DNA of 64,000 bases from Psychroflexus aestuariivivens. GTDB lineage: Bacteria > Bacteroidota > Bacteroidia > Flavobacteriales > Flavobacteriaceae. The notes under the pieces are model-generated. The model did not search any database, had not been told where the DNA came from, and worked only from the letters and a program-made list of their open reading frames with translations. The stretch lies in the NCBI RefSeq assembly GCF_004010055.1, contig NZ_RQVT01000056.1:62001-126000 (forward strand), given 5' to 3'. Numbering within the stretch: the first letter of the stretch is position 1; every line of letters starts with the position of its first letter. This document shows, piece by piece, positions 1 to 64,000 of this stretch. A program made the position numbers and the translations under genes.

Positions 1-3000
1 TAGGACAAGTTGGTGCTTCCATCACTCTCACGTCATCAATTGCGACATCGTCATAGAAATCTGTGCCATTATTTTCATCAACTATAAAGGCGACTTTTAT
101 ATCATCAGTAATAGTTAAATCATCAAACAATACAATAATTTCTTCCCAAGCATTATCAGCAGTATTTTGATTACTAAAGAACACTTCATTCCAAGCTGCA
201 CCATCCCAAATTTCAACTCTAAAGTCAACATTAGTATTACCTTCATTGTCACTTATCAGGTAAAATGATAACTGAGGAACTGTTAAAGCAGATACATCAA
301 TGAATGGGGTTTCTAGTCTAGTGTCTATGGCATGCGGATCAGAATCATCTACCCAAGCAAGTCCACCATCACTTTCAGAATTTCCATTTAACGTACCACC
401 TGAACCAACATAACTAAATGCAGGAGGATCAGTAAACACCCATTCCTCATTAGCATTTCCAGCTCTAGACCAACAGTTTGGCACTTCGTCTCCATTTGAT
501 TCAAAGTCCTCGTAGAAAGGAGCTACAAAAGTATCGCATTCTGTTGTAATAGTAACCGGAGCAGCAAAAGTACTTACATCATCTGTTCCACAGAAAGACC
601 TCACATATAACTGGTACGTTGTACCTGAGTTTAAACCAGACAATGTGTAACCAGGAGTTCCATCATCATCTAATTCTGTAGAACCTTCAGTTAAAGGATC
701 GAAACCTGGCTCCCCATAAATAATTTCCCATTGAGTTTCATCAGCACCAGCATCCCAACTTAGATCTACAGAGTTATTTGTAATATTTGACTCTGAAACA
801 TTAGATGGTGGGAAGCAAGATGGCGCTTCTATAAAACCAACATCATCAATTAAAATATCATTATAGAAAGTAGATCCACCATTAGCATTTCCAGTCACAG
901 TAAATCTTGCTTGCACATCTCCTGTAATATTAAATTGAGTAAGATTAACCAAGAAACCAGCCCAGTCACTTCCCAATAAAGTATCCTGAAGTAAAACTGT
1001 ATTCCAGTTTGCCCCATCATAAAATTCCACTTCAAGAATATTAATCGCAGCATCATCAGTATTATTACTAAAAACAAAGAATTCTAAAGTTGGCACACTA
1101 AGCGTTGACACATCAACCATAGGTGTTAACAAAGAAGTAACATCGCCATCTGCGTTTCCTGAACCATCTAACCAAGCATAATTAGTACCACCGCCCATTG
1201 TATGGTCTTCTACATCTGTTGCTGCGTAGCCAGCAGTCGTACTAAAATCCCATGAATCATCTCCATTTTCACTCCAACATGCTGGTATTGAATTATCAGC
1301 AAAATCTTCAATATAAGGTGCTATAAAAGTTTGACATGGAACTTCAAAAGTTGTTGGAATAACAAATCCTAAAGAACTCAAGCCGTCTGCATCACAATCT
1401 GCTTGTACATAGAAATCATATTCATCTCCTATAACAAGTCCACTATCTACTGTAACGTTTTCAGTCGTAACAGTACCAGATTCTACTGCAGTATCTGTAT
1501 CTGGGTTAGCACCTGAATCAAATAATAACCATTGATAACCATTTGTAGCTTCAGCTACAGCATCCCAAGAGAAATCAGCTTCTGTAGATGTTAAATTATC
1601 TAATGTGATATTTTCTGGTGCTGGACAAGTAGCTGGTGTACAATCAACATTACCTGTAAACAGTGAAGAATCGGCTGATTCTGAACCTGGTGTCATTGTG
1701 TAAACATTATTAAGTGCAAAATCATAAACTTCAACACCTACCTCTCCAGCGAAAGAGCCACCTGAATTCCAATACAATTCAAAGTTTGCACCATCACATA
1801 ATGTAACTATTTCTATCTGCTCATCTCCTGTTCCAAAGTCACTTCCAACTGTAGCGATAGTCACTCCATCTTGGATAATATCCATTGTATTACCGTTCCA
1901 ACCGTCACCCCATGTATCAGTCAAAATGAAAGTATACTCACATTGATCCTCAACAGGACAACCTGCAGTTGTAACAGATAATGGATTAGACAAATCACTC
2001 AAGCCTGCTGTATCACAATCTGCTTCAATGTAAATTTCATATTCTATAGAAGCGGAAAGTCCTGAAATTGTAGTTGAGAAAGTACCAGCACTAACGACAT
2101 CTGTAAATAGAGGAGTATCGTTTTCTGGGTCATCTCCCGCTGCAAACACATAGTATGTAAAACCGTTTACAGCATCATCTTGATTAGCCCAAGCTAAATC
2201 AAAAGACGTATCACCAACATTAGTAGCAGTAAGGTTTGATGGTTTCAAACAAGTTGGCGCTTCATCTACTCTTACATCATCAATAGCAACATCATCATAA
2301 AAGTCAGTACCATTGTTTTCATCAATGATAAAAGCAACTTTAATATCACCTGTAATAGTAATATTATTTAGTGGCACCTCTATTAATTCCCACTCTTCGT
2401 TCACTGTATTTTGATTACTAAAGTAAACTTCACTCCAGGCAGCACCATCCCAAACTTCTACTCTAAAGTCAACGTTAGAATTACCTTCGTTATCACTAAT
2501 GCGGTAGAAAGATACTTGAGGAACGCTTAAACTTGAAACATCAATCAATGGAGTTTCCAATCTTGTATCTATAGCATGTGGTGTGGAATCATCTACCCAA
2601 GCAAGTCCACCGTCACTTTCTGAATTTCCATTTAACGTGCCACCTGAACCAACATAACCTGAACCAGGAGGATCAGTAAATACCCATTCTTCATCAGTAT
2701 TCCCTGCTCTAGACCAACAATCTGGTAAATTATCTCCATTAGACTCAAAATCCTCATAGAAAGGAGCGACGAAAACATCACACTCCGTCGTAAAAGTAAC
2801 CGAAGAAGACACAAAACTTTGTCCATCTGCATCACAGTCAGAAATCAAATATGCTTGATAAGTTGTAGAAGAATTTAGTCCACTAATTGTTTCTGAAGTT
2901 GTTCCTGCTGGCACTGTTCCAGTAAATTCAGGTGAATTTGTTGTTGGATTAACCCCATTTAGATAAACCTCCCAAATATAACCATTTGTTGCATCTGGAT

Positions 3001-5506
3001 TATCATCCCAAGATAAATCAACACTATTAGTTAATACATTACTTGCTACAACATTTTCTGGTGCATCACAATTTAAGACCTCATCAATTCTAACATCATC
3101 TATAGCAATATCATCGTAAAAACTACTTGATCCTGTAATCGTAAATCTCACCCTTACATTGCCTGTAATGCTCAAATTATCTAGGTCAACTACCCTTTGC
3201 TCCCAATCATTTGTATTGGTATTATAAGTTCCAACATTAGTCCAAGCAGCACCATCGTAGAATTCAACATCTAAAGTTGCACTAGCATTTCCTTCATTAT
3301 CACTTATTTGGTAAAACGTAAGTTCTGGATTAGTAATACTTGAAATATCAATTTCTGGTGAAGTCAATATACTAGGGTCATCTGATCCAGAATCATCTAT
3401 CCATGCAAAATATCCGCCAGATAAAGTTGAATTATTAACAGTTCCATTATCGCCTATATGCTCGCCACTTGGATCATTACTAAAAATCCAATCTTCGCCG
3501 CCTGACATAGTCCAACAGTTTGGAATTTCTCCACTATTTTCAAAATTCTCATAAAAAGGAGCTGCAAAAGCAACACATTCAGTTGTAAAAGTTACTGAAC
3601 TACCAAAATCTCCAAAATCACCGCTTCCACAAGAAGACCTAACATACACTTGGTAAGTCGTAGCAGGATCCATAGTTGTAACTGTAAAGCTTGGAGATCC
3701 ATCATCATCTACAACAGTTTCTCCTTCTGTTTCAGGATCAAAACCTGGTTCACCGTACACAATTTCCCATTCTGTCTCATCTGAACCACTATCCCATGTT
3801 AAATCTGCGCCATTTTCTGAAATATTTGAAAAATCTAAATTAGAAATTGGAAAACATGTTGGAACTTCATCTACACTAATATCATCTAATAAGATATCAT
3901 TGTAATAAGCAAAGCCACCATTAGCTTGACCTGTCACAGTGAATCTAAACTGCACATCACCTGTAATGGTATAACTTCCTAAATCAAGAATAAATCTCAC
4001 CCAATCTTCTCCTAGTAAAGAATCTTGAGTAAGCAAAGTATTCCAAGCTGCACCATCGTAAAATTCAACTTCTAATATATTTATAGCAGCATCGTCCGTA
4101 TTATTACTAAAAGCAAAAAACTGCAAAGCAGGATTAGACAAGGATGACACATCAATAAAAGGTGTCAGTAATGAAGACACCTCTCCATCACCATTATCAG
4201 AACCATCCATCCAAGCAAAGTTGGTACCTCCACCGACTGTATTATCATCAACATCTGAAGCAGCATATCCAGCTCCTGTACTGTATTCCCATGCAGCATC
4301 ACCTGTTTCAGACCAACAATTAGGTGTTGAATCAGAAGCAAAATCTTCTTCAAAAGGAGCTACAAAAGTGTCACAAGGCGTTGTAAATAGAAGTGGCGCT
4401 GATATTTCACTTAAACCACCTGCTCCACAATCACTTGTAATATAAGCTTCGTAATCTGTGGCAGAACTTAAACCTGTTACTAAAACTAAAGTTGTGGTTT
4501 CACTTTCTGTTCCTGATTGTACAGGTGTATCTGTTTCAGGATCATCTCCTGAATTCATAACTATCCACTCATATCCATCTGAAGCATTAGGCACAGCTGA
4601 CCAAGACAAGTCTACAGATGTAGATTCTAAATTATTAAATTCAAATGTATTTGGTGCAATACAAAAAGGTGTTGTAGAAAAGGATTCAGGTCCAACCAAA
4701 ACACTTGTTCCGTCTGTATCACCGCAATCTGCTTGCACATAAAAGTCGTAATCAGTTAATTCAGTTAAACCAGTTACATTAGCTGCATTGGTTGAAGCAG
4801 AGCCAGTAACCACGGGTAAATCAACTTCTGGATCATCTCCTGTAACATAAACTTCCCAAAGATAACCATCTGTTGCTTCACTAACTTCGTCCCAAGTAAA
4901 ATCGGCAGTTTCTGCAAAAGTTTCAACCAACTCTAAACCAAACGGCTGCGGGCAAGTTATATCAACACCTCCACTAATTACAATTTCAAAATCTGTAACA
5001 GAACCATAAGTAAAACTAGCACAAGGATCCAAAGGTATGCTACCGCCTTCTCTTTGCATTATTCTCATTCTTGTAGAACCATTAACAGCATCACTTGGCA
5101 CTGTAAATGTAAAGTTTGACATAGGGTAAGGCGGAGTTCCTGAAGCATCTCCAATAGATTCTCCACTTTCAAAAATAGCATCTGAATCAAAATCAATCCA
5201 AGCCTCACCAATACTTGCCCAATTTCCTCCACAAGTACCAAATAAAACATCAACTGTGTAGGTATTACCAGCAACTAAATCTGCAGTTTGTGATGACGTC
5301 ACATCTTCAACACCTGTAATTCCTCCTCCAGTACCAGTTCCATTGCAACCAGTAAAAGAAATAACATCATTTTCACCTACCAAATCAACAGATTCTAGGT
5401 TTGTATCAAAATCATTTGACGGTCCGCCATCAACACAATAATCCTGAGCTGACAGATGCCAACTTCCTAGCAGAATTATCAAATAAAATAGTAATTTTTG
5501 TCTCAT
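1..5506 (-). CDS. Giant secreted FN3/MAM-repeat protein, 3' end outside window
   Basis: Continuous minus-strand frame starting at ATG 5506-5504 and open to the left edge, giving about 1835 residues without the C-terminus. It starts with a signal peptide (MRQKLLFYLIILLGSWHLSAQ). Residues ~24-180 resemble a GEVED domain (IDFDSDAIFESGE). Then follow two FN3-like modules and alternating FN3-like and MAM/jelly-roll-like modules. The latter share a CW near the start and end in DDV or DDI plus a short acidic tail. At ~1183-1290 lies a different module with TWGDGWNG. Acidic, Thr/Ser-rich composition fits a surface or released adhesin or enzyme scaffold. Such proteins in this group normally leave through the type IX system, but the C-terminal sorting domain would lie outside the window. 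No catalytic domain was seen. Exact function unknown. Confidence 0.85.
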   Translation of the reverse strand, partial: MRQKLLFYLIILLGSWHLSAQDYCVDGGPSNDFDTNLESVDLVGENDVISFTGCNGTGTGGGITGVEDVTSSQTADLVAGNTYTVDVLFGTCGGNWASIGEAWIDFDSDAIFESGESIGDASGTPPYPMSNFTFTVPSDAVNGSTRMRIMQREGGSIPLDPCASFTYGSVTDFEIVISGGVDITCPQPFGLELVETFAETADFTWDEVSEATDGYLWEVYVTGDDPEVDLPVVTGSASTNAANVTGLTELTDYDFYVQADCGDTDGTSVLVGPESFSTTPFCIAPNTFEFNNLESTSVDLSWSAVPNASDGYEWIVMNSGDDPETDTPVQSGTESETTTLVLVTGLSSATDYEAYITSDCGAGGLSEISAPLLFTTPCDTFVAPFEEDFASDSTPNCWSETGDAAWEYSTGAGYAASDVDDNTVGGGTNFAWMDGSDNGDGEVSSLLTPFIDVSSLSNPALQFFAFSNNTDDAAINILEVEFYDGAAWNTLLTQDSLLGEDWVRFILDLGSYTITGDVQFRFTVTGQANGGFAYYNDILLDDISVDEVPTCFPISNLDFSNISENGADLTWDSGSDETEWEIVYGEPGFDPETEGETVVDDDGSPSFTVTTMDPATTYQVYVRSSCGSGDFGDFGSSVTFTTECVAFAAPFYENFENSGEIPNCWTMSGGEDWIFSNDPSGEHIGDNGTVNNSTLSGGYFAWIDDSGSDDPSILTSPEIDISSITNPELTFYQISDNEGNASATLDVEFYDGAAWTNVGTYNTNTNDWEQRVVDLDNLSITGNVRVRFTITGSSSFYDDIAIDDVRIDEVLNCDAPENVVASNVLTNSVDLSWDDNPDATNGYIWEVYLNGVNPTTNSPEFTGTVPAGTTSETISGLNSSTTYQAYLISDCDADGQSFVSSSVTFTTECDVFVAPFYEDFESNGDNLPDCWSRAGNTDEEWVFTDPPGSGYVGSGGTLNGNSESDGGLAWVDDSTPHAIDTRLETPLIDVSSLSVPQVSFYRISDNEGNSNVDFRVEVWDGAAWSEVYFSNQNTVNEEWELIEVPLNNITITGDIKVAFIIDENNGTDFYDDVAIDDVRVDEAPTCLKPSNLTATNVGDTSFDLAWANQDDAVNGFTYYVFAAGDDPENDTPLFTDVVSAGTFSTTISGLSASIEYEIYIEADCDTAGLSDLSNPLSVTTAGCPVEDQCEYTFILTDTWGDGWNGNTMDIIQDGVTIATVGSDFGTGDEQIEIVTLCDGANFELYWNSGGSFAGEVGVEVYDFALNNVYTMTPGSESADSSLFTGNVDCTPATCPAPENITLDNLTSTEADFSWDAVAEATNGYQWLLFDSGANPDTDTAVESGTVTTENVTVDSGLVIGDEYDFYVQADCDADGLSSLGFVIPTTFEVPCQTFIAPYIEDFADNSIPACWSENGDDSWDFSTTAGYAATDVEDHTMGGGTNYAWLDGSGNADGDVTSLLTPMVDVSTLSVPTLEFFVFSNNTDDAAINILEVEFYDGANWNTVLLQDTLLGSDWAGFLVNLTQFNITGDVQARFTVTGNANGGSTFYNDILIDDVGFIEAPSCFPPSNVSESNITNNSVDLSWDAGADETQWEIIYGEPGFDPLTEGSTELDDDGTPGYTLSGLNSGTTYQLYVRSFCGTDDVSTFAAPVTITTECDTFVAPFYEDFESNGDEVPNCWSRAGNANEEWVFTDPPAFSYVGSGGTLNGNSESDGGLAWVDDSDPHAIDTRLETPFIDVSALTVPQLSFYLISDNEGNTNVDFRVEIWDGAAWNEVFFSNQNTADNAWEEIIVLFDDLTITDDIKVAFIVDENNGTDFYDDVAIDDVRVMEAPTCP
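34..540 (-). repeat. MAM-like module copy A2 in the giant secreted protein
   Basis: Encodes residues ~1656-1825. It is clearly similar at DNA and protein level to 2275-2781, sharing stretches such as NGNSESDGGLAWVDDS and FYDDVAIDDVRV. Divergence is mostly at third codon positions, which points to a duplicated coding module kept under selection. Confidence 0.85.
545..1341 (-). repeat. Two-module block B2 (MAM-like + FN3-like)
   Basis: Residues ~1389-1654. It matches 3581-4378 in the same module order. Shared stretches include FFVFSNNTDDAAINILEVEF-like sequence in the MAM module and WEIVYGEPGFDP in the FN3 module. The unit of duplication was therefore at least two modules. Confidence 0.85.
2275..2781 (-). 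repeat. MAM-like module copy A1 in the giant secreted protein
   Basis: Partner of the copy at 34-540 (residues ~909-1078). The two protein modules are nearly the same over most of their length. The linkers to the neighbouring FN3-like modules are less alike. Confidence 0.85.
3581..4378 (-). repeat. Two-module block B1 (MAM-like + FN3-like)
   Basis: Partner of the block at 545-1341 (residues ~377-642). It has the same MAM-then-FN3 order and shares distinctive segments such as QDSLLGEDW versus QDTLLGSDW and YGEPGFDP. Confidence 0.85.
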
Positions 5507-5610
5507 AATAACTTATTTAAATTATGTTTTAATAATTGAAAGTAAAAATAGAAAACCAAATTGAAATAAAAAACAAATTCACAACTAAATATTAACGCAT
5601 TTTTAATATA

Positions 5611-5646
5611 AAAAAAACAAAGCCTTATTCTAAGAACAAGGCTTTA
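5611..5646 (-). terminator. Rho-independent terminator after fabI
   Basis: Arms 5619-5626 (aaagcctt) and 5638-5645 (aaggcttt) form an 8-bp stem. On the minus strand a T-rich run (5611-5617) follows. It lies just past the fabI stop codon and so ends the recN-fabI side transcript before the giant secreted-protein gene. Confidence 0.8.
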
Positions 5647-5673
5647 AATTAATTTATGTTAAAATCAATTTCG

Positions 5674-6486
5674 CTAATCTTCCATAGCTTCTATGACTTC
5701 CTGACTAACGCCCATATTAGAAAAGCCACCATCGTGGAATAAATTCTGAAGCGTTACTTTTTTAGTTAAATCTGAAAATAAAGTAATCGTATAGTCTGCG
5801 CACTCCAATGCTGTCGCATTTCCTAAAGGTGACATTTTATCTGCATAATTCATGAATCCAGTAAAACCTTTGACGCCTTGCCCTGCAGATGTTGGTGTTG
5901 GAGATTGGGAAATTGTATTGACTCTTACTTTCTTGTCTTTTCCAAAGAAATAACCAAAACTTCTAGCAACAGATTCTAAATATGCCTTATTGTCTGCCAT
6001 ATCATTATAATCTGGAAATACGCGTTGGGCTGCCATATAAGTTAGTGCTACAATACTTCCCCATTCATTCATAGCTTCTTTCTTATGAAGCACTTGCATT
6101 ACTTTATGAAAAGACATCGCAGAAATATCTAAACCTTTATGCGTCCAATCATAATTTTGGTCGGTGTAATGTTTGCCTTTTCTTACATTTACAGACATCC
6201 CAATAGAATGTAATACAAAATCAATTTTCCCTCCTAATATTTCTTGAGCCTTCTCAACTAAGTTTTCTAAATCTTCAACTTTGGTCGCATCAGCAGGAAT
6301 AACCTCAGAATTGGTTTGTTCTGCCAATTTATTGATCGTTCCCATACGTAATGCTACAGGTGCATTGGTCAACACAAAACTCGCGCCTTCTTCATGAGCA
6401 CGTTCTGCAGTTTTCCATGCGATAGAATTTTCATCTAAAGCACCGAAAATAATTCCTCGTTTTCCTTTTAATAAATTATATGACAT
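5674..6486 (-). CDS. fabI: Enoyl-[acyl-carrier-protein] reductase (NADH)
   Basis: 270 residues, the usual FabI length. It catalyses the last reduction of each fatty-acid elongation cycle in the cytoplasm. The N-terminus carries the FabI-type nucleotide-binding loop (GIIFGALDENSIAW). The catalytic Tyr-x6-Lys is visible as Y160 and K167, with Y150 upstream. SQSPTPTSAGQGVKGF matches the substrate-binding loop region of FabI. The gene lies 39 bases downstream of recN on the same strand with no terminator between, and is followed by a strong hairpin. The short-chain dehydrogenase fold is shared with other enzymes, but these motifs and the length are specific to FabI. Confidence 0.96.
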   Translation of the reverse strand: MSYNLLKGKRGIIFGALDENSIAWKTAERAHEEGASFVLTNAPVALRMGTINKLAEQTNSEVIPADATKVEDLENLVEKAQEILGGKIDFVLHSIGMSVNVRKGKHYTDQNYDWTHKGLDISAMSFHKVMQVLHKKEAMNEWGSIVALTYMAAQRVFPDYNDMADNKAYLESVARSFGYFFGKDKKVRVNTISQSPTPTSAGQGVKGFTGFMNYADKMSPLGNATALECADYTITLFSDLTKKVTLQNLFHDGGFSNMGVSQEVIEAMED

Positions 6487-6525
6487 TTGATTTTAATTTT
6501 AATTATGAATATTATGTAAAGTTAA

Positions 6526-8178
6526 TCATTTTAACAAAGAAGCGGCATGTGCCATTGCTGAATCTGAAGTTTTATCGCCACCAAGCATTTCTGCTAACTC
6601 CTGAAGTCGTTCTTCTTTCGATAAAACTTTGATGTTGGATTGTGTTTTCTGATTGACTGTTGTTTTAAAAACCTTGAAGTGCTTCTCTCCTTTTGCCGCA
6701 ATTTGTGGCAAATGGGTAATCGAAATAACTTGCATTGATTTTGCCATATCTTGCATAATTAATCCCATTTTATTAGCCACGTCTCCAGAAACACCAGTGT
6801 CAATTTCATCAAATACAATTGTTGGTAAATTGTCGTATTGCGCTAACAAACTTTTAATAGCTAAAGTAATTCGTGACAATTCTCCACCTGATGCTACTTT
6901 TTTGATGTCTTGTAAAGCATTGCCCTTATTTGCTGAAAACAACCATTGAAAATGATCTGCGCCTCTAGCAGCAAATTCACCAGTAAATTCACTCTCAATC
7001 TTTAATTGCGCATCTTCTATTCCTAAATCAGCCAGCATGTTTTCAACTGAAGTTTTTATAATTTTGGTAGTGTTTTTACGACTCTTATAAAGTTCTTTTG
7101 CAATAGATTCTAATTTCGACTTTTGTTCTGAAATAGCTTTTTCAAATTTCTTTAGTTCAGCTTCTGCATTTTGTTTAAGACTTACTTTTTCTTCTAATTC
7201 AGATTGAATTTCAATTAGATTCTCAATATTGTCAACGTGATGTTTCTTCTGAAGATTATAAAGGTTTTCCAATTTAGAATTGATGTCTTCAAGCAAAACA
7301 GGATTAACTTCAAGTTCTTCAAATTCATTTTGGGTTTCTTGTGAAATATCTTCCATTTCTATCAGCACACTAGAAATGCGTTCAGATAAATCTTTGAAAC
7401 TAGAATCCAACTGAAATACTTTTTGAAAATTTTGATTCGCCTCTCGCAACTGTGTAATAATGCCAATAGATTCATCTTCAAATAAATTCACACTTGTACC
7501 GATGCGCTCTTGCAGTTCTTCAACGTGACTAAGTTTATTTTGTGTAGATTCCCAGTCTTCTTGAATGCCAGGTTTCAGCTTTGCTTCTTCTAGTTCAGTG
7601 AGCAAAAAAAGATTATAATCATAAGCTTCATCTGCTTTTTGTTGCTGAATTTTTAAGGTTTCAAATTCTTGTTTTAAAACTTGAAATTTTTTGAAATTGG
7701 CTTGATATTCTTTGGAAATGTCTGCATTCTGCGCCACAATATCCAAAATTCGATATTGGTAATTTGTGCTTCCTACAGAAAGCGTTTCATGTTGACTGTG
7801 AATGTCAATCAAATGGTTTCCTACCGTGCTCAGATTGCTTAATTTTACTGGCGAGTCATTGACAAAAGCACGTGATTTTCCGGAAGGTAATATTTCTCGA
7901 CGAATAATGGTTTCATCTTCGTAGTCTAAATCATTAGATTCGAAAAGTGATTTCAAACCGTATTCAGCAATCAGAAAGTGACCTTCTATCACACATTTTT
8001 TTTCTGAATCACGAATAGCATTCAAATCGGCACGCTTGCCAAGAAGTAAGGATAAAGCACCTAGAATAATAGATTTTCCAGCGCCGGTTTCTCCAGTAAT
8101 TATTGAAAAGTTTTCAGTTAAGTCTAAACTGATATCTTCTATTAAAGCGTAATTTTTTATTCCTAAAGCTGTTAGCAC
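6526..8178 (-). CDS. recN: DNA repair protein RecN
   Basis: 550 residues, the standard length. RecN is an SMC-like ATPase acting in recombinational repair of double-strand breaks. Walker A is GETGAGKS (29-36). A long central coiled-coil region rich in Glu, Lys and Gln spans ~150-370. The C-terminal half has the ABC signature ASGGELSR and Walker B TIVFDEIDTGVSG, followed by SITHLPQIAA. It sits between porD and fabI, 61 bases after porD, probably in the same transcription unit. The ATG at 8178 places Walker A at the expected distance from the N-terminus. Confidence 0.97.
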   Translation of the reverse strand: MLTALGIKNYALIEDISLDLTENFSIITGETGAGKSIILGALSLLLGKRADLNAIRDSEKKCVIEGHFLIAEYGLKSLFESNDLDYEDETIIRREILPSGKSRAFVNDSPVKLSNLSTVGNHLIDIHSQHETLSVGSTNYQYRILDIVAQNADISKEYQANFKKFQVLKQEFETLKIQQQKADEAYDYNLFLLTELEEAKLKPGIQEDWESTQNKLSHVEELQERIGTSVNLFEDESIGIITQLREANQNFQKVFQLDSSFKDLSERISSVLIEMEDISQETQNEFEELEVNPVLLEDINSKLENLYNLQKKHHVDNIENLIEIQSELEEKVSLKQNAEAELKKFEKAISEQKSKLESIAKELYKSRKNTTKIIKTSVENMLADLGIEDAQLKIESEFTGEFAARGADHFQWLFSANKGNALQDIKKVASGGELSRITLAIKSLLAQYDNLPTIVFDEIDTGVSGDVANKMGLIMQDMAKSMQVISITHLPQIAAKGEKHFKVFKTTVNQKTQSNIKVLSKEERLQELAEMLGGDKTSDSAMAHAASLLK

Positions 8179-8239
8179 AAATTATTGATTGAAAAAATTC
8201 CGAATGCTAAGCTAATAAATATTAAGTGAATATGTGAAA

Positions 8240-9130
8240 TTAATTTTCAATCATTCGCCAAGTTCGGCTATGAACAGGCGCGACTTGATTCAATGTGCTC
8301 AGAGTTGAAGAAATTTCTAATTCTGGACCGCCATTTAAGACTTTCATTATTTCGTCTGCTTTAGCATCAAAGAAAGTTCTAATCAATGCTGAATTAGGGC
8401 GATTTTTTGCATTTTCTGAAATCAAATCTACAGCCGACAAAATATTTTGTTTGCCAGTATCTACATCTTCATACATCATATCCAGACCTTGTCTATGGTA
8501 GACATAAAGTCCTTTTCTAAAATTTACAAAATTTTGAGATAACAAGTCACGATTTATAGAATACCGACTTTGTGAACTTCCCGAATCTTTCCAACCAGGA
8601 CCACCACGCTGGCTGGCAGCATTTACGATTTGTCGGGCTTCTTCAAAATAAGAATCTCCACCAAGTTCTGAAAATGTATCAGCATCAAGACCCAACATCG
8701 TGTAAACATAAAAACTAATTGTTGAAACCAAATTGGAGCTGAAGGAATTCGTACTATAGTTTAGAGGTTCAAATTCACGATATTTGAAGCTAAAATCACC
8801 ATCGTTAATATTCATAACAGGTGTAGTCATTGTGGAACCAAAAACAGGTCTAGATGAGCGCACTTGAATTGATGCCTGAAATTGGTCTGAATCATAGTTT
8901 TGAATAATGATAAAAAAACTACATTTAATTTTTTGATGTTCTTTTAAATTTTGAGAAGTCCAACTGGTATTATTAATAAACTCATCCACGGATTGTTCTA
9001 AAGTTTTAAAAATAGAAAGTTGAGAACGCCCTGTTTGTTGAGCGTCAACGACGACTTCTGCATTTAGCTCCTGAGCAGAGAAAGAAAGCACAATGCCAAT
9101 ACCAATTAGAAATGTAAAAATAAATTTCAT
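8240..9130 (-). CDS. porD: PorD/DUF4835-family type IX secretion protein
   Basis: 296 residues with a signal peptide (MKFIFTFLIGIGIVLSFSAQ). I recognise the DUF4835 family from the N-terminal half, with QELNAEVVVDAQQTGRSQLS followed by FKTLEQSVDEFINNTSWT, and from GLDADTFSELGGDSYF. The family is linked to the type IX (Por/Gld) secretion system of Bacteroidota. Its placement between coaBC and recN is conserved in this group. It starts 4 bases after the coaBC stop, so translation is probably coupled. The molecular role in the secretion machine is not well defined. It is relevant here because the giant protein at the left edge is a likely client of that system. Confidence 0.85.
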   Translation of the reverse strand: MKFIFTFLIGIGIVLSFSAQELNAEVVVDAQQTGRSQLSIFKTLEQSVDEFINNTSWTSQNLKEHQKIKCSFFIIIQNYDSDQFQASIQVRSSRPVFGSTMTTPVMNINDGDFSFKYREFEPLNYSTNSFSSNLVSTISFYVYTMLGLDADTFSELGGDSYFEEARQIVNAASQRGGPGWKDSGSSQSRYSINRDLLSQNFVNFRKGLYVYHRQGLDMMYEDVDTGKQNILSAVDLISENAKNRPNSALIRTFFDAKADEIMKVLNGGPELEISSTLSTLNQVAPVHSRTWRMIEN

Positions 9131-9134
9131 AGTT

Positions 9135-10334
9135 TTATTTTGAATTCATTTTTAGAATTTGATCAAAAATATCCGCTGCAACCTCCGTTTTAGATTTGAT
9201 ATCAAAACGCAAAATATCATCTTTTGTTATAATTCGTATTCTATTGGTATCTGTTTTGAATCCTGCACCTTTGTCTTTGAGCGAATTTAAAACAATAAAG
9301 TCTAAATTCTTTCTTTCTAATTTAGATTTTGCATTTTCAATTTCATTTGAAGTTTCCAAAGCAAAACCGATTAAAATTTGATTATTTTTTTGGGATCCTA
9401 AATACTTTAATATATCTGGTGTTGGCTCTAATTCTAAAGTTAGTAATTCTGTTTTCTTTTTTATTTTGTCATCAAATTGCTGTTTTGGTCGATAATCCGA
9501 AACCGCTGCTGAAGCTATAGCAATGTCAACATTTTCAAAATAAGATTTAGCAGCTTCAAACATTTCTTGAGCACTTTGTACTGCAATTAATTTTAAATTT
9601 GAATTGACCAACTTTAAATTTGTTGGACCACTGATTAAAATAACTTCGGCACCAAGTTTTAAAGCAGTTTCTGCCAATGCAAAACCCATTTTTCCACTAG
9701 AATGATTTCCGATAAATCTAACTGGATCTATAGCTTCGTAAGTTGGACCAGCGGTAATCATGACTGACTGACCATAAAGTGGTAATTGCGATAAAACATC
9801 TTTCTCCAAAAATTGGACGATTTCCTCTGGTTCTGCCATTCTGCCTTCACCTACTAAACCACTTGCCAGTTCTCCAGATCCAGGTTTGATAAATTTATTG
9901 CCATAATTTACCAACGTATTGATGCTTGCTTTTGTGCTCTTATGCTTATACATATCCAAGTCCATAGCAGGAGCAAAATATACAGGACACTTTGCAGACA
10001 AATAAGTTGTAAGCAACAAATTGTCAGCGTTGCCAGATGCCATTTTGGATAATGTGTTTGCTGTGACTGGAGCGATCAACATGAAGTCTGCCCATAAACC
10101 CAATTCAACATGATTGTTCCAATTTTTTTCTTCATCAGTAAGCGAAGACAAAACTGGATTTTCTGAAAGTGTTGACAAAGTTAATGGCGTAACAAATTCT
10201 TCAGCTTCCTTAGTCATTATAACTTTGACCTCGGCACCTGCTTTTTTAAAAAGCCTGACCAAGAAAGCAGTTTTATAAGCGGCAATTCCACCAGTAACTC
10301 CAAGAAGGATATGTTTGCCGCTTAGAATACTCAT
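9135..10334 (-). CDS. coaBC: Bifunctional phosphopantothenoylcysteine decarboxylase / phosphopantothenate-cysteine ligase
   Basis: 399 residues. It catalyses two consecutive steps of coenzyme A synthesis. The N-terminal flavoprotein half (1-~180) has GVTGGIAAYK, a His-containing WNNHVELGLWAD segment and the PAMDLDMY loop. The C-terminal ligase half (~185-399) has SVMITAGPTYEAIDPVRFIG and NHSSGKMG. It lies 3 bases after rpoZ and 4 bases before porD, all on the minus strand. Domain order and length match ordinary bacterial CoaBC. Confidence 0.96.
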   Translation of the reverse strand: MSILSGKHILLGVTGGIAAYKTAFLVRLFKKAGAEVKVIMTKEAEEFVTPLTLSTLSENPVLSSLTDEEKNWNNHVELGLWADFMLIAPVTANTLSKMASGNADNLLLTTYLSAKCPVYFAPAMDLDMYKHKSTKASINTLVNYGNKFIKPGSGELASGLVGEGRMAEPEEIVQFLEKDVLSQLPLYGQSVMITAGPTYEAIDPVRFIGNHSSGKMGFALAETALKLGAEVILISGPTNLKLVNSNLKLIAVQSAQEMFEAAKSYFENVDIAIASAAVSDYRPKQQFDDKIKKKTELLTLELEPTPDILKYLGSQKNNQILIGFALETSNEIENAKSKLERKNLDFIVLNSLKDKGAGFKTDTNRIRIITKDDILRFDIKSKTEVAADIFDQILKMNSK

Positions 10335-10337
10335 GTC

Positions 10338-10676
10338 TTAAGCTTCTTCTGTGTTCTCTTTGGTGTTTCTATAATAGATTTTGTCATCCAACCACTCTTC
10401 CATTGCTATAGAATGTGGTTTTGGTAATCTTTCATAGAATTTAGAGACTTCGATTTGTTCTTTGTTTTCGAAAACTTCATCAAGATTTTCGTTGTAAGTA
10501 GCAAATTCATCTAATTTCTCCAACAATTCTTTTTTCATTTCAGAATTGATTTGATTGGATCTTTTGGATACAATTGAAATCGCTTCGTAAATATTATTTG
10601 TTGGTGCATCAACTTTGTTTTTGTTAATGGTTGTTGTACTAATTGGAGCGTTGGTATTTTTAATGTTTGAATTCAT
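10338..10676 (-). CDS. rpoZ: RNA polymerase omega-subunit family protein
   Basis: 112 residues without signal peptide. The segment NNIYEAISIVSKRSNQI matches the omega/Rpb6 core, followed by an acidic helical tail typical of the Bacteroidota form. Omega supports assembly and stability of RNA polymerase. Its ATG overlaps the bamD stop (ATGA, 10673-10676) and coaBC starts 3 bases after its stop. The bamD-rpoZ-coaBC order is familiar in flavobacteria and supports the call, which would be weaker from sequence alone because the protein is short and divergent. Confidence 0.85.
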   Translation of the reverse strand: MNSNIKNTNAPISTTTINKNKVDAPTNNIYEAISIVSKRSNQINSEMKKELLEKLDEFATYNENLDEVFENKEQIEVSKFYERLPKPHSIAMEEWLDDKIYYRNTKENTEEA

Positions 10677-11491
10677 AATTCATCTTGATTTTGTAAACGT
10701 TCTTCTATATCTAAGGCGTAAATTTTTGCTTGGTCATAAAGCTCGCCTTCACTGTAATATTTCAAATAGTCTTCGTAAAAAATTCTAGCCTCTTCAAGTC
10801 GCTCAGGCACTAATTCACTAATACTGTTGATTGCCAAAAGATAAGCCGATTCAAATTTGTAGAAATAGGCTTTTTCTCTGAATTTTGAACCAGGATAATC
10901 CAAAATAAAATTTTCAAAAGCCTGAATCGCAGCTTTATATCGTTCAGTATGGTGATATTGCTTGGCGATTTCGTAATATTTCTTTTCAATTTTCACACTC
11001 AACTCCTGAATCATTGCATTGGCTTCTTCAAAATACTCGCCATCTTCATAAGTATCAACGTAAAATTGAAGTTTTCCTAAAGCCGTTTTTGTATCGGCTT
11101 GGTCTTTACTATAGATTGGTGAAACTTCATAATAACTTTTGGCACTTTTGAAAAAAGCCTCTTCTGCTTTTTCGCTATCTGGATAAGATTTTGTAAAACG
11201 TTCAAACAAAAATCCAGACAAATAAAAATCTCCTAATTGATAATGCGAGTTGGCATTCATATAAGACAAAGTTTGTCCTGATGGTTTACCTTTATATTGC
11301 GGCAAAATCTGATCGAATAAACGAATTGCTTTACGGTAGTATTTGTTCCTACCGGTTTCCATACCTTTTTCATACATTGTTTTCGCCATTTCATATTTTG
11401 GCGAAATTTCCTTTTCCTTGAGCACTTTTTGATACTCGCTACACGAAGCTAGCAAAATGGCAATTGAGAAAAGTAAAAGCAATTGTTTCAT
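10673..11491 (-). CDS. bamD: Outer membrane assembly lipoprotein BamD
   Basis: 272 residues. The lipoprotein signal MKQLLLLFSIAILLASC gives a lipidated Cys17. The rest is helical and TPR-like, with repeated YxxA/G and FxxFxxxYPxS motifs (FERFTKSYPDSEKAEEAFF; FENFILDYPGSKFREKAYF), as in BamD. BamD is an essential periplasmic lipoprotein partner of BamA in inserting outer-membrane barrels. It is probably the first gene of the string ending in fabI. dapA upstream ends 64 bases before it. Confidence 0.93.
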   Translation of the reverse strand: MKQLLLLFSIAILLASCSEYQKVLKEKEISPKYEMAKTMYEKGMETGRNKYYRKAIRLFDQILPQYKGKPSGQTLSYMNANSHYQLGDFYLSGFLFERFTKSYPDSEKAEEAFFKSAKSYYEVSPIYSKDQADTKTALGKLQFYVDTYEDGEYFEEANAMIQELSVKIEKKYYEIAKQYHHTERYKAAIQAFENFILDYPGSKFREKAYFYKFESAYLLAINSISELVPERLEEARIFYEDYLKYYSEGELYDQAKIYALDIEERLQNQDEL

Positions 11492-11555
11492 AGACTAAAA
11501 TATTTTGCAAAATTAAGGATAAATACCCGAATATAAAAACGTTGAAAAATGTTGG

Positions 11556-12437
11556 TTATTTCATTTGTTCGATGAAATGAGATAATTCAGATTTCAAGTC
11601 TTTTGAAGCTTCAACCAAAGGAAGTCTAACTTCTGAAGTGGCTATTTTTTTGAGTTCAAAAACCGCTTTGATTCCAGCAGGATTACCCTCTTTAAATATC
11701 AAATCAATGCCATCCATAAGTTTATAATGTAAATTAAAAGCCTTTTCAACATTTCGCTCCAAACCGAATTTCACCATTTGGGAAAAAGATTTTGGAAACC
11801 CTTCTGCCATAACCGAGATCACACCAGAGCCACCTGCTAAAACCATTGGCAAAGTAATCATATCGTCTCCAGAAATCACTAAAAAATTTTCTGGCGTATC
11901 TTTAATCATTTGCATGGCTTGTACCAAATCTCCTGCTGCTTCTTTGATGCCGATAATATTTTTGAAATCATTTGCTAAACGCGTTACTGTAACCGGCGAC
12001 ATATTCACACCCGTTCTTCCTGGTACATTATACAGAATAATCGGCAAAGGTGATGCTTTTGAAACTGCTTCAAAATGCTTGTAAAGTCCATTTTGAGTAG
12101 GTTTATTATAAAATGGAGTTACAGATAAAAGTGCATCAAAACCTTCTAAATCTTCATTCTGAATATCTTCAACAAGTTGTTTGGTATCGTTTCCGCCAAG
12201 TCCTAAAACCAATGGTAAACGGCCTGCATTCTCTGTTATGATGGTATCTTTAGCCAATTTCTTTTCTGCCTTAGTCAAAGTAGCACTTTCTGCGGTAGTA
12301 CCTAAAACTACAATATAATCTATGCCATTATCAATTTGAAAATGAACTAACTTTTTCAAAGCTTCAACATCAATTTCTTTCGTTTTTGTAAATGGGGTAG
12401 CTAAAGCCACTCCGGTTCCTATAAATGAATCTCTCAT
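11556..12437 (-). CDS. dapA: 4-hydroxy-tetrahydrodipicolinate synthase
   Basis: 293 residues. It condenses pyruvate with aspartate semialdehyde in lysine and diaminopimelate synthesis. Visible family features: GVALATPF near the N-terminus, [10 protein letters not shown] (pyruvate-binding Thr-Thr), catalytic Tyr136 in LYNVPGRTG and Schiff-base Lys165 in GIKEAAGD. Its ATG overlaps the stop of the upstream gene by one base (TAATG). Length and motifs are all ordinary. Confidence 0.96.
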
Positions 12438-12940
12438 TATCTTTTTATTTTTGTTATGTAGTTTGAACTTTCTTTGAAAAAATCAGGATTTTCCAAGTTT
12501 GTTGAAATCATCAAATCATTCAACTTTATATTTGAATCATGAAATCCTATACTCAACTCTGCCTGAGTTTGAACAGAGACCAAATCTAAATACAATTGCT
12601 CTGCCTTGAAATAGTTGAATAAAAATTTAAATTCCTCCTTAACAAATTTCTGAATATTATCTGATTTTATTTCACCGAAAAGGGAGAAATCTTTAGCAAT
12701 GAAAACATCTGCTGGCTTTTCAACTTTATCAAAACGATGCTGACTAAATCCTAAAAAATAAACTTGATTTGGCTTAAATTGAAAGCTTTTCTCCAATTGT
12801 TGCATAATCTGATATTTGTCAGACTGATCGGCATTGTAAAGCACCCCAACTGAATTTGAATTAATATTGAACTTTCTCCTTGACTTCAAATATGAATTCA
12901 ATTTTCTGTTTAAAAAGTAAGTTTTAATAGATTCCAGCAA
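12437..12940 (-). CDS. DUF6913-type protein of unknown function
   Basis: 167 residues, no signal peptide. It starts with a basic stretch ([17 protein letters not shown]), then has an alpha/beta-looking domain with [13 protein letters not shown] and [21 protein letters not shown]. It resembles the flavobacterial family found directly upstream of dapA (DUF6913), and here its stop overlaps the dapA start by one base. Co-transcription with dapA is likely, but this does not show a function. No catalytic motif recognised. Confidence 0.7.
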
Positions 12941-12984
12941 TGTTTAAAGTTTAAAAATCAAAAGTAATATTTTTAGCTACAATA

Positions 12985-13022
12985 AAAGGAAAAAGTTCGG
13001 CAGAGGCCACCGAACTTTTTTA
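12985..13022 (-). terminator. Rho-independent terminator after the M61 peptidase gene
   Basis: Perfect 11-bp inverted repeat: 12990-13000 (aaaaagttcgg) and 13010-13020 (ccgaacttttt) around a 9-base loop. It lies between the M61 peptidase stop and the next minus-strand gene, and separates the two transcription units. Confidence 0.88.
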
Positions 13023-13042
13023 AAAATTATTTTTTGACTATT

Positions 13043-14902
13043 TTATTCTTTCAACCAAGCTTCTCTTAATTTATATCGCTCATCAGAAGCCTCTAAATCC
13101 ATAGATTGTAATGATTCTTTAGTTATAAATGGTTGCTCAGTTTTGGTTTCAAAAGTTACTTCTTCTCCGTCTCTATCTACTGTCATGGTAAATTCTTGTC
13201 CCTCTTCCCAACTCATAGAAGACATAACTAGTGGACGAATGTTTTGCAAACTGTATTCTTTGCCGTTGATAGTTTTGATTATATCTCCGCCTTCTACACC
13301 TAATTCGCTAAAAAAAGTATTCATAGGGTAGCTTTTTCTAAAGAAAATTTCTCCAGTTTCTTGGTTAACGTTTATGAATGGAGTTTGACCATCTAAAAAA
13401 TAACCTGTTTTTGTTTTTGTTTCAGTTTTTTCTACGCCAACCTTTGCAAAATATTCATCATAAGGAATTGGTGTCGTTCCAATTACGTGTTTATCAAAAA
13501 AGGTTCTGATTTCAGGGTAAGTCATTTCTACGATTTCGTTAATCAATTCGTCATCTTGAAAAGGCTTATCTTTTCCATATTTTGAAATCAATTGTTTCAT
13601 CAAATCCAAAATTCCCATTTCACCATCGCTCAATTCTCTCAATCGAATATCCAATGCCATACCAATTAATGCACCCTTTTGGTAAACGTTATAGTAACTG
13701 TTTTTATATTCATCTTTCAGAATATTTTCACTCATTTTAGTAAATGACATTGTATCATCAAACCCCATTGAAGTTTGAATTTTTTCGCTCATTCTGTTAT
13801 AGAATTGTTCTTCAGAAATCAAACCTTGATTGATTTGAAAAAGATTGGCGAAATATTCTGTAACCCCTTCATACAACCACAAATGCTTAGACATATCTGG
13901 ATTGTTATAGTTGAAGTAATGCACTTCCTCAGAATGAATATTAAGCGGTGTGATAATGTGGAAGAATTCATGAGACACAACATCAGTCATCGTTTCTTCT
14001 AATTGTTCCAACGGCATAGTTTCTGGCAATACAACAGAAGTAGATGTATGGTGTTCTAAAGCACCAAATCCACGCGCATCTTGCTCTTCCATATCGGACA
14101 AGTAAAGCAAAATTGCGTAAATATTGGTATTATCAATTTCACCTAAAAAAGACTTTTGTGCCTGAACCATTTTTTCTAATGAAGGTTTCAAATCCTCTGT
14201 AGAATAAACATTGTTTGGTGAATAGACACTCAATAATACTTTCATTCCTTCGATATCGAAACTTGTAGTGTCTGGTTCTGCATACATGATTGGATGATCT
14301 ATGACACCAAAATATCTTGAAGTGGTAAATTCATCGGTTGTATAGGTTTCGTTTACTGTTTGTTTGGTTACTGGCAATGAAGCTGAAGCTACCAAATTTT
14401 TTGGACGATGAATATTCAACTTATAAGTTTTCTCCTTCATATTTTCAAAATAACCCACAACACTATGCAAGTTCAACATGAAATTGTCATCTTTTTCAAA
14501 GTTGGTTCCTGCTGGGGAAAACACTCCGCCTTCGCCTTCTATATCGTAAGTATCATTGACGTAATATATGATTTTATCAAAATCTGTAGCCTCAGAAATT
14601 ACCCAAGTATTTTCATCTTCTTTCGTCACATTTAATTGGTTACCGTCATAATCGAAGGCTTTGACATTTTCAATGAACTGACCGTAATTATTGATGGCAT
14701 AAGTTCCAGGAACTGTTTTTGGAATATAAAACTTAATGGTTTCTGATTTTACTTTCCCAGGATTTACAGTAACATGAACTTGGTCGTTTTCAATTTCGTG
14801 AAGCGCGACATCAACCTCAATTATATCAGCGTCACTTGTTTTAGTAGATTTACAACTAAACACCAAAACTGCGAGAGACATCGCAAGTATTATTTTTTTC
14901 AT
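13043..14902 (-). CDS. M61-family metallopeptidase lipoprotein with PDZ domain
   Basis: 619 residues. The N-terminal lipoprotein signal MKKIILAMSLAVLVFSC gives Cys17. The middle has the zinc motif HEFFH (in DVVSHEFFHIITPLNIH), followed by LWLYEGVTEYFA, where the Glu after the second helix is the expected third zinc ligand, as in glycyl aminopeptidases (M61). The C-terminal ~110 residues look like a PDZ domain (GDIIKTINGKEYSLQNIR). The protein is probably an envelope-anchored exo- or endopeptidase. It is a single-gene unit with its own terminator. Substrate unknown. Confidence 0.9.
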   Translation of the reverse strand: MKKIILAMSLAVLVFSCKSTKTSDADIIEVDVALHEIENDQVHVTVNPGKVKSETIKFYIPKTVPGTYAINNYGQFIENVKAFDYDGNQLNVTKEDENTWVISEATDFDKIIYYVNDTYDIEGEGGVFSPAGTNFEKDDNFMLNLHSVVGYFENMKEKTYKLNIHRPKNLVASASLPVTKQTVNETYTTDEFTTSRYFGVIDHPIMYAEPDTTSFDIEGMKVLLSVYSPNNVYSTEDLKPSLEKMVQAQKSFLGEIDNTNIYAILLYLSDMEEQDARGFGALEHHTSTSVVLPETMPLEQLEETMTDVVSHEFFHIITPLNIHSEEVHYFNYNNPDMSKHLWLYEGVTEYFANLFQINQGLISEEQFYNRMSEKIQTSMGFDDTMSFTKMSENILKDEYKNSYYNVYQKGALIGMALDIRLRELSDGEMGILDLMKQLISKYGKDKPFQDDELINEIVEMTYPEIRTFFDKHVIGTTPIPYDEYFAKVGVEKTETKTKTGYFLDGQTPFINVNQETGEIFFRKSYPMNTFFSELGVEGGDIIKTINGKEYSLQNIRPLVMSSMSWEEGQEFTMTVDRDGEEVTFETKTEQPFITKESLQSMDLEASDERYKLREAWLKE

Positions 14903-14965
14903 TTTAAAAAATTTTTTAAGTTATCAATTGGACGATTATGAATAGTTTTCGTTACAAATTCTAAT

Positions 14966-16969
14966 TTAAAATTTCAGAACTTTATTGAAGTTGTTGATGT
15001 CTTCAGATGTACCAAAGATGTAAACCAAATCGTCAATTTCAATTTTTGTATCTGGTTTGATATCTGAAATGTATTTTCTACCTCTTTTTATTGCTAAAAT
15101 CGTAACATTATAATTTTTTGCCACACCAGAATCCTGTATAGTTTTGCCAGCAATATCGTTGTTTCCATGTTGCACATGGAGCGTTGCAACTTCTTTATCT
15201 GGAATATTAAGTTGTTGAAAAACAGCAGATTTAGAAGCTGGTTTCACACTTGTCAACATTTCATAGTCAGAGGATCTTATACTCGTAACAATCTGTTGAA
15301 TATCGTCTTGTGTAACCATATATTGTTTCAGAACACGAGTAAATATTTCAATAGAAGTTTCAAATTCTTCAGGAATAACTTCATCGGCACCGATTTTCAT
15401 ATTTTCATCGATCTCTTTGACGTAGCGAGTCCTAACAATAATATAAACTGTTTGTGAAAAAAGTCTTACAGTTGTAATTATTTTCTTAGTCGCATTTGGG
15501 TCTGATATGGCTATTACAACCACCCGAGCTTTTTGAATATTGATGTGTTTCAAAATTTCAGGATCAGAGGCGTCTCCAAAAACGATGGGTTGATTTTTTC
15601 TTTTTGCAATTTGAATAGCATCGTAATCCATATCAACAATCACATACGGAATATTAATGTGTTCCGTAACTCGCGCAATATTTTTACCATTTATACCGTA
15701 ACCAATAATGACCACGTGGTCTTTCCAATCATGATCATGGTCGACCTCTTTACTGCTTTGGTCTATTTTTCTCGCATCCAATCGGCGTTTCACTGATCTC
15801 GGAATTGGGGCTTTCAATAAAAACTCAGTCCATTTATGAGATTTTTGCAATATGAAAGGCGTCAAAGCCATTGTTATGATTGAAACCGCTAAAAAATATT
15901 GATACAATTCGTCTGGAAGAATATCATTTTGAAGTCCAACCGTTGAAAGTAATAATGAAAATTCACCAACCTGAAAAATACTAAATGATGCCATAAATAC
16001 TGTTCTTGGTTGATACTTCAACAAAGCAGTAGTTAGACCTACAATCAGCATTTTGATAACCAAAACTGCCAGTACAAACAATAAAATATAAGTAACGTTG
16101 CTGATGAAAAAATAGAGATCCAACAATGAACCAACTGAAATAAAGAAGAAACTGATGAAAATCTCTCTGAAAGGTAAAACATTTGCCGTAGCCTGATGAC
16201 TGTATTCCGATTCTGAAATAATCAATCCCGCGAAAAACGCACCTAAAGCCAGAGACAAGCCAACTGAAGATGTAAGCCAGGCAACTGAAAAACAAAATAC
16301 TATGGTCGTTAAAATAAATAATTCTCTATTTTTAGATTTTACAACTAACTTAAAAATAAAAGGCACAATATATTTTTGGAGAACAAATACTACCAAGCCA
16401 ACGCCAATCAATTTTGCCAACAGAATTAATAAAGTTTCACCAACATTTTCAGATTTCCCAGCTAAAATCGGTGTGAGCAACATCATCGGAACTACAATAA
16501 TATCTTGAAAAATCAAAACGCCCAAAGCCACTCGCCCGTGTGGTGATTTTATTTCACCTTTCTCCTGTAGCATTTTAAGTACAATTGCCGTACTACTTAG
16601 CGAAATTAGAAATCCTAAAAACACAGCCGTATTGATTTCTACACCCAAAGCCATCGCTAAAAGCGCCGTAAGTAAAATTGTCCCGCCAACTTGTAAACCA
16701 CCACCGACAAAGACAGTTTTTTTGATTTTCATCAATCCACTGAAAGACAACTCAATACCAATAATAAATAACAAGAAAATGATACCGATTTCTGAAAGTA
16801 ATTCAACCTCATGATGAGAACTCAGCAAATTGAATGCACTAGGACCAACTATAATTCCAGCCAACAAAAACCCCAAAATAGATGGCACTTTCAGCTTCTG
16901 AAATGCTAAAATAATTACAATTGAAATGCCTAAAACAACAACTATTTCCTTTAATAAAGGGATTTCCAT
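14966..16969 (-). CDS. Monovalent cation:proton antiporter, Kef type, with RCK domains
   Basis: 667 residues. Residues 1-~385 contain about a dozen hydrophobic segments of the CPA2 (Kef) transporter fold, including GFLLAGIIVGPSAF and LGFLISLSSTAIVLKML. A cytoplasmic TrkA-N (RCK) domain follows at ~415-540, with the nucleotide-binding VVIIGYGINGKNIAR, and a TrkA-C domain at ~585-667. The protein likely moves K+ or Na+ against protons under nucleotide or redox control. Whether it is nearer KefB/KefC or another CPA2 branch cannot be settled here, so no symbol is given. Confidence 0.9.
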   Translation of the reverse strand: MEIPLLKEIVVVLGISIVIILAFQKLKVPSILGFLLAGIIVGPSAFNLLSSHHEVELLSEIGIIFLLFIIGIELSFSGLMKIKKTVFVGGGLQVGGTILLTALLAMALGVEINTAVFLGFLISLSSTAIVLKMLQEKGEIKSPHGRVALGVLIFQDIIVVPMMLLTPILAGKSENVGETLLILLAKLIGVGLVVFVLQKYIVPFIFKLVVKSKNRELFILTTIVFCFSVAWLTSSVGLSLALGAFFAGLIISESEYSHQATANVLPFREIFISFFFISVGSLLDLYFFISNVTYILLFVLAVLVIKMLIVGLTTALLKYQPRTVFMASFSIFQVGEFSLLLSTVGLQNDILPDELYQYFLAVSIITMALTPFILQKSHKWTEFLLKAPIPRSVKRRLDARKIDQSSKEVDHDHDWKDHVVIIGYGINGKNIARVTEHINIPYVIVDMDYDAIQIAKRKNQPIVFGDASDPEILKHINIQKARVVVIAISDPNATKKIITTVRLFSQTVYIIVRTRYVKEIDENMKIGADEVIPEEFETSIEIFTRVLKQYMVTQDDIQQIVTSIRSSDYEMLTSVKPASKSAVFQQLNIPDKEVATLHVQHGNNDIAGKTIQDSGVAKNYNVTILAIKRGRKYISDIKPDTKIEIDDLVYIFGTSEDINNFNKVLKF

Positions 16970-16989
16970 ATATTGAATATTTCTAAATT

Positions 16990-16997
16990 CAAAAATA
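16990..16997 (-). promoter_or_regulatory. Possible -7 element for the Kef-type antiporter gene
   Basis: CAAAAATA on the plus strand reads TATTTTTG on the minus strand and fits the Bacteroidota -7 consensus TAnnTTTG. It lies 20 bases before the ATG. No convincing -33 TTG was found at the right distance. Confidence 0.35.
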
Positions 16998-17075
16998 CCA
17001 TTTTAGCTGACTTAAACACTTTCTAAAATCTTAAAAAATCAGCTTAATTCAAGTATGTTAATTGAAATCTTTGAA

Positions 17076-17657
17076 TTAATCAATCCATTTTAGAAGATTC
17101 GGATATAAACTTTTAGTTTTGCCTTGCTTCGCTTTTATTGCAAAATATATTGGAAATGTAATATTCAAAATCTGAAGTCCAAAAAATATGTAAAGTAGAA
17201 TTTCAAAAACACCGTAATGCATAATTTTCATATAAGTATAAATAGCAATTGAAATAAATGATAGAATTGACCAATTGATTTGAAAGTTCAGCAAAGCAGC
17301 ACCCACATTTTTAAGGTCGATAATTTTGTCTTTTTTAGTCAACCAAAGAATTAATGGCAAAATAATATTCCCAAGCGGAATGACTAAAAAAGTCAACACC
17401 GATAAATGAAAAAATACAATAAATTGCCGATCCTCATGCTTGCCATAATCAAGTAAATCTTCAGTATTAATTTCCAAAACATGACAGAGCAAATTCAATG
17501 TTTTTCCTCTGGGTTCGTTTTGGTTGTTTTCAATACGCTGAATGGTTCTCAAATTTACTTGAGAACGTTCAGCCAAATCTTCTTGAGAAAAACCTTTACG
17601 TGTTCTGGCTTCTTTGAGTTTTGTTCCTAATTCTTTCATCATTTTTGAAATAAACAT
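17076..17657 (-). CDS. XRE-type transcriptional regulator with membrane domain
   Basis: 193 residues. The N-terminal ~65 residues form a Cro/CI-type helix-turn-helix (KLKEARTRKGFSQEDLAERS, then RTIQRIENNQNEPRG). The C-terminal ~110 residues hold three or four hydrophobic segments like a DUF4870-type membrane domain (VIPLGNIILPLILWLTKKD). It is therefore a DNA-binding protein likely anchored in the inner membrane. Starts are possible at 17657, 17642 or 17639. The last (MKELGTKLKEARTRKG) gives the typical HTH N-terminus, but the first is kept because a -7-like box lies very close upstream. Target genes unknown; the divergent nucleotidase pair is one candidate. Confidence 0.8.
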   Translation of the reverse strand: MFISKMMKELGTKLKEARTRKGFSQEDLAERSQVNLRTIQRIENNQNEPRGKTLNLLCHVLEINTEDLLDYGKHEDRQFIVFFHLSVLTFLVIPLGNIILPLILWLTKKDKIIDLKNVGAALLNFQINWSILSFISIAIYTYMKIMHYGVFEILLYIFFGLQILNITFPIYFAIKAKQGKTKSLYPNLLKWID

Positions 17658-17665
17658 TAATGACG

Positions 17666-17673
17666 CAAATTTA
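17666..17673 (-). promoter_or_regulatory. Possible -7 element for the XRE regulator
   Basis: CAAATTTA on the plus strand reads TAAATTTG on the minus strand, an exact TAnnTTTG. Initiation would fall within a few bases of the 17657 ATG, so the mRNA would be nearly leaderless or translation would start at the internal ATG 17642/17639. Confidence 0.4.
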
Positions 17674-17833
17674 AGTTGAAACTCAGTTTAGCCTTGCGAC
17701 GCATTGGCGACATTTCTATGACATTTGTGACAAAATGAGTATTTGTAGTGTTTTCAGTAAAAATACAAAACTAAATCCAACTATTTTAAAATACCTTGAA
17801 CTTCATTTAACTTTCAGAATTCATCAAACACAT

Positions 17834-17841
17834 TATCTTTG
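17834..17841 (+). promoter_or_regulatory. -7 element for the split 5'-nucleotidase pair
   Basis: TATCTTTG matches TAnnTTTG exactly, 16 bases upstream of the ATG at 17858. No clear -33 TTG was found at the usual spacing, so this rests on the -7 box and its position. Confidence 0.45.
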
Positions 17842-17857
17842 ACACAAATAATTTCTT

Positions 17858-18613
17858 ATGAAGTCAGTATTATTTTTTGCTACGATTTTACTTTTCGTGT
17901 CTTGCAAGGATGCCAAAGTTGAGCCTGTAAAAATTTCAGGTCAGCAAATCAACATCAACCCAGAAATTGAAAAAAACGATTCGATTGAAAATTTTATCAA
18001 ACCTTATCGAGACAAAATCGAAGCTGAAATGAATGAAGTTCTCGCTTTCACGCCAGAGTCAATGTTCAAAACGGACACGGATTTGAATACTGCAATCGGA
18101 AATATGATGGCTGATGCTGTCATCGAAATTGGCGATCCTATTTTTCATGAGAGAACGAACAAGAATATCGATTTAGCATTGCTGAATTTTGGTGGCATTC
18201 GTTCTGGCATCAATGCTGGCGACATCACCACAAGAACGGCTTTCAACATCATGCCTTTTGAAAATGAAGTCGTTGTCGTGGAGTTGAGTCCAGATCAAAC
18301 TAAAAAACTTATAGATTATTTAGTGTCTGCAAAAATTGCCCACCCTTTTAGCGGACTTAAAATTGAACTCAATTCTGATGGCAATTTACAAAGCGCGTTG
18401 GTTAATAACGAGCAAATTAGAAATGACAGAAACTATTTCGTAGCAACTTCAGATTATTTACTAAAAGGCGGTGATAATATGACTTTTTTTGAAAATGCCG
18501 AAAGTGTTGAATATTTAAATTATAAACTTAGAAATCTGTTTATAGATTATTTCAAAGTTCACGATACAATTGCTCCAATTCAAGATAAACGTTTCACGCA
18601 ACGTAAAAACTAA
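17858..18613 (+). CDS. 5'-nucleotidase C-terminal (substrate-binding) domain lipoprotein
   Basis: 251 residues with lipoprotein signal (MKSVLFFATILLFVSC, Cys16). The body matches only the C-terminal domain of 5'-nucleotidases/UshA: TDLNTAIGNMMADAVIE, LLNFGGIRSGINAGDITTR (the GGIR substrate loop), FNIMPFENEVVVVELS and the late YFVATSDYLLKGGDN. No metallophosphatase domain is present. The next gene, 4 bases downstream, encodes exactly that domain, so the two likely form one envelope nucleotidase. Separate genes with the C-terminal domain first is unusual compared with the single-chain enzyme. Confidence 0.9.
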   Translation: MKSVLFFATILLFVSCKDAKVEPVKISGQQININPEIEKNDSIENFIKPYRDKIEAEMNEVLAFTPESMFKTDTDLNTAIGNMMADAVIEIGDPIFHERTNKNIDLALLNFGGIRSGINAGDITTRTAFNIMPFENEVVVVELSPDQTKKLIDYLVSAKIAHPFSGLKIELNSDGNLQSALVNNEQIRNDRNYFVATSDYLLKGGDNMTFFENAESVEYLNYKLRNLFIDYFKVHDTIAPIQDKRFTQRKN

Positions 18614-18617
18614 AGCC

Positions 18618-19532
18618 ATGAAAAGAATTGATTTTATAAAAACAACCAGCGCTGTTTCTGCGGTCACAGCATTTGGCGGCATTGGAATTTTGAGTTCATT
18701 TTCTAAACAAAATTTCAAAAAACATTTGACGATTTTACACACCAATGATGTGCATAGCCACATAGATTCATTTCCAAAGAATCATACTAAATACCCAAAT
18801 CAAGGTGGGGCAGCCAGACGATTTAGTTATATAAAACAAGTTGTTAACGAAAACCCGAATACTTTGGTTTTAGACGCTGGCGACGCATTCCAAGGCACGC
18901 CGTATTTCAATTTTTATGGCGGTGAATTGGAGTACAAAATCATGAGTAAATTAGGTTATCATGCTTCTACCATTGGAAACCATGAATTCGACAACGGTAT
19001 CGATAATATTGCGGCGCAACTAGAACATGCCAAATTCGATTTGCTGAATGCGAATTATGATTTAAAAAATACGAGTTTGGAAAGCTTAGTAAAACCTCAT
19101 CAAATTTATGAAGTTGATGGCTTAAAAATAGGCGTATTAGGGCTCGGAATCGAACTTGAAGGTTTAGTCTCCAAGGATCTTTACAAAGAAACTAAATATC
19201 TGAATCCAGTCGACATCGCTATTGAAGAAAGTCGTATTTTAAAAGACGAACTTGCTTGCGATTTGGTCATTTGTTTATCACATTTGGGCTACGAATACAA
19301 GTCTGATAAAATCGATGATTTGAAACTTGCCAAACAGACCAAAAATATCGATTTAATCATCGGCGGACACACGCATACGTTTTTAGACAAACCAAGTGTT
19401 GTCAATAATTCTGAAGATAAAAAAGTACTCGTCAATCAAGTTGGTTGGGCGGGAATTAACCTCGGTCGCATCGATTTTTATTTCGATGAAAAAGGCAATT
19501 CAGAAAACAAAAGTTTAGTCATTGAAGTTTAA
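18618..19532 (+). CDS. Metallophosphatase (5'-nucleotidase N-terminal domain)
   Basis: 304 residues from ATG 18618, chosen over a longer upstream frame because it gives a clean signal sequence (MKRIDFIKTTSAVSAVTAFG) 4 bases after the previous stop. All canonical calcineurin-like metal motifs are present: LHTNDVHSH (D44, H46), LDAGDAFQGT, GNHEFDNG, LSHLGY and IIGGHTHTF. It stops after the catalytic domain and lacks the C-terminal substrate domain, which the previous gene supplies. The N-terminus has Lys-Arg before a hydrophobic run, but not a twin Arg. Likely role: release of phosphate from nucleotides in the envelope. Confidence 0.9.
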   Translation: MKRIDFIKTTSAVSAVTAFGGIGILSSFSKQNFKKHLTILHTNDVHSHIDSFPKNHTKYPNQGGAARRFSYIKQVVNENPNTLVLDAGDAFQGTPYFNFYGGELEYKIMSKLGYHASTIGNHEFDNGIDNIAAQLEHAKFDLLNANYDLKNTSLESLVKPHQIYEVDGLKIGVLGLGIELEGLVSKDLYKETKYLNPVDIAIEESRILKDELACDLVICLSHLGYEYKSDKIDDLKLAKQTKNIDLIIGGHTHTFLDKPSVVNNSEDKKVLVNQVGWAGINLGRIDFYFDEKGNSENKSLVIEV

Positions 19533-19685
19533 ATAAATCGTAACAAATTAGTCTATTTTATATATTGAAAATCGAAGTTTTATTTCATGCCAAGCTCACA
19601 AAAAAAACGCAAAGCACGCAAAAACACTGACAGCAAATTACTTACATAAAGCAATTGAATATATTATGAAACTGATTAGCTACAG

Positions 19686-21701
<2,016 letters not shown>

Positions 21702-21800
21702 TTATAAGAATTAATTAAACAATTCTATATTCGTGTTTATGAATATAAATTTAGTATAATTTGTATTGAAATGAAATAGATTTAGAATAAAAATATAGCG

Positions 21801-22649
21801 TTATTTAAAAGCCTTCAGCATTCTAAAATTTCCTCTGAAATCTTTTTTTAATTCCACAGATTTAAAACCAAAGTCTACGAATAAAAGCTTTGTGTCTTCT
21901 GCCAAATATTGATTGATTTCTAAGTAAATAACTTCAGTTTTTATAGATTTAATAGCTAATTCTGCTATTTTTCTATAAAAAATAAGCGGATCATTATTCT
22001 CAACAAACAATGCCAAATGCGGTTCATTATTCAACACATTTTTCTGCATTTGAAGTTTCTCATCTTGCTTTACATAAGGTGGATTGGAGACTAAAATTTC
22101 AGCTGAAATTGGCAATTTTCCAATTGCTAAAAGATCAGCTTGAAAAAATTCAACCTGAACCTGATTGAGTTTGGCATTTGCTTTTGCCAATTCAAGTGCT
22201 TCAGTAGAAATATCTAAAGCGGAAATTTGTTTGGAATTCAATTTTTTAGCCAAAGTAATTGGAATACAGCCACTTCCAGTGCCTAAATCTAAAATTGAAA
22301 GATTGTTTTTATTAGTTTTGAGATCTTCCAAAATCCATTCGACCAACTCTTCGGTTTCCGGTCTTGGAATTAAAACTGCTGGATTCACTTTAAAATTCAA
22401 ACCGAAAAATTCCGCATAACCAAGAATATATTGAATCGGTTCTTCAGCTTGAAGTCGATTTTGGGCATTTTTGAATTGTTCTAAAGCTGAACTTTCTAAT
22501 TGAACTCCGGAGTTCATCATCAAATCTAATTTGCTCAAATTCAGCAAATCTTCAGCTAGCCATTTATAAAAATTATTGATTTCTTCAACTTCGTAGATCG
22601 GTTTCAAAACATCAAAAAAATCTGACTTTATTTTGTTCAAATCTGTCAT
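21801..22649 (-). CDS. prmC: Peptide chain release factor N5-glutamine methyltransferase
   Basis: 282 residues. It methylates the GGQ glutamine of release factors. The N-terminal helical region has a PIQYILGYAEFFGL segment typical of PrmC. The SAM-binding motif I is ILDLGTGSGCIPI. The catalytic NPPY motif occurs in EILVSNPPYVKQDEK. Its ATG overlaps the stop of the upstream YigZ-family gene by 4 bases (ATGA), so translation is likely coupled. NPPY methyltransferases share these motifs, but PIQYILG and RPETEELV are distinctive for PrmC. Confidence 0.95.
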   Translation of the reverse strand: MTDLNKIKSDFFDVLKPIYEVEEINNFYKWLAEDLLNLSKLDLMMNSGVQLESSALEQFKNAQNRLQAEEPIQYILGYAEFFGLNFKVNPAVLIPRPETEELVEWILEDLKTNKNNLSILDLGTGSGCIPITLAKKLNSKQISALDISTEALELAKANAKLNQVQVEFFQADLLAIGKLPISAEILVSNPPYVKQDEKLQMQKNVLNNEPHLALFVENNDPLIFYRKIAELAIKSIKTEVIYLEINQYLAEDTKLLFVDFGFKSVELKKDFRGNFRMLKAFK

Positions 22650-23272
22650 TCTTCTTCGTCTTGAGCAAATTCACTTGAAACTTCTAAACCATAAATCGCT
22701 TTAAATTTTTCAAAAATAGATTGAAAATCTTTTTGCCTAACACTAATTTTGAAATTGCAATCCAAGGCCAAATCTTGATGAACGAGGTTCAAATCATATT
22801 CTTTGACCATTCGCATCACCAAGTTCATTTTATCGTATTCACAGTGAACTTCAAATTCTAAATTGATGGTTTTGGAGAGAATTTTGCTTTCATCCAAAGC
22901 CATCTGTGCTGAAATTTTATAAGCTGAAATCAAGCCGCCAACACCGAGTTTAGTACCACCAAAATATCGCACCACCACAACCAAAATATTAGTTACATCG
23001 TAAGCCTGCAATTGGCCGTAAATAGGCATACCAGCCGAATTTCCAGGCTCACCGTCGTCATTGACACGAAAATGCTCATAATTTTGACCGATTTGCCAAG
23101 CATAACAAAAGTGACTCGCTTTGTGGTGTTTGGTTTTCAATTCGTCTAAAGCCGCTTCAACCTCAGTTTCAGATTGCACTGGAAAAGAATAAGCAAAAAA
23201 CTTACTGCCTTTTTCTTTATATAAAGCTTCATTCCCAGGTTTTGAAATCGTTTTGTAAGCGTCTTTTTCCAA
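22646..23272 (-). CDS. YigZ/IMPACT-family protein
   Basis: 208 residues. The core shows YKEKGSKFFAYSFPV, HFRVNDDGEPGNSAGMPI and ILVVVVRYFGGTKLGVGGL, the hallmark of the UPF0029/IMPACT family, with a C-terminal DUF1949-like half. The biochemical role in bacteria is unclear; the eukaryotic relative IMPACT modulates the Gcn2 translation-stress pathway. It overlaps prmC by 4 bases, which fits a loose translation link but proves nothing. Confidence 0.92.
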   Translation of the reverse strand: MEKDAYKTISKPGNEALYKEKGSKFFAYSFPVQSETEVEAALDELKTKHHKASHFCYAWQIGQNYEHFRVNDDGEPGNSAGMPIYGQLQAYDVTNILVVVVRYFGGTKLGVGGLISAYKISAQMALDESKILSKTINLEFEVHCEYDKMNLVMRMVKEYDLNLVHQDLALDCNFKISVRQKDFQSIFEKFKAIYGLEVSSEFAQDEEE

Positions 23273-23345
23273 TTTTTTGACTTTTGATAGGCATTAAATC
23301 CTAAATATAAAGTATTTCAGACACCTAAGCGTCTCAATCTTTATT

Positions 23346-24068
23346 TTAAGCTTGAATGATAAAAATAGCTGGACGTTTGTGTAAATCTATCGAGGTCTTT
23401 TTCCAAGCTTCGGCAGTTTGAGTTTTTACAAATTCTGTAGAAAGAGTTAGATCAACTGAAACGTGAATTCTAGTAGAAGCTTGAAGAATGTTGATTAAAG
23501 CCTGCAATAGTTTATTGTTTCGGTAGGGCGTTTCAATAAAAATTTGTGCTTGTTCAAAATCTTTAGATTGTTTTTCAATTTTTTTTATAAACTGCTTGCG
23601 TTCAGATTTTTCTATTGGCAAATAACCGTGAAAAGTAAAGTTTTGACCGTTCATTCCGCTTGCCATCATCGCCAAAAGTAAAGAAGAAGGACCGACCAAA
23701 GGCACAACTTTAATGTCTTTCTGATGCGCTAAGCTTACAATTTGCGCACCTGGATCGGCAACGCCAGGACATCCAGCATCGGATAATAAACCCATGTCAA
23801 TACCTTGTTCACAAGGATCAAGAAAATTTGGGATTTCTAATTCTGAAGTGAACTTATTGAGGAGTTGAAATTCTAAGTTAGGTTGAGATTTACTGGGGAC
23901 AATTTTCTTAATAAAATGCCGAGCTACTTTTTCATTTTCAACAATATAATGATCTATATCGTTGATCTTTTTTCGTATTGAAAGCGGTAAAACCTCCAAA
24001 GGTGGTAATTCCCCCAGACGATTTGGGATTAAGAATAGTTTACCTTTTTTTGTAGGCTGATCTTCCAT
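23346..24068 (-). CDS. RsmI-like SAM-dependent methyltransferase (tetrapyrrole methylase fold)
   Basis: 240 residues. Motifs include KGKLFLIPNRLGEL, IDMGLLSDAGCPGVADPGAQ (the RsmI-like GxPxxxDPG loop), VVPLVGPSSLLLAMMASGMNG and IFIETPYRN. RsmI 2'-O-methylates C1402 of 16S rRNA. This shorter, divergent form is common in Bacteroidota and is often annotated only as a SAM-dependent methyltransferase (TP_0422-like). rRNA is a reasonable but unproven substrate. It starts 11 bases after the phosphatase gene's stop, in the dnaA transcript direction. Confidence 0.85.
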   Translation of the reverse strand: MEDQPTKKGKLFLIPNRLGELPPLEVLPLSIRKKINDIDHYIVENEKVARHFIKKIVPSKSQPNLEFQLLNKFTSELEIPNFLDPCEQGIDMGLLSDAGCPGVADPGAQIVSLAHQKDIKVVPLVGPSSLLLAMMASGMNGQNFTFHGYLPIEKSERKQFIKKIEKQSKDFEQAQIFIETPYRNNKLLQALINILQASTRIHVSVDLTLSTEFVKTQTAEAWKKTSIDLHKRPAIFIIQA

Positions 24069-24079
24069 GAGTTTTGATT

Positions 24080-24535
24080 CTAATTCTCAAGTTCCTTAGC
24101 AATCACAGTGCATGATTCGTCGAGCATTTGATAAACATTTTCAAATCCGTTGATAGAATCATGATACGGATCTGGAACATCCCGGTTTTCACCAGGATAG
24201 ATTTTATTCAAAATCAATTCTACCTTTCCCTCGTCGTTTTCGTCTCTAGCCATTTTCAAAATATCTTGATAATTTGAAGTGTCCATGACGAAAATTAAGT
24301 CGTATTTATCAAAATCATCCTGACTAAATGGTCTACTTTTTTGGTCTGTAATATCCAAACCATGTTTAGCAGCTACATCTATCGAGCGTTGATCTGGCAG
24401 TTCGCCTTCGTGATAATTTGATGTTCCAGCAGATTCTATATGAAAACCTTCGGTTGCGAGTTTAGATTTTAAAATACCTTCTGCTAAAGGCGAACGACAA
24501 ATATTTCCCAAGCAAACCATCAGTATTTTTCTCAT
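24080..24535 (-). CDS. Low-molecular-weight protein tyrosine phosphatase
   Basis: 151 residues, the family length. The P-loop CLGNICRS (C8 to S15) fits Cx5RS with catalytic Cys8 and Arg14. The general acid is in VPDPYHD, and LIFVMDTSNY is typical of the family. It dephosphorylates phosphotyrosine or related small substrates; in bacteria many such enzymes act on exopolysaccharide kinases, but no such genes are nearby. It overlaps the dnaA stop by 4 bases (ATGA). Confidence 0.95.
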   Translation of the reverse strand: MRKILMVCLGNICRSPLAEGILKSKLATEGFHIESAGTSNYHEGELPDQRSIDVAAKHGLDITDQKSRPFSQDDFDKYDLIFVMDTSNYQDILKMARDENDEGKVELILNKIYPGENRDVPDPYHDSINGFENVYQMLDESCTVIAKELEN

Positions 24536-25962
24536 AATTGCTTAAATTTTATTTCAAGGTCCTGAATAAACTTTCTAAATTGCTTATCCGACTCTTGCAA
24601 ATTTGAAACAATTTTACAAGAATGTAAAACTGTGGAATGGTCTCTTTTTCCGATTTTTCTACCGATATCTGTCAACGAAGTCTTGGTGATTTCTTTGGCA
24701 AAATACATTGCGATCTGTCGTGCCTGTACAACATTTCTCTTTCTACTTTTCGACTGTAACTCTTCTATTTCCAAGTGGAAATAATCACTGACAACTTCCT
24801 GAATATCATCTAAAGAAATAGGCTTCTTTGTATTTTTGACGTAATTTTTGACAATTTGCTCAGCCAAATTAATGGTAATTTCACTTTTACTAAAAGAAGA
24901 ATGAGCTATTAGTGAAATTATTGCACCTTCCAATTCTCGGATATTGCTTGTAATTCTACTGGCAACGTAATCCAAAATTTCATCTGGCATTTCTACACCA
25001 TCTTGATACAACTTGCTTCTTATTATTTTGATCCGCATGTCATAGTCTGGCTGTTCCAATTCTGCTGAAAGCCCCCATTTGAACCTAGACAACAGTCGCT
25101 GCTGAATATCTTGCATATCTACCGGCGCTTTGTCACTGGTTAAAATTACCTGTTTTCCATTTTGATGTAGATGATTGAAAATATGAAAAAAGACATCTTG
25201 CGTTCCTTTTTTACCAGAAATCAATTGGATATCATCTACAATCAAAACATCTATGATTTGGTAAAAATGTATAAAATCATTGCGATTGTTTTTAGCAATA
25301 GCATCAATGTATTGTTGAGTAAATTTATCTGCTGAAATATACAGCACCGTTTTGTCAGGAAACTTATCTTTAATCTCCAAACCAATGGCGTGTGCCAAAT
25401 GTGTTTTTCCTAAACCAACGCCACCAAAAATCAATAGCGGATTGAAAGAAGTGCCGCCAGGCTTGTTAGCAACGGCCATACTCGCAGATCTTGCCAGTCG
25501 ATTGGATTCACCTTCCAAAAAATTTTCAAAACTATAATTGGAATTGAGTTGAGAATCTATTTTCAAATTTCTGATTCCAGGAATTACAAAAGGATTTTTT
25601 AATTCAGGATCTTTTTGTCTCGATGGCATGTTCACAGATTGAGAACTGACATGTGATCTTTGTGAACTTGGAATTTTTTCTGTGAAAGGTTGTCTGTTGC
25701 CATCTGCATTTTCCATTCTGATGACATAAACCAGTTTTGCACCCTTTCCAATTTCTTTTGTTAGGGAAACTTTGAGCAGGTCAACATAATGTTCTTCTAG
25801 CCATTCATAAAAGAATTTTGAAGGCACTTGAATGCTCAAAGATTTATCGTTCAACTTTACAGCAACAATAGGTTGAAACCAAGTTTTGTAGGCTTGATCG
25901 GAAATATTGTCTTTTATAAATCCAAGGCAATTATTCCAAACCGAAGTAGCTGATTTTGACAT
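24532..25962 (-). CDS. dnaA: Chromosomal replication initiator DnaA
   Basis: 476 residues. Domain I (1-~85) contains WFQPIVAVKLNDKSL; a linker rich in Ser, Pro and Gln follows. The AAA+ domain has Walker A GGVGLGKTH and Walker B VLIVDDIQ, with FNHLHQNGKQVILTSDK. Domain IV has the DNA-binding signature GKRDHSTVLHSCK. No cluster of DnaA boxes was seen in the 184 bases upstream, so an adjacent origin is not supported. Confidence 0.98.
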   Translation of the reverse strand: MSKSATSVWNNCLGFIKDNISDQAYKTWFQPIVAVKLNDKSLSIQVPSKFFYEWLEEHYVDLLKVSLTKEIGKGAKLVYVIRMENADGNRQPFTEKIPSSQRSHVSSQSVNMPSRQKDPELKNPFVIPGIRNLKIDSQLNSNYSFENFLEGESNRLARSASMAVANKPGGTSFNPLLIFGGVGLGKTHLAHAIGLEIKDKFPDKTVLYISADKFTQQYIDAIAKNNRNDFIHFYQIIDVLIVDDIQLISGKKGTQDVFFHIFNHLHQNGKQVILTSDKAPVDMQDIQQRLLSRFKWGLSAELEQPDYDMRIKIIRSKLYQDGVEMPDEILDYVASRITSNIRELEGAIISLIAHSSFSKSEITINLAEQIVKNYVKNTKKPISLDDIQEVVSDYFHLEIEELQSKSRKRNVVQARQIAMYFAKEITKTSLTDIGRKIGKRDHSTVLHSCKIVSNLQESDKQFRKFIQDLEIKFKQL

Positions 25963-26146
25963 AGTTAAGCTTAAAATATTTAATTACACACAATTGAGCG
26001 CAGGGGCTTTTTTTCCTTTTGAGTTGACAAATATGAAAACAAAATAATTAATAAAAAAATGAAATTCAGGTTGAAATTGTCGTTTTTTTTTCTCATACTT
26101 AAAAGGTTGTTGACATACTTGAAAAACGAATCAAAATCTAATTAAA

Positions 26147-26557
26147 ATGACGCCAATTATCACCAAAACAGAACTTGAAGTTCGATACGCTGAAACAGAT
26201 CAAATGGGTGTCGTGCATCACTCAAATTATGCAATTTATTTTGAATTGGCTCGTGTAGATTGGCTTCAAAAAGTAGGTATGCATTATCACGAAATGGAAA
26301 AAAATGGTGTCATGCTTCCCTTATCAAGATTGAATGTAAATTTCAAAAAACCAGCGAAATTTGGAGATACTTTACAAGTCATCACAAAACTGAACAAAAT
26401 GCCAGATGTGAAAATTATTTTTGAATACGAAATTTTCAAAAATGAAGAATTGATAACTACAGGAGAAACGGTCTTAGTATTTGTTGATAAAATCTCAATG
26501 AAACCGATGCGCTGTCCTAAATCAACTCAAGAGTTAATTTCGAGTTTCACAAGTTAG
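26147..26557 (+). CDS. Acyl-CoA thioesterase, 4HBT/YbgC family
   Basis: 136 residues, a single hot-dog domain. The catalytic loop EVRYAETDQMGVVHHSNYA has the Asp of YbgC-type 4-hydroxybenzoyl-CoA thioesterases, followed by YFELARVDWLQK. It probably hydrolyses acyl-CoA or acyl-ACP thioesters; the substrate is not readable from sequence. It runs toward mgsA and the two stop codons overlap by 4 bases. Confidence 0.9.
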   Translation: MTPIITKTELEVRYAETDQMGVVHHSNYAIYFELARVDWLQKVGMHYHEMEKNGVMLPLSRLNVNFKKPAKFGDTLQVITKLNKMPDVKIIFEYEIFKNEELITTGETVLVFVDKISMKPMRCPKSTQELISSFTS

Positions 26558-26931
26558 CCTAACTTTTCACCTGCAAAGAAAGCATCTATTAAAAGTTGAG
26601 CTGTAGCGGGATTGGTTGCAATTGGGATATTGTGCACATCGCAAATACGCATCAACATTTGAACGTCTGGTTCATGCGGATGCTTGCCTAGCGGATCTCT
26701 GAAAAATAAAATCATTTTCAATTCTTTTTCAGCAGTCAAAGCAGCTATTTGAGCATCGCCTCCCAGTGGTCCAGAAAGTTTCTTTTCAACTTTTAAGCCA
26801 GTATTTTCAACGTGGTTACCTGTAGTTCCTGTAGCAACAAGTGAAACTTGCTTCAGTTTACTTTTGTTTTTATTCAAAAAATTGACCATTTCAGGCTTTT
26901 TACCATCGTGGGCGATTATAGCGATTTTCAT
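26554..26931 (-). CDS. mgsA: Methylglyoxal synthase
   Basis: 125 residues from ATG 26931. The frame is open further upstream, but MKIAIIAHDGKKPEM is the normal start of this family. It converts dihydroxyacetone phosphate to methylglyoxal, a bypass of lower glycolysis. Visible: AHDGKK, LVATGTTG, SGPLGGDAQIA (phosphate-binding loop), FFRDPLGKHPHEPDV with catalytic residues, and IPIATNPATA. Located 38 bases after the GNAT gene, probably co-transcribed. Confidence 0.95.
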   Translation of the reverse strand: MKIAIIAHDGKKPEMVNFLNKNKSKLKQVSLVATGTTGNHVENTGLKVEKKLSGPLGGDAQIAALTAEKELKMILFFRDPLGKHPHEPDVQMLMRICDVHNIPIATNPATAQLLIDAFFAGEKLG

Positions 26932-26969
26932 AAATGTTTTTTGTAAAAATAATATTTTCAGTGCAGGTT

Positions 26970-27455
26970 CTACAATTTTTTTAGCATAAAAATTGTACAC
27001 GAATAATGTCCTGTATTTCCCAAACGATTTTCAATATATTCAAAGCCAGTTTTCTTATAAAGTTTTTGAGCCGCAGTCATATTTGGCAATGTTTCAATGT
27101 AACATTTTTTAAAATCATTTGCTCTGGCAAAATCGAGACAAACACTCATCATTTTTGCTCCTAAACCGCGACCACGAACTTTTGGGTGAAAATACATTTT
27201 TTGCAATTCGCAAATCTCTGATTCTGCACCCTCCAAATGAGAAATTCCAGCACTTCCCATAATTTTTCCGTCTTCCAAAATCACAAAATATGCCGCTCTA
27301 TCTGTATCGTAATACTCAAACAACTCGTCCAAAATAGGATCTTCGTAAGCCGTGCCAACTTTGGGTGCGCCCTGCTCTACCAAAACATATCTGATCATTT
27401 CAGCCACTTCTGAATTGTCGGATTGTTTTATTTTTCGAATTTGAATGTTACTCAT
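26970..27455 (-). CDS. GNAT-family N-acetyltransferase
   Basis: 161 residues from ATG 27455 (MSNIQIRKIKQSD). The frame extends 14 codons upstream, but this start gives the usual GNAT N-terminus. The acetyl-CoA loop is HPKVRGRGLGAKMM, followed by NMTAAQKLYKKTGFEYIE. The last third resembles the MarR-fused or YhhY-like GNATs found in flavobacteria. Substrate unknown. It precedes mgsA, with no functional link evident. Confidence 0.88.
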   Translation of the reverse strand: MSNIQIRKIKQSDNSEVAEMIRYVLVEQGAPKVGTAYEDPILDELFEYYDTDRAAYFVILEDGKIMGSAGISHLEGAESEICELQKMYFHPKVRGRGLGAKMMSVCLDFARANDFKKCYIETLPNMTAAQKLYKKTGFEYIENRLGNTGHYSCTIFMLKKL

Positions 27456-27684
27456 TTTTTTTCTAAAATTAAAACGCAAGATTACACATAAAAACAAAGA
27501 TTCTACGCTAAAAAAATTGTAAAACTGATTTTGCTTTTAATTTTATGAAAGTGAATTTCAACCCTAAAAATTCAAACTTCTTTTAATTAACTAAATATCA
27601 ATATCATATATACGGATTTGGTTAACTTTCAAAATCATATTAAAAAACCATATTCAAAATGAAAAATGTAATTTGTGGATTTCA

Positions 27685-27692
27685 TACTTTTG
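27685..27692 (+). promoter_or_regulatory. Possible -7 element for ribD
   Basis: TACTTTTG fits TAnnTTTG exactly and ends 4 bases before the GTG at 27697, implying a nearly leaderless message. No -33 TTG at normal spacing was recognised. Confidence 0.35.
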
Positions 27693-27696
27693 TTGA

Positions 27697-28740
27697 GTGA
27701 ACACAAATGAATATTATATAAAGCGCTGTATTGAACTAGCGAAAAACGGTTTGGGTACAACTTACCCAAATCCTTTGGTAGGAAGTATTATTGTTTACAA
27801 AGGCAAAATAATTGGCGAAGGTTGGCACATCCGTGCTGGGGATGAACATGCTGAAGTTCGGGCGATAAATTCGGTTAAAAATCAAGATTTATTAAAAAAA
27901 TCAACTATCTACGTGACGCTAGAACCTTGCAGTCATTTCGGAAAAACACCGCCATGCAGCGACTTGATAATCGAGAAGAAAATCCCGAAAATTGTCATCG
28001 GCACAGTAGATCCATTTGCAAAAGTTGCTGGACGTGGGATTGAAAAATTATTTTTAGCCGGACGACAAGTTACCGTAGGAGTTTGCGAAAACGAATGCGA
28101 AGATTTGAATAAGCGTTTTTTTACATTTCATCGGAAAAAACGGCCTTATGTCATCCTAAAATGGGCGCAAACCAAACATGGTTTCATTGCGCCTCCCGAT
28201 CAAATTGTAGGCGATATTATTTGGATTTCGAATGCATATTCGAAGCAATTGGTTCATAAATGGCGAGCCGAAGAAGAAAGTATTTTGGTTGGCACCAACA
28301 CAGCCATAAAAGATAATCCGCAGCTAAATACCAGACTTTGGAAAGGCGAAAATCCAGTGCGAGTGGTAATTGATCAAGATTTGAAGATTCCAAAAACTCA
28401 TCACATATTTGATCAATCTGTGAAAACGATCGTTTTTCACAGCAAAAATTTCAAGCCGATTGATGACACTAATTTAATATTTGAAGCCTTAGATTTTGAA
28501 AGTAAGATACCAACACAAATTCTTGAAAAATTGCACCAACACAATCTCCAATCTGTTATTATTGAAGGCGGCGGCGTAACTTTACAAAATTTTATAAATG
28601 AAGATCTTTGGGATGAAGCCCGTGTATTTACAGGCGAAAATGCTATTGAAATTGGCATAAAAGCACCTATTTTGAATAAAAATCCGCATTCTGAAATACA
28701 AATTGAAAACGACCAACTCAACTATTTTTATAATGATTAA
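27697..28740 (+). CDS. ribD: Riboflavin biosynthesis deaminase/reductase RibD
   Basis: 347 residues using a GTG start at 27697; the only nearby ATG is out of frame, and the distance to YIKRCIELAKNGLG matches the family. The N-terminal deaminase has HAEVRAI and PCSHFGKTPPC, the zinc-binding His-Cys-Cys set. The C-terminal reductase half starts near RPYVILKWAQTKHGFIA and has IIEGGGVTLQNFI. It carries out two steps of riboflavin synthesis. Its stop lies inside the HAD gene start region (8-base overlap), so the two are translationally linked. Confidence 0.95.
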   Translation: MNTNEYYIKRCIELAKNGLGTTYPNPLVGSIIVYKGKIIGEGWHIRAGDEHAEVRAINSVKNQDLLKKSTIYVTLEPCSHFGKTPPCSDLIIEKKIPKIVIGTVDPFAKVAGRGIEKLFLAGRQVTVGVCENECEDLNKRFFTFHRKKRPYVILKWAQTKHGFIAPPDQIVGDIIWISNAYSKQLVHKWRAEEESILVGTNTAIKDNPQLNTRLWKGENPVRVVIDQDLKIPKTHHIFDQSVKTIVFHSKNFKPIDDTNLIFEALDFESKIPTQILEKLHQHNLQSVIIEGGGVTLQNFINEDLWDEARVFTGENAIEIGIKAPILNKNPHSEIQIENDQLNYFYND

Positions 28741-29341
28741 AAACATAATATTCGACTTTGGCGATGTTTTTTTGACTCTTGATAAAAGCGCCACTCAAAA
28801 ACAATTACAAAAATTCGGAATTCAGGATTTTGATGAATCCATGATTGCCAATAATGAAGCTTACGAAAAAGGTGAAATTTCTTCAGAAAAATTTGTCGAT
28901 TTCTATGTTGAAAAATTTGAAGGTTTAAGCAAAAATGAATTTACAAAAGCTTGGAATTCTATTTTAATTGAATTTCCAGAATCAAGATTGGATTTTTTAA
29001 AAGAACTGAAAATTTCAGGGCAATATAAATTGATTTTACTTAGCAATACCAACGAATTACATATCGATTGGGTGAAGGAAAATATTTCGGTTTTTGAAGA
29101 ATTTAGAGCTTGTTTCGATAAATTTTATTTGTCGCATGAAATTCATTTCAGAAAACCAAATGCTAATATTTTTGAATTCGTTTTACGTGAAAACAATCTG
29201 AATCCAAATGAAGCACTTTTTGTAGACGATACAGAAATTCACACCAAAACCGCAAGAAAACTAGGAATTCATACTTGGCATTTACAAGCTGGCAAAGAAG
29301 ATGTTACGGATTTATTTTCAATTAAAAAAGACCTATTTTGA
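28733..29341 (+). CDS. HAD-superfamily hydrolase, YihX-like
   Basis: 202 residues from ATG 28733, overlapping the end of ribD by 8 bases. Motif I is IIFDFGDVFLTLD (nucleophile Asp with Gly two residues later, as in the YihX/epoxide-hydrolase-like HAD branch). LILLSNTNELH is motif II, and FRKPNANIFE and LFVDDTEIH are motifs III/IV. Likely a small phosphatase. Position after ribD makes a flavin-precursor phosphatase possible; this is only a guess from context. Confidence 0.88.
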   Translation: MIKNIIFDFGDVFLTLDKSATQKQLQKFGIQDFDESMIANNEAYEKGEISSEKFVDFYVEKFEGLSKNEFTKAWNSILIEFPESRLDFLKELKISGQYKLILLSNTNELHIDWVKENISVFEEFRACFDKFYLSHEIHFRKPNANIFEFVLRENNLNPNEALFVDDTEIHTKTARKLGIHTWHLQAGKEDVTDLFSIKKDLF

Positions 29342-30213
29342 TAGTACTTCTGCTCAGTATTTTATCTTCAAGTACGATTTATATCGTTTTCAAACTGTTT
29401 GGAAAATTCAAAATAAACACCCTGAACGCATTAATCATTAATTATTTCACTGCTTTCATATTGGGCGTTTCAATGCAAGAAAATACAAATTTCGATGAGC
29501 TTTTGCACACCGTTTCCAAAGATTGGTTTTTGGGTTCTGTATTTCTTGGAGTCATGTTTATTGTTGTTTTCAGTTTAATGGTTGCAACGACTCAAAAAGG
29601 CGGAATGTCAGTGGTTTCTGTGGCTAGCAAAATGAGTGTCGCCATCCCTGTTGTGTTTGTGATTTTCTATTATGATGAATCTTTAGGAATTCTGAAAATT
29701 ATTGGCATTTTGATGGCTTTATTTTCCGTGTATTTGGTTTCTGTAAGAAAAAAAGACGGACTGGATATAGATATGAAATATTTTATATTTCCCTTATTAG
29801 TTTTCCTAGGAAGTGGCATTATAGAAAGCAGTTTGAAATTTCTGGAAAACACCTATGTTTCCGATGCTGATGTTCCATTATTTTCTGCCAATACGTTTTT
29901 ATTCGCCTGTATTTCGGGAATAATCGTTTACTGTTTTAAAGCCTTCAACAAAAAAAATCGGTATCGCTGGAAAGACGTTTTGGGTGGTTTTGCACTTGGC
30001 ATTCCCAATTATTTTTCGATTTATTTTTTCATCAAAGCCTTACGGATTGAAAGTTTAAATGATTCTAGTATTTTTATCATCAACAATGTTTCCATCGTAT
30101 TGCTTTCAACTATTTTAGGTATTATATTTTTTAAAGAAAAGTTGATTCCTAAAAATTGGTTTGGAATTTTAATTGCTGTTCTCAGTATTATTTTAATTAC
30201 CTATTTGAATTGA
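29338..30213 (+). CDS. EamA/DMT-type transporter
   Basis: 291 residues, about ten hydrophobic segments in two halves, as expected for the drug/metabolite transporter superfamily. The start is TTG 29338, overlapping the HAD stop as TTGA; the first in-frame ATG lies inside the second helix, so TTG is preferred. The C-terminus (IFIINNVSIVLLSTILGIIF, then FKEKLIPKNWFGI) matches the conserved second-half end of the family. Substrate unknown; the coupling to ribD and the HAD gene would suit a flavin-related or general metabolite carrier. Confidence 0.85.
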   Translation: MIVLLLSILSSSTIYIVFKLFGKFKINTLNALIINYFTAFILGVSMQENTNFDELLHTVSKDWFLGSVFLGVMFIVVFSLMVATTQKGGMSVVSVASKMSVAIPVVFVIFYYDESLGILKIIGILMALFSVYLVSVRKKDGLDIDMKYFIFPLLVFLGSGIIESSLKFLENTYVSDADVPLFSANTFLFACISGIIVYCFKAFNKKNRYRWKDVLGGFALGIPNYFSIYFFIKALRIESLNDSSIFIINNVSIVLLSTILGIIFFKEKLIPKNWFGILIAVLSIILITYLN

Positions 30214-30763
30214 ATTTAGGCTGAAACTTGAAGTAGACTTTGGACATTATAATTGCCAGAATTGTTCCCACAAAAGCACCAACAATAATATCGCTAGGAT
30301 AATGTACGCCGACAAATATTCGGCTAAGCGAGAATAAAATTGGCCAGATAAAAATCCAGCCTAGATGTTTGAAACGAGATTTCAAACATAAATATATAAA
30401 AACTGTCGCTCCGAATGATGTAGAAGCGTGACCTGAGAAAAAACTAAAATTCTGAGGTTCGTAAAGGATTTTGAGCGAGGTTGAAATTTCTTCAGCAAAA
30501 TTTGGGCGTAATCGCTGTACATAGAACTTCGTCAACTCTGTGATGAAATGAATAAAACCAACATTGATTAGTAGCAGAGAGCTTCCAAATAAACCAGATT
30601 TCCAGCTTGTCTTTATAAAAAATAAAACCAATAGAAAAATGTAAAAGGGAATCCAGTTTTTGGAATGTGTCACAAAAACCCAAAATGAATCTAATGAATT
30701 TGGACTCAAATTATTGAGGAAAATCATTAATTCTATATCCCATTTTGCAGGATTGAGTTGCAT
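30197..30763 (-). CDS. PAP2-family phosphatase
   Basis: 188 residues with five or six membrane segments. The three PAP2 motifs are visible: KFYVQRLRPN, FFSGHAST and SRIFVGVHYPSDI, including both catalytic His. Such membrane enzymes remove phosphate from phosphatidate, undecaprenyl pyrophosphate or other lipid phosphates. The gene overlaps the tail of the convergent transporter by 17 bases and is preceded by tatA with a one-base overlap. Confidence 0.9.
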   Translation of the reverse strand: MQLNPAKWDIELMIFLNNLSPNSLDSFWVFVTHSKNWIPFYIFLLVLFFIKTSWKSGLFGSSLLLINVGFIHFITELTKFYVQRLRPNFAEEISTSLKILYEPQNFSFFSGHASTSFGATVFIYLCLKSRFKHLGWIFIWPILFSLSRIFVGVHYPSDIIVGAFVGTILAIIMSKVYFKFQPKFNSNR

Positions 30764-31065
30764 TAAAAGCGACGTTTAATCGGCCCAACAGCATCTTCTA
30801 TATCTTCTTTAACTTTAGTGGTTTCAGATTCAATGCTTTTCTTTTCTTCTTCAAATTCTTTTTTAATGTCAAAATCAACATTGTAATCTTTCTTCTGCTT
30901 GGTGATTTCAGTTTTTATTTCATCGGTAGCATGTCGAAAAGATTTCATGGTTTTCCCAAAAAATCGAGCCATTTCAGGAATTTTATCTGCACCAAAAACC
31001 ATGACCAATACAAATAAAATAAAGGCAATTTCAGTTCCGCTGATAAATAATGGTAGTGTAATCAT
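30763..31065 (-). CDS. tatA: Twin-arginine translocation subunit TatA/TatE family
   Basis: 100 residues. A short N-terminal membrane helix (GTEIAFILFVLVMVFGADKI) is followed by the conserved PEMARFFGK amphipathic helix and a charged tail. TatA forms the pore element that exports folded proteins carrying twin-arginine signals. A possible client in the window is the M15 peptidase at 48013, whose N-terminus has Arg-Arg-Asp-Phe-Leu. tatC was not seen here. Confidence 0.92.
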   Translation of the reverse strand: MITLPLFISGTEIAFILFVLVMVFGADKIPEMARFFGKTMKSFRHATDEIKTEITKQKKDYNVDFDIKKEFEEEKKSIESETTKVKEDIEDAVGPIKRRF

Positions 31066-31116
31066 GGTGCAAATATACTAAGAAGCAAAAGATAAAATAA
31101 AATTTATTCTACAACT

Positions 31117-32031
31117 TCAAAAAATTGATAAACCAGTGAGTGTGGTTAATTCTTCCAGAGCTTTCATACCTAAAGCAGAATTCCCTTTAGGGTTTAACAT
31201 CGGACTCCAAACCGCTACAGAATACCGCTTTGGATGAACTGCTACAATTCCACCTCCTACTCCACTTTTTCCTGGTAGACCGACGCGATAACTGAATTCT
31301 CCTGCTTCATCGTAAAATCCGCAAGTCTGCATAATTGAGTTAATTCTCTTTACGCTTTGTGGCGCGATGACTATTTCGCCAGTTCTAAAATGCTTGCCTT
31401 CATTTGCAAAAAGCATGAACGCCCTGGCGAGTTGCCCGCAAGTCATGGCAATAGAACACTGATGAAAATAAAAATCTAAAATGTCTTCTGTATCATTTTT
31501 AATATTACCTAAAGCTTTCATGTAATTGACCAAAGCTTTGTTTCTATAACCATGTTTACGTTCACTCCTAGCGACAGACTCGTCGTAATTGATATTATCG
31601 TCGTCGCAAAGTTTCCTTACAAATTTCAACAGATCGTTTTTGGGATCTTCCAGAACACTTAGTAAACTGTCGGCTATAACAATAGAACCCGCATTGATAA
31701 AAGGATTTCTAGGAATTCCGTGTTCTCGCTCCAATTCCGTCAAAGAATTAAATGGTGTTCCAGAAGGTTCAACATCAACACGTTTCCAAAGTTCGTCGCC
31801 CATAACTTCTTTAGCAATTGTAAGTGTAAACACCTTAGAAATACTTTGAATTGAAAATTTCTCCTGACTGTCGCCAAATTCAAAAGCTGAATCGTCGTGA
31901 CAATACAAATACATACCGAATTTCATCGGGTCGACTTTAGACAATTCAGGAATATAGGCCGCTACTTTACCCAGATTTGGTTCAGGCTGAAATTCTCGCT
32001 GAATAATATTTAATATTGATTGATAATCCAT
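31117..32031 (-). CDS. glsA: Glutaminase
   Basis: 304 residues. It hydrolyses glutamine to glutamate and ammonia and has a serine-dependent beta-lactamase-like fold. Motifs include FSIQSISKVFTL (Ser-x-x-Lys), PSGTPFNSL, GIPRNPFINAGSI and the C-terminal VGLPGKSGVGGGIVAV. It follows directly after the pepE stop codon with no gap. Length and motifs are standard for the GlsA family. Confidence 0.96.
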   Translation of the reverse strand: MDYQSILNIIQREFQPEPNLGKVAAYIPELSKVDPMKFGMYLYCHDDSAFEFGDSQEKFSIQSISKVFTLTIAKEVMGDELWKRVDVEPSGTPFNSLTELEREHGIPRNPFINAGSIVIADSLLSVLEDPKNDLLKFVRKLCDDDNINYDESVARSERKHGYRNKALVNYMKALGNIKNDTEDILDFYFHQCSIAMTCGQLARAFMLFANEGKHFRTGEIVIAPQSVKRINSIMQTCGFYDEAGEFSYRVGLPGKSGVGGGIVAVHPKRYSVAVWSPMLNPKGNSALGMKALEELTTLTGLSIF

Positions 32032-32733
32032 TTAATTCAAATTAATAATTTCATCAGAATTTATTTCGTAAGCTTCATGTCCAATTTCAAAAACTCTGGC
32101 TTTAGGCTTGCCTTTGAGACGAATAACACCATCATTTACTTGTAGCCAACTTCCTTCTCTCAAACCAATTACATTTATATTATTCAAATTCTGAAATTCC
32201 TTCAAACGTGTTTCACGAGTTTCCCCTTTGTGTTTAGAATCCGGATTTGGATCTAGATAATGCGGATTGATATTGAATGGCAAAATACCTAGAGTTTCAA
32301 AACTTGGCGGATACACAATCGGCATATCATTTGTTGTCTGCATGTTTAGCCCACAAATGTTACTTCCAGCACTTGTCCCCAGATATGGTGTTCCAGATTG
32401 TACCGCTTTAGCCAAAACTGACATTATATTTAATTGATGTAACTGCTGAACCAATAAAAACGTATTGCCACCGCCAACAAAAATTGCTTCTGCCGACTGA
32501 ATTGATTCTACTTTATCTTTGAATTCATGCAAACCAATCACAGATTTCACATGATTTTGTAAACCCTTTTTTGCTTTCAAGGTATATTCGTCGTGAGAAA
32601 TCCCACCAGGTCGGGCAAATGGGACGAACAGAACTTCATCTATATTTTTGTAAAATTCAGATAAAGTTTCTGATAAATATTCTAAATATCCGCTTCCATG
32701 AACCGTAGATGTGCTTGCAATTATTGCTTTCAT
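32032..32733 (-). CDS. pepE: Dipeptidase E (alpha-aspartyl dipeptidase, S51)
   Basis: 233 residues. It cleaves peptides with N-terminal aspartate. AIFVGGGNTFLLVQQL and LGTSAGSNI (nucleophile Ser of the S51 family) are clear, and INPHYLDPNPDSKHKGETR carries the catalytic His region. The glutaminase gene follows without any gap, so the two likely form one amino-acid scavenging unit. Confidence 0.93.
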   Translation of the reverse strand: MKAIIASTSTVHGSGYLEYLSETLSEFYKNIDEVLFVPFARPGGISHDEYTLKAKKGLQNHVKSVIGLHEFKDKVESIQSAEAIFVGGGNTFLLVQQLHQLNIMSVLAKAVQSGTPYLGTSAGSNICGLNMQTTNDMPIVYPPSFETLGILPFNINPHYLDPNPDSKHKGETRETRLKEFQNLNNINVIGLREGSWLQVNDGVIRLKGKPKARVFEIGHEAYEINSDEIINLN

Positions 32734-32841
32734 CTTTTTTCGTTAAAGTTACACAAGCTATTTAAGCTTAACAAAAGTTTAGTAGGGATTTTCTTCATTG
32801 TTATCCAAATATTTCTGTAAATTGTAATAAAAATAATCCCT

Positions 32842-33627
32842 ATGAAATTCATTTTTACGAGCTTATGTCTTTTACTTTTTCAATTCAGTTTTGCACAAAT
32901 AGATGATCGCGTCTATGTTGCTGGAAAAGTGAATGTTCCGCCAAACGGTGAAGTCAAAGGAATTGAAATTTACAATCAAAATTCTGAAAAAGGCACTGTT
33001 ACAAATAAATACGGACAATTTGGGATTTCAGTAAAAGTTGACGATAAACTTACTTTTAAAGCTGTTCAATATCAAACTTTTTCGGTAATTGTAGATGAAA
33101 ATATTGTGAAAAATAAAAAAATGGACGTCACTATTAAGGATGAAGTCAACACTTTAGAAGAAGTGATTGTTCAACCTTATGATTTAGATGGAAATATAGA
33201 GGTCGATGCCAAAAAAGTAAAAGAAAATTACATAAAATCCCCTGTGGAAGACTCTGATTCTGTAGTTCGAGGTTATGCAGGTTCGCAACCTAACCCGCGA
33301 TCTATTACTATAAATGAGAATATCACAACAGAACAAAGATTCATCAAAAACGGTTTGAATATTGCCAATATATTTAGAGAAATCTTTCAGTCCAATGAAA
33401 CTTCAAAAAACAAAAGAAAGCTATCTGAAGATGCCGATGTGATGGTTCGCAAAATATATAATGACGAATTTTTCAAAAAACATCTTGACATTGAAGAAGA
33501 TGAAATTAATAATTTTATTTTCTATGTGGAAGATAGAGGTTTGGATAAAAAAATGCTCAAAGAAGGCAATGAATTAGAATTAATTGAGTTTTTGATAAAA
33601 GAATCTAAAAATTTCAAAAACCAATAA
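32842..33627 (+). CDS. Exported carboxypeptidase-regulatory-like protein
   Basis: 261 residues with a signal peptide (MKFIFTSLCLLLFQFSFAQ). An N-terminal beta-sandwich of the carboxypeptidase-regulatory-like type spans ~25-115, with GKVNVPPNGEVKGIEIYN and the linker LEEVIVQPYDLDGN. The rest is helical and charged without recognised motifs. It is the first gene of a four-gene plus-strand unit ending in an M1 peptidase, and it is paralogous to the next gene. In this phylum the domain often occurs at the N-terminus of TonB receptors, but here it stands alone. Function unknown. Confidence 0.8.
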   Translation: MKFIFTSLCLLLFQFSFAQIDDRVYVAGKVNVPPNGEVKGIEIYNQNSEKGTVTNKYGQFGISVKVDDKLTFKAVQYQTFSVIVDENIVKNKKMDVTIKDEVNTLEEVIVQPYDLDGNIEVDAKKVKENYIKSPVEDSDSVVRGYAGSQPNPRSITINENITTEQRFIKNGLNIANIFREIFQSNETSKNKRKLSEDADVMVRKIYNDEFFKKHLDIEEDEINNFIFYVEDRGLDKKMLKEGNELELIEFLIKESKNFKNQ

Positions 33628-33636
33628 TATAAGCTT

Positions 33637-34389
33637 GTGAGACTTTTCCTGATTTTTTGTCTAATTTCATTTTGGGCGCAATCTCAAAATGATGCTGTTC
33701 GCGGCAAAATTTATGCCGACTCTATTGAAACTTATCAAATCAATGTCATAAACATCGACCAGGAATTGGGACAAGTTTCTTCGAAAAATGGTGATTTTGA
33801 GATTCCAGCAAAACTTGGCGATTCCATTTTATTCACTTCACTTCAGCACAAAACTTTTACTTTGAAAGTTGACGAAAAGCATCTTGAGACTAGGAATTCC
33901 ATTTTTATGGAAATGCAAATTAATGAACTCGATGAAGTGGTTTTGACAGAATATGACCTTAGCGGAGATTTAGGAAAAGATATAGAACAAGTTCAAACTC
34001 ATTATTTAGACCAAAGGCAATTCGGATTTAACAAGCCTAGAAAATTATCTCCTGAAAAACGTGCTTTGTATACTGCAACTTCTAGCGGTGGCGGCGTTCC
34101 GCTAGATTACATTATCATGTCGCTCAATGGCCAAATGAAGAAACTTAGACAACGCATTGAGAATGCTGAATTAAAAAACAATCAGCAAAGAGTTTTGGCA
34201 AGCATGTCTTATAAATTCTTTGAAGACGACCTGAAAATTGAGCCTAAATACCACGAAGATTTCGCTTATTATTGCGCAGAAAGCCAAGATTTTATGAATA
34301 CATTTCTTAAAGATGATAAACTTCTATTAATAGAAGCTTTCAAAACACAAGCTGTAGATTATATTGCACTAAAAAATAGCGACGAATGA
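33637..34389 (+). CDS. Exported carboxypeptidase-regulatory-like protein, paralog
   Basis: 250 residues with a GTG start (33637) and a signal sequence (MRLFLIFCLISFWAQS). Same architecture as the gene before it: a beta-sandwich with GKIYADSIETYQINVINIDQ, then LDEVVLTEYDLSGDLGKD, corresponding to LEEVIVQPYDLDGN of its neighbour. The helical C-terminus differs. It sits 9 bases after its paralog and overlaps the next gene by 4 bases. The pair probably arose by tandem duplication. Function unknown. Confidence 0.78.
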   Translation: MRLFLIFCLISFWAQSQNDAVRGKIYADSIETYQINVINIDQELGQVSSKNGDFEIPAKLGDSILFTSLQHKTFTLKVDEKHLETRNSIFMEMQINELDEVVLTEYDLSGDLGKDIEQVQTHYLDQRQFGFNKPRKLSPEKRALYTATSSGGGVPLDYIIMSLNGQMKKLRQRIENAELKNNQQRVLASMSYKFFEDDLKIEPKYHEDFAYYCAESQDFMNTFLKDDKLLLIEAFKTQAVDYIALKNSDE

Positions 34390-34880
34390 AATTATTATCC
34401 TCATTTATTTTTGCGTTTTCTGTCATTTTCAGTTCTAATACGCACGAATTTTACCTTAGCGTAACCGATATTGAATATATTGAAGATGAAAAGAGTCTTC
34501 AGATTATTTCCAGAGTTTTTATAGATGACTTTGAAGATGTTCTAAACAAACGGTATCGCAAAGATTTAGTTTTAATTCCGGGTCAGGAAAAGAGCGAAAC
34601 AGAATATTATGTTGAAAAATACATCAATGACAAGTTTGAAATCAGTATAGATAAGGACACACAAAAATTGAATTATTTAGGTAAAAAATATGAAGATGAC
34701 ATGATTTATTTGTTCATTGAAATAGAAAATATCCCAGAATTTAAAAGTATTGAAATTGAAAATCTAATTCTTACTGATTTATTTCAAGAACAGAAAAATA
34801 TGATTCATTTTAAAGCCAAGGATTTCAAGCAAAGTTTTATCCTAGAAAAAGAAATCGGTTCCAAATTGATTCAGTTTTAA
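34386..34880 (+). CDS. Exported DUF6702-type protein
   Basis: 164 residues. A hydrophobic N-terminus (MKLLSSFIFAFSVIFSSNTH) is followed by HEFYLSVTDIEYIEDEKSL and QIISRVFIDDFEDVL, a pattern I associate with the DUF6702 family found upstream of M1 peptidases in flavobacteria. Predominantly beta strands, no catalytic motif. Overlaps the previous gene (ATGA) and lies 52 bases before the M1 peptidase. A chaperone or accessory role for the peptidase is possible but unproven. Confidence 0.75.
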   Translation: MKLLSSFIFAFSVIFSSNTHEFYLSVTDIEYIEDEKSLQIISRVFIDDFEDVLNKRYRKDLVLIPGQEKSETEYYVEKYINDKFEISIDKDTQKLNYLGKKYEDDMIYLFIEIENIPEFKSIEIENLILTDLFQEQKNMIHFKAKDFKQSFILEKEIGSKLIQF

Positions 34881-34904
34881 TTTAATAATTACTCAAAAAA
34901 ACTT

Positions 34905-34912
34905 TATTTTAG
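34905..34912 (+). promoter_or_regulatory. Possible -7 element for the M1 peptidase gene
   Basis: TATTTTAG resembles TAnnTTTG with one mismatch and lies 20 bases before the ATG at 34933. The same TATTTTAGC string occurs upstream of gpmI. It could give the peptidase a promoter of its own within the operon. Confidence 0.3.
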
Positions 34913-34932
34913 CATCCAAAATTTAAATAAAT

Positions 34933-37257
34933 ATGAATAATTTAAGATACTTATCGCTTTTTATGGCGATGTTTTTCGTTTCTGCAAGTGTTTTTGCTCA
35001 AGAAGAAAATACCGAAGAGAAACAACAAGGACACACCAACCAGAACAAATTTAGGCAGCTTTACGATGAATTTGCTACACCAAATGTTTACAGAACAGCT
35101 TCTGGTGCACCTGGTCATAAATATTATCAGAATACGGCAGACTACGAAATGGACATTATCCTAGATGATGAAAATACGATGCTTTATGGTGAGGAAACCA
35201 TAACTTACACCAACAATTCTCCTGACGATTTGGAATATTTATGGGTTCAACTCGACCAAAATATAAGAAAAGAAGATAGTCCAGCGAGAGATAAAAATAG
35301 CAGTGAATTTTCTCCTGTAACACCAGCATCAAGCTTTGTAAACTCTCACATGTCACCGGAATTTAAAGGTGGTTTCAATATTGTAAGTGTCAACAAAGAC
35401 GGCAGTCCACTTCCATACACGGTTAATTACACAATGATGAGAGTTGAAATGGCAGAACCTTTAGCTTCTGGCGATAGTTTTGAGTTTTCAATCAAATGGA
35501 ACTACCTTATCAACAATCACGTTGAAAATAGCGGTCGTTCTGGTTACGAATATTTTCCAGAAGACGATAATCGTGCTTATGTAATTGCACAGTTTTTCCC
35601 AAGAATGGCAGTTTACAATGACAAAGAGGGCTGGCAGAATTATCAATTCTGGGGAAGCGGAGAATGGTCTTTACCTTTTGGGAATTATAAAGTAAACATT
35701 ACAGTTCCTGAAGATCATATTTTAGATGCCACAGGAAAACTTCAAAATAGAAAAGATGTCTTCAGTAAAGAAATGATGGATCGTTATGAAAAAGCGCAAA
35801 AAACTTTTGATAAACCTGTGCTAATTGTTACTGAAGAAGAAGCGATAGCTAACGAAAAGAAAAATGCCACTAAAACTAAAACTTGGGAGTTTGAAGCTGA
35901 ACAAGTTAGAGATTTTGGATTTGCAACGTCTAGAAAATTTATTTGGGATATGATGGCAGTTGAAGTTGGCGACAAAAATGTGATGGCCGTTTCTTTATAT
36001 CCAAAAGAAGGAAATCCACTTTGGGAAGACTGGTCAACAAGAGCTGTGGCAAGTACATTGGAAACTTACAGCAAGTATACTTTCGAATATCCTTATCACA
36101 AAGCAATTTCTGTTCATGCAAAAAGTCAGGGGATGGAATATCCTATGATTTGTTGGAATTATGGACGCCCAGACGAAGATGGTAATATTTCAGACCGAGT
36201 TAAATACGGTATGATGAGTGTAATTATACACGAAATAGGTCATAACTTTTTCCCAATGATTGTCAATAGCGATGAAAGACAATGGGGCTGGATGGATGAA
36301 GGACTAAATACTTTTATGCAATATTTATCTGAACAAGAATTTGGAAAGAAATATCCTGAAGTCTTGAAAGGGAACCAACAAACCTTTGAAAAATATCCGT
36401 CGAGACGAGGAGAACCTAGTAAAATTGTAAATTACATGAAAGGTAATCAAGATTACATTTCGCCAATCATGACTAATCCTGAGCAAGTATATCAACTTGG
36501 TAATAATGCTTACGGAAAACCTGCAACTGCTCTAAATATTTTAAGAGAAACCGTTATGGGACCTGAGTTGTTTGATTATTCTTTCAAAAAATTTGCACAA
36601 AGATGGATGTTCAAACATCCAACTCCAGAAGATTTTTTCAGAACTATGGAAGATGCATCCGCAGTTGATTTAGACTGGTTTTGGAGAGGTTGGTTTTACA
36701 CCACAGATTATGTAGATATTGGTGTAGAAGATGTTACAAATTATTTTATTACAAATAATCCAACGGAAGAAGGAAAAGCACTATTGAAAAGATATGGTAT
36801 AGATAATCCTGAAGAAGATCCACGAACTGATGATGCTGTGTATTTACTAAGTGCTGACAGCGATGAATTCGACGAGTCTATGAAATCTGATGATCCTTTT
36901 GAAAATGCACCAAAACTTCACGAATATTTGATGGATAATTTCACACAAATGGAAATCAATGCCATGAAGCAACCAAATCATATTTATGAAATCACTTTTA
37001 ACAAGCCTGGCGGACTTGTCATGCCATTAATTGTAAAATATCATTATAAAGATGGTACTTCCAAAATGGTAAAATATCCAGTTCAAGTATGGAGAAAAAA
37101 TGATGAGGAGGTTAAAAAGGCGATTCTTTCTGAAAAAGAAATCGTAAAAATTGAAGTAGATCCAAATCAAGAAACTGCAGATGTGGATACTTCAAATAAC
37201 GTTTGGCCAAGAGAAGAGTCCGAAAGTGAGTTTGATAAATTCAAAAACGAAGATTAA
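34933..37257 (+). CDS. M1-family metallopeptidase, exported
   Basis: 774 residues with signal peptide (MNNLRYLSLFMAMFFVSASV, then FAQ). An N-terminal beta domain has EETITYTNNSPDDLEYLW. The substrate-binding loop QGMEYPMI replaces the classic GAMEN. The zinc site HEIGHNFF is followed 18 residues on by DEGLNTF, supplying the third ligand Glu. Long C-terminal helical and beta regions extend past residue 600. The protein likely trims peptides in the periplasm or at the cell surface. It closes a unit with three smaller exported proteins and has a bidirectional terminator downstream. Confidence 0.92.
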   Translation: MNNLRYLSLFMAMFFVSASVFAQEENTEEKQQGHTNQNKFRQLYDEFATPNVYRTASGAPGHKYYQNTADYEMDIILDDENTMLYGEETITYTNNSPDDLEYLWVQLDQNIRKEDSPARDKNSSEFSPVTPASSFVNSHMSPEFKGGFNIVSVNKDGSPLPYTVNYTMMRVEMAEPLASGDSFEFSIKWNYLINNHVENSGRSGYEYFPEDDNRAYVIAQFFPRMAVYNDKEGWQNYQFWGSGEWSLPFGNYKVNITVPEDHILDATGKLQNRKDVFSKEMMDRYEKAQKTFDKPVLIVTEEEAIANEKKNATKTKTWEFEAEQVRDFGFATSRKFIWDMMAVEVGDKNVMAVSLYPKEGNPLWEDWSTRAVASTLETYSKYTFEYPYHKAISVHAKSQGMEYPMICWNYGRPDEDGNISDRVKYGMMSVIIHEIGHNFFPMIVNSDERQWGWMDEGLNTFMQYLSEQEFGKKYPEVLKGNQQTFEKYPSRRGEPSKIVNYMKGNQDYISPIMTNPEQVYQLGNNAYGKPATALNILRETVMGPELFDYSFKKFAQRWMFKHPTPEDFFRTMEDASAVDLDWFWRGWFYTTDYVDIGVEDVTNYFITNNPTEEGKALLKRYGIDNPEEDPRTDDAVYLLSADSDEFDESMKSDDPFENAPKLHEYLMDNFTQMEINAMKQPNHIYEITFNKPGGLVMPLIVKYHYKDGTSKMVKYPVQVWRKNDEEVKKAILSEKEIVKIEVDPNQETADVDTSNNVWPREESESEFDKFKNED

Positions 37258-37276
37258 ATTTAAAAATTAGTAATAG

Positions 37277-37313
37277 AAAAAAGCCGATTGACTATAAGTT
37301 AATCGGCTTTTTT
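37277..37313. terminator. Bidirectional terminator between M1 peptidase and lipid kinase genes
   Basis: Perfect 13-bp inverted repeat: 37277-37289 (aaaaaagccgatt) and 37301-37313 (aatcggctttttt) with an 11-base loop. The A/T-tailed arms allow it to stop transcription from both sides, and it lies between two convergent genes. Confidence 0.9.
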
Positions 37314-37321
37314 ATTTCAAC

Positions 37322-38200
37322 CTAATCGATTTCAATAAATTTCAAAACCTTAGTTAAAACCTTAATTTTCAAGTTAGATACTTTCTCAACCACTTCTCCA
37401 TCTATTTGAAGCAAAATCGGTTTTTCGAAGGAAATGTTTGCATTATTGGTTTGAATAACCTCAAAGTTATCGATATCATAAGTTTCATCGCTTAATGATG
37501 ACAAGGCAGCTTTTAGCAAATCCGTGAAATCTACAGCTTTTATTAAAACAATCTCAAATTTACCATCATTCAGTTTTCCGATATTATTCAAAGCAATACC
37601 AGTACCAAATTTACGTCCGTTACAAATTGCCAACATGACTCCACTATACTCAGAACTCAGGTTTTCAGTTTCAATCTTAGCTTTGAAATTAGAAAGATTA
37701 TTGAATTCTGAAAAGAAATGTTTTGCATATGTTATGAGTCCTCGACTGTCATCATTTTCATATTTTAAAATCAAATTAGCATTTGCGCCAACATCACCAA
37801 TATGAAGCAAATGATATTTATCATTGATTAAAAGTAAATCTGTGTTGAAAAAGTTATCAGAATCAATATATTTCACCAATAAATTTTCCGCAAAATCATC
37901 AATTCCAAATTCTATTGCCATAGCGTTTGCAGATCCCATTGGGATAAAACCAATCGATATATCAAAATTTTTAAGAATTGGTGTCAGTAAACTCAAAGTG
38001 CCATCGCCACCAACGATAATAATTTTTTCAGGTGAATGTTTGGATAAAATATTTTTGATTTCAGAAACATCGTTTTTTCCTGTAGTTTCAAAAATTTGGG
38101 CTTTAATTGATTTCAATTCAAACCTGTAGCGAGCAAAATTCAAAAAATCAGTTTTATCCTGATCACCAGAAATAGGATTTACTACAAGTAAGATATCCAT
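37322..38200 (-). CDS. Diacylglycerol/lipid kinase family protein
   Basis: 292 residues. The catalytic domain begins with ILLVVNPISGDQDK and has the nucleotide-binding IIVGGDGTLSLL, then GFIPMGSANAMAIEFG, typical of DagK/YegS enzymes. The C-terminal beta domain has ILLQIDGEVVEK. Such enzymes phosphorylate diacylglycerol or a related lipid in the cytoplasm. The next gene upstream encodes an App1-like lipid phosphatase with the opposite reaction; the gap is only 2 bases. Confidence 0.92.
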   Translation of the reverse strand: MDILLVVNPISGDQDKTDFLNFARYRFELKSIKAQIFETTGKNDVSEIKNILSKHSPEKIIIVGGDGTLSLLTPILKNFDISIGFIPMGSANAMAIEFGIDDFAENLLVKYIDSDNFFNTDLLLINDKYHLLHIGDVGANANLILKYENDDSRGLITYAKHFFSEFNNLSNFKAKIETENLSSEYSGVMLAICNGRKFGTGIALNNIGKLNDGKFEIVLIKAVDFTDLLKAALSSLSDETYDIDNFEVIQTNNANISFEKPILLQIDGEVVEKVSNLKIKVLTKVLKFIEID

Positions 38201-38202
38201 AA

Positions 38203-39132
38203 TTATTGGCTTATGAGTTGATTTAAGTTTTGAATTTCTTCTTCTATATTATAATCATCTTGAAAATAAACACATTCTACACCAGAATTTTTCAAACTTT
38301 CCCATTTAGATTGTTGTATTTCGTCGACATTAAAACCAGTTTGTCTTATATAAACTTTTATAATCCTGTCTTCAAATTCATTGACAATTTGTTTATAAAT
38401 ATCCATATCTTTTTGGGTATCATCACCGATTAAAATGAATCTTTTCTGTGGCAAATTGGAAATCAAAGCCCTCAAAAATTTGAGTTTGTGTTCACCTTTA
38501 CTCGGTTTGAAAAGCATTTTAAATTTCAAATATGGCGTCAATAGCAAAGGACCTTCTGGAACATCATTGAATCTAAAAATGGAAGTAATTAACCCAAAAA
38601 GATTACTTTCACTTTTGGACAAATAAAAAATTCTGAAATCTTTTTTTTCAAAAAAATCTAAAAGCGCACTGATATATAGTACTTTCTTACGCTTATTAGG
38701 CCTTTTGAAAAGTATAGTATAAATACGTTTTAAAGCTGAAGCAGTGTGAGAATGAATTACTGTGTCGTCAATATCAGAGATAATTTCTATCAATCCGGAT
38801 TTATTTTTAAATACAAAAGGATGGGATTGAGTTGGTTCTAAAATATTGCCATTTTCATCATAAAAATCAAAATTGGTAGATTGAAAAGCATCAAATACTT
38901 TAAAGAAATAGCCTTTAGAGTCTGTTTTCAGACTTAAAGATTTTTCATCAGATTTCAAATAAATTGAACGGTCAGAATAAGGTTTTTTCCAATAAGATTT
39001 CAAAACCTTAAGTGAATTTCCAAAAATAGATTTAGGCTTTTGAATAATACTTGTTTTATTTTTCAAAACAGTTCCTGTGACCAAAGTTTTTTGGTCGAGT
39101 TGAATAATGCTTAGATGCCATAAAAAAGCCAT
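38203..39132 (-). CDS. App1-like phosphatidate phosphatase
   Basis: 309 residues from ATG 39132 (MAFLWHLSI); a TTG two codons upstream is less likely. The catalytic motif is EIISDIDDTVIHS (DxDxT), a hallmark of the App1 conserved region, with FILIGDDTQKDMDIY as the later Asp motif and an N-terminal beta domain before it. The yeast relative makes diacylglycerol from phosphatidate. It is tightly paired with the lipid kinase, so together they could balance phosphatidate and diacylglycerol or a related lipid. Confidence 0.85.
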   Translation of the reverse strand: MAFLWHLSIIQLDQKTLVTGTVLKNKTSIIQKPKSIFGNSLKVLKSYWKKPYSDRSIYLKSDEKSLSLKTDSKGYFFKVFDAFQSTNFDFYDENGNILEPTQSHPFVFKNKSGLIEIISDIDDTVIHSHTASALKRIYTILFKRPNKRKKVLYISALLDFFEKKDFRIFYLSKSESNLFGLITSIFRFNDVPEGPLLLTPYLKFKMLFKPSKGEHKLKFLRALISNLPQKRFILIGDDTQKDMDIYKQIVNEFEDRIIKVYIRQTGFNVDEIQQSKWESLKNSGVECVYFQDDYNIEEEIQNLNQLISQ

Positions 39133-39143
39133 AGTCAAAAATA

Positions 39144-40475
39144 TTATTGAGTTTTATTTACTTTGCTTAAAAGATAAATTCCGCCAAGAAAAAACAAAAT
39201 AAGAAAAATAATTGCATTTCTAATACTGCCAGTTATTTGTGCAATAAAACCATAGATAAACATGCCTATGACAATTCCAACTTTTTCCGAAACCTCGTAA
39301 AAACTAAAGTACGAAGCCGTATCTTTTGTATCGTCAGGGATGTATTTTGAATAGGTTGAACGGGACAAAGACTGAATGCCTCCCATGACCAAACCAACAA
39401 AAAATGCTGTAATATAAAATTGAATGGGTTCTGTAATAAAAAACGCATAAACACAAATAAAAATCCAGATCACGTTTATGCCGATTAGTAAATTTATATT
39501 TCCATATTTCGTGGCTAATCTCGATGCTAAATTAGCGCCAAAAATGGCTATAATTTGAATCAAAAGAATACTCACAATCAAGCCTGTCGTAGATTCACCT
39601 TTTGGCCACTGAATTTCGCCTACGCCAAAATAAGTAGCGATTAACATGATGGTCTGAACTGCCATACTATAAACAAAAAATGCACGTAAATAGCGTTCCA
39701 ATTGAATGGATTGTTTTATTTTGAAATAAGTTTTCTTCAACTCTCTAAAACCATTCAACCATAATTCTTTGTTTCGCATCTCCCCTTTTCTAGTGCCTCT
39801 TGGTAAATACAGGTAGGTATATTGACTAAAACCAATCCACCAAATTCCTGTTAGAATAAATGAAATTCTTGTTGGCAAACCTTCACTTTCAAAACCAAAA
39901 CTCTCATGAAATAAAATCATACTCAAGCAAAGCAAAAGTAAAATCACGCTGCCAATATAACCAAGAGAAAAGCCTTTGGCCGAAGCTCGGTCTTGCTGTT
40001 CTTTGAAAGCAATATCTGGTAAATAGGAATTATAAAAAACAATACTGCCCCAAAAACCAATTAGACCTAGAAAATAACACAACAAACCAAACCACAAAAA
40101 ATCAAGTGAAAACCAAAATAAACCAATACAAGATGCAGCTCCCAGGTAGTTGAAAAATTTCATAAACACCCGCTTATTCCCCATATAATCTGCTATTCCA
40201 CTTAGAAAAGGACTCATTACAGAAATTAATAAAAATGCAGTTGCAGTTACATAACTAATTAGCGCATCATTATTAAAATCAAAACCTAAGAAATTAACCG
40301 TATCGTTTAGAACTTCGCCTTCATCATTCTTAATAATGGTTAGAGCACCGTAGTAAATCGGGAATACCGCAGAAGTGATCACAAGTGGATACACCGAATT
40401 TGCCCAATCGTAAAAAGCCCATGCATTGATGAGCTTTTTATGACCTTTTGGAAGTTTTCTAATTTTCAGGTTCAA
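39144..40475 (-). CDS. MFS transporter, UMF1/Atg22-like
   Basis: 443 residues with 12 likely membrane segments. AWAFYDWANSVYPLVITSAV is the distinctive start of the UMF1 (Atg22-like) MFS family, and the loop GMFIYGFIAQITGSIRNA lies near the end. It starts at TTG 40475, directly after the M48 stop, since no in-frame ATG exists before the first helix. The substrate in bacteria is unknown; the yeast homolog exports vacuolar amino acids. Located in a unit with an M48 protease and lipid enzymes. Confidence 0.88.
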   Translation of the reverse strand: MNLKIRKLPKGHKKLINAWAFYDWANSVYPLVITSAVFPIYYGALTIIKNDEGEVLNDTVNFLGFDFNNDALISYVTATAFLLISVMSPFLSGIADYMGNKRVFMKFFNYLGAASCIGLFWFSLDFLWFGLLCYFLGLIGFWGSIVFYNSYLPDIAFKEQQDRASAKGFSLGYIGSVILLLLCLSMILFHESFGFESEGLPTRISFILTGIWWIGFSQYTYLYLPRGTRKGEMRNKELWLNGFRELKKTYFKIKQSIQLERYLRAFFVYSMAVQTIMLIATYFGVGEIQWPKGESTTGLIVSILLIQIIAIFGANLASRLATKYGNINLLIGINVIWIFICVYAFFITEPIQFYITAFFVGLVMGGIQSLSRSTYSKYIPDDTKDTASYFSFYEVSEKVGIVIGMFIYGFIAQITGSIRNAIIFLILFFLGGIYLLSKVNKTQ

Positions 40476-41297
40476 TTATTCAAAATTTGTAACGCCATAT
40501 TTTTTTGCGATTTTTTTAGCCTCAGGTGCCCATTCATTCAAATTTTTAATTCTTTCATCGGTGGACGGGTGTGTACTCAAAAATTGTGGCGGAGAATTTC
40601 CTCCAGAATTAGCTTTCATTCGCTTCCATAATTCAGAAGCTTCATCAGGATCATAACCCGCAATTGCCATGAGTTTAATCCCAATTCTGTCTGCTTCCGT
40701 TTCATGTTTTCTACTAAAAGGCAACATCACTCCAATTTGTGAACCAATACCATAAGCCGTAGCAAATAATTCTTGTGTTTGCTGATCTTCATTTCCCAAA
40801 GCGATTGTTCCAACCGCTCCAACAGTTTGTTGAATTTGTGCAGCACTCATTCTTTGCTGACCATGATTTGCTAAAGCGTGCGCTACTTCATGACCCATAA
40901 TGGCAGCCACTCCAGTTTCATTTTCTGCAATCGGCAAAATTCCTGTGTAAAATGCAATTTTCCCACCTGGCATTGCCCAGGCATTAACCTGATCGTCTTC
41001 AATAAGGTTAAACTCCCATTTATAATTGTCTGTATAATTTGGATATCCATTTTCTTGCAGATAACGTTCAGAAGCATTAGCGATTTTTTGACCGACACGT
41101 TTTATCATTATCGCGTCATCAGTACCATTCACAACTTTTGCTTCTTCCAAAACTTTATTATACTGCTCGAAAGACATTGGTAATATTTGTGAATTGGGCA
41201 CCAAAGCTAATGTACTTTTCCCCGTGAAAGGATTTGTTCCACAATTCATTAAAAAAAATACCAAAACAAAACTGGTATAAAATTTGAACTTACTCAT
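40476..41297 (-). CDS. M48-family metallopeptidase lipoprotein
   Basis: 273 residues. A lipoprotein signal ends at MNCGTNPFTGK (Cys19), placing the enzyme in the periplasm. The zinc motif is HEVAHALANHGQQRM (HExxH), and the third ligand is in KHETEADRIGIKLM. STHPSTDERI near the end is typical of the BepA/LoiP-like outer membrane quality-control group. No chaperone TPR domain follows, so it resembles the short LoiP type. The MFS gene follows with no gap. Confidence 0.93.
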   Translation of the reverse strand: MSKFKFYTSFVLVFFLMNCGTNPFTGKSTLALVPNSQILPMSFEQYNKVLEEAKVVNGTDDAIMIKRVGQKIANASERYLQENGYPNYTDNYKWEFNLIEDDQVNAWAMPGGKIAFYTGILPIAENETGVAAIMGHEVAHALANHGQQRMSAAQIQQTVGAVGTIALGNEDQQTQELFATAYGIGSQIGVMLPFSRKHETEADRIGIKLMAIAGYDPDEASELWKRMKANSGGNSPPQFLSTHPSTDERIKNLNEWAPEAKKIAKKYGVTNFE

Positions 41298-41420
41298 TTA
41301 AAATATTTTTCAGGGTTATTCACAAAATCAAATCTAATCATAAAATTGATTTTAAAATCCCATTGAAATGTGAAATTTGAATAAACATCGTTAGAATTAG
41401 TTTATTTTTAAAATAAAAAA

Positions 41421-41897
41421 ATGAAAAATCTTATTATTACGATTGTCTTTTTAAGTTTGATTTCTTGTAAATCTGAAGCACAACAGGATGAAAATTCAGA
41501 TTTTAAAATTCAAAAAACAGAAGAGGAATGGAAAGCTGAACTCACTTCAAAAGAATTTGAAGTTTTGAGAAAAGCAGGTACCGAAAGACCATTTTCAAGT
41601 CCACTGAACGACATTTCTGAGCCTGGTACATTTGTTTGCGCAGCTTGTGGAAATGAATTGTACAGAACCAAACACAAATTCAAAAGTGGCACTGGCTGGC
41701 CAAGTTTTGACAGAGCAATTGATGGTAGTTTAGCCTTAAGTTCTGATAAAAAACTTGGATATGAAAGATCCGAAGCACTCTGTGGAGATTGCGGCGGTCA
41801 TTTAGGACACATTTTCAATGACGGCCCAGAAGAAACCACAGGCAAAAGACACTGCATAAATGGTGTGGCCTTAGATTTTATCCCTGAAAAACAATAA
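41421..41897 (+). CDS. msrB: Methionine-R-sulfoxide reductase, lipoprotein form
   Basis: 158 residues with lipoprotein signal (MKNLIITIVFLSLISC, Cys16), so it repairs oxidised methionine in envelope proteins. The SelR domain has zinc Cys pairs CAAC and CGDC, GTGWPSFD, and catalytic Cys in KRHCINGVALDF. The position that holds a resolving Cys in many MsrB enzymes (GCGWPSF) is Thr here, so recycling may use another Cys or thioredoxin directly. It lies 6 bases before a second, cytoplasmic-type msrB. Confidence 0.94.
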   Translation: MKNLIITIVFLSLISCKSEAQQDENSDFKIQKTEEEWKAELTSKEFEVLRKAGTERPFSSPLNDISEPGTFVCAACGNELYRTKHKFKSGTGWPSFDRAIDGSLALSSDKKLGYERSEALCGDCGGHLGHIFNDGPEETTGKRHCINGVALDFIPEKQ

Positions 41898-41903
41898 AAT
41901 ATT

Positions 41904-42311
41904 ATGAAAAAAGCAATTGACAAAACCGAAGCTGAATGGCGAGAAGAGCTTTCTGATGAAGCTTTTAGAATTTTAAGAGAAAAAGGAACGGAACCACCAT
42001 TCTCTGGCAAATACAACACCCATTTCGAAGATGGAAAATACCACTGCAAAGCTTGCGATGCATTGCTATTTGACAGTGAATCAAAATTTGAAAGCAACTG
42101 TGGTTGGCCTAGTTTCGACAGTTCTGTTGAAGGCGCAATCGAGTATAAAAAAGACGTGAGTTTGGGTATGCAACGCATAGAAATTCTATGTTCCAACTGT
42201 GGCGGACATATTGGTCATATTTTCGATGACGGTCCTACAGATACCGGAAAACGCTATTGCGTGAATTCAATCAGTATTAATCATAAAAGCAAAAACGATG
42301 AAAAAAATTAG
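41904..42311 (+). CDS. msrB: Methionine-R-sulfoxide reductase, cytoplasmic form
   Basis: 135 residues, no signal peptide. Zinc Cys pairs CKAC and CSNC, GHIFDDGP, and catalytic Cys in KRYCVNSISI. Unlike its neighbour it has Cys in NCGWPSFD, the usual resolving position. The tandem pair gives one enzyme for each side of the membrane. The next gene starts 14 bases before this one ends. Confidence 0.95.
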   Translation: MKKAIDKTEAEWREELSDEAFRILREKGTEPPFSGKYNTHFEDGKYHCKACDALLFDSESKFESNCGWPSFDSSVEGAIEYKKDVSLGMQRIEILCSNCGGHIGHIFDDGPTDTGKRYCVNSISINHKSKNDEKN

Positions 42312-42828
42312 CACAATACTTTTAGGAATTTTATTTCTTATTTCTTGTGAAGGCGATCGCGGTCCTGCTGGACCTCCAGGACCTCCAGGAAGTGGAGAAG
42401 CCATTATTGGCAATATTTATGAAATTGAAGCTGATTTGCTTCCTCAAAACAACTATGCGACCAATTATGAATTTCCGTTAGATGTAGAAGTTTTTGAAAG
42501 CGATGTCGTAATGGTTTATCTATTGGAGGAACAAATCAGTGATTCATCTGGACCAGTTGACGTTTGGACGCCACTTCCACAAAGTTTTTTCTTTAATGAT
42601 GGCAGCCAAGTGGTCTATAATTTTAATCATACATTTTTTGATGTAAAGATCTTTTTAAATGGAAATACCAATTTAGATACTTTACCAGATGCGTTCATTT
42701 TCAACCAAATCTTTAGAATTGCTATTTTGCCAGCGGATTTTGCTGAAAATAACCCAAATGTGAATCTCAATAATCTAGAATCTGTAATGCAAGCCACGAA
42801 TAATAATGAAATAGAGAAATTGAATTAA
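42298..42828 (+). CDS. Lipoprotein with short collagen-like segment, function unknown
   Basis: 176 residues. A lipoprotein signal (MKKISTILLGILFLISC) gives Cys17, followed at once by EGDRGPAGPPGPPGSG, four Gly-x-y triplets like bacterial collagen. The remaining ~145 residues are beta-rich and acidic without known motifs (VWTPLPQSFFFNDGSQVVYN; IFRIAILPADFAENN). Homologs with the same CxGxxGPxGPxG start are common in flavobacteria. It overlaps the msrB end by 14 bases in another frame, so it is likely expressed with the MsrB pair, though no functional tie is known. Confidence 0.8.
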   Translation: MKKISTILLGILFLISCEGDRGPAGPPGPPGSGEAIIGNIYEIEADLLPQNNYATNYEFPLDVEVFESDVVMVYLLEEQISDSSGPVDVWTPLPQSFFFNDGSQVVYNFNHTFFDVKIFLNGNTNLDTLPDAFIFNQIFRIAILPADFAENNPNVNLNNLESVMQATNNNEIEKLN

Positions 42829-42851
42829 AAATCCTCATTTCAGAAATAAAT

Positions 42852-42881
42852 AAAAGACCTGAGAGAAATTTCAGGTCTTTT
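42852..42881. terminator. Bidirectional terminator
   Basis: Perfect 11-bp inverted repeat: 42852-42862 (aaaagacctga) and 42871-42881 (tcaggtctttt) around 8 bases. It lies between the convergent collagen-motif lipoprotein gene and the YeiH gene, with T-rich tails on both strands. Confidence 0.88.
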
Positions 42882-42885
42882 GCAT

Positions 42886-43863
42886 TTAAAAATAGTTAAT
42901 ATAGCTAATAAAAAGTAAGATTTGAAACAAAAACAGCAATACACCAAGAATCAATGATTTACCAGCAATTTGAAACAAAGATTTTAGTTTGATTTTATAG
43001 CCAATACCAACCATGGCAACATTCAGAAGAAAATTTCCAAAACTTGACACTTCTGATGTCATCGCTTCTGAAATGAAAGAAAACTGACTAAAACCGATGG
43101 CTACTAGAAAAAATATGATGAAGAATGGAAAACCAACGTTTTGATTTTGAGCTTGATTTTTACTACTGAAAGTCACATAAACAATCAACAAAAGCGGAAT
43201 AAGTAACAATACGCGTCCCATTTTGATCACGGTAGCCAAAACGCCTACCTCTTCATTCACCGAAAACCCCGCACCAACGACATGTCCCATTGATTGTAAA
43301 ACGCCACCAATAAAAAAACTGGTTTCATCTTGACTAAAATGCAAATACACAGCAACTATTGGTAGAAGAAACAAACCGATGGTGCTCAGCAAATTGATAA
43401 TTCCGATAGCCATGCCAGTTTCGGATTCTTTAGATTTCAATATTGGTGAAATTGCGCCAATTGCTGCGGAACCACAGATAGCACTGCCGGCGCCGAGCAA
43501 AAGATTTAGCTTTGGGTCAAGTTTGAAAATTTTACCAAAAAATAAAGCCAAAGCAATAACTGCCAAAACGCTGAAAAGGATAAACCACCAGAAATCTGAA
43601 TTTATTTCTCCCAACACGGAAAAATTCAGTCCAAACCCAATCAAAACAATAGCAGTTTCCAAAATGTTTTTTTCAGAAAAAGCCATGCCACTTTGAATTG
43701 GTTTTAGTGAAATCGGAATATTGGCAAGCACAATTCCAAAGATCAACGCCAAGCTGGTTGTATTCAACCAAAAGCTGTATTCTGAAATAAACTCTGCTAA
43801 GAAAGTGAGTCCGAGTGCCAAAAATACACCAGGACTCCACTTTACTATTTTTTTCATCATCAA
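42886..43863 (-). CDS. YeiH/UPF0324-family membrane protein (putative sulfate exporter)
   Basis: 325 residues with about ten membrane segments. SLALIFGIVLANIPIS, LIGFGLNFSVLGEI, LGAGSAICGSAAIGAISPIL and GGVLQSMGHVVGAGFSVNEE are clear UPF0324 (YeiH) motifs. The family is often annotated as putative sulfate or sulfur-anion exporters; the transported species has rarely been tested. It is the last gene of a minus-strand unit with two exported DsrE-like proteins and a SoxB-like metallophosphatase, and overlaps the DsrE gene before it by 4 bases. That context supports a sulfur role. Confidence 0.9.
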   Translation of the reverse strand: MMMKKIVKWSPGVFLALGLTFLAEFISEYSFWLNTTSLALIFGIVLANIPISLKPIQSGMAFSEKNILETAIVLIGFGLNFSVLGEINSDFWWFILFSVLAVIALALFFGKIFKLDPKLNLLLGAGSAICGSAAIGAISPILKSKESETGMAIGIINLLSTIGLFLLPIVAVYLHFSQDETSFFIGGVLQSMGHVVGAGFSVNEEVGVLATVIKMGRVLLLIPLLLIVYVTFSSKNQAQNQNVGFPFFIIFFLVAIGFSQFSFISEAMTSEVSSFGNFLLNVAMVGIGYKIKLKSLFQIAGKSLILGVLLFLFQILLFISYINYF

Positions 43864-44288
43864 ATTCCTGCTTTAATATAATACCAACCTTCAGCTTGTT
43901 TTTCAACAATTTCTTTGATGCCCATCGGAACAAATTTTACAAAATCAAATAATTCTGATTTCGATATATTTTTCGCATTCAGGGTGTTTTCGCAAGCCTT
44001 AAATTCTACTCCTTTGGCTTCCAATTCTGCCAATTCAACACCATAATTTGAACCTTCTGAAACCAAAAACTGAATTCCGCCCGAATGTACAACAACACTG
44101 AGTTTTGCAGACGGCCAATCACGAGTTAAATTTTTCAATTGATTGACCAAGGCTTTTTGACTTGTTGGAGAAGCGTCCGTCAGTTGAAAAACAACTTTGT
44201 AATCTTCGTTTTCAGACTGTGCGTTTGCAGATTTTGAATATCCAAATGTCAGAATTAAGACAAATATAATATGTTTAAAAAAATTCAT
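43860..44288 (-). CDS. Exported DsrE-family protein
   Basis: 142 residues with signal peptide (MNFFKHIIFVLILTFGYSKS, then ANAQ). The mature part has VVFQLTDASPTSQKALVNQL, KLSVVVHSGGIQFLV and a single Cys in FKACENTLNAKNI, the place of the reactive Cys in DsrE/TusD proteins. It ends in VPMGIKEIVEKQAEGWYYIK, typical of this exported subgroup. DsrE proteins carry sulfane sulfur on that Cys. It lies 20 bases after the SoxB-like gene and overlaps the YeiH start, so co-expression is near certain. The actual sulfur reaction is not known. Confidence 0.87.
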   Translation of the reverse strand: MNFFKHIIFVLILTFGYSKSANAQSENEDYKVVFQLTDASPTSQKALVNQLKNLTRDWPSAKLSVVVHSGGIQFLVSEGSNYGVELAELEAKGVEFKACENTLNAKNISKSELFDFVKFVPMGIKEIVEKQAEGWYYIKAGI

Positions 44289-44308
44289 TTTTTGTGTTTT
44301 TTAGTTTT

Positions 44309-45943
44309 CTAATGAAAATGATAATCTGTATCGGGTAACTGTGAAAGCACGTCTTCACCTAAATCTAAAGCTTTAGCACGTCCATCTTTCACTGGAGAAA
44401 TGGTATCTTTTGTTTTTAGATATTCTGCCAAAACCTCATGAATTGTGAAATCATGAACTTTGGGATTTTTCACGTTTGGCAATCTGCAAATCATATCCAA
44501 AGCCTCGCCATCACGACGACAAGCTGAAATTGAATAGTATTTATTCATATCCATCGGTTCGCCATTTACTGTCAGATTTACAACTCGATTTCCTTTCTTT
44601 GCCTTAGCATTAAATTCTAGTTCCATTCCAGAAAAACGGACTAACCAGCCACCGAAACGCTCTGTCCCAACCTCTGCAAACACATTGTGCAATTCTTGCT
44701 CCAGCCAATTTTTTATTTGTTCACCTTTAGCTTCTCCGGTTTTAACTTTTTCATTGACAGGCAACATATTCCAAATGTAACTGTATGTGATTGCGGCTGG
44801 TTTTCCGTCTTTCGGCACCAACGGCGGGCTGAATCTAAAACCATTGGATAACGAAATATCTGTATTCATTTTCCATCTGGCTGCATCGGTAATCATGTTG
44901 TCCATCGGATTTTCGACCACAAAATATCGATAAAGCGGTGTGTTTGTGTAGCCTAAAATTTGATCTGTTTTGGATTTATAAGGCTGAAGTGCGGAATCTA
45001 TAGATTTCTGAACTTCAGGATCTGGCGGATATTTTTCTGGATCAACTTCCATCAAATCATATGTTTCATTGATTATTCTTCCGTCTTTAACTTCCAAATC
45101 CAAACTACCGACAAAACTTCCAAAAGCGCCGGGTTCAGTAACTTTTGCAAACTTTCTTTGTAAAGGTTTCCGGATGCGTTCGTGGGTGTCGTTGCCCAAA
45201 ACATAATCGATATCTTTTAAAATGTCTTGATCTGCCAAATGAACTTGCTTGGCAATTCCAATATGCGTCACCAAAAACAAAATATCAACGTTTTGTTCTG
45301 TTTTCAATTCAGAAATCAACGCAGACAAATTGGATTCTATGGATTTGAAATCAATCCCTTTACTGAAAGATGGGTTTTGTCTTACCGGAATTTCTGGATC
45401 GTTATAAGCGATAAATCCTAACTTTGTATCACCAACTTCTTTGATAAAATATGGCGGAAAAAGCAGATTTTCGCTGGCTTCATCGTACATATTGGCCGCA
45501 ATAACTTGCGGTTCGTATGCCCGCAGAGCAGAAAGCATTTTTGACTTTCCGTAAACCACTTCCCAGTTTCCTGGAATAAGAAAATCGTAACCCATTTTAT
45601 TGACGATGTCAGGAAAAATTTGACCTTCAGATAAAGCTGCAACTGCACTGCCTTGGATTAAATCGCCCCCGTCCAATACAATTGTAGCATCTTGATTTTC
45701 GGATTTTACGTCATCAAAAAGCGTTTTGATAGACGCCATGCCACCACGTCTTTTGAAAATAATTTCGTTATTTTCCCAGAAAAATTCATCGTGAACATTC
45801 ACTTGACCATGAATGTCGGCAGTCTGCAAAATGGTGATTTTTTGGGTGTCGCTATTTTTCTTTTCTTTTGAATTTTCATTTGCATTTTTGCAGGATAGAA
45901 CTGTCAATCCTACAAAAATGAGAACTATAATTTGTTTCAACAT
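44309..45943 (-). CDS. SoxB-like metallophosphatase/5'-nucleotidase-family lipoprotein
   Basis: 544 residues, lipoprotein Cys18. The N-terminal calcineurin-like domain has TADIHGQ (D43, H45), DGGDLIQGS (D94), GNWE (N126, W127), THIG (H227) and NDTHE (D252, H254). In 5'-nucleotidases the last two blocks are normally GNHE and GHTH, so the catalytic His is Trp and one metal His is Asp. From memory, SoxB thiosulfohydrolases also carry Trp there (GHWE), and the C-terminal half with NGFRFSPPL, ITYSYIWNMLPVNEK and GEQIKNWLEQELHNVF resembles SoxB. The surrounding DsrE and YeiH genes fit a sulfur-ester hydrolase better than a nucleotidase. No SoxYZ or SoxXA seen. Confidence 0.75.
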   Translation of the reverse strand: MLKQIIVLIFVGLTVLSCKNANENSKEKKNSDTQKITILQTADIHGQVNVHDEFFWENNEIIFKRRGGMASIKTLFDDVKSENQDATIVLDGGDLIQGSAVAALSEGQIFPDIVNKMGYDFLIPGNWEVVYGKSKMLSALRAYEPQVIAANMYDEASENLLFPPYFIKEVGDTKLGFIAYNDPEIPVRQNPSFSKGIDFKSIESNLSALISELKTEQNVDILFLVTHIGIAKQVHLADQDILKDIDYVLGNDTHERIRKPLQRKFAKVTEPGAFGSFVGSLDLEVKDGRIINETYDLMEVDPEKYPPDPEVQKSIDSALQPYKSKTDQILGYTNTPLYRYFVVENPMDNMITDAARWKMNTDISLSNGFRFSPPLVPKDGKPAAITYSYIWNMLPVNEKVKTGEAKGEQIKNWLEQELHNVFAEVGTERFGGWLVRFSGMELEFNAKAKKGNRVVNLTVNGEPMDMNKYYSISACRRDGEALDMICRLPNVKNPKVHDFTIHEVLAEYLKTKDTISPVKDGRAKALDLGEDVLSQLPDTDYHFH

Positions 45944-45954
45944 TGTTTTATTTT

Positions 45955-46401
45955 TTAAGGAATGAATACATTATGACCTTGCGCTTGTAACTGATAAATT
46001 CGAATAAAAGCGTTGGGAACAGTTTCAAAATCGTCGATTAGGTTTGTTTTGGAAACGCCTAGTTTTTTCATGGCAACTTCACAAACGCTAACTTTCATGT
46101 TAGAAGAGTTTTGATTTTTCACAAATTCAGCTAAATCTCCATCTTTGATTAATTTTTGGACAATTTTCCCCCAGACTACAATTTCGAAATTTTTATCGGC
46201 TAAGTCATTAGATTTCATTTCCTGAAAAGTGCCAAAAGCAAATCTGAAGTGTTTTTCTGTGCTGACACCCATGACAAATTTTTCAGATTGTTTCAAGTCC
46301 AAAACGACTTCAGGAGACAAAGAATTTTGTGCATTTAGAATGTTCGCACTAAAAAACAACAGCATCAAAATGCTGATTTTATATATTTTATAAGATAACA
46401 T
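45955..46401 (-). CDS. Exported DsrE-family protein, second copy
   Basis: 148 residues with signal peptide (MLSYKIYKISILMLLFFSAN, then ILNAQ). Mature part: FRFAFGTFQEMKSNDLADKN, FEIVVWGKIVQKLIKDGDLA and the single Cys in MKVSVCEVAMKKLGVSKT, matching the DsrE reactive-Cys segment (CxxAMxxLG), then FIRIYQLQAQGHNVF. It is 11 bases before the SoxB-like gene. It differs from the other DsrE gene of the operon in the Cys surroundings, so the two may be partners with different jobs rather than recent duplicates. Confidence 0.83.
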   Translation of the reverse strand: MLSYKIYKISILMLLFFSANILNAQNSLSPEVVLDLKQSEKFVMGVSTEKHFRFAFGTFQEMKSNDLADKNFEIVVWGKIVQKLIKDGDLAEFVKNQNSSNMKVSVCEVAMKKLGVSKTNLIDDFETVPNAFIRIYQLQAQGHNVFIP

Positions 46402-46469
46402 GATTTTAGTTTTAGAATTTTAAAAAAAATAGTTTGAATTTCTAGAATTCAATACTTTACAGTAAATTT

Positions 46470-46898
46470 CTAAAACTGTTTGGGCGGTTGTTTCTGTTCG
46501 GAAAGAAAAGGTGATCTATAAAACACCTTGTAAAATTCAGTATGACTGAAGTGAAATTTTGGTCTGTAAATTTCAAATTCCTGATTTTCTATAAAATCAG
46601 CGGAATTTGAACAAATTTCGATACAGTGTTGTTGATTTGAGTCTGAAGTTGACGATTTGTCATTGGAAATCATTCCCAAATCTGGCATGCCGAGTGCTTC
46701 AGCTTTGTTCTGAAATTCAATTTTATTTTTGCAACTACGTTTTACTTCAACTTCTGTCAACGTCAAGTCTGAAACCAACATAGCAGAACTTGGCGTGACA
46801 TAAATCAATACAAAAATAAGTGCAATTATCGGTTTCAAAATATTTGGCTGAATTGTTTTTGCAATAATAAGTATTTCAATAAAAGCCTTTAGTAACAT
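46470..46898 (-). CDS. Small exported protein of unknown function
   Basis: 142 residues. A basic then hydrophobic N-terminus (ILKPIIALIFVLIYVTPSSA) suggests export. The mature part has three Cys (KRSCKNKIEFQ; QQHCIEICSNSADF) and ends with FYRSPFLSEQKQPPKQF. I do not recognise the family. It stands 68 bases ahead of the DsrE/SoxB-like/YeiH genes on the same strand and could be the first gene of that unit. The H-C-x3-C arrangement would allow metal or persulfide binding, but nothing shows it. Confidence 0.6.
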   Translation of the reverse strand: MLLKAFIEILIIAKTIQPNILKPIIALIFVLIYVTPSSAMLVSDLTLTEVEVKRSCKNKIEFQNKAEALGMPDLGMISNDKSSTSDSNQQHCIEICSNSADFIENQEFEIYRPKFHFSHTEFYKVFYRSPFLSEQKQPPKQF

Positions 46899-47021
46899 CT
46901 GTTACAATAGTTGTTATTTCAATCCCATGACCAAAATGAAGTTTGCAACGTTAATACTCTTTAAATAATCGGCTTGGATTAAAAATTAAATTTTAATTTT
47001 ACATTTTAAAAAAATAAAAAC

Positions 47022-47570
47022 ATGAGCGATAAATCAGGAAAAGTTCAAGATTTAATAGATAAGAAATTTTTAGAAAACCGTAAAATTTTCCTTAACGGTC
47101 AGGTGGACGGCAAAAGCGCAAAACACGTTATCGACCGACTGCTTTATCTAGACATGGAAAGTCAAGATGAAATTCAGCTTTACATCAATAGTCCAGGCGG
47201 TTATGTCACTGATGGTTTTGCGATTTACGATACGATTTCTAGTTTAAAAAGTCCTGTTTCTACAATTTGTAGCGGCTTGGCGGCTTCTATGGGTTCTATT
47301 TTATTGTCCGTTGGCACAAAAGGCAAACGTTATATTCAACCACATGCCAAGGTTATGATTCACCAACCACTCGGTGGTGCTAAAGGGCAAGCTTCAAATA
47401 TTGAAATTCAAGCCAAAGAAATTTTGAAAACCAAAGAATTAAGTGCTCAAATTTTAGCAGATAATTGTGGCCAAGATTTTGAAAAAGTGATGAAAGATTT
47501 CAACAGAGATTATTGGATGGATGCCAAAGAATCTGTTGAATACGGAATTGCTGACGGTATTTTAGAATAA
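47022..47570 (+). CDS. clpP: ATP-dependent Clp protease proteolytic subunit
   Basis: 182 residues, shorter at the N-terminus than usual ClpP. The catalytic triad is visible with the exact spacing of E. coli ClpP: Ser89 (AASMGS), His114 (VMIHQPLGGAKGQASNIEIQ) and Asp163 (FNRDYWM). LYINSPGGYVTDGFAIYDT is the oligomer-forming region. It starts with MSDKSGKVQDLIDKKFLENR, with no propeptide. No Clp ATPase gene is adjacent, so it could be a second ClpP. Followed 5 bases later by a GNAT gene on the same strand. Confidence 0.93.
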   Translation: MSDKSGKVQDLIDKKFLENRKIFLNGQVDGKSAKHVIDRLLYLDMESQDEIQLYINSPGGYVTDGFAIYDTISSLKSPVSTICSGLAASMGSILLSVGTKGKRYIQPHAKVMIHQPLGGAKGQASNIEIQAKEILKTKELSAQILADNCGQDFEKVMKDFNRDYWMDAKESVEYGIADGILE

Positions 47571-47575
47571 ATATT

Positions 47576-48013
47576 TTGCTTCACTTCAATCATATTTCTG
47601 CAGAAGACTGCATCCCACTTAGAAATAAAATTTTAAGACCAGGAAAAAACGCTGAAGAATGTATTTTTGAAGGCGATTATTTAAAAAGCACCATGCATTT
47701 TGGTGCTTTTTTTGATTCAGAAATAATAGGTATCTTAAGTATTTTCAAAAAAAATTGTATTGAAATTGAAAGTTCAAAACAATTCCAATTACGAGGCATG
47801 GCAGTAAGTTCTGAATTTAGGAAACAAAACATAGGCAAAAAACTTCTAGTTTTTGCTGAATCTAAAATAAAAGAAACTCAACCTTCATGGATTTGGTGCA
47901 ACGCGCGAAGTTCAGCTGTTTCATTTTATAAGAAATCTGGTTACGAAATCATTTCCGAAGAATTTTTAATTCCAGAAGTCGGACCACATTTTAGAATGTC
48001 AAAACTTGTATAA
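47576..48013 (+). CDS. GNAT-family N-acetyltransferase
   Basis: 145 residues from TTG 47576 (MLHFNHISAEDCIPLRNKIL); no in-frame ATG precedes the conserved core, so TTG is preferred. The CoA loop is AVSSEFRKQNIGKKLL, followed by WCNARSSAVSFYKKSGYE and GPHFRMSKLV at the end. It resembles the ElaA-like or YjdJ-like GNATs of unknown substrate. Its stop overlaps the ATG of the next gene by one base (TAATG), placing it between clpP and an M15 peptidase in one unit. Confidence 0.85.
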   Translation: MLHFNHISAEDCIPLRNKILRPGKNAEECIFEGDYLKSTMHFGAFFDSEIIGILSIFKKNCIEIESSKQFQLRGMAVSSEFRKQNIGKKLLVFAESKIKETQPSWIWCNARSSAVSFYKKSGYEIISEEFLIPEVGPHFRMSKLV

Positions 48014-48753
48014 TGAAACGTAGAGATTTTTTGTTGAAATCAAGTCAAGCAGCAGTTTTTTCTAGTTTACCTTGGTCGTTTTATGGAGGTTTTTTTCAAA
48101 ATGAAATTAAGGTCAATCAAGTATTAGGTATTGATGATAAGCATTTGTCCAAATCTGAAATTCCATTGGAAATGGACACACTTTCTGCATTTCAGCAGAT
48201 GAAATCTGAAGCCAAACAAGAAGGCATTGATTTAAGAATAGTCTCAGGTTACCGTAGTTTTGCCAGACAAAAAGCGATTTGGGAACGAAAATTCAAGAAT
48301 TACACTAAAGAACTTTCTGCTGAAGGCGCGGTTCAAAAAATTATCGCCTTCTCCTCTATTCCCGGAACTTCACGTCACCATTGGGGAACCGACATCGACT
48401 TAATCGATGGCGCTGTTACTCGACCTAAAGGAGATTTGCTTTTAGCAGAAAATTATCATGGAAACGGTGCGTTTTGCAAGCTAAAAACCTGGTTGGACAA
48501 AAATTCTGAAAGATTTGGGTTTCACCTGGTTTACACGGACAATTTCGATAGAAGTGGTTTTCAATACGAGCCATGGCATTATTCATACAAACCAAAATCC
48601 TTGACTTTTTTAAACATTCAGCAATCAGAAAATTATCGAAAATCTTGGGAAAAATTGAATTTTGAAGGCAAATTAGTTTTAGATTCAGAATTCATGAATA
48701 ATTATTTTGAAAAATATAGCTTAGGGATCAATCCAAGCTTAATGCCATCTTAA
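48013..48753 (+). CDS. M15-family D-alanyl-D-alanine carboxypeptidase, VanY-like
   Basis: 246 residues. The zinc site is SRHHWGTDIDL (His and Asp ligands) plus EPWHYSY near residue 195, the M15/VanY pattern. LRIVSGYRSFARQK is the conserved first block. Such enzymes trim peptidoglycan stem peptides. The N-terminus MKRRDFLLKSSQAAVFS carries a twin-arginine-like motif (RRDFLLK), suggesting export by the Tat system, of which tatA occurs in this window. It follows the GNAT gene with a one-base overlap. Confidence 0.9.
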   Translation: MKRRDFLLKSSQAAVFSSLPWSFYGGFFQNEIKVNQVLGIDDKHLSKSEIPLEMDTLSAFQQMKSEAKQEGIDLRIVSGYRSFARQKAIWERKFKNYTKELSAEGAVQKIIAFSSIPGTSRHHWGTDIDLIDGAVTRPKGDLLLAENYHGNGAFCKLKTWLDKNSERFGFHLVYTDNFDRSGFQYEPWHYSYKPKSLTFLNIQQSENYRKSWEKLNFEGKLVLDSEFMNNYFEKYSLGINPSLMPS

Positions 48754-48757
48754 AGAC

Positions 48758-48789
48758 TTGAAATTATCTATGAATAATTCATATTTTAG
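48758..48789 (+). promoter_or_regulatory. Putative promoter of gpmI
   Basis: TTG (48758-48760) and TATTTTAG (48782-48789) separated by 21 bases fit the Bacteroidota -33 TTG / -7 TAnnTTTG arrangement with one mismatch. The ATG follows at 48806. Confidence 0.45.
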
Positions 48790-48805
48790 CAAAAAATAAT
48801 CTGCA

Positions 48806-50326
48806 ATGGGAAAAAAAGTCATACTTACAATATTAGACGGTTGGGGAATTTCTCCATCCAAGGAAGTTTCAGCGGTAGATAAAGCCAACACGCCATTTGT
48901 AGATAGTTTATACAAAAAATATCCACACGCCACTCTGCGTACTGACGGAATGAATGTTGGACTTCCAGAAGGTCAAATGGGAAATTCTGAAGTAGGACAC
49001 ATGAATTTGGGAGCTGGCAGAATTGTTTACCAAGATTTGGTAAAAATCAATATGGCTGTGGAAAAAAATACTTTAAAAAATGAGCCTGTTTTAGAACAAG
49101 CCTTTGATTATGCCAAAAATAATAATAAAGCTGTTCACTTTTTAGGTCTGGTTAGTGACGGTGGGGTGCATTCGCATATCAACCATTTAAAAGGCCTTAC
49201 CAAAGCGGCCGAAGATTATGGTATTTCTAAAAAATATGTGCATGCGTTTACAGATGGCAGAGACGTTGACCCGCATTCTGGAAAAGGTTTTATTGAAGAT
49301 TTAAAAGAAAACTTCAATAAAACAAACACTAAATTGGCAAGTATTATTGGCAGATATTACGCCATGGATCGTGATAAACGCTGGGAACGTGTAGAAAAAG
49401 CTTATGATTTATTAGTCAAAGGCGAAGCTGAAGCTTATACTGAAAATCCATCTGAAATTTTACAAAAAAGTTATGATGAAGGCGTTTCAGATGAATTCAT
49501 CAAGCCGATTTGCATTACTGAAAATGACAAACCTGTCGCAAAAATTGAAGAAGGTGATTTAGTTATTTTCTTCAACTTTAGAACAGACAGAGGTCGCCAA
49601 TTGACTCAAGCTTTAAGTCAGAAAGACTTCCCAATGAACGATATGAAGAGTTTACCTTTATATTTTGTTACAATGACAAAATATGATGATACTTTCAAAA
49701 ATATTAATGTTGTTTTCAAAAAAGACAATATAAAAGCTACACTGGGCGAAGTTTTGGAATACACCGGCAAATCTCAAATACGAGCCGCTGAGACTGAAAA
49801 ATATCCGCATGTCACTTTTTTCTTTTCTGGCGGTAGAGAAGAACCTTTTCGAGACGAAAAAAGAATCATGGTAAATTCACCAAAAGTTGCAACATACGAT
49901 TTGCAACCAGAAATGAGCGCCTACGAATTACGTGACAAAATCGTAAAAGAAATTTCTGAACAAAATGGGGACTTTATCTGTTTAAATTTTGCAAATCCTG
50001 ATATGGTAGGTCATACCGGAGATTTTGATGCCGCAGTAAAAGCTTGTGAAACTGTGGATGAATGTCTAAAAGACGTTGTCACTGAAGCAGAAAATCAAGA
50101 TTATGCTGTCATTGTTATCGCCGATCACGGAAATAGTGAAATGATGATCAATCCAGACGGCTCGCCAAACACCGCACATACTACAAATCCAGTACCTTTC
50201 ATTTTGGTCGACAAAGATGTAAAAAGTATAAAAGATGGAATTTTAGGTGATATTGCACCAACGATTTTAGATTTAATGGACATCGAGAAGCCAGATTTAA
50301 TGACTCAAAACTCACTTTTACAATGA
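48806..50326 (+). CDS. gpmI: 2,3-bisphosphoglycerate-independent phosphoglycerate mutase
   Basis: 506 residues, standard length. It interconverts 3- and 2-phosphoglycerate in glycolysis using two Mn ions. ILTILDGWGIS carries the first metal Asp, MGNSEVGHMNLGAGR the phosphorylated Ser, GLVSDGGVHSHINHL and ADHGNSEMM the later metal ligands. Its stop overlaps the next ATG by 4 bases. Confidence 0.97.
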   Translation: MGKKVILTILDGWGISPSKEVSAVDKANTPFVDSLYKKYPHATLRTDGMNVGLPEGQMGNSEVGHMNLGAGRIVYQDLVKINMAVEKNTLKNEPVLEQAFDYAKNNNKAVHFLGLVSDGGVHSHINHLKGLTKAAEDYGISKKYVHAFTDGRDVDPHSGKGFIEDLKENFNKTNTKLASIIGRYYAMDRDKRWERVEKAYDLLVKGEAEAYTENPSEILQKSYDEGVSDEFIKPICITENDKPVAKIEEGDLVIFFNFRTDRGRQLTQALSQKDFPMNDMKSLPLYFVTMTKYDDTFKNINVVFKKDNIKATLGEVLEYTGKSQIRAAETEKYPHVTFFFSGGREEPFRDEKRIMVNSPKVATYDLQPEMSAYELRDKIVKEISEQNGDFICLNFANPDMVGHTGDFDAAVKACETVDECLKDVVTEAENQDYAVIVIADHGNSEMMINPDGSPNTAHTTNPVPFILVDKDVKSIKDGILGDIAPTILDLMDIEKPDLMTQNSLLQ

Positions 50327-50895
50327 AAAATATATTGAAAATATTAGTCTTCAGCCTTGTTGCAATTGTCGGTCTTTCAAGTTTTAATAATCTTAAAATA
50401 GAAAGCGAAACTATTGAAGATATTACTTCTCAGAGATATGAATTAATGCTAGGCGAATTCACATTAGAGGAATTGAAAGCAACAAAAAATAAAAAATGGT
50501 TTGAATCTAATTACAAAACTTACAAACCTGATGAAAAAGTTTTAACTGAAATTAAAGAACATCTTAAAAACAATAATTTCAATATTGAAATTTATCTTGG
50601 AACTTGGTGTCCAGATAGTAGACGCGAGTTCCCTAGAATGATTAAAATTCTAAATGAATCTAATTTTGACATTGAAAAACTTAAGATTGTCGGTGTCAAT
50701 CGTGACAAAGTTGTTCCAGAAGTGTCTGAAGAAAAAAGAGAAATACTTAATGTGAATCACGTTCCTACAATCATTTTTTATAAAGATGGAAAAGAAATTA
50801 ATCGTTTTGTAGAGTTTGCACAAGAAAATTTAGAAAGTGATGTTTTAAAAATTGTTTCAGGACAAGATTATAAACACAGTTATGAAGATTTCTAA
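50323..50895 (+). CDS. Thioredoxin-like exported protein
   Basis: 190 residues with an N-terminal hydrophobic segment (ILKILVFSLVAIVGLSSF). The thioredoxin-fold part shows YLGTWCPDSRREFPRM, with Cys96 and Ser99 at the CxxC place, and VNHVPTIIFYKDGKEINRF with the cis-Pro loop. A single-Cys CxxS active site suggests monothiol or isomerase chemistry, not ordinary dithiol reduction. It overlaps the gpmI stop by 4 bases; the pairing with glycolysis is probably only positional. Confidence 0.85.
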   Translation: MKNILKILVFSLVAIVGLSSFNNLKIESETIEDITSQRYELMLGEFTLEELKATKNKKWFESNYKTYKPDEKVLTEIKEHLKNNNFNIEIYLGTWCPDSRREFPRMIKILNESNFDIEKLKIVGVNRDKVVPEVSEEKREILNVNHVPTIIFYKDGKEINRFVEFAQENLESDVLKIVSGQDYKHSYEDF

Positions 50896-50907
50896 ATAAA
50901 TTTAATT

Positions 50908-51330
50908 ATGATTTCATCTAGACAACCAACACTAGCGATAGATTTTGATGGTACAATTGTGGAAGATAAATTCCCAGATATTGGCAAACCAATGCTGTTT
51001 GCTTTTGAAACACTCAGGAAGCTTCAAGATGAAGGTTTCACATTAATTTTATGGACCTATAGAAGTGGCGAAAAATTAGACGAAGCCGTAAAGTTTTGCG
51101 AAGACAAAGGCATTTCATTTTATGCTATCAACAAAAGTTATCCCGAAGAAGAAACTTCCGATAACATAAGTAGAAAAATCAACGCCGATGTTTTTATAGA
51201 TGATAGAAATATAGGAGGTTTTCATGGTTGGGGAAATATTTATAGAGAATTAATCGGTGAGGATAGCGAATACAGTAAATTTAAAGAAGAAAAAAATAGA
51301 GGATTTTTTAAATCAATTTTTAAAAAGTAA
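50908..51330 (+). CDS. BT0820-like HAD hydrolase
   Basis: 140 residues. The N-terminal motif LAIDFDGTIVEDKFPDIGKP contains DxDGT, with LILWTYRSGEKLDEAVKFCE as motif II and VFIDDRNIGG as a late acidic motif. This matches the compact cap-less HAD family typified by Bacteroides BT0820, whose substrate is not established. Small phosphatase likely. It lies 12 bases after the thioredoxin-like gene and 4 bases before map. Confidence 0.85.
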   Translation: MISSRQPTLAIDFDGTIVEDKFPDIGKPMLFAFETLRKLQDEGFTLILWTYRSGEKLDEAVKFCEDKGISFYAINKSYPEEETSDNISRKINADVFIDDRNIGGFHGWGNIYRELIGEDSEYSKFKEEKNRGFFKSIFKK

Positions 51331-51334
51331 ATTA

Positions 51335-52156
51335 ATGATCATTACAAAGTCACCTGAAGAAATTGCATTGATGCATGAAAGTGCACAAATTGTATCTAAA
51401 ACTTTAGGAATTTTAGCTAAGGAAGTCAAACCAGGTGTTACCACTTTGGAACTAGACAAACTTGCTGAAGAATTCATACGTGACCACGGAGCTGTCCCAG
51501 GTTTTTTAGGATTATACGACTTTCCTAATACTTTATGTATGAGTCCAAATTCTCAGGTAGTTCACGGTATTCCAAACCGAAAAGCTCTAGAAAATGGAGA
51601 TATTATTTCTATTGATTGTGGTGCGGTAAAAAATGGATTTTATGGCGATCATGCTTACACCTTTGAAGTCGGTGAGGTCACAGAGGAAGTAAAAAAACTT
51701 ATAAAAGTTACCAAAGAATCATTATATAAAGGTATTGCACAATTCAAATTAGGCAATCGTGTTGGTGATGTTGGTTATGCAATTCAAAAACACACCGAAA
51801 AACACGGTTATGGCGTAGTCAGAGAATTAGTTGGTCACGGTTTAGGAAAAACAATGCACGAAGATCCAGAAATGCCTAATTATGGTAAACGCGGTCGTGG
51901 AAAGAAGTTCGTAGAAGGAATGACTGTTGCCATAGAACCTATGATAAATATGGGAACCAAGCGTATAAAGCAACTGCCAGACGGTTGGACTATTTTGACT
52001 TCGGATGGGCAACCAAGTGTTCATTTCGAACATGACGTCGCAATCGTAAACGGTGAACCTAGATTACTTTCTACCTTCGATTATGTTTATGAAGCTTTAG
52101 GAATCGAAACTGAAGAAGAAAATCCATTCCGATTGGATTTAGCAAATTTGAAATAA
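51335..52156 (+). CDS. map: Type I methionine aminopeptidase
   Basis: 273 residues from ATG 51335, 4 bases after the HAD stop; the longer frame upstream would overlap that gene in another frame and add nothing typical. It removes N-terminal Met from new proteins. Metal ligands are seen in IISIDCGAVKNGFYGDHAYT (two Asp), ELVGHGLGKTMHEDPEMPNY (His), VAIEPMIN (Glu) and VHFEHDVAI (Glu). Last gene of the gpmI unit before the carotenoid regulator. Confidence 0.96.
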   Translation: MIITKSPEEIALMHESAQIVSKTLGILAKEVKPGVTTLELDKLAEEFIRDHGAVPGFLGLYDFPNTLCMSPNSQVVHGIPNRKALENGDIISIDCGAVKNGFYGDHAYTFEVGEVTEEVKKLIKVTKESLYKGIAQFKLGNRVGDVGYAIQKHTEKHGYGVVRELVGHGLGKTMHEDPEMPNYGKRGRGKKFVEGMTVAIEPMINMGTKRIKQLPDGWTILTSDGQPSVHFEHDVAIVNGEPRLLSTFDYVYEALGIETEEENPFRLDLANLK

Positions 52157-52215
52157 AACCAAGCTCAAAAAGTTCAAAACCGGATACCTAAAATTTATAT
52201 TAGCAAAGTTTTAAC

Positions 52216-52252
52216 CAAGTTGTTTAATATTTAACTTGTTTTTTTAAACAAG
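52216..52252 (+). promoter_or_regulatory. Overlapping palindromes upstream of the carotenoid operon (candidate operator)
   Basis: Inverted repeat CAAGTT (52216-52221) / AACTTG (52233-52238) with 11 bases between. A second one, CTTGTTT (52235-52241) / AAACAAG (52246-52252), has 4 bases between. The two share the ACTTG arm. They lie just before the -7 box of the MerR-type gene, where a MerR-family dimer could bind and repress or remodel the promoter. Confidence 0.5.
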
Positions 52253-52268
52253 ATGAAACAATAATTAA

Positions 52269-52276
52269 TATTTTTG
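52269..52276 (+). promoter_or_regulatory. -7 element of the carotenoid regulator/biosynthesis operon
   Basis: TATTTTTG, an exact TAnnTTTG, 20 bases upstream of the MerR-type ATG at 52296. No TTG is found at the usual ~19-21 base spacing; the nearest TTG is in the palindrome with a ~30-base spacer. That would make the promoter weak without a protein bending the DNA. Confidence 0.5.
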
Positions 52277-52295
52277 ATTATTGTTAAATGGAACT

Positions 52296-53195
52296 ATGGG
52301 AAATATTAAACAAAACTTCAGTATAAAGGATTTAGAATCTCTAAGCGGTATCAAAGCTCACACAATAAGAATGTGGGAAAAGAGATATGGTGTTCTAACT
52401 CCTCAGCGCACCGAAACAAATATTAGAAATTACGGTGTCACCGGACTTCAGAAGATTCTAAACATTGCATTTTTAAATGAAAATGGATATAAAATATCCA
52501 GAATTTCTAAAATGGATGATGACGAAGTTTCAAAACTAGTAAGAAGCATAACAACCAGTAAAAGTAATGCAAGTCGAGCTTTGAAATCCTTCAAAGTGTC
52601 CATGATGAATTTCGACCAGGCACTTTTCTTGAAAACATACGAGAACCTCCTCACAACAAAAACTTTTTCTGAAATTTACAACGATGTTTTCATTCCATTA
52701 ATGATTGATATAGGAATGTTATGGCAAGCTGGAACAATAACACCAGCGCATGAGCAATTCATTTCTAACTTAGTGAAGCAAAAGCTTTTTATCAACATAG
52801 AAAAGCTTCAAAAAGAACAAGCACCAAAAACAGATAAAGTATTTATCCTGTTCCTTCCTAACGAAGAAATTCATGATATTGGTCTGTATTACGCCAATTA
52901 TGAAATACTTTCTCATGGATACAAGGCTATATTTTTAGGCCAAAGTACACCTATGGAAGATTTAACTTACCTATCTTCATTATTTGATAATACAATTTTT
53001 ATTAGCTATCTGACCATCAAGCCAGATAATGTGATGGAATATTTAGAAAACTTCAAAGAACAAATTTGTAGTATAAATGATAGTCAATACTGGATTCTAG
53101 GTAGAAAAGCTGTAGAACTTTTAGAAGAAAATAAAAGTCTACCATTAGGCATTCGAGCGTTTACAGATATATCAGAATTGACTTTAAATTTATAA
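52296..53195 (+). CDS. MerR-family regulator with cobalamin-binding domain, CarH/LitR-like
   Basis: 299 residues from ATG 52296. The MerR HTH spans 8-75 (FSIKDLESLSGIKAHTIRMW, EKRYGVLTPQR). The C-terminal half has a cobalamin helical cap with W143 and E153-Q154, then a B12-binding Rossmann fold: EIHDIG (H193, lower axial His), FISYL (S237, L239) and LGR in place of GG. CarH regulators sense light through adenosylcobalamin and repress carotenoid genes. Here the residue after the Trp is Gln144 and the EH pair is EQ, so the histidines I recall in CarH are missing. Its stop is 1 base before crtI, so it is in the operon. Confidence 0.88.
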   Translation: MGNIKQNFSIKDLESLSGIKAHTIRMWEKRYGVLTPQRTETNIRNYGVTGLQKILNIAFLNENGYKISRISKMDDDEVSKLVRSITTSKSNASRALKSFKVSMMNFDQALFLKTYENLLTTKTFSEIYNDVFIPLMIDIGMLWQAGTITPAHEQFISNLVKQKLFINIEKLQKEQAPKTDKVFILFLPNEEIHDIGLYYANYEILSHGYKAIFLGQSTPMEDLTYLSSLFDNTIFISYLTIKPDNVMEYLENFKEQICSINDSQYWILGRKAVELLEENKSLPLGIRAFTDISELTLNL

Positions 53196-53196
53196 A

Positions 53197-54663
53197 ATGA
53201 AGAAAAATATTGCTGTCATAGGATCTGGATTTTCATCATTAGCAGCAGCATGTTATTTAGCTAAAGATGGAAATAATGTTCAAATATTTGAAAAAAACGA
53301 TGGTATTGGAGGACGTGCAAGACAAATGAAAGCTGAGGGATTCACTTTTGATATGGGTCCATCTTGGTATTGGATGCCAGATGTTTTTGAAAGGTTTTTT
53401 GCAGATTTCGATAAAAAACCTTCAGATTATTACCATTTAGATAAACTCAATCCTGGTTATAAAGTTGTTTTTGGAGAAAATGATGAAATTGAAATTGGTG
53501 ATGAATTGGACAAAATCTATAAAGTTTTTGATAAAAACGAGGAAGACGGGGCTAAAAAATTAAAAAAATTCATTGACAATGCAAAAAAAAACTATGACAT
53601 AGCTATTAAAGACTTGGTATATAAACCTGGTGTGTCTCCACTTGAATTAGTTACACCAAAAACCATCAGCAAACTTGGTGAATTTTTTAGTACTGTAGAT
53701 AAAGATGTAGAAAAGGAGTTTGAAAATGAAAAACTCAAGCAAATATTAAAGTTTCCTGTATTATTTCTAGGAGCAAAACCAAGCGAGACGCCTTCTTTTT
53801 ATAGCTTTATGAATTATGCCGATTTCGGCTTAGGGACTTGGCATCCCAAGGGTGGTTTTTTTGCAGTAATTGCTGCGATGGCAGATTTAGCGAAATCTTT
53901 GGGAGTTAAGATTCATACCAACAGTAATATTGAAAAAATAATTGTTGAAAATAAAACAGCCAAAGCTTTAAAAATTAATAATGAAATTGAAAATTTTGAC
54001 GTAATTCTATCTGGTGCAGATTACCACCATACCGAAACTTTACTAGATGAAAAACACCGTCAGTATTCTGAAAAATACTGGGATAAAAAGATCTTTGCAC
54101 CTTCTTCTTTGCTTTTTTATATCGGTTTCGATAAAAAAATAAAAAATGTAAATCATCATAATTTATTTTTTGACGTTGACTTCGATAAACACGCAAAAGC
54201 AATTTATACTGATCCAAAATGGCCAGAAGAACCCTTGTTTTATGCGAATTTCACTTCGAAAACCGATCCTAAAACCGCTCCAGAAGGTTGTGAAAATGGT
54301 TTTTTTCTTGTACCAATTGCACCAGGAATTGAAGATACAGAAGAATTGAGATCGCAATATTTTAACAAAATTATGACAAGATTTGAATCTTTAACTCAAC
54401 AAACTGTTAGAAAAAATATTATATTTAAAAAAAGCTTTTGCGTAACAGATTTTATTAAAGATTACAATTCATATAAAGGTAATGCATATGGGATGGCAAA
54501 TACGCTTTTGCAAACGGCTTTTTTGAGACCGAAGCTGAAAAGTAAAACTGTAGAAAACTTATATTTTACAGGTCAGCTTACTGTCCCAGGCCCAGGAGTT
54601 CCTCCATCCTTAATTTCAGGAAAACTTGTGTCTGAACTCATTAAAAAAAATTGCAGAAAATGA
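53197..54663 (+). CDS. crtI: Phytoene desaturase
   Basis: 488 residues. An N-terminal FAD-binding Rossmann motif is IAVIGSGFSSLAAACYLAKD; NDGIGGRARQMKAEGFTFDM is the conserved second block. Near the C-terminus comes GQLTVPGPGVPPSLISGKLV, the carotenoid-oxidase signature. It introduces four double bonds in phytoene to make lycopene. It lies one base after the regulator and overlaps crtB by four bases (ATGA). Position beside crtB favours CrtI over the paralogous desaturase two genes downstream. Confidence 0.95.
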   Translation: MKKNIAVIGSGFSSLAAACYLAKDGNNVQIFEKNDGIGGRARQMKAEGFTFDMGPSWYWMPDVFERFFADFDKKPSDYYHLDKLNPGYKVVFGENDEIEIGDELDKIYKVFDKNEEDGAKKLKKFIDNAKKNYDIAIKDLVYKPGVSPLELVTPKTISKLGEFFSTVDKDVEKEFENEKLKQILKFPVLFLGAKPSETPSFYSFMNYADFGLGTWHPKGGFFAVIAAMADLAKSLGVKIHTNSNIEKIIVENKTAKALKINNEIENFDVILSGADYHHTETLLDEKHRQYSEKYWDKKIFAPSSLLFYIGFDKKIKNVNHHNLFFDVDFDKHAKAIYTDPKWPEEPLFYANFTSKTDPKTAPEGCENGFFLVPIAPGIEDTEELRSQYFNKIMTRFESLTQQTVRKNIIFKKSFCVTDFIKDYNSYKGNAYGMANTLLQTAFLRPKLKSKTVENLYFTGQLTVPGPGVPPSLISGKLVSELIKKNCRK

Positions 54664-55499
54664 AATCATTATTTGACAATGTAGCCAATAGTTGTAGCAA
54701 AATTGTAACACATAGTTACAGCACATCATTTTCTATTGCTACTAAGCTTTTAGCGCCTTCTATAAGGCAAGATATTTATAATATATACGGATTTGTACGT
54801 TTTGCTGACGAAATAGTCGATACATTTCATGATTATGATAAATCTTTTTTATTTAAAAAATTTAAATCTGACATGTATGATGCAATAGAGCAGAAAATAA
54901 GTCTCAATCCAATTTTGAATAGTTTTCAGGAAACTGTTCATAAATACAATATCGACGTTGAACTTTACGAAGCTTTTATGGATAGCATGGAGAAAGATCT
55001 TCATAAATCAAACTATTTAACGCAAGAAGAATATGAAGCGTACATTTATGGTAGTGCAGATGTAGTGGGATTAATGTGTCTAAAAGTTTTTGTTAAAGGT
55101 GATCAAGAAAAATATGATGCACTGAAAAATGACGCTATGAAACTCGGTTCAGCATTTCAAAAAGTGAATTTTTTACGTGATTTAAAAGCAGATTCAGAAG
55201 AATTAGAACGCTCTTACTTTCCCAATGCAAATTTGGAAAGTTTGGACGAAGCCACAAAATCCCGAATTATAAATGAAATAGATCAAGATTTTGAAGCAGG
55301 CTTGCGTGGCATTAGCCACCTACCTGTGGAAGCGAAATTAGGAGTTTATACAGCATATATTTACTATTCTAAATTACTACAAAAGCTAAAGAATACGCCT
55401 TCTTTGGAAATTAAAAACAAAAGAATTCGGGTTCCAAACTATCAAAAAGCGAGTTTGTTGGCAAAATCTTATATTTCATGCAGATTTAACTTAGTTTAA
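54660..55499 (+). CDS. crtB: Phytoene synthase
   Basis: 279 residues from ATG 54660 (the in-frame TTG three codons earlier is less likely, since the ATG overlaps the crtI stop as ATGA). It joins two geranylgeranyl diphosphates head to head. Prenyl-binding motifs are RFADEIVDTF (Asp-rich, first) and NFLRDLKADSEELERSYFP (second). HSYSTSFSIATKLL at the N-terminus is also typical. The precursor synthase crtE is not in the window. Confidence 0.96.
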   Translation: MKSLFDNVANSCSKIVTHSYSTSFSIATKLLAPSIRQDIYNIYGFVRFADEIVDTFHDYDKSFLFKKFKSDMYDAIEQKISLNPILNSFQETVHKYNIDVELYEAFMDSMEKDLHKSNYLTQEEYEAYIYGSADVVGLMCLKVFVKGDQEKYDALKNDAMKLGSAFQKVNFLRDLKADSEELERSYFPNANLESLDEATKSRIINEIDQDFEAGLRGISHLPVEAKLGVYTAYIYYSKLLQKLKNTPSLEIKNKRIRVPNYQKASLLAKSYISCRFNLV

Positions 55500-55501
55500 T
55501 T

Positions 55502-55945
55502 ATGAATATTTTGATTTGGATTGTTTTATTTATAGCAACATTTTTGTTAATGGAATTTATGGCGTGGTTCACTCACAAATATGTTATGCATGGTTTTTTA
55601 TGGGTTCTGCATAAAGATCACCACAAAAAAGACCATAAAAGTTGGTGGGAACGCAACGATTTATTTTTTGTATTCTACGCAGTAGTAAGTATGATTTTTT
55701 TTACTTCAGAATTCCAATTTAGTATCGCTATTGGTGCTGGTATTGCTGCGTATGGCCTAGCTTATTTTTTGGTTCACGATATTTTTATACACCAAAGATT
55801 CAAGCTTTTCAGAAATGCAAATCACTGGTATGCAAAAGGTATTCGACGAGCACACAAGATGCATCATAAACATTTAGGTAAAGAAGACGGAGAGTGTTTT
55901 GGAATGCTGGTTCCTCCAATGAAATTCTTAAAGAATAAAAAATAA
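55502..55945 (+). CDS. crtZ: Beta-carotene hydroxylase
   Basis: 147 residues with membrane helices. The four His clusters of the di-iron hydroxylase are HKYVMHG, HKDHHKKDH, HDIFIH and HKMHHKH. It adds 3-OH groups to beta-ionone rings. It follows crtB after 2 bases and the second desaturase follows after 5, so all are in the same transcript. Confidence 0.95.
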   Translation: MNILIWIVLFIATFLLMEFMAWFTHKYVMHGFLWVLHKDHHKKDHKSWWERNDLFFVFYAVVSMIFFTSEFQFSIAIGAGIAAYGLAYFLVHDIFIHQRFKLFRNANHWYAKGIRRAHKMHHKHLGKEDGECFGMLVPPMKFLKNKK

Positions 55946-55950
55946 TTATT

Positions 55951-57423
55951 TTGAAGAAAGCAGCTATAATTGGATCCGGAATTGCTGGAATTGCATCAGC
56001 ATTGCGTCTAAAAGCACAAGGATTTGATGTGGATGTTTTTGAGCAAAATGATTATACAGGAGGTAAATTACATAGTTTCCAACTTGGCGAATATCGCTTT
56101 GATTTTGGCCCTTCCCTATTTACTATGCCCGAATTTGTAGATGAACTATTCAGGCTTTTTGATAAAGAGCCAGCTTCATATTTCAACTACAATAAAAAAA
56201 AAGTGATTTGCAATTATTTCTGGGAAAATGGACAGAAATTTCAAGCAAAATCCGAAACTGAAAAATTTATTGAAAATGCCTCTGAAACATTTCAAGAACC
56301 AGTTGAAAACCTTAGAAAATATTTAGAAAGCAGTCGTAGTAAGTATGAATTGACTGCTGATTTGTTTTTGAAAAAATCACTTCATAAAGCATCGACTTAT
56401 TTATCCAAATCGACAGTAAAAGCTATTTTAAATCTAGGAAAACTGCACTTGAACAGCTCATTAGATGGTGTAAATCAAGATTATTTCAATAACCCCAAAT
56501 TGGTACAACTTTTCAACAGGTACGCAACTTACAATGGTTCTTCTCCCTACAAAACACCTGGCATAATGTCCATGATTCCACATTTAGAAATGAATTTTGG
56601 TACTTTTTTACCACAAAATGGAATGCATGATATTTCTAAAAGCTTAACCAAACTTGCTAAAGATGTTGATATTAAATTTCATTTAAATCAAAAAGTGGAT
56701 GAAATTTTATGGGACAATAATAAAATTACAGGGCTAAAAATTGAGAACAAAGAGTTTTACTACGACACAGTGGTTTGCAATATGGATGTGTATTCCGCAT
56801 ACAATTCTTTGTTGAAAAAAGCGAAACCACCTGAGCAAACCTTAGCTCAGGAACGCTCTAGTTCTGCAATGATTTTTTATTGGGGAATCGATAAAACTTT
56901 CGATGAATTGGATTTACATAATATTCTTTTCACTGAAAACTATAAATCTGAATTTGACCATATTTTCAATAAAAAATACTTTTACAAAGACCCCACGGTT
57001 TACATCAACATAACTTCAAAAGAAGTCGAGAAAGATGCTCCAAAAAGTAAAGAGAACTGGTTTGTCATGGTTAATGCTCCAGCTAATTCAGGTCAAGAAT
57101 GGAAAACGCAAGTCAGTTATATCCGTGAAAAAATTATTAATAAAATCAATTTATGTTTGAATACAAAAATTGAAAAACATATAGAAGTTGAAAAAGTAAT
57201 TACGCCTGTGGATATCGAAAAACAAAGCGCTTCATATCAAGGTTCGCTTTACGGTACATCAAGTAATAATAAATTTGCTGCTTTTTTGAGACATCCTAAT
57301 TTCAGCTCAAAAATCAAAAATCTATATTTTTGTGGAGGTAGTGTTCATCCAGGAGGTGGAATTCCATTATGTTTATTATCTGCAAAAATAGTTTCGGACT
57401 TAGTGGCAAAAAATAAAAAATGA
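55951..57423 (+). CDS. crtD: Second carotenoid desaturase, CrtD-like
   Basis: 490 residues from TTG 55951 (no ATG precedes the FAD motif). The FAD motif is AAIIGSGIAGIASALRLKAQ; the C-terminus has GGSVHPGGGIPLCLLSAKIV, like other carotenoid oxidases. It is a paralog of crtI in the same operon. Between crtZ and the CruF-like gene, the likely role is 3',4'-desaturation of 1'-hydroxylated monocyclic carotenoids (saproxanthin/myxol type). A phytoene-desaturating function cannot be excluded from sequence, but one CrtI is already present. Confidence 0.85.
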   Translation: MKKAAIIGSGIAGIASALRLKAQGFDVDVFEQNDYTGGKLHSFQLGEYRFDFGPSLFTMPEFVDELFRLFDKEPASYFNYNKKKVICNYFWENGQKFQAKSETEKFIENASETFQEPVENLRKYLESSRSKYELTADLFLKKSLHKASTYLSKSTVKAILNLGKLHLNSSLDGVNQDYFNNPKLVQLFNRYATYNGSSPYKTPGIMSMIPHLEMNFGTFLPQNGMHDISKSLTKLAKDVDIKFHLNQKVDEILWDNNKITGLKIENKEFYYDTVVCNMDVYSAYNSLLKKAKPPEQTLAQERSSSAMIFYWGIDKTFDELDLHNILFTENYKSEFDHIFNKKYFYKDPTVYINITSKEVEKDAPKSKENWFVMVNAPANSGQEWKTQVSYIREKIINKINLCLNTKIEKHIEVEKVITPVDIEKQSASYQGSLYGTSSNNKFAAFLRHPNFSSKIKNLYFCGGSVHPGGGIPLCLLSAKIVSDLVAKNKK

Positions 57424-58061
57424 AAACAAACCTAAAAGTAACGTCGCTATTTATTATTCTACTGTGGTTGTTTCACATTTCAGGAATAATCGGCATTAGC
57501 TTAGGATATTTAGATTGGTTTGCTTCAAAAACTAGTCTAAATTTGATTATTATTTTATTATCAGTAGTTTTTTGCTTTGATTTATTCAGTTTAAAAAAAT
57601 CAATTATATTCATCTCAATTGCCATCTTAGGTTTTATCGTTGAAGCTTTAGGGGTTAACTATGGCTGGTTTTTTGGCGATTATTCATATGGAGAAAATTT
57701 AGGAGTAAAGATAAGTGGTGTTCCTATTTTGATTGGCATTAATTGGGCAGTTCTAACTTTTATTTGTGCTCAAATAAGTCATTTTTTCAAAATCAATTGG
57801 CTTATAAAAGTGTTCATCGGAACAATATTAATGCTGATTTTGGATTTTCTGATGGAATTCAATGCGCCAAGATTTGGGTTTTGGGAGTTTGAAAATTCAA
57901 GCGTGCCCTTATCAAATTATATAGCATGGTTTGGATTTGCATTACTTTTCAATTTTATTTTTCATTCAGCAAAGTTAGAAGGCAACTTAAAAATATCATC
58001 ACATATATATATCGTTCAATTCATTTTCTTTACTTATTTCTATGTCTTCTACCAAATATAA
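57420..58061 (+). CDS. cruF: CruF-like carotenoid 1',2'-hydratase
   Basis: 213 residues, about seven membrane segments. Conserved blocks of the carotenoid biosynthesis (DUF422) family are FIVEALGVNYGWFFGDYSYG, ISGVPILIGINWAVLTFICA and MEFNAPRFGFWEFENSSVPL (with NYIAWFG following). Relatives hydrate the open end of gamma-carotene. It overlaps crtD by 4 bases (ATGA) and the cyclase gene by 20 bases, so all are tightly coupled. Confidence 0.83.
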   Translation: MKTNLKVTSLFIILLWLFHISGIIGISLGYLDWFASKTSLNLIIILLSVVFCFDLFSLKKSIIFISIAILGFIVEALGVNYGWFFGDYSYGENLGVKISGVPILIGINWAVLTFICAQISHFFKINWLIKVFIGTILMLILDFLMEFNAPRFGFWEFENSSVPLSNYIAWFGFALLFNFIFHSAKLEGNLKISSHIYIVQFIFFTYFYVFYQI

Positions 58062-59205
58062 TTATATCATCATTGGTGCTGGTGCCGCGGGATTACATCT
58101 CGCTTTGGCAATGCTTGATGACGAATTCTATAGAGACAAAAAGATTTTGATTTTAGATAAAATTGAAAAAAACAAAAACGACAGAACTTGGTGTTTTTGG
58201 GAGAAAGGTGAAGGAAGATGGGATAAAATATTAACTAAATCTTGGAATCAAGGTTTAGTTGTTGCAAAGAACGAAAATATTCAGTTAGAATTGAATGCAT
58301 ATCGCTATAAAATGCTCCAGTCTTCTGACTTTTATAGGATGGCTAAATCTAAAATTGAAGCCCATAAAAACGTGGTTTGGCTAACTGAAGAGGTAACTAA
58401 AACCAGACAACTTGAAAATACTGTAGAAGTCTATACAGGTGAAGAAAAATATACGGCAGATTATGTTTTTGACAGTCGTATTCCGAAATCTTACAGTTTG
58501 AAACATCCAGAATATCTCAACATTGCACAGCATTTCAAAGGCTGGATGATAGAAACTGAAGCAGCTGTTTTTGATGATCAAAGATTTACAATGATGGATT
58601 TCAGCTTAAAAGATGGAAATACCACAAGTTTTACTTATGTCTTACCTATTTCATCTAAGAAAGCTTTAGTTGAATTTACTTATTTCACATCAAATTTGGT
58701 AGAGCCATCAGTTTACGAGAGTTTTATGGAGAATTACATTTCTGAAAAACTTGACATTGAAAAATATAAGATTGTAGACGAAGAACAAGGCGTCATACCG
58801 ATGACTAATTTTCCATTTTCTAATTTCAGTAGTCAAAATATGATTAAAATTGGTACTGCTGGTGGTTGGGTAAAAGCCTCTTCAGGTTATTCTTTTAAAA
58901 ACTGTGAAAAAGAAAGCCAAAAAATAATTGAAAAACTGAAATCTAAATCTGCAAATCTGCATGAAGCTCAAAATCCAAAATATAAACATTACGATAAAAT
59001 ATTTCTTGAAGTTTTAACCAAAAACAATGATTTTGGAGAAGAATTGTTTTATCGAATGTACAAAAACAATAAAATTGAAACGATTTTTAAGTTTTTAGAC
59101 GAAAATTCATCTTGGAAAGAAGACTTAGAAATCATCACTAATTTAAGTTCAAAACCTTTTATAAAAGCTTTGATTAGACATGCAAAAAGCGGTTTTAAAA
59201 TTTAA
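58042..59205 (+). CDS. crtY: Lycopene cyclase, CrtY/CrtL family
   Basis: 387 residues. FAD/NAD-binding motif YIIIGAGAAGLHLALAML, the cyclase block DRTWCFWEKG, and GTAGGWVKASSGYSFKN, all characteristic. It closes beta-ionone rings on lycopene. In a pathway with CruF and CrtD it is likely to cyclise only one end, giving gamma-carotene derivatives. It begins 20 bases before the cruF-like stop and its 3' end overlaps the convergent crtA-like gene by 4 bases. Confidence 0.94.
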   Translation: MSSTKYNYIIIGAGAAGLHLALAMLDDEFYRDKKILILDKIEKNKNDRTWCFWEKGEGRWDKILTKSWNQGLVVAKNENIQLELNAYRYKMLQSSDFYRMAKSKIEAHKNVVWLTEEVTKTRQLENTVEVYTGEEKYTADYVFDSRIPKSYSLKHPEYLNIAQHFKGWMIETEAAVFDDQRFTMMDFSLKDGNTTSFTYVLPISSKKALVEFTYFTSNLVEPSVYESFMENYISEKLDIEKYKIVDEEQGVIPMTNFPFSNFSSQNMIKIGTAGGWVKASSGYSFKNCEKESQKIIEKLKSKSANLHEAQNPKYKHYDKIFLEVLTKNNDFGEELFYRMYKNNKIETIFKFLDENSSWKEDLEIITNLSSKPFIKALIRHAKSGFKI

Positions 59206-59879
59206 AATTCCTCAATTTTAGACAATCTAAATCTAGCGAACATTTCTTCATTGTACCAATCCAGTTGACGAGTTTTCTTTATCGCTTTGACGTGCTCCCT
59301 ACTTTTATACGCAAACTGATTAAGGTTTTCTACAGAATCCCAAACGCTAAAAGTCATCATCTCGACAAAAGGCAATTCACCAAAACCTTTCGTGTAAAGC
59401 AAACCTTTTGCATTTTCTAAAGGTTTTTGAGATTCAGGGACATATTTCCAAAACTTTCTCAGCATGCGCTTCTTTATACTTGCCCTTGTAATTACAGCAA
59501 TCTGATCTTCATCACTAATTGACTTTGGAGAAACTACTGATTCAAAAGGATTTTTAGAATTCCACAAGCCGTGAGCTTGAATATTTTCAAGAAAATAAAT
59601 TTGGATATGTTTAGTATGCGATTTATACTTTTTGAATAAAGGATGATTTCGTTTGAAATTTTCAAAATCTGATGGTGAATTCCAAACCTGCAATAAAGCA
59701 TAAACACGCCAGTCTGGCAAAGGATTAAAGTGCGCCTTACCGCTGCCCAAAAGCTTATAAAATTGTAAACCTTCAACTGTTTTCATCTGAAAATGACCAA
59801 ACTGCATCATAGATAATGCCCAGAATTTATTTTGAAATCCTTCGTAATTAAAAACTGAAAGTGTCGTAATTTGTGGCAT
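59202..59879 (-). CDS. crtA: CrtA-like carotenoid monooxygenase (spheroidene monooxygenase family)
   Basis: 225 residues from ATG 59879 (an in-frame TTG seven codons upstream is less typical). Motifs: FWALSMMQFGHF, VEGLQFYKLLGSGKA, FNPLPDWRVYALLQVWNS, KYVPESQKPLENAKGLLYTK and FAYKSREHVKAIKKTRQLDW, all shared with bacterial CrtA. CrtA proteins add keto or hydroxy groups to open-chain ends of carotenoids, possibly with heme. It is transcribed against the carotenoid operon and overlaps it by 4 bases; a TlpA-like gene precedes it by 89 bases. Confidence 0.88.
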   Translation of the reverse strand: MPQITTLSVFNYEGFQNKFWALSMMQFGHFQMKTVEGLQFYKLLGSGKAHFNPLPDWRVYALLQVWNSPSDFENFKRNHPLFKKYKSHTKHIQIYFLENIQAHGLWNSKNPFESVVSPKSISDEDQIAVITRASIKKRMLRKFWKYVPESQKPLENAKGLLYTKGFGELPFVEMMTFSVWDSVENLNQFAYKSREHVKAIKKTRQLDWYNEEMFARFRLSKIEEF

Positions 59880-59968
59880 CAAAGCGATATTTAATTTCAA
59901 ATATCATGTGTTTTTTAGAATTAAAACACAAAAAGCTAAAATTTAAAGAAAATTAAATAATAAATGAA

Positions 59969-60532
59969 TCATTTATCCTGAATCAAGTCATCCAAAGTTT
60001 GTCTTACTAATTTACTATTCCAGTTAGCTGCGCCGCTTTTTTTGAATATAATTTTGCCGTTTTGATCAATTATAAAAGTGGTTGGTAAACTTCTACTCTG
60101 AAGAAGTTTTGGTGGATCTGAAATGAAATAATGAATCGGTAAGTCAAAACCTTTTTTATTCATGAATTTTTCAACAGTATTTGGTTGCTCTGAAGTGATA
60201 AAATAGAAATCCATATCGTTAATATATTTATCGTATAATGCTTGTAAACTCGGCATTTCTGCAATACACGGCCCGAACCAAGTTGCCCAGTAATTTATTA
60301 AGGTCAACTGATTTTTTGATTTGGTAAAATTCACGACTTCACCTTTTTTATTTTCAATATTCCAGTTGTAATTTGACAATTGCTCACGTTCAGTTGCCTT
60401 AATTTCTGATGGACTGAAGGATACAATCCTATTGATCATAACCTGTATCGGTAACCTTGTTTGTGGAATTAGTAAAAGCAAAATAATAACTACGAATAGT
60501 ATGTTCCCCCAATGTTTCTTTAGAAATTTCAT
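59969..60532 (-). CDS. TlpA/ResA-like thioredoxin-fold membrane-anchored protein with FGPC active site
   Basis: 187 residues. An N-terminal membrane anchor (ILFVVIILLLLIPQ) is followed by a thioredoxin-fold domain: NYWATWFGPCIAEMPSL, then SLPTTFIIDQNGKIIFKKSG with the cis-Pro loop. The usual WCxPC is WFGPC here: Phe86 replaces the first, nucleophilic Cys and only Cys89 remains. The codon is TTC, one base from TGC. The fold is otherwise intact, so the protein may no longer act as a dithiol oxidoreductase. It stands alone between crtA and the aconitase terminator. Confidence 0.88.
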   Translation of the reverse strand: MKFLKKHWGNILFVVIILLLLIPQTRLPIQVMINRIVSFSPSEIKATEREQLSNYNWNIENKKGEVVNFTKSKNQLTLINYWATWFGPCIAEMPSLQALYDKYINDMDFYFITSEQPNTVEKFMNKKGFDLPIHYFISDPPKLLQSRSLPTTFIIDQNGKIIFKKSGAANWNSKLVRQTLDDLIQDK

Positions 60533-60561
60533 ATTTTAAAAGTCGTAAAAACTGATTTAAA

Positions 60562-60597
60562 ATAACAAAAAAGCCACCTTAAAAAAGATGGCTTTCT
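60562..60597 (-). terminator. Rho-independent terminator after aconitase
   Basis: Arms 60570-60576 (aaagcca) and 60589-60595 (tggcttt) form a stem that is followed on the minus strand by a T-rich run. Located about 27 bases beyond the aconitase stop. Confidence 0.75.
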
Positions 60598-60621
60598 TAT
60601 AAAAAGTAAAAGCTAATTAGA

Positions 60622-62889
60622 TTAAGCTTTATTTTGTTTCTTAATCATATTCAAAGCAGAACCTTCTTTGAACCAACCGATTTGTGTGTCGTTGTAAGTA
60701 TGATTTGCTTTGATGGTATCTTTTGAACCGTCAGCATGAACAATTTCTATCGTTAATGGTTTGCCTTCAGCAAAATCTTTTAGATCTACAAAGTTGAATG
60801 TATCATCTTCTTGAATCAAGTCATAATCGCTTTCATTTTCAAAAGTTATACCCAACATACCTTGTTTTTTAAGGTTTGTTTCGTGAATTCTAGCAAATGA
60901 TTTCACTAATACAACTCTTACACCCAAATGTCTTGGCTCCATGGCAGCATGCTCACGAGAAGAACCTTCGCCATAGTTGTGATCGCCAACAACAACAGTA
61001 GGAACACCTTCAGCTTTATAAGCACGTTGTGTTTTTGGAACAGCATCGTATTTGCCAGTAATTTGGCTTTTTACGAAATTGGTTTTCATATTGAAAGCAT
61101 TTACGGCTCCAATTAAGCAATTGTCAGAAATATTATCTAAATGACCTCTGTACTTCAACCATGGACCAGCCATAGAAATGTGGTCTGTTGTACATTTTCC
61201 ATGTGCTTTAATCAATAATTTTGCACCGGTTAAATTCTCTCCGTCCCACGGATCAAATGGGTCTAACAATTGAATTCTATTTGAATTTGGATCAACTTTC
61301 ACATCAATTGAGCTGCCATCTTCTTTTGGTTTCAAATAACCGTTATCTTCAACATCAAAACCTAATTCAGGAAGTTCAATACCTTGTGGAGCATCGAGTT
61401 TCACTTCTTCTCCATCTTCATTAATCAAAGTGTCATTCATAGGATCGAAATCCAAACGACCTGAAATAGCAATTGCAGCAACCATTTCTGGAGAGCCTAC
61501 AAAAGCGTGAGTATTTGGATTACCATCTGCACGTTTGGAGAAGTTTCTGTTGAAAGAGTGAACAATTGTATTTTTTTCTTCGCCTTTTCTGTCACTTCTG
61601 TCCCACTGACCAATACAAGGACCACAAGCGTTAGTGAAAATTGTAGCACCTAAGTCTTCAAACACTTTCAATAATCCATCGCGTTCAGCGGTAAATCGAA
61701 TTTGCTCTGAACCTGGATTGATTCCGAAATCTGATTTTGGTTTTAATTTTTTATCAACAGCCTGTTTTGCAATTGAAGCCGCTCTAGTTAAATCTTCGTA
61801 AGATGAATTGGTACAAGAACCAATCAATCCCCAATCTACTTTGATTGGCCAATCATTTTTCTTAGCTTTTTCACCCAGTTCACCAACAGGTGTTGCTAAA
61901 TCTGGTGTAAAGGGCCCGTTTAGATGTGGTCTCAAAGTGCTCAAGTCAATTTCTATAACTTGGTCAAAATATTGATCTGGATCATCATAGACTGCCTGAT
62001 CTCCAGTTAAATGTTCTCTAATTTTATTGGCTTCATCTGCAATTTCATTACGATCTGTTGCTCTTAGAAAACGCTCCATAGAATCGTCGTAACCAAAAGT
62101 AGAAGTCGTTGCGCCTATTTCGGCACCCATATTACAAATTGTACCTTTTCCAGTACAAGATAAATTTTTGGCACCTTCACCGAAATATTCAACAATACAG
62201 CCTGTTCCGCCTTTCACGGTTAGGATTTCTGCAACTTTCAATATTACATCTTTAGCAGCTGTCCAACCTTGTGGAGCACCTGTTAATTTGACACCGATAA
62301 GTTTTGGAAATTTTAGTTCCCAAGGCATTCCTGCCATAACATCAACCGCATCAGCACCACCTACGCCGATTGCAACCATTCCTAATCCACCAGCATTTAC
62401 TGTATGAGAATCGGTTCCAATCATCATTCCACCTGGAAATGCATAATTTTCTAAAACTACTTGATGAATAATACCTGCACCAGGTTTCCAAAAACCGATG
62501 CCATATTTACTAGATACCGACTCTAAGAAATCGAAAACTTCGTTACTCGTTTCATTAGCACGCGCTAAATCTTTACTTGCACCTTGTTTTGCCTGAATTA
62601 AGTGGTCACAATGCACTGTGGTTGGCACAGCTACATTGTCTTTCCCAGCTTGCATAAATTGCAATAGTGCCATTTGCGCAGTGGCATCTTGACACGCAAT
62701 TCTGTCTGGCGCAAAATCCACATAATCTTTTCCTCGTGTAAGTTTTTTATTAGGTTTACCATCCCATAAATGAGAATAAAGAATTTTTTCTGAAAGTGTA
62801 AGTGGTTTGCCTACGATTTCACGAGCTTTCTCAACCCGATCCGCCATTTGGCTATACACTTTTTTAATCATATCGATATCAAAAGCCAT
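60622..62889 (-). CDS. acnA: Aconitate hydratase, mitochondrial-type
   Basis: 755 residues, the length of mitochondrial-type aconitase rather than the longer AcnA/IRP form. It isomerises citrate to isocitrate in the TCA cycle. The three 4Fe-4S ligands are in [11 protein letters not shown] and [13 protein letters not shown] (two Cys). [32 protein letters not shown] and [20 protein letters not shown] are also conserved. A -7-like box lies upstream and a terminator follows. Confidence 0.97.
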
Positions 62890-62917
62890 ATGTGTTGTAT
62901 TTTATATTAAACGACTG

Positions 62918-62925
62918 CAAAAATA
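62918..62925 (-). promoter_or_regulatory. -7 element for aconitase
   Basis: CAAAAATA on the plus strand reads TATTTTTG on the minus strand, an exact TAnnTTTG, 28 bases upstream of the ATG at 62889. A -33 TTG at the normal distance was not found. Confidence 0.4.
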
Positions 62926-63133
62926 GTGATTTCACTTGAATTTTGAAAATATGTAAGATAATGGCAAAATCTATGAAAATAATTCACAAAACAAGCTATT
63001 ACTATGAGTTATTTTATGAGAATAAAGAATTTTAAAGCTTATTTTTATTAAAATGACAATTAAAGACTCTTTAAAATCAAAAAAAAAGAATAACCGCTTG
63101 CAATTTAGATTGATTTTGCATAAGAAAAGATTA

Positions 63134-64000
63134 TCAGAGAAGCTTTGATATAATCTCTTCGATACTAATATTTTCAGCTTCAGCTTTATAATTTTTCACG
63201 ACACGATGTCTTAAAATTCCTTCTGCAATGGCTTGGACATCTTCAATATCTGGAGAATATTTACCTTTTGTTGCTGCATGAGTTTTTGCAGCAAGTATCA
63301 AGTTTTGTGAAGCTCTAGGACCAGCGCCCCAGTCGATGTATGTTTTTACAAAATCTGACGAATTTTCAGCATTTGGTCTTGTTTTACCAACCAATCGAAC
63401 GGCGTATTCCACCACATTATCAGGAACTGGTATCTGTCTAATCAATTGTTGTAATTCAATGATTTCTTCCGCATTGAAAAGAGGATTAATTTCAACAATA
63501 TTATTTTGTGTAGTCGATTTTACGACATCTACTTCTTCTTGAAAAGATGGATAAGACAGGTTGATTTCAAACATAAATCTGTCCAACTGTGCTTCCGGCA
63601 AAGGATAAGTTCCCTCCTGCTCTATTGGATTTTGTGTAGCTAACACAAAATATGGCTTAGATAATAAGTAGTTTTTGCCACCAACTGTGACTGCTTTTTC
63701 TTGCATAGCTTCTAAAAGTGCAGCTTGTGTTTTTGGTGGTGTTCGGTTGATTTCATCTGCTAAAAGAATATTGGTGAAAACTGGTCCTTTTAGAAATTTA
63801 AAATTTCGATTTTCATCCAAAATTTCAGAACCAATAATATCGCTTGGCATCAAATCTGGCGTGAACTGTATTCTCTTGAAATCTAAACCTAAAGCCTTAG
63901 AAATTGTATTAACCATCAAAGTTTTTGCTAATCCTGGAACACCCACCAACAGAGAATGTCCGCCAGAGAAAACTGAAATCAAAATATCATCGACCACTTT
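63134..64000 (-). CDS. MoxR-family AAA+ ATPase, 5' end outside window
   Basis: At least 289 residues, open to the right edge; the true start lies beyond 64000, as about 30 residues of the usual N-terminus are missing. Walker A GVPGLAKT and Walker B/motif [20 protein letters not shown] are clear, followed by [11 protein letters not shown] and [20 protein letters not shown], the MoxR signature. MoxR proteins work with VWA-domain partners in protein maturation and stress; the usual BatA/BatD operon genes would be downstream on the minus strand, but the gene downstream here is aconitase after a 244-base gap. Confidence 0.94.

Follow-up and report, generated by a model that had tools for sequence, protein, structure and literature searches.

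Four genes are aligned in one minus-strand unit (46401-42886) of the window, the whole stretch of 64,000 nucleotides from Psychroflexus aestuariivivens that was analysed. Based on the ORF calls, these genes are arranged in the direction of transcription as DsrE1, SoxBL, DsrE2 and YeiH, followed by a terminator-like hairpin (Table 1). The intergenic gaps are 11, 20 and -4 bases in this order, in agreement with the tight unit proposed in the preliminary description of this DNA. An alternative ATG start of YeiH at 43860 gives a protein of 324 aa. The region contains 4 hairpin-type terminator sites, where shuffled sequences gave 2.6 on average, so that the hairpin is weak evidence when taken alone. 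Homology of the upstream ORF 46470-46898 to the small exported ORFs that precede other loci was considered and rejected, the hhalign probability being at most 1.4% against three small-ORF families.

Table 1. Position and properties of the features of the unit within the window
Feature	Position	Strand	Properties
DsrE1, exported DsrE-family protein, proposed periplasmic sulfur carrier	45955..46401	-	148 aa; Pfam DsrE 24.0 bits; single Cys C107
SoxBL, SoxB-like hydrolase, lipobox-like N terminus	44309..45943	-	544 aa; NCBIfam SoxB 258 bits, below cut-off
DsrE2, another exported protein of the DsrE family with a single Cys	43860..44288	-	142 aa; Pfam DsrE 39.7 bits
YeiH, inner-membrane transporter of the YeiH/PSE family, probably exporting sulfite	42886..43863	-	325 aa from TTG; Pfam Cons_hypoth698 217 bits
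Terminator-like hairpin, 11 pairs, directly 3' of YeiH	42852..42881	-	consensus match only

The unit has an accessory distribution; in two congeners it is absent and the genes flanking it stand side by side. In the genome of 3.1 Mb, PF02635 is matched by DsrE1 and DsrE2 alone, both directly flanking SoxBL, indicating that the adjacency of DsrE and SoxBL is beyond chance. Profile searches of the same genome gave no match to SoxY, to the SoxA/TsdA-type cytochrome (PF21342) or to PF00174 (sulfite dehydrogenase-type). A single DoxX match is located away from the unit, and an MBL-rhodanese orthologue (61% identity) is encoded at C25. The earlier observation that SoxXA, SoxYZ and cytochromes are not visible extends to SoxY and SoxA/TsdA-type proteins in the whole genome, but not to the relatives, many of which have a cytochrome (18 of 32 genomes) or DoxX.

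For comparison, 112 full-length SoxBL sequences were reduced to 105 by collapsing those identical in the last 480 residues. A scan of genome contigs retained the best 80 of 568 relatives, and the survey therefore leans to the clade of the window itself. SoxBL of the window gave 258 bits with the NCBIfam SoxB model (TIGR04486) against a cut-off of 550, 132 with the multifunctional nucleotidase model and 121 with UshA, while a Chlorobi-type SoxB scored 858 with TIGR04486. SoxBL also carries the Pfam 5_nucleotid_C domain, and public records label its relatives as bifunctional metallophosphatase/5'-nucleotidase. Its N terminus, as read by eye, includes a lipobox-like ...VLSC, and a Tat-like signal was detected by a simple motif in 14 of the 105 sequences.

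The motif residues of SoxBL are D43, H45, D94, N126-W127, H227 and D252-T-H254, together with the invariant C475 and C486. In all 105 SoxBL relatives, GNW replaces the nucleotidase GNH, of which the His is catalytic in UshA, and HW is found in all 8 SoxB rows. Among 12 nucleotidase-labelled rows, His occupies this position in 10, and Trp is found in two haloarchaeal rows. The motifs S[PN]GxR and GG...R are common to SoxBL and SoxB. The two proteins differ in Asn for His before the Trp and in Asp-Thr-His for His-Thr-His, and since Asn and Asp replace two His of SoxB, the chemistry of SoxBL may differ from that of SoxB. GGDG[FY], the base-stacking loop of nucleotidases, is absent from SoxBL; it is a weak mark of nucleotidases, as GGDG is present in only 2 of the 12 nucleotidase-labelled rows and GGDN in a third.

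With 24 SoxBL sequences in the structure alignment, the predicted structure was closest by VIA-align to SoxB 2wdc (Z 39.9), with a lead of 1.4 over the best nucleotidase (38.5). By Foldseek, SoxB (E 1.3e-41) and the nucleotidase 3ivd (2.1e-41) were nearly tied, the respective TM scores being 0.81 and 0.77 by query and 0.81 and 0.83 by target; fold alone thus does not decide between the two families for this model. In the tree, SoxBL (22 rows) and SoxB (8 rows) form separate clades, each with 100/100 support, and the grouping of SoxBL with type B has a weak support of 80/40 under a midpoint root. Union of SoxBL with the Bacteroidota nucleotidase-like group was rejected by the AU test (p 0.013), for which six long-branch rows (UshA and five others) were left out of the tree. 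By these sequence comparisons SoxBL is placed on the SoxB side as a clade of its own, not as SoxB proper. Because the catalytic His is Trp in every one of the 105 sequences and the tree places SoxBL on the SoxB side, a nucleotidase role is unlikely. The lipoprotein was originally described as SoxB-like; profile, tree and motifs agree with this, but the profile score stays below that of SoxB proper.

Both DsrE proteins had been proposed as exported proteins with a single Cys, and both passed the Pfam DsrE cut-off of 22.7, DsrE2 with 39.7 bits and DsrE1 barely with 24.0. Their N termini, read by eye, show a hydrophobic stretch ending in ...NAQ, and the one Cys of each (C107 in DsrE1, the equivalent residue in DsrE2) is invariant across a 15-row alignment. 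The fold evidence comes from DsrE1, of which the AF2 model (pLDDT 87) matches the solved DsrE-type folds 2pd2, 1l1s and DsrEFH 2hy5_C. In a redundant set of 114 DsrE ORFs from the surveyed loci, the Cys is kept in 113. Proteins of the DsrE2 type (32-46% identity) are encoded next to SoxA/TsdA-type cytochromes in other Bacteroidota. Fusions of DoxX and DsrE, detected at two Adhaeribacter loci and on one Pontibacter plasmid, suggest physical coupling of both proteins.

The neighbourhood was counted for those 87 of the 105 non-redundant SoxBL loci that have at least 5 kb on each side. DsrE is the commonest partner of SoxBL, being located within 6 kb at 76 loci and on the same strand within 300 bp at 58, and is lacking within 6 kb at 11. 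Other neighbours include DoxX as the second commonest (53 loci), TlpA (42), MBL/rhodanese (41, a label including lone rhodanese domains), TauE (25), the YeeE halves (22 and 21), porins (19), SoxA/TsdA-type cytochromes (17) and cytochrome bd (12). Persulfide-dioxygenase-like proteins and sulfite exporters are among these neighbours. Among the surveyed loci, the complete four-gene order is unique to the window, and the unit was therefore rejected as a conserved entity; what is conserved of the neighbourhood described earlier is the SoxBL-DsrE pair. Compact SoxBL islands are also borne by Pontibacter and Runella plasmids. Nucleotidase-like proteins keeping GNHD occur in similar islands (L041 and L176), and neighbourhood alone thus does not fix the substrate of SoxBL.

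At the genome level, SoxY (PF13501) was detected above cut-off in none of 32 SoxBL genomes and in all 3 Chlorobi-type controls, and a canonical Sox reading was rejected; one sub-threshold match (21.4 bits) contains an internal stop. The PF21342 cytochrome is present in 18 of these 32 genomes. Sulfite dehydrogenase was rejected as the general downstream enzyme, PF00174 being found in only 6 of 32 genomes, the window genome not among them, and in 1 of 3 controls. Among Flavobacteriaceae-type genomes, the MBL-rhodanese orthologue occurs in 14 of 16 with SoxBL and in 38 of 283 without it (Fisher p 4e-10, ignoring kinship), the 38 negative genomes being a counterweight. The PF21342 cytochrome is present in 13 of 19 positive genomes and in 24 of at most 357 negative ones (p 1.7e-10, again ignoring kinship).

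YeiH matches PF03601 (Cons_hypoth698) with 217 bits against a cut-off of 24.5 but stays below the cut-off of TIGR00698 (139.6 against 232.6 bits). It is located near SoxBL at 4 of the 87 loci, including the window and a partial 164-aa frame at L140, and additionally at a shorter locus (L137) and on one plasmid. YeiH is required for sulfite resistance of Salmonella (PMC12880088), and thiosulfate raises the yeiH transcript 526-fold in Hyphomicrobium (PMC11582611). By analogy with these reports, the putative sulfur-anion exporter of the preliminary description can be specified: sulfite is a more likely substrate than sulfate.

Based on these observations, we predict, with a probability of about 0.6, that the unit forms an accessory module of the cell envelope in which sulfur of the thiosulfate or tetrathionate type is processed without SoxYZ, DsrE serving as carrier, SoxBL releasing sulfate and YeiH exporting sulfite. 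What was observed comprises the gene content and its linkage, the fold, the missing GNH of nucleotidases, the lack of a SoxY match and the conserved Cys. The Cys of DsrE would receive a thiosulfonate group (DsrE-S-S-SO3-), which in relatives may come from thiosulfate oxidised by the TsdA-type cytochrome or the DoxX protein. This step is without a known enzyme in the window genome, because no SoxA/TsdA-type match was found and the sole DoxX match lies elsewhere; the source may be tetrathionate made elsewhere, or some other oxidant may act here. As judged from family, motifs and linkage, the lipoprotein-tethered SoxBL would then hydrolyse the terminal sulfonate off as sulfate, leaving a DsrE persulfide, the same reaction as that of SoxB on SoxYZ, for which DsrE would probably stand in. 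The sulfane sulfur would pass to the cytoplasm and be converted to sulfite by the persulfide-dioxygenase-like MBL-rhodanese protein, the gene of which lies elsewhere in the genome. Sulfite would leave through YeiH, in line with its published phenotypes, and TauE may fill this role in many relatives. Of the Sox-independent periplasmic sulfur pathway suggested at the outset, the envelope sulfur module without a Sox carrier is retained, and the pathway itself stays a prediction.

Alternatively, SoxBL might hydrolyse free tetrathionate or higher polythionates directly, DsrE only collecting the released sulfane sulfur and passing it on, not bearing the substrate. Such direct hydrolysis has been proposed for SoxB in Erythrobacter, for a strain starting with TsdA, of which the soxB mutant showed no detectable zero-valent sulfur and increased tetrathionate (PMC7608252). 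Co-occurrence of PF21342 cytochromes with SoxBL and the 11 loci without nearby DsrE point in the same direction, but we consider direct hydrolysis rather unlikely, as DsrE is the commonest partner, with an almost invariant Cys and fusion to DoxX at three loci, and the window genome contains no SoxA/TsdA-type match. The module may also serve for detoxification rather than energy yield, stripping reactive sulfur such as persulfide, thiosulfonate and sulfite off the envelope and exporting it, YeiH acting as the pump for sulfite, a doubtful reading that overlaps with the other chemistries so that the alternatives are not mutually exclusive. Sulfite resistance depends on YeiH in Salmonella (PMC12880088), the unit of the window includes no oxidising enzyme or electron acceptor, PF00174 was not matched in its genome, and the distribution is accessory; the SoxA/TsdA-type cytochromes, cytochrome bd and porins near SoxBL of relatives, in contrast, suit thiosulfate respiration. 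That SoxBL acts in the periplasm as a 5'-nucleotidase or phosphoesterase, with incidental DsrE neighbours, is highly improbable: the public annotation, the 5_nucleotid_C domain and a fold nearly as close to nucleotidase as to SoxB are outweighed by GNW, the tree with the AU test, and the sulfur-gene neighbourhood.

Within the predicted carrier-bound module, SoxBL shares with SoxB (TIGR04486) the fold, the Trp at the position of the nucleotidase His, the S[PN]GxR and GG...R motifs and predicted periplasmic export, and differs in its lower score, its own clade, Asn and Asp for two His, the invariant Cys pair, the lipobox-like start in the window and the lack of SoxY above cut-off in the 32 genomes. 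The known DsrEFH and TusBCD are cytoplasmic; the DsrE proteins of the module have the fold and the single conserved Cys of such DsrE/TusD-type sulfur-transfer proteins, but are exported and linked to a hydrolase. YeiH has PF03601 and the reported connection with sulfite and with thiosulfate (PMC12880088, PMC11582611) in common with the putative sulfate (sulfite) exporters of the YeiH/PSE family, including SuyZ, and differs in the TIGR00698 score and its location in a SoxBL-DsrE unit. The precedent for the module is the TsdA-SoxB-SDO pathway of Erythrobacter flavus 21-3, in which SoxB acts after TsdA, on tetrathionate (PMC7608252). Common to both are a SoxB-family hydrolase without Sox carrier, a TsdA-type cytochrome (in many SoxBL relatives) and a downstream dioxygenase; SoxBL, in contrast, is not SoxB proper, is adjoined by exported DsrE with DoxX, TlpA, YeiH or TauE, and in the genome of the window a SoxA/TsdA-type match is lacking. 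Bacteroidetes are among the genomes with both TsdA and SoxB homologues (PMC7608252), and SoxB unaccompanied by the rest of the Sox genes is reported from 21 sediment MAGs, of which 8 encode TsdA (PMC12345210).

Among the listed titles and abstract openings of open-licence PubMed Central papers, no description of a SoxBL-DsrE module was found; descriptions beyond that set are possible. Marine waters and sediments harbour heterotrophic Bacteroidota in abundance, and surveys of sox genes would tend to miss the module because of the sub-cut-off SoxB score, the public 5'-nucleotidase label and the lack of SoxY. More tentatively, the single Cys of exported DsrE may replace SoxYZ as the covalent thiosulfonate carrier and the invariant Cys pair of SoxBL may take part in catalysis, possibly kept in the reduced state by the TlpA encoded next to it in many relatives. 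This would make a second, independent system of carrier-bound periplasmic thiosulfate oxidation, with a wide distribution in Bacteroidota and mobility on plasmids. If working as proposed, the module would provide a testable enzyme set for Sox-independent turnover of thiosulfate or tetrathionate, and would give exported DsrE proteins a new function and YeiH a part in an operon for sulfur oxidation.

The four minus-strand open reading frames of the preliminary description were recovered at the positions claimed for them, separated by 11, 20 and −4 bases, within a genome of 3.1 Mb (64 contigs; completeness 99.98%). By profile search, both small proteins were DsrE, the large protein (SoxBL, for SoxB-like lipoprotein) combined a metallophosphatase with a 5'-nucleotidase C-terminal domain, and the last was Cons_hypoth698 (YeiH), directly 3' of which lies a terminator-like hairpin. 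DsrE1 and DsrE2 are the only two PF02635 matches in the whole genome. In two congeners the genes on either side of the unit are direct neighbors, with about 145 bp between them against 4.2 kb in the window, and therefore the unit was either gained in the window lineage or lost in the congeners; its GC content is 36.1%, as compared with 34.0% for the window. The interval absent from both congeners also includes a 142-aa ORF, for which no match was found in Pfam or NCBIfam at E 0.1, and for which a relationship to the small exported ORFs that precede other SoxBL loci was unsupported.

Coordinates of the unit and of related features (L, surveyed locus; G000, window genome; C, contig)
Feature	Position	Strand	Remark
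DsrE1	45955-46401	minus	
SoxBL	44309-45943	minus	544 aa
DsrE2	43860-44288	minus	
YeiH	42886-43863	minus	
142-aa ORF	46470-46898	minus	hydrophobic N-terminal stretch; 68 bp 5' of DsrE1
Type B beside SoxBL	L176:5336-6781		~480 aa; HW[ED]F; 342 bits to SoxB (L176 copy)
Nucleotidase-like proteins retaining GNHD, within sulfur islands	L041:7300-9018; L176:3688-5208		
DoxX-DsrE fusion proteins	L116:10683-11573; L105:10733-11611; L176:515-1399		three loci
MBL-rhodanese orthologue of window genome	L093 (G000:C25:149000-168000)		unlinked to window

With NCBIfam models, SoxBL matched SoxB best at 258 bits (cut-off 550); a multifunctional nucleotidase model came next with 132 bits, and UshA third with 121. 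In a tree of 55 rows, midpoint-rooted for drawing only, the 22 SoxBL rows formed a single clade (support 100/100). This clade belongs to a wider group (97/95) whose other members are 8 rows of true SoxB, 13 rows of a second SoxB-like group, type B, and two proteins from haloarchaea; outside it fall UshA, a further two nucleotidases and 7 rows of a Bacteroidota nucleotidase-like group. The order in which SoxBL, type B and SoxB diverged is weakly supported. In the tree without six long branches, the joining of SoxBL to the nucleotidase-like group was rejected (AU p 0.013). In the motif table, His precedes [ED] in 10 of the 12 nucleotidase-labelled rows, mostly as GNH[ED]FD, and the corresponding motif is HWE[FWY]T in SoxB, HW[ED]F in type B, GNWEV in SoxBL and GNWD in the two haloarchaeal rows. 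An ACxRxGxPxxxxCR-type sequence occupies the position of UshA's GGDGY in SoxBL, but this loop is a weak nucleotidase mark because GGDG is also missing from most nucleotidase-like rows. Invariant among 105 non-redundant SoxBL are D43, H45, D94, N126, W127, H227, H254, C475 and C486 (window numbering), with D252 present in 104; some of these conserved residues are presumably metal ligands, judging from work on UshA and SoxB.

For the AF2 model of SoxBL (pLDDT 89), VIA-align placed SoxB 2wdc at the top (Z 39.9, rmsd 2.3 over 484 residues), followed by the putative nucleotidase 3ive (Z 38.5), and Foldseek gave a near tie between SoxB (E 1.3e-41) and nucleotidase 3ivd (2.1e-41). The predicted fold favors SoxB only slightly, and because it barely separates the two, the assignment is carried by motif, profile, tree and linkage. 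On two haloarchaeal plasmids (L187 and L189), relatives with GNWD share an RRPGDP...C stretch with SoxBL, and lie near it in the tree on a long branch.

Linkage was examined in 87 loci with 5 kb or more of sequence on both sides, in a survey leaning to the window's own clade. DsrE was located within 6 kb of SoxBL in 76 loci; in 58 it was no more than 300 bp away on the same strand. At 69 loci there was DoxX or a SoxA/TsdA-type cytochrome. Two layouts recur, small ORF - DoxX - DsrE - SoxBL - TlpA and YeeE halves - SoxA/TsdA-type cytochrome - DsrE - SoxBL - OprD-type porin; three loci (L077, L082 and L084) lack any partner of either. MBL-rhodanese (persulfide-dioxygenase-like) proteins, TauE and a CRP-type regulator are also frequent. 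The core idea of the preliminary description, an envelope sulfur module, is upheld, but its exact four-gene form, DsrE - SoxBL - DsrE - YeiH, was found in the window only, with no second case among the surveyed loci. The window DsrE2 is of the type that accompanies the cytochrome layout, and YeiH occurs near SoxBL at two Adhaeribacter loci, in Hymenobacter, in Salinimicrobium (partial frame) and on a mobilizable Pontibacter plasmid. Plasmid records with SoxBL were three, Pontibacter akesuensis, Runella rosea and Runella slithyformis (identity 44-60%), the next row of the listing falling to 32%; the gene content of two of these three was examined.

Type B adjoins SoxBL also at L098, L137, L144, L163, L167 and L037, and one member is carried by a Novosphingobium plasmid (L183) with TauE, TlpA, DsbA and cytochrome bd. 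The GNHD protein of L041, in a genome without full-length SoxBL, adjoins relatives of the SoxA/TsdA-type cytochrome and porin.

The DsrE Cys is present in 113 of the 114 DsrE ORFs of the surveyed loci. The DoxX-DsrE fusions suggest that membrane DoxX and exported DsrE act jointly. On plasmid pOB3b1 of Methylosinus trichosporium (L198), soxZ-soxB precedes two genes of the DsrE family and DUF302, and DsrE is therefore compatible with a Sox carrier.

Full-length SoxBL was found, the window genome being counted in each sample, in 16 of 299 Flavobacteriaceae genomes and 19 of 395 phylum genomes, three being common to both (total 32); three more family genomes reached E 1e-30 solely through other groups. 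The SoxY profile, the sole carrier profile searched, exceeded its cut-off in none of the 32 genomes but in all three controls (family f18, taken as Chlorobi from their sox genes and place in the phylum). The SoxA/TsdA-type cytochrome profile PF21342 matched 18 of the 32 and all controls; in the phylum sample, with 19 f18 positives left out, it matched 13/19 SoxBL-positive genomes against 24 of at most 357, counts that ignore shared ancestry. MBL-rhodanese, a broad family, was detected at E 1e-30 in 32/32 SoxBL genomes and 0/3 controls, and its close orthologue group was enriched (14/16 SoxBL-positive against 38/283 negative genomes, again ignoring shared ancestry). Companions of the window genome's orthologue are a lone rhodanese-type ORF, a small GGCA-motif protein and a CRP-type regulator. 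DoxX gave one match in the window genome, outside the unit, and searches there with PF21342 and PF00174 gave none.

In the simplest account using all parts of the module, DsrE would bear a thiosulfonate and serve SoxBL, the carrier step being one that we infer; persulfide would be taken up and then oxidised by the MBL-rhodanese protein, and sulfite would leave via YeiH. By analogy, the two end steps, SoxB-type action and YeiH export, are plausible and backed by published work: SoxB of Erythrobacter works after TsdA with no Sox carrier (PMC7608252), MAGs with SoxB alone are on record from marine sediment (PMC12345210), YeiH has a role in sulfite resistance (PMC12880088) and its gene is the strongest thiosulfate-induced gene in Hyphomicrobium (PMC11582611). 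For the first oxidation the window organism has no candidate enzyme, and because of this the module may instead serve detoxification, or scavenge tetrathionate that other organisms produce.

The public records for L176 and L188 name SoxBL 'bifunctional metallophosphatase/5'-nucleotidase', a label that conceals it from sulfur surveys. The module is real, conserved and sulfur-linked, and probably represents a variant of SoxB-family sulfur oxidation.
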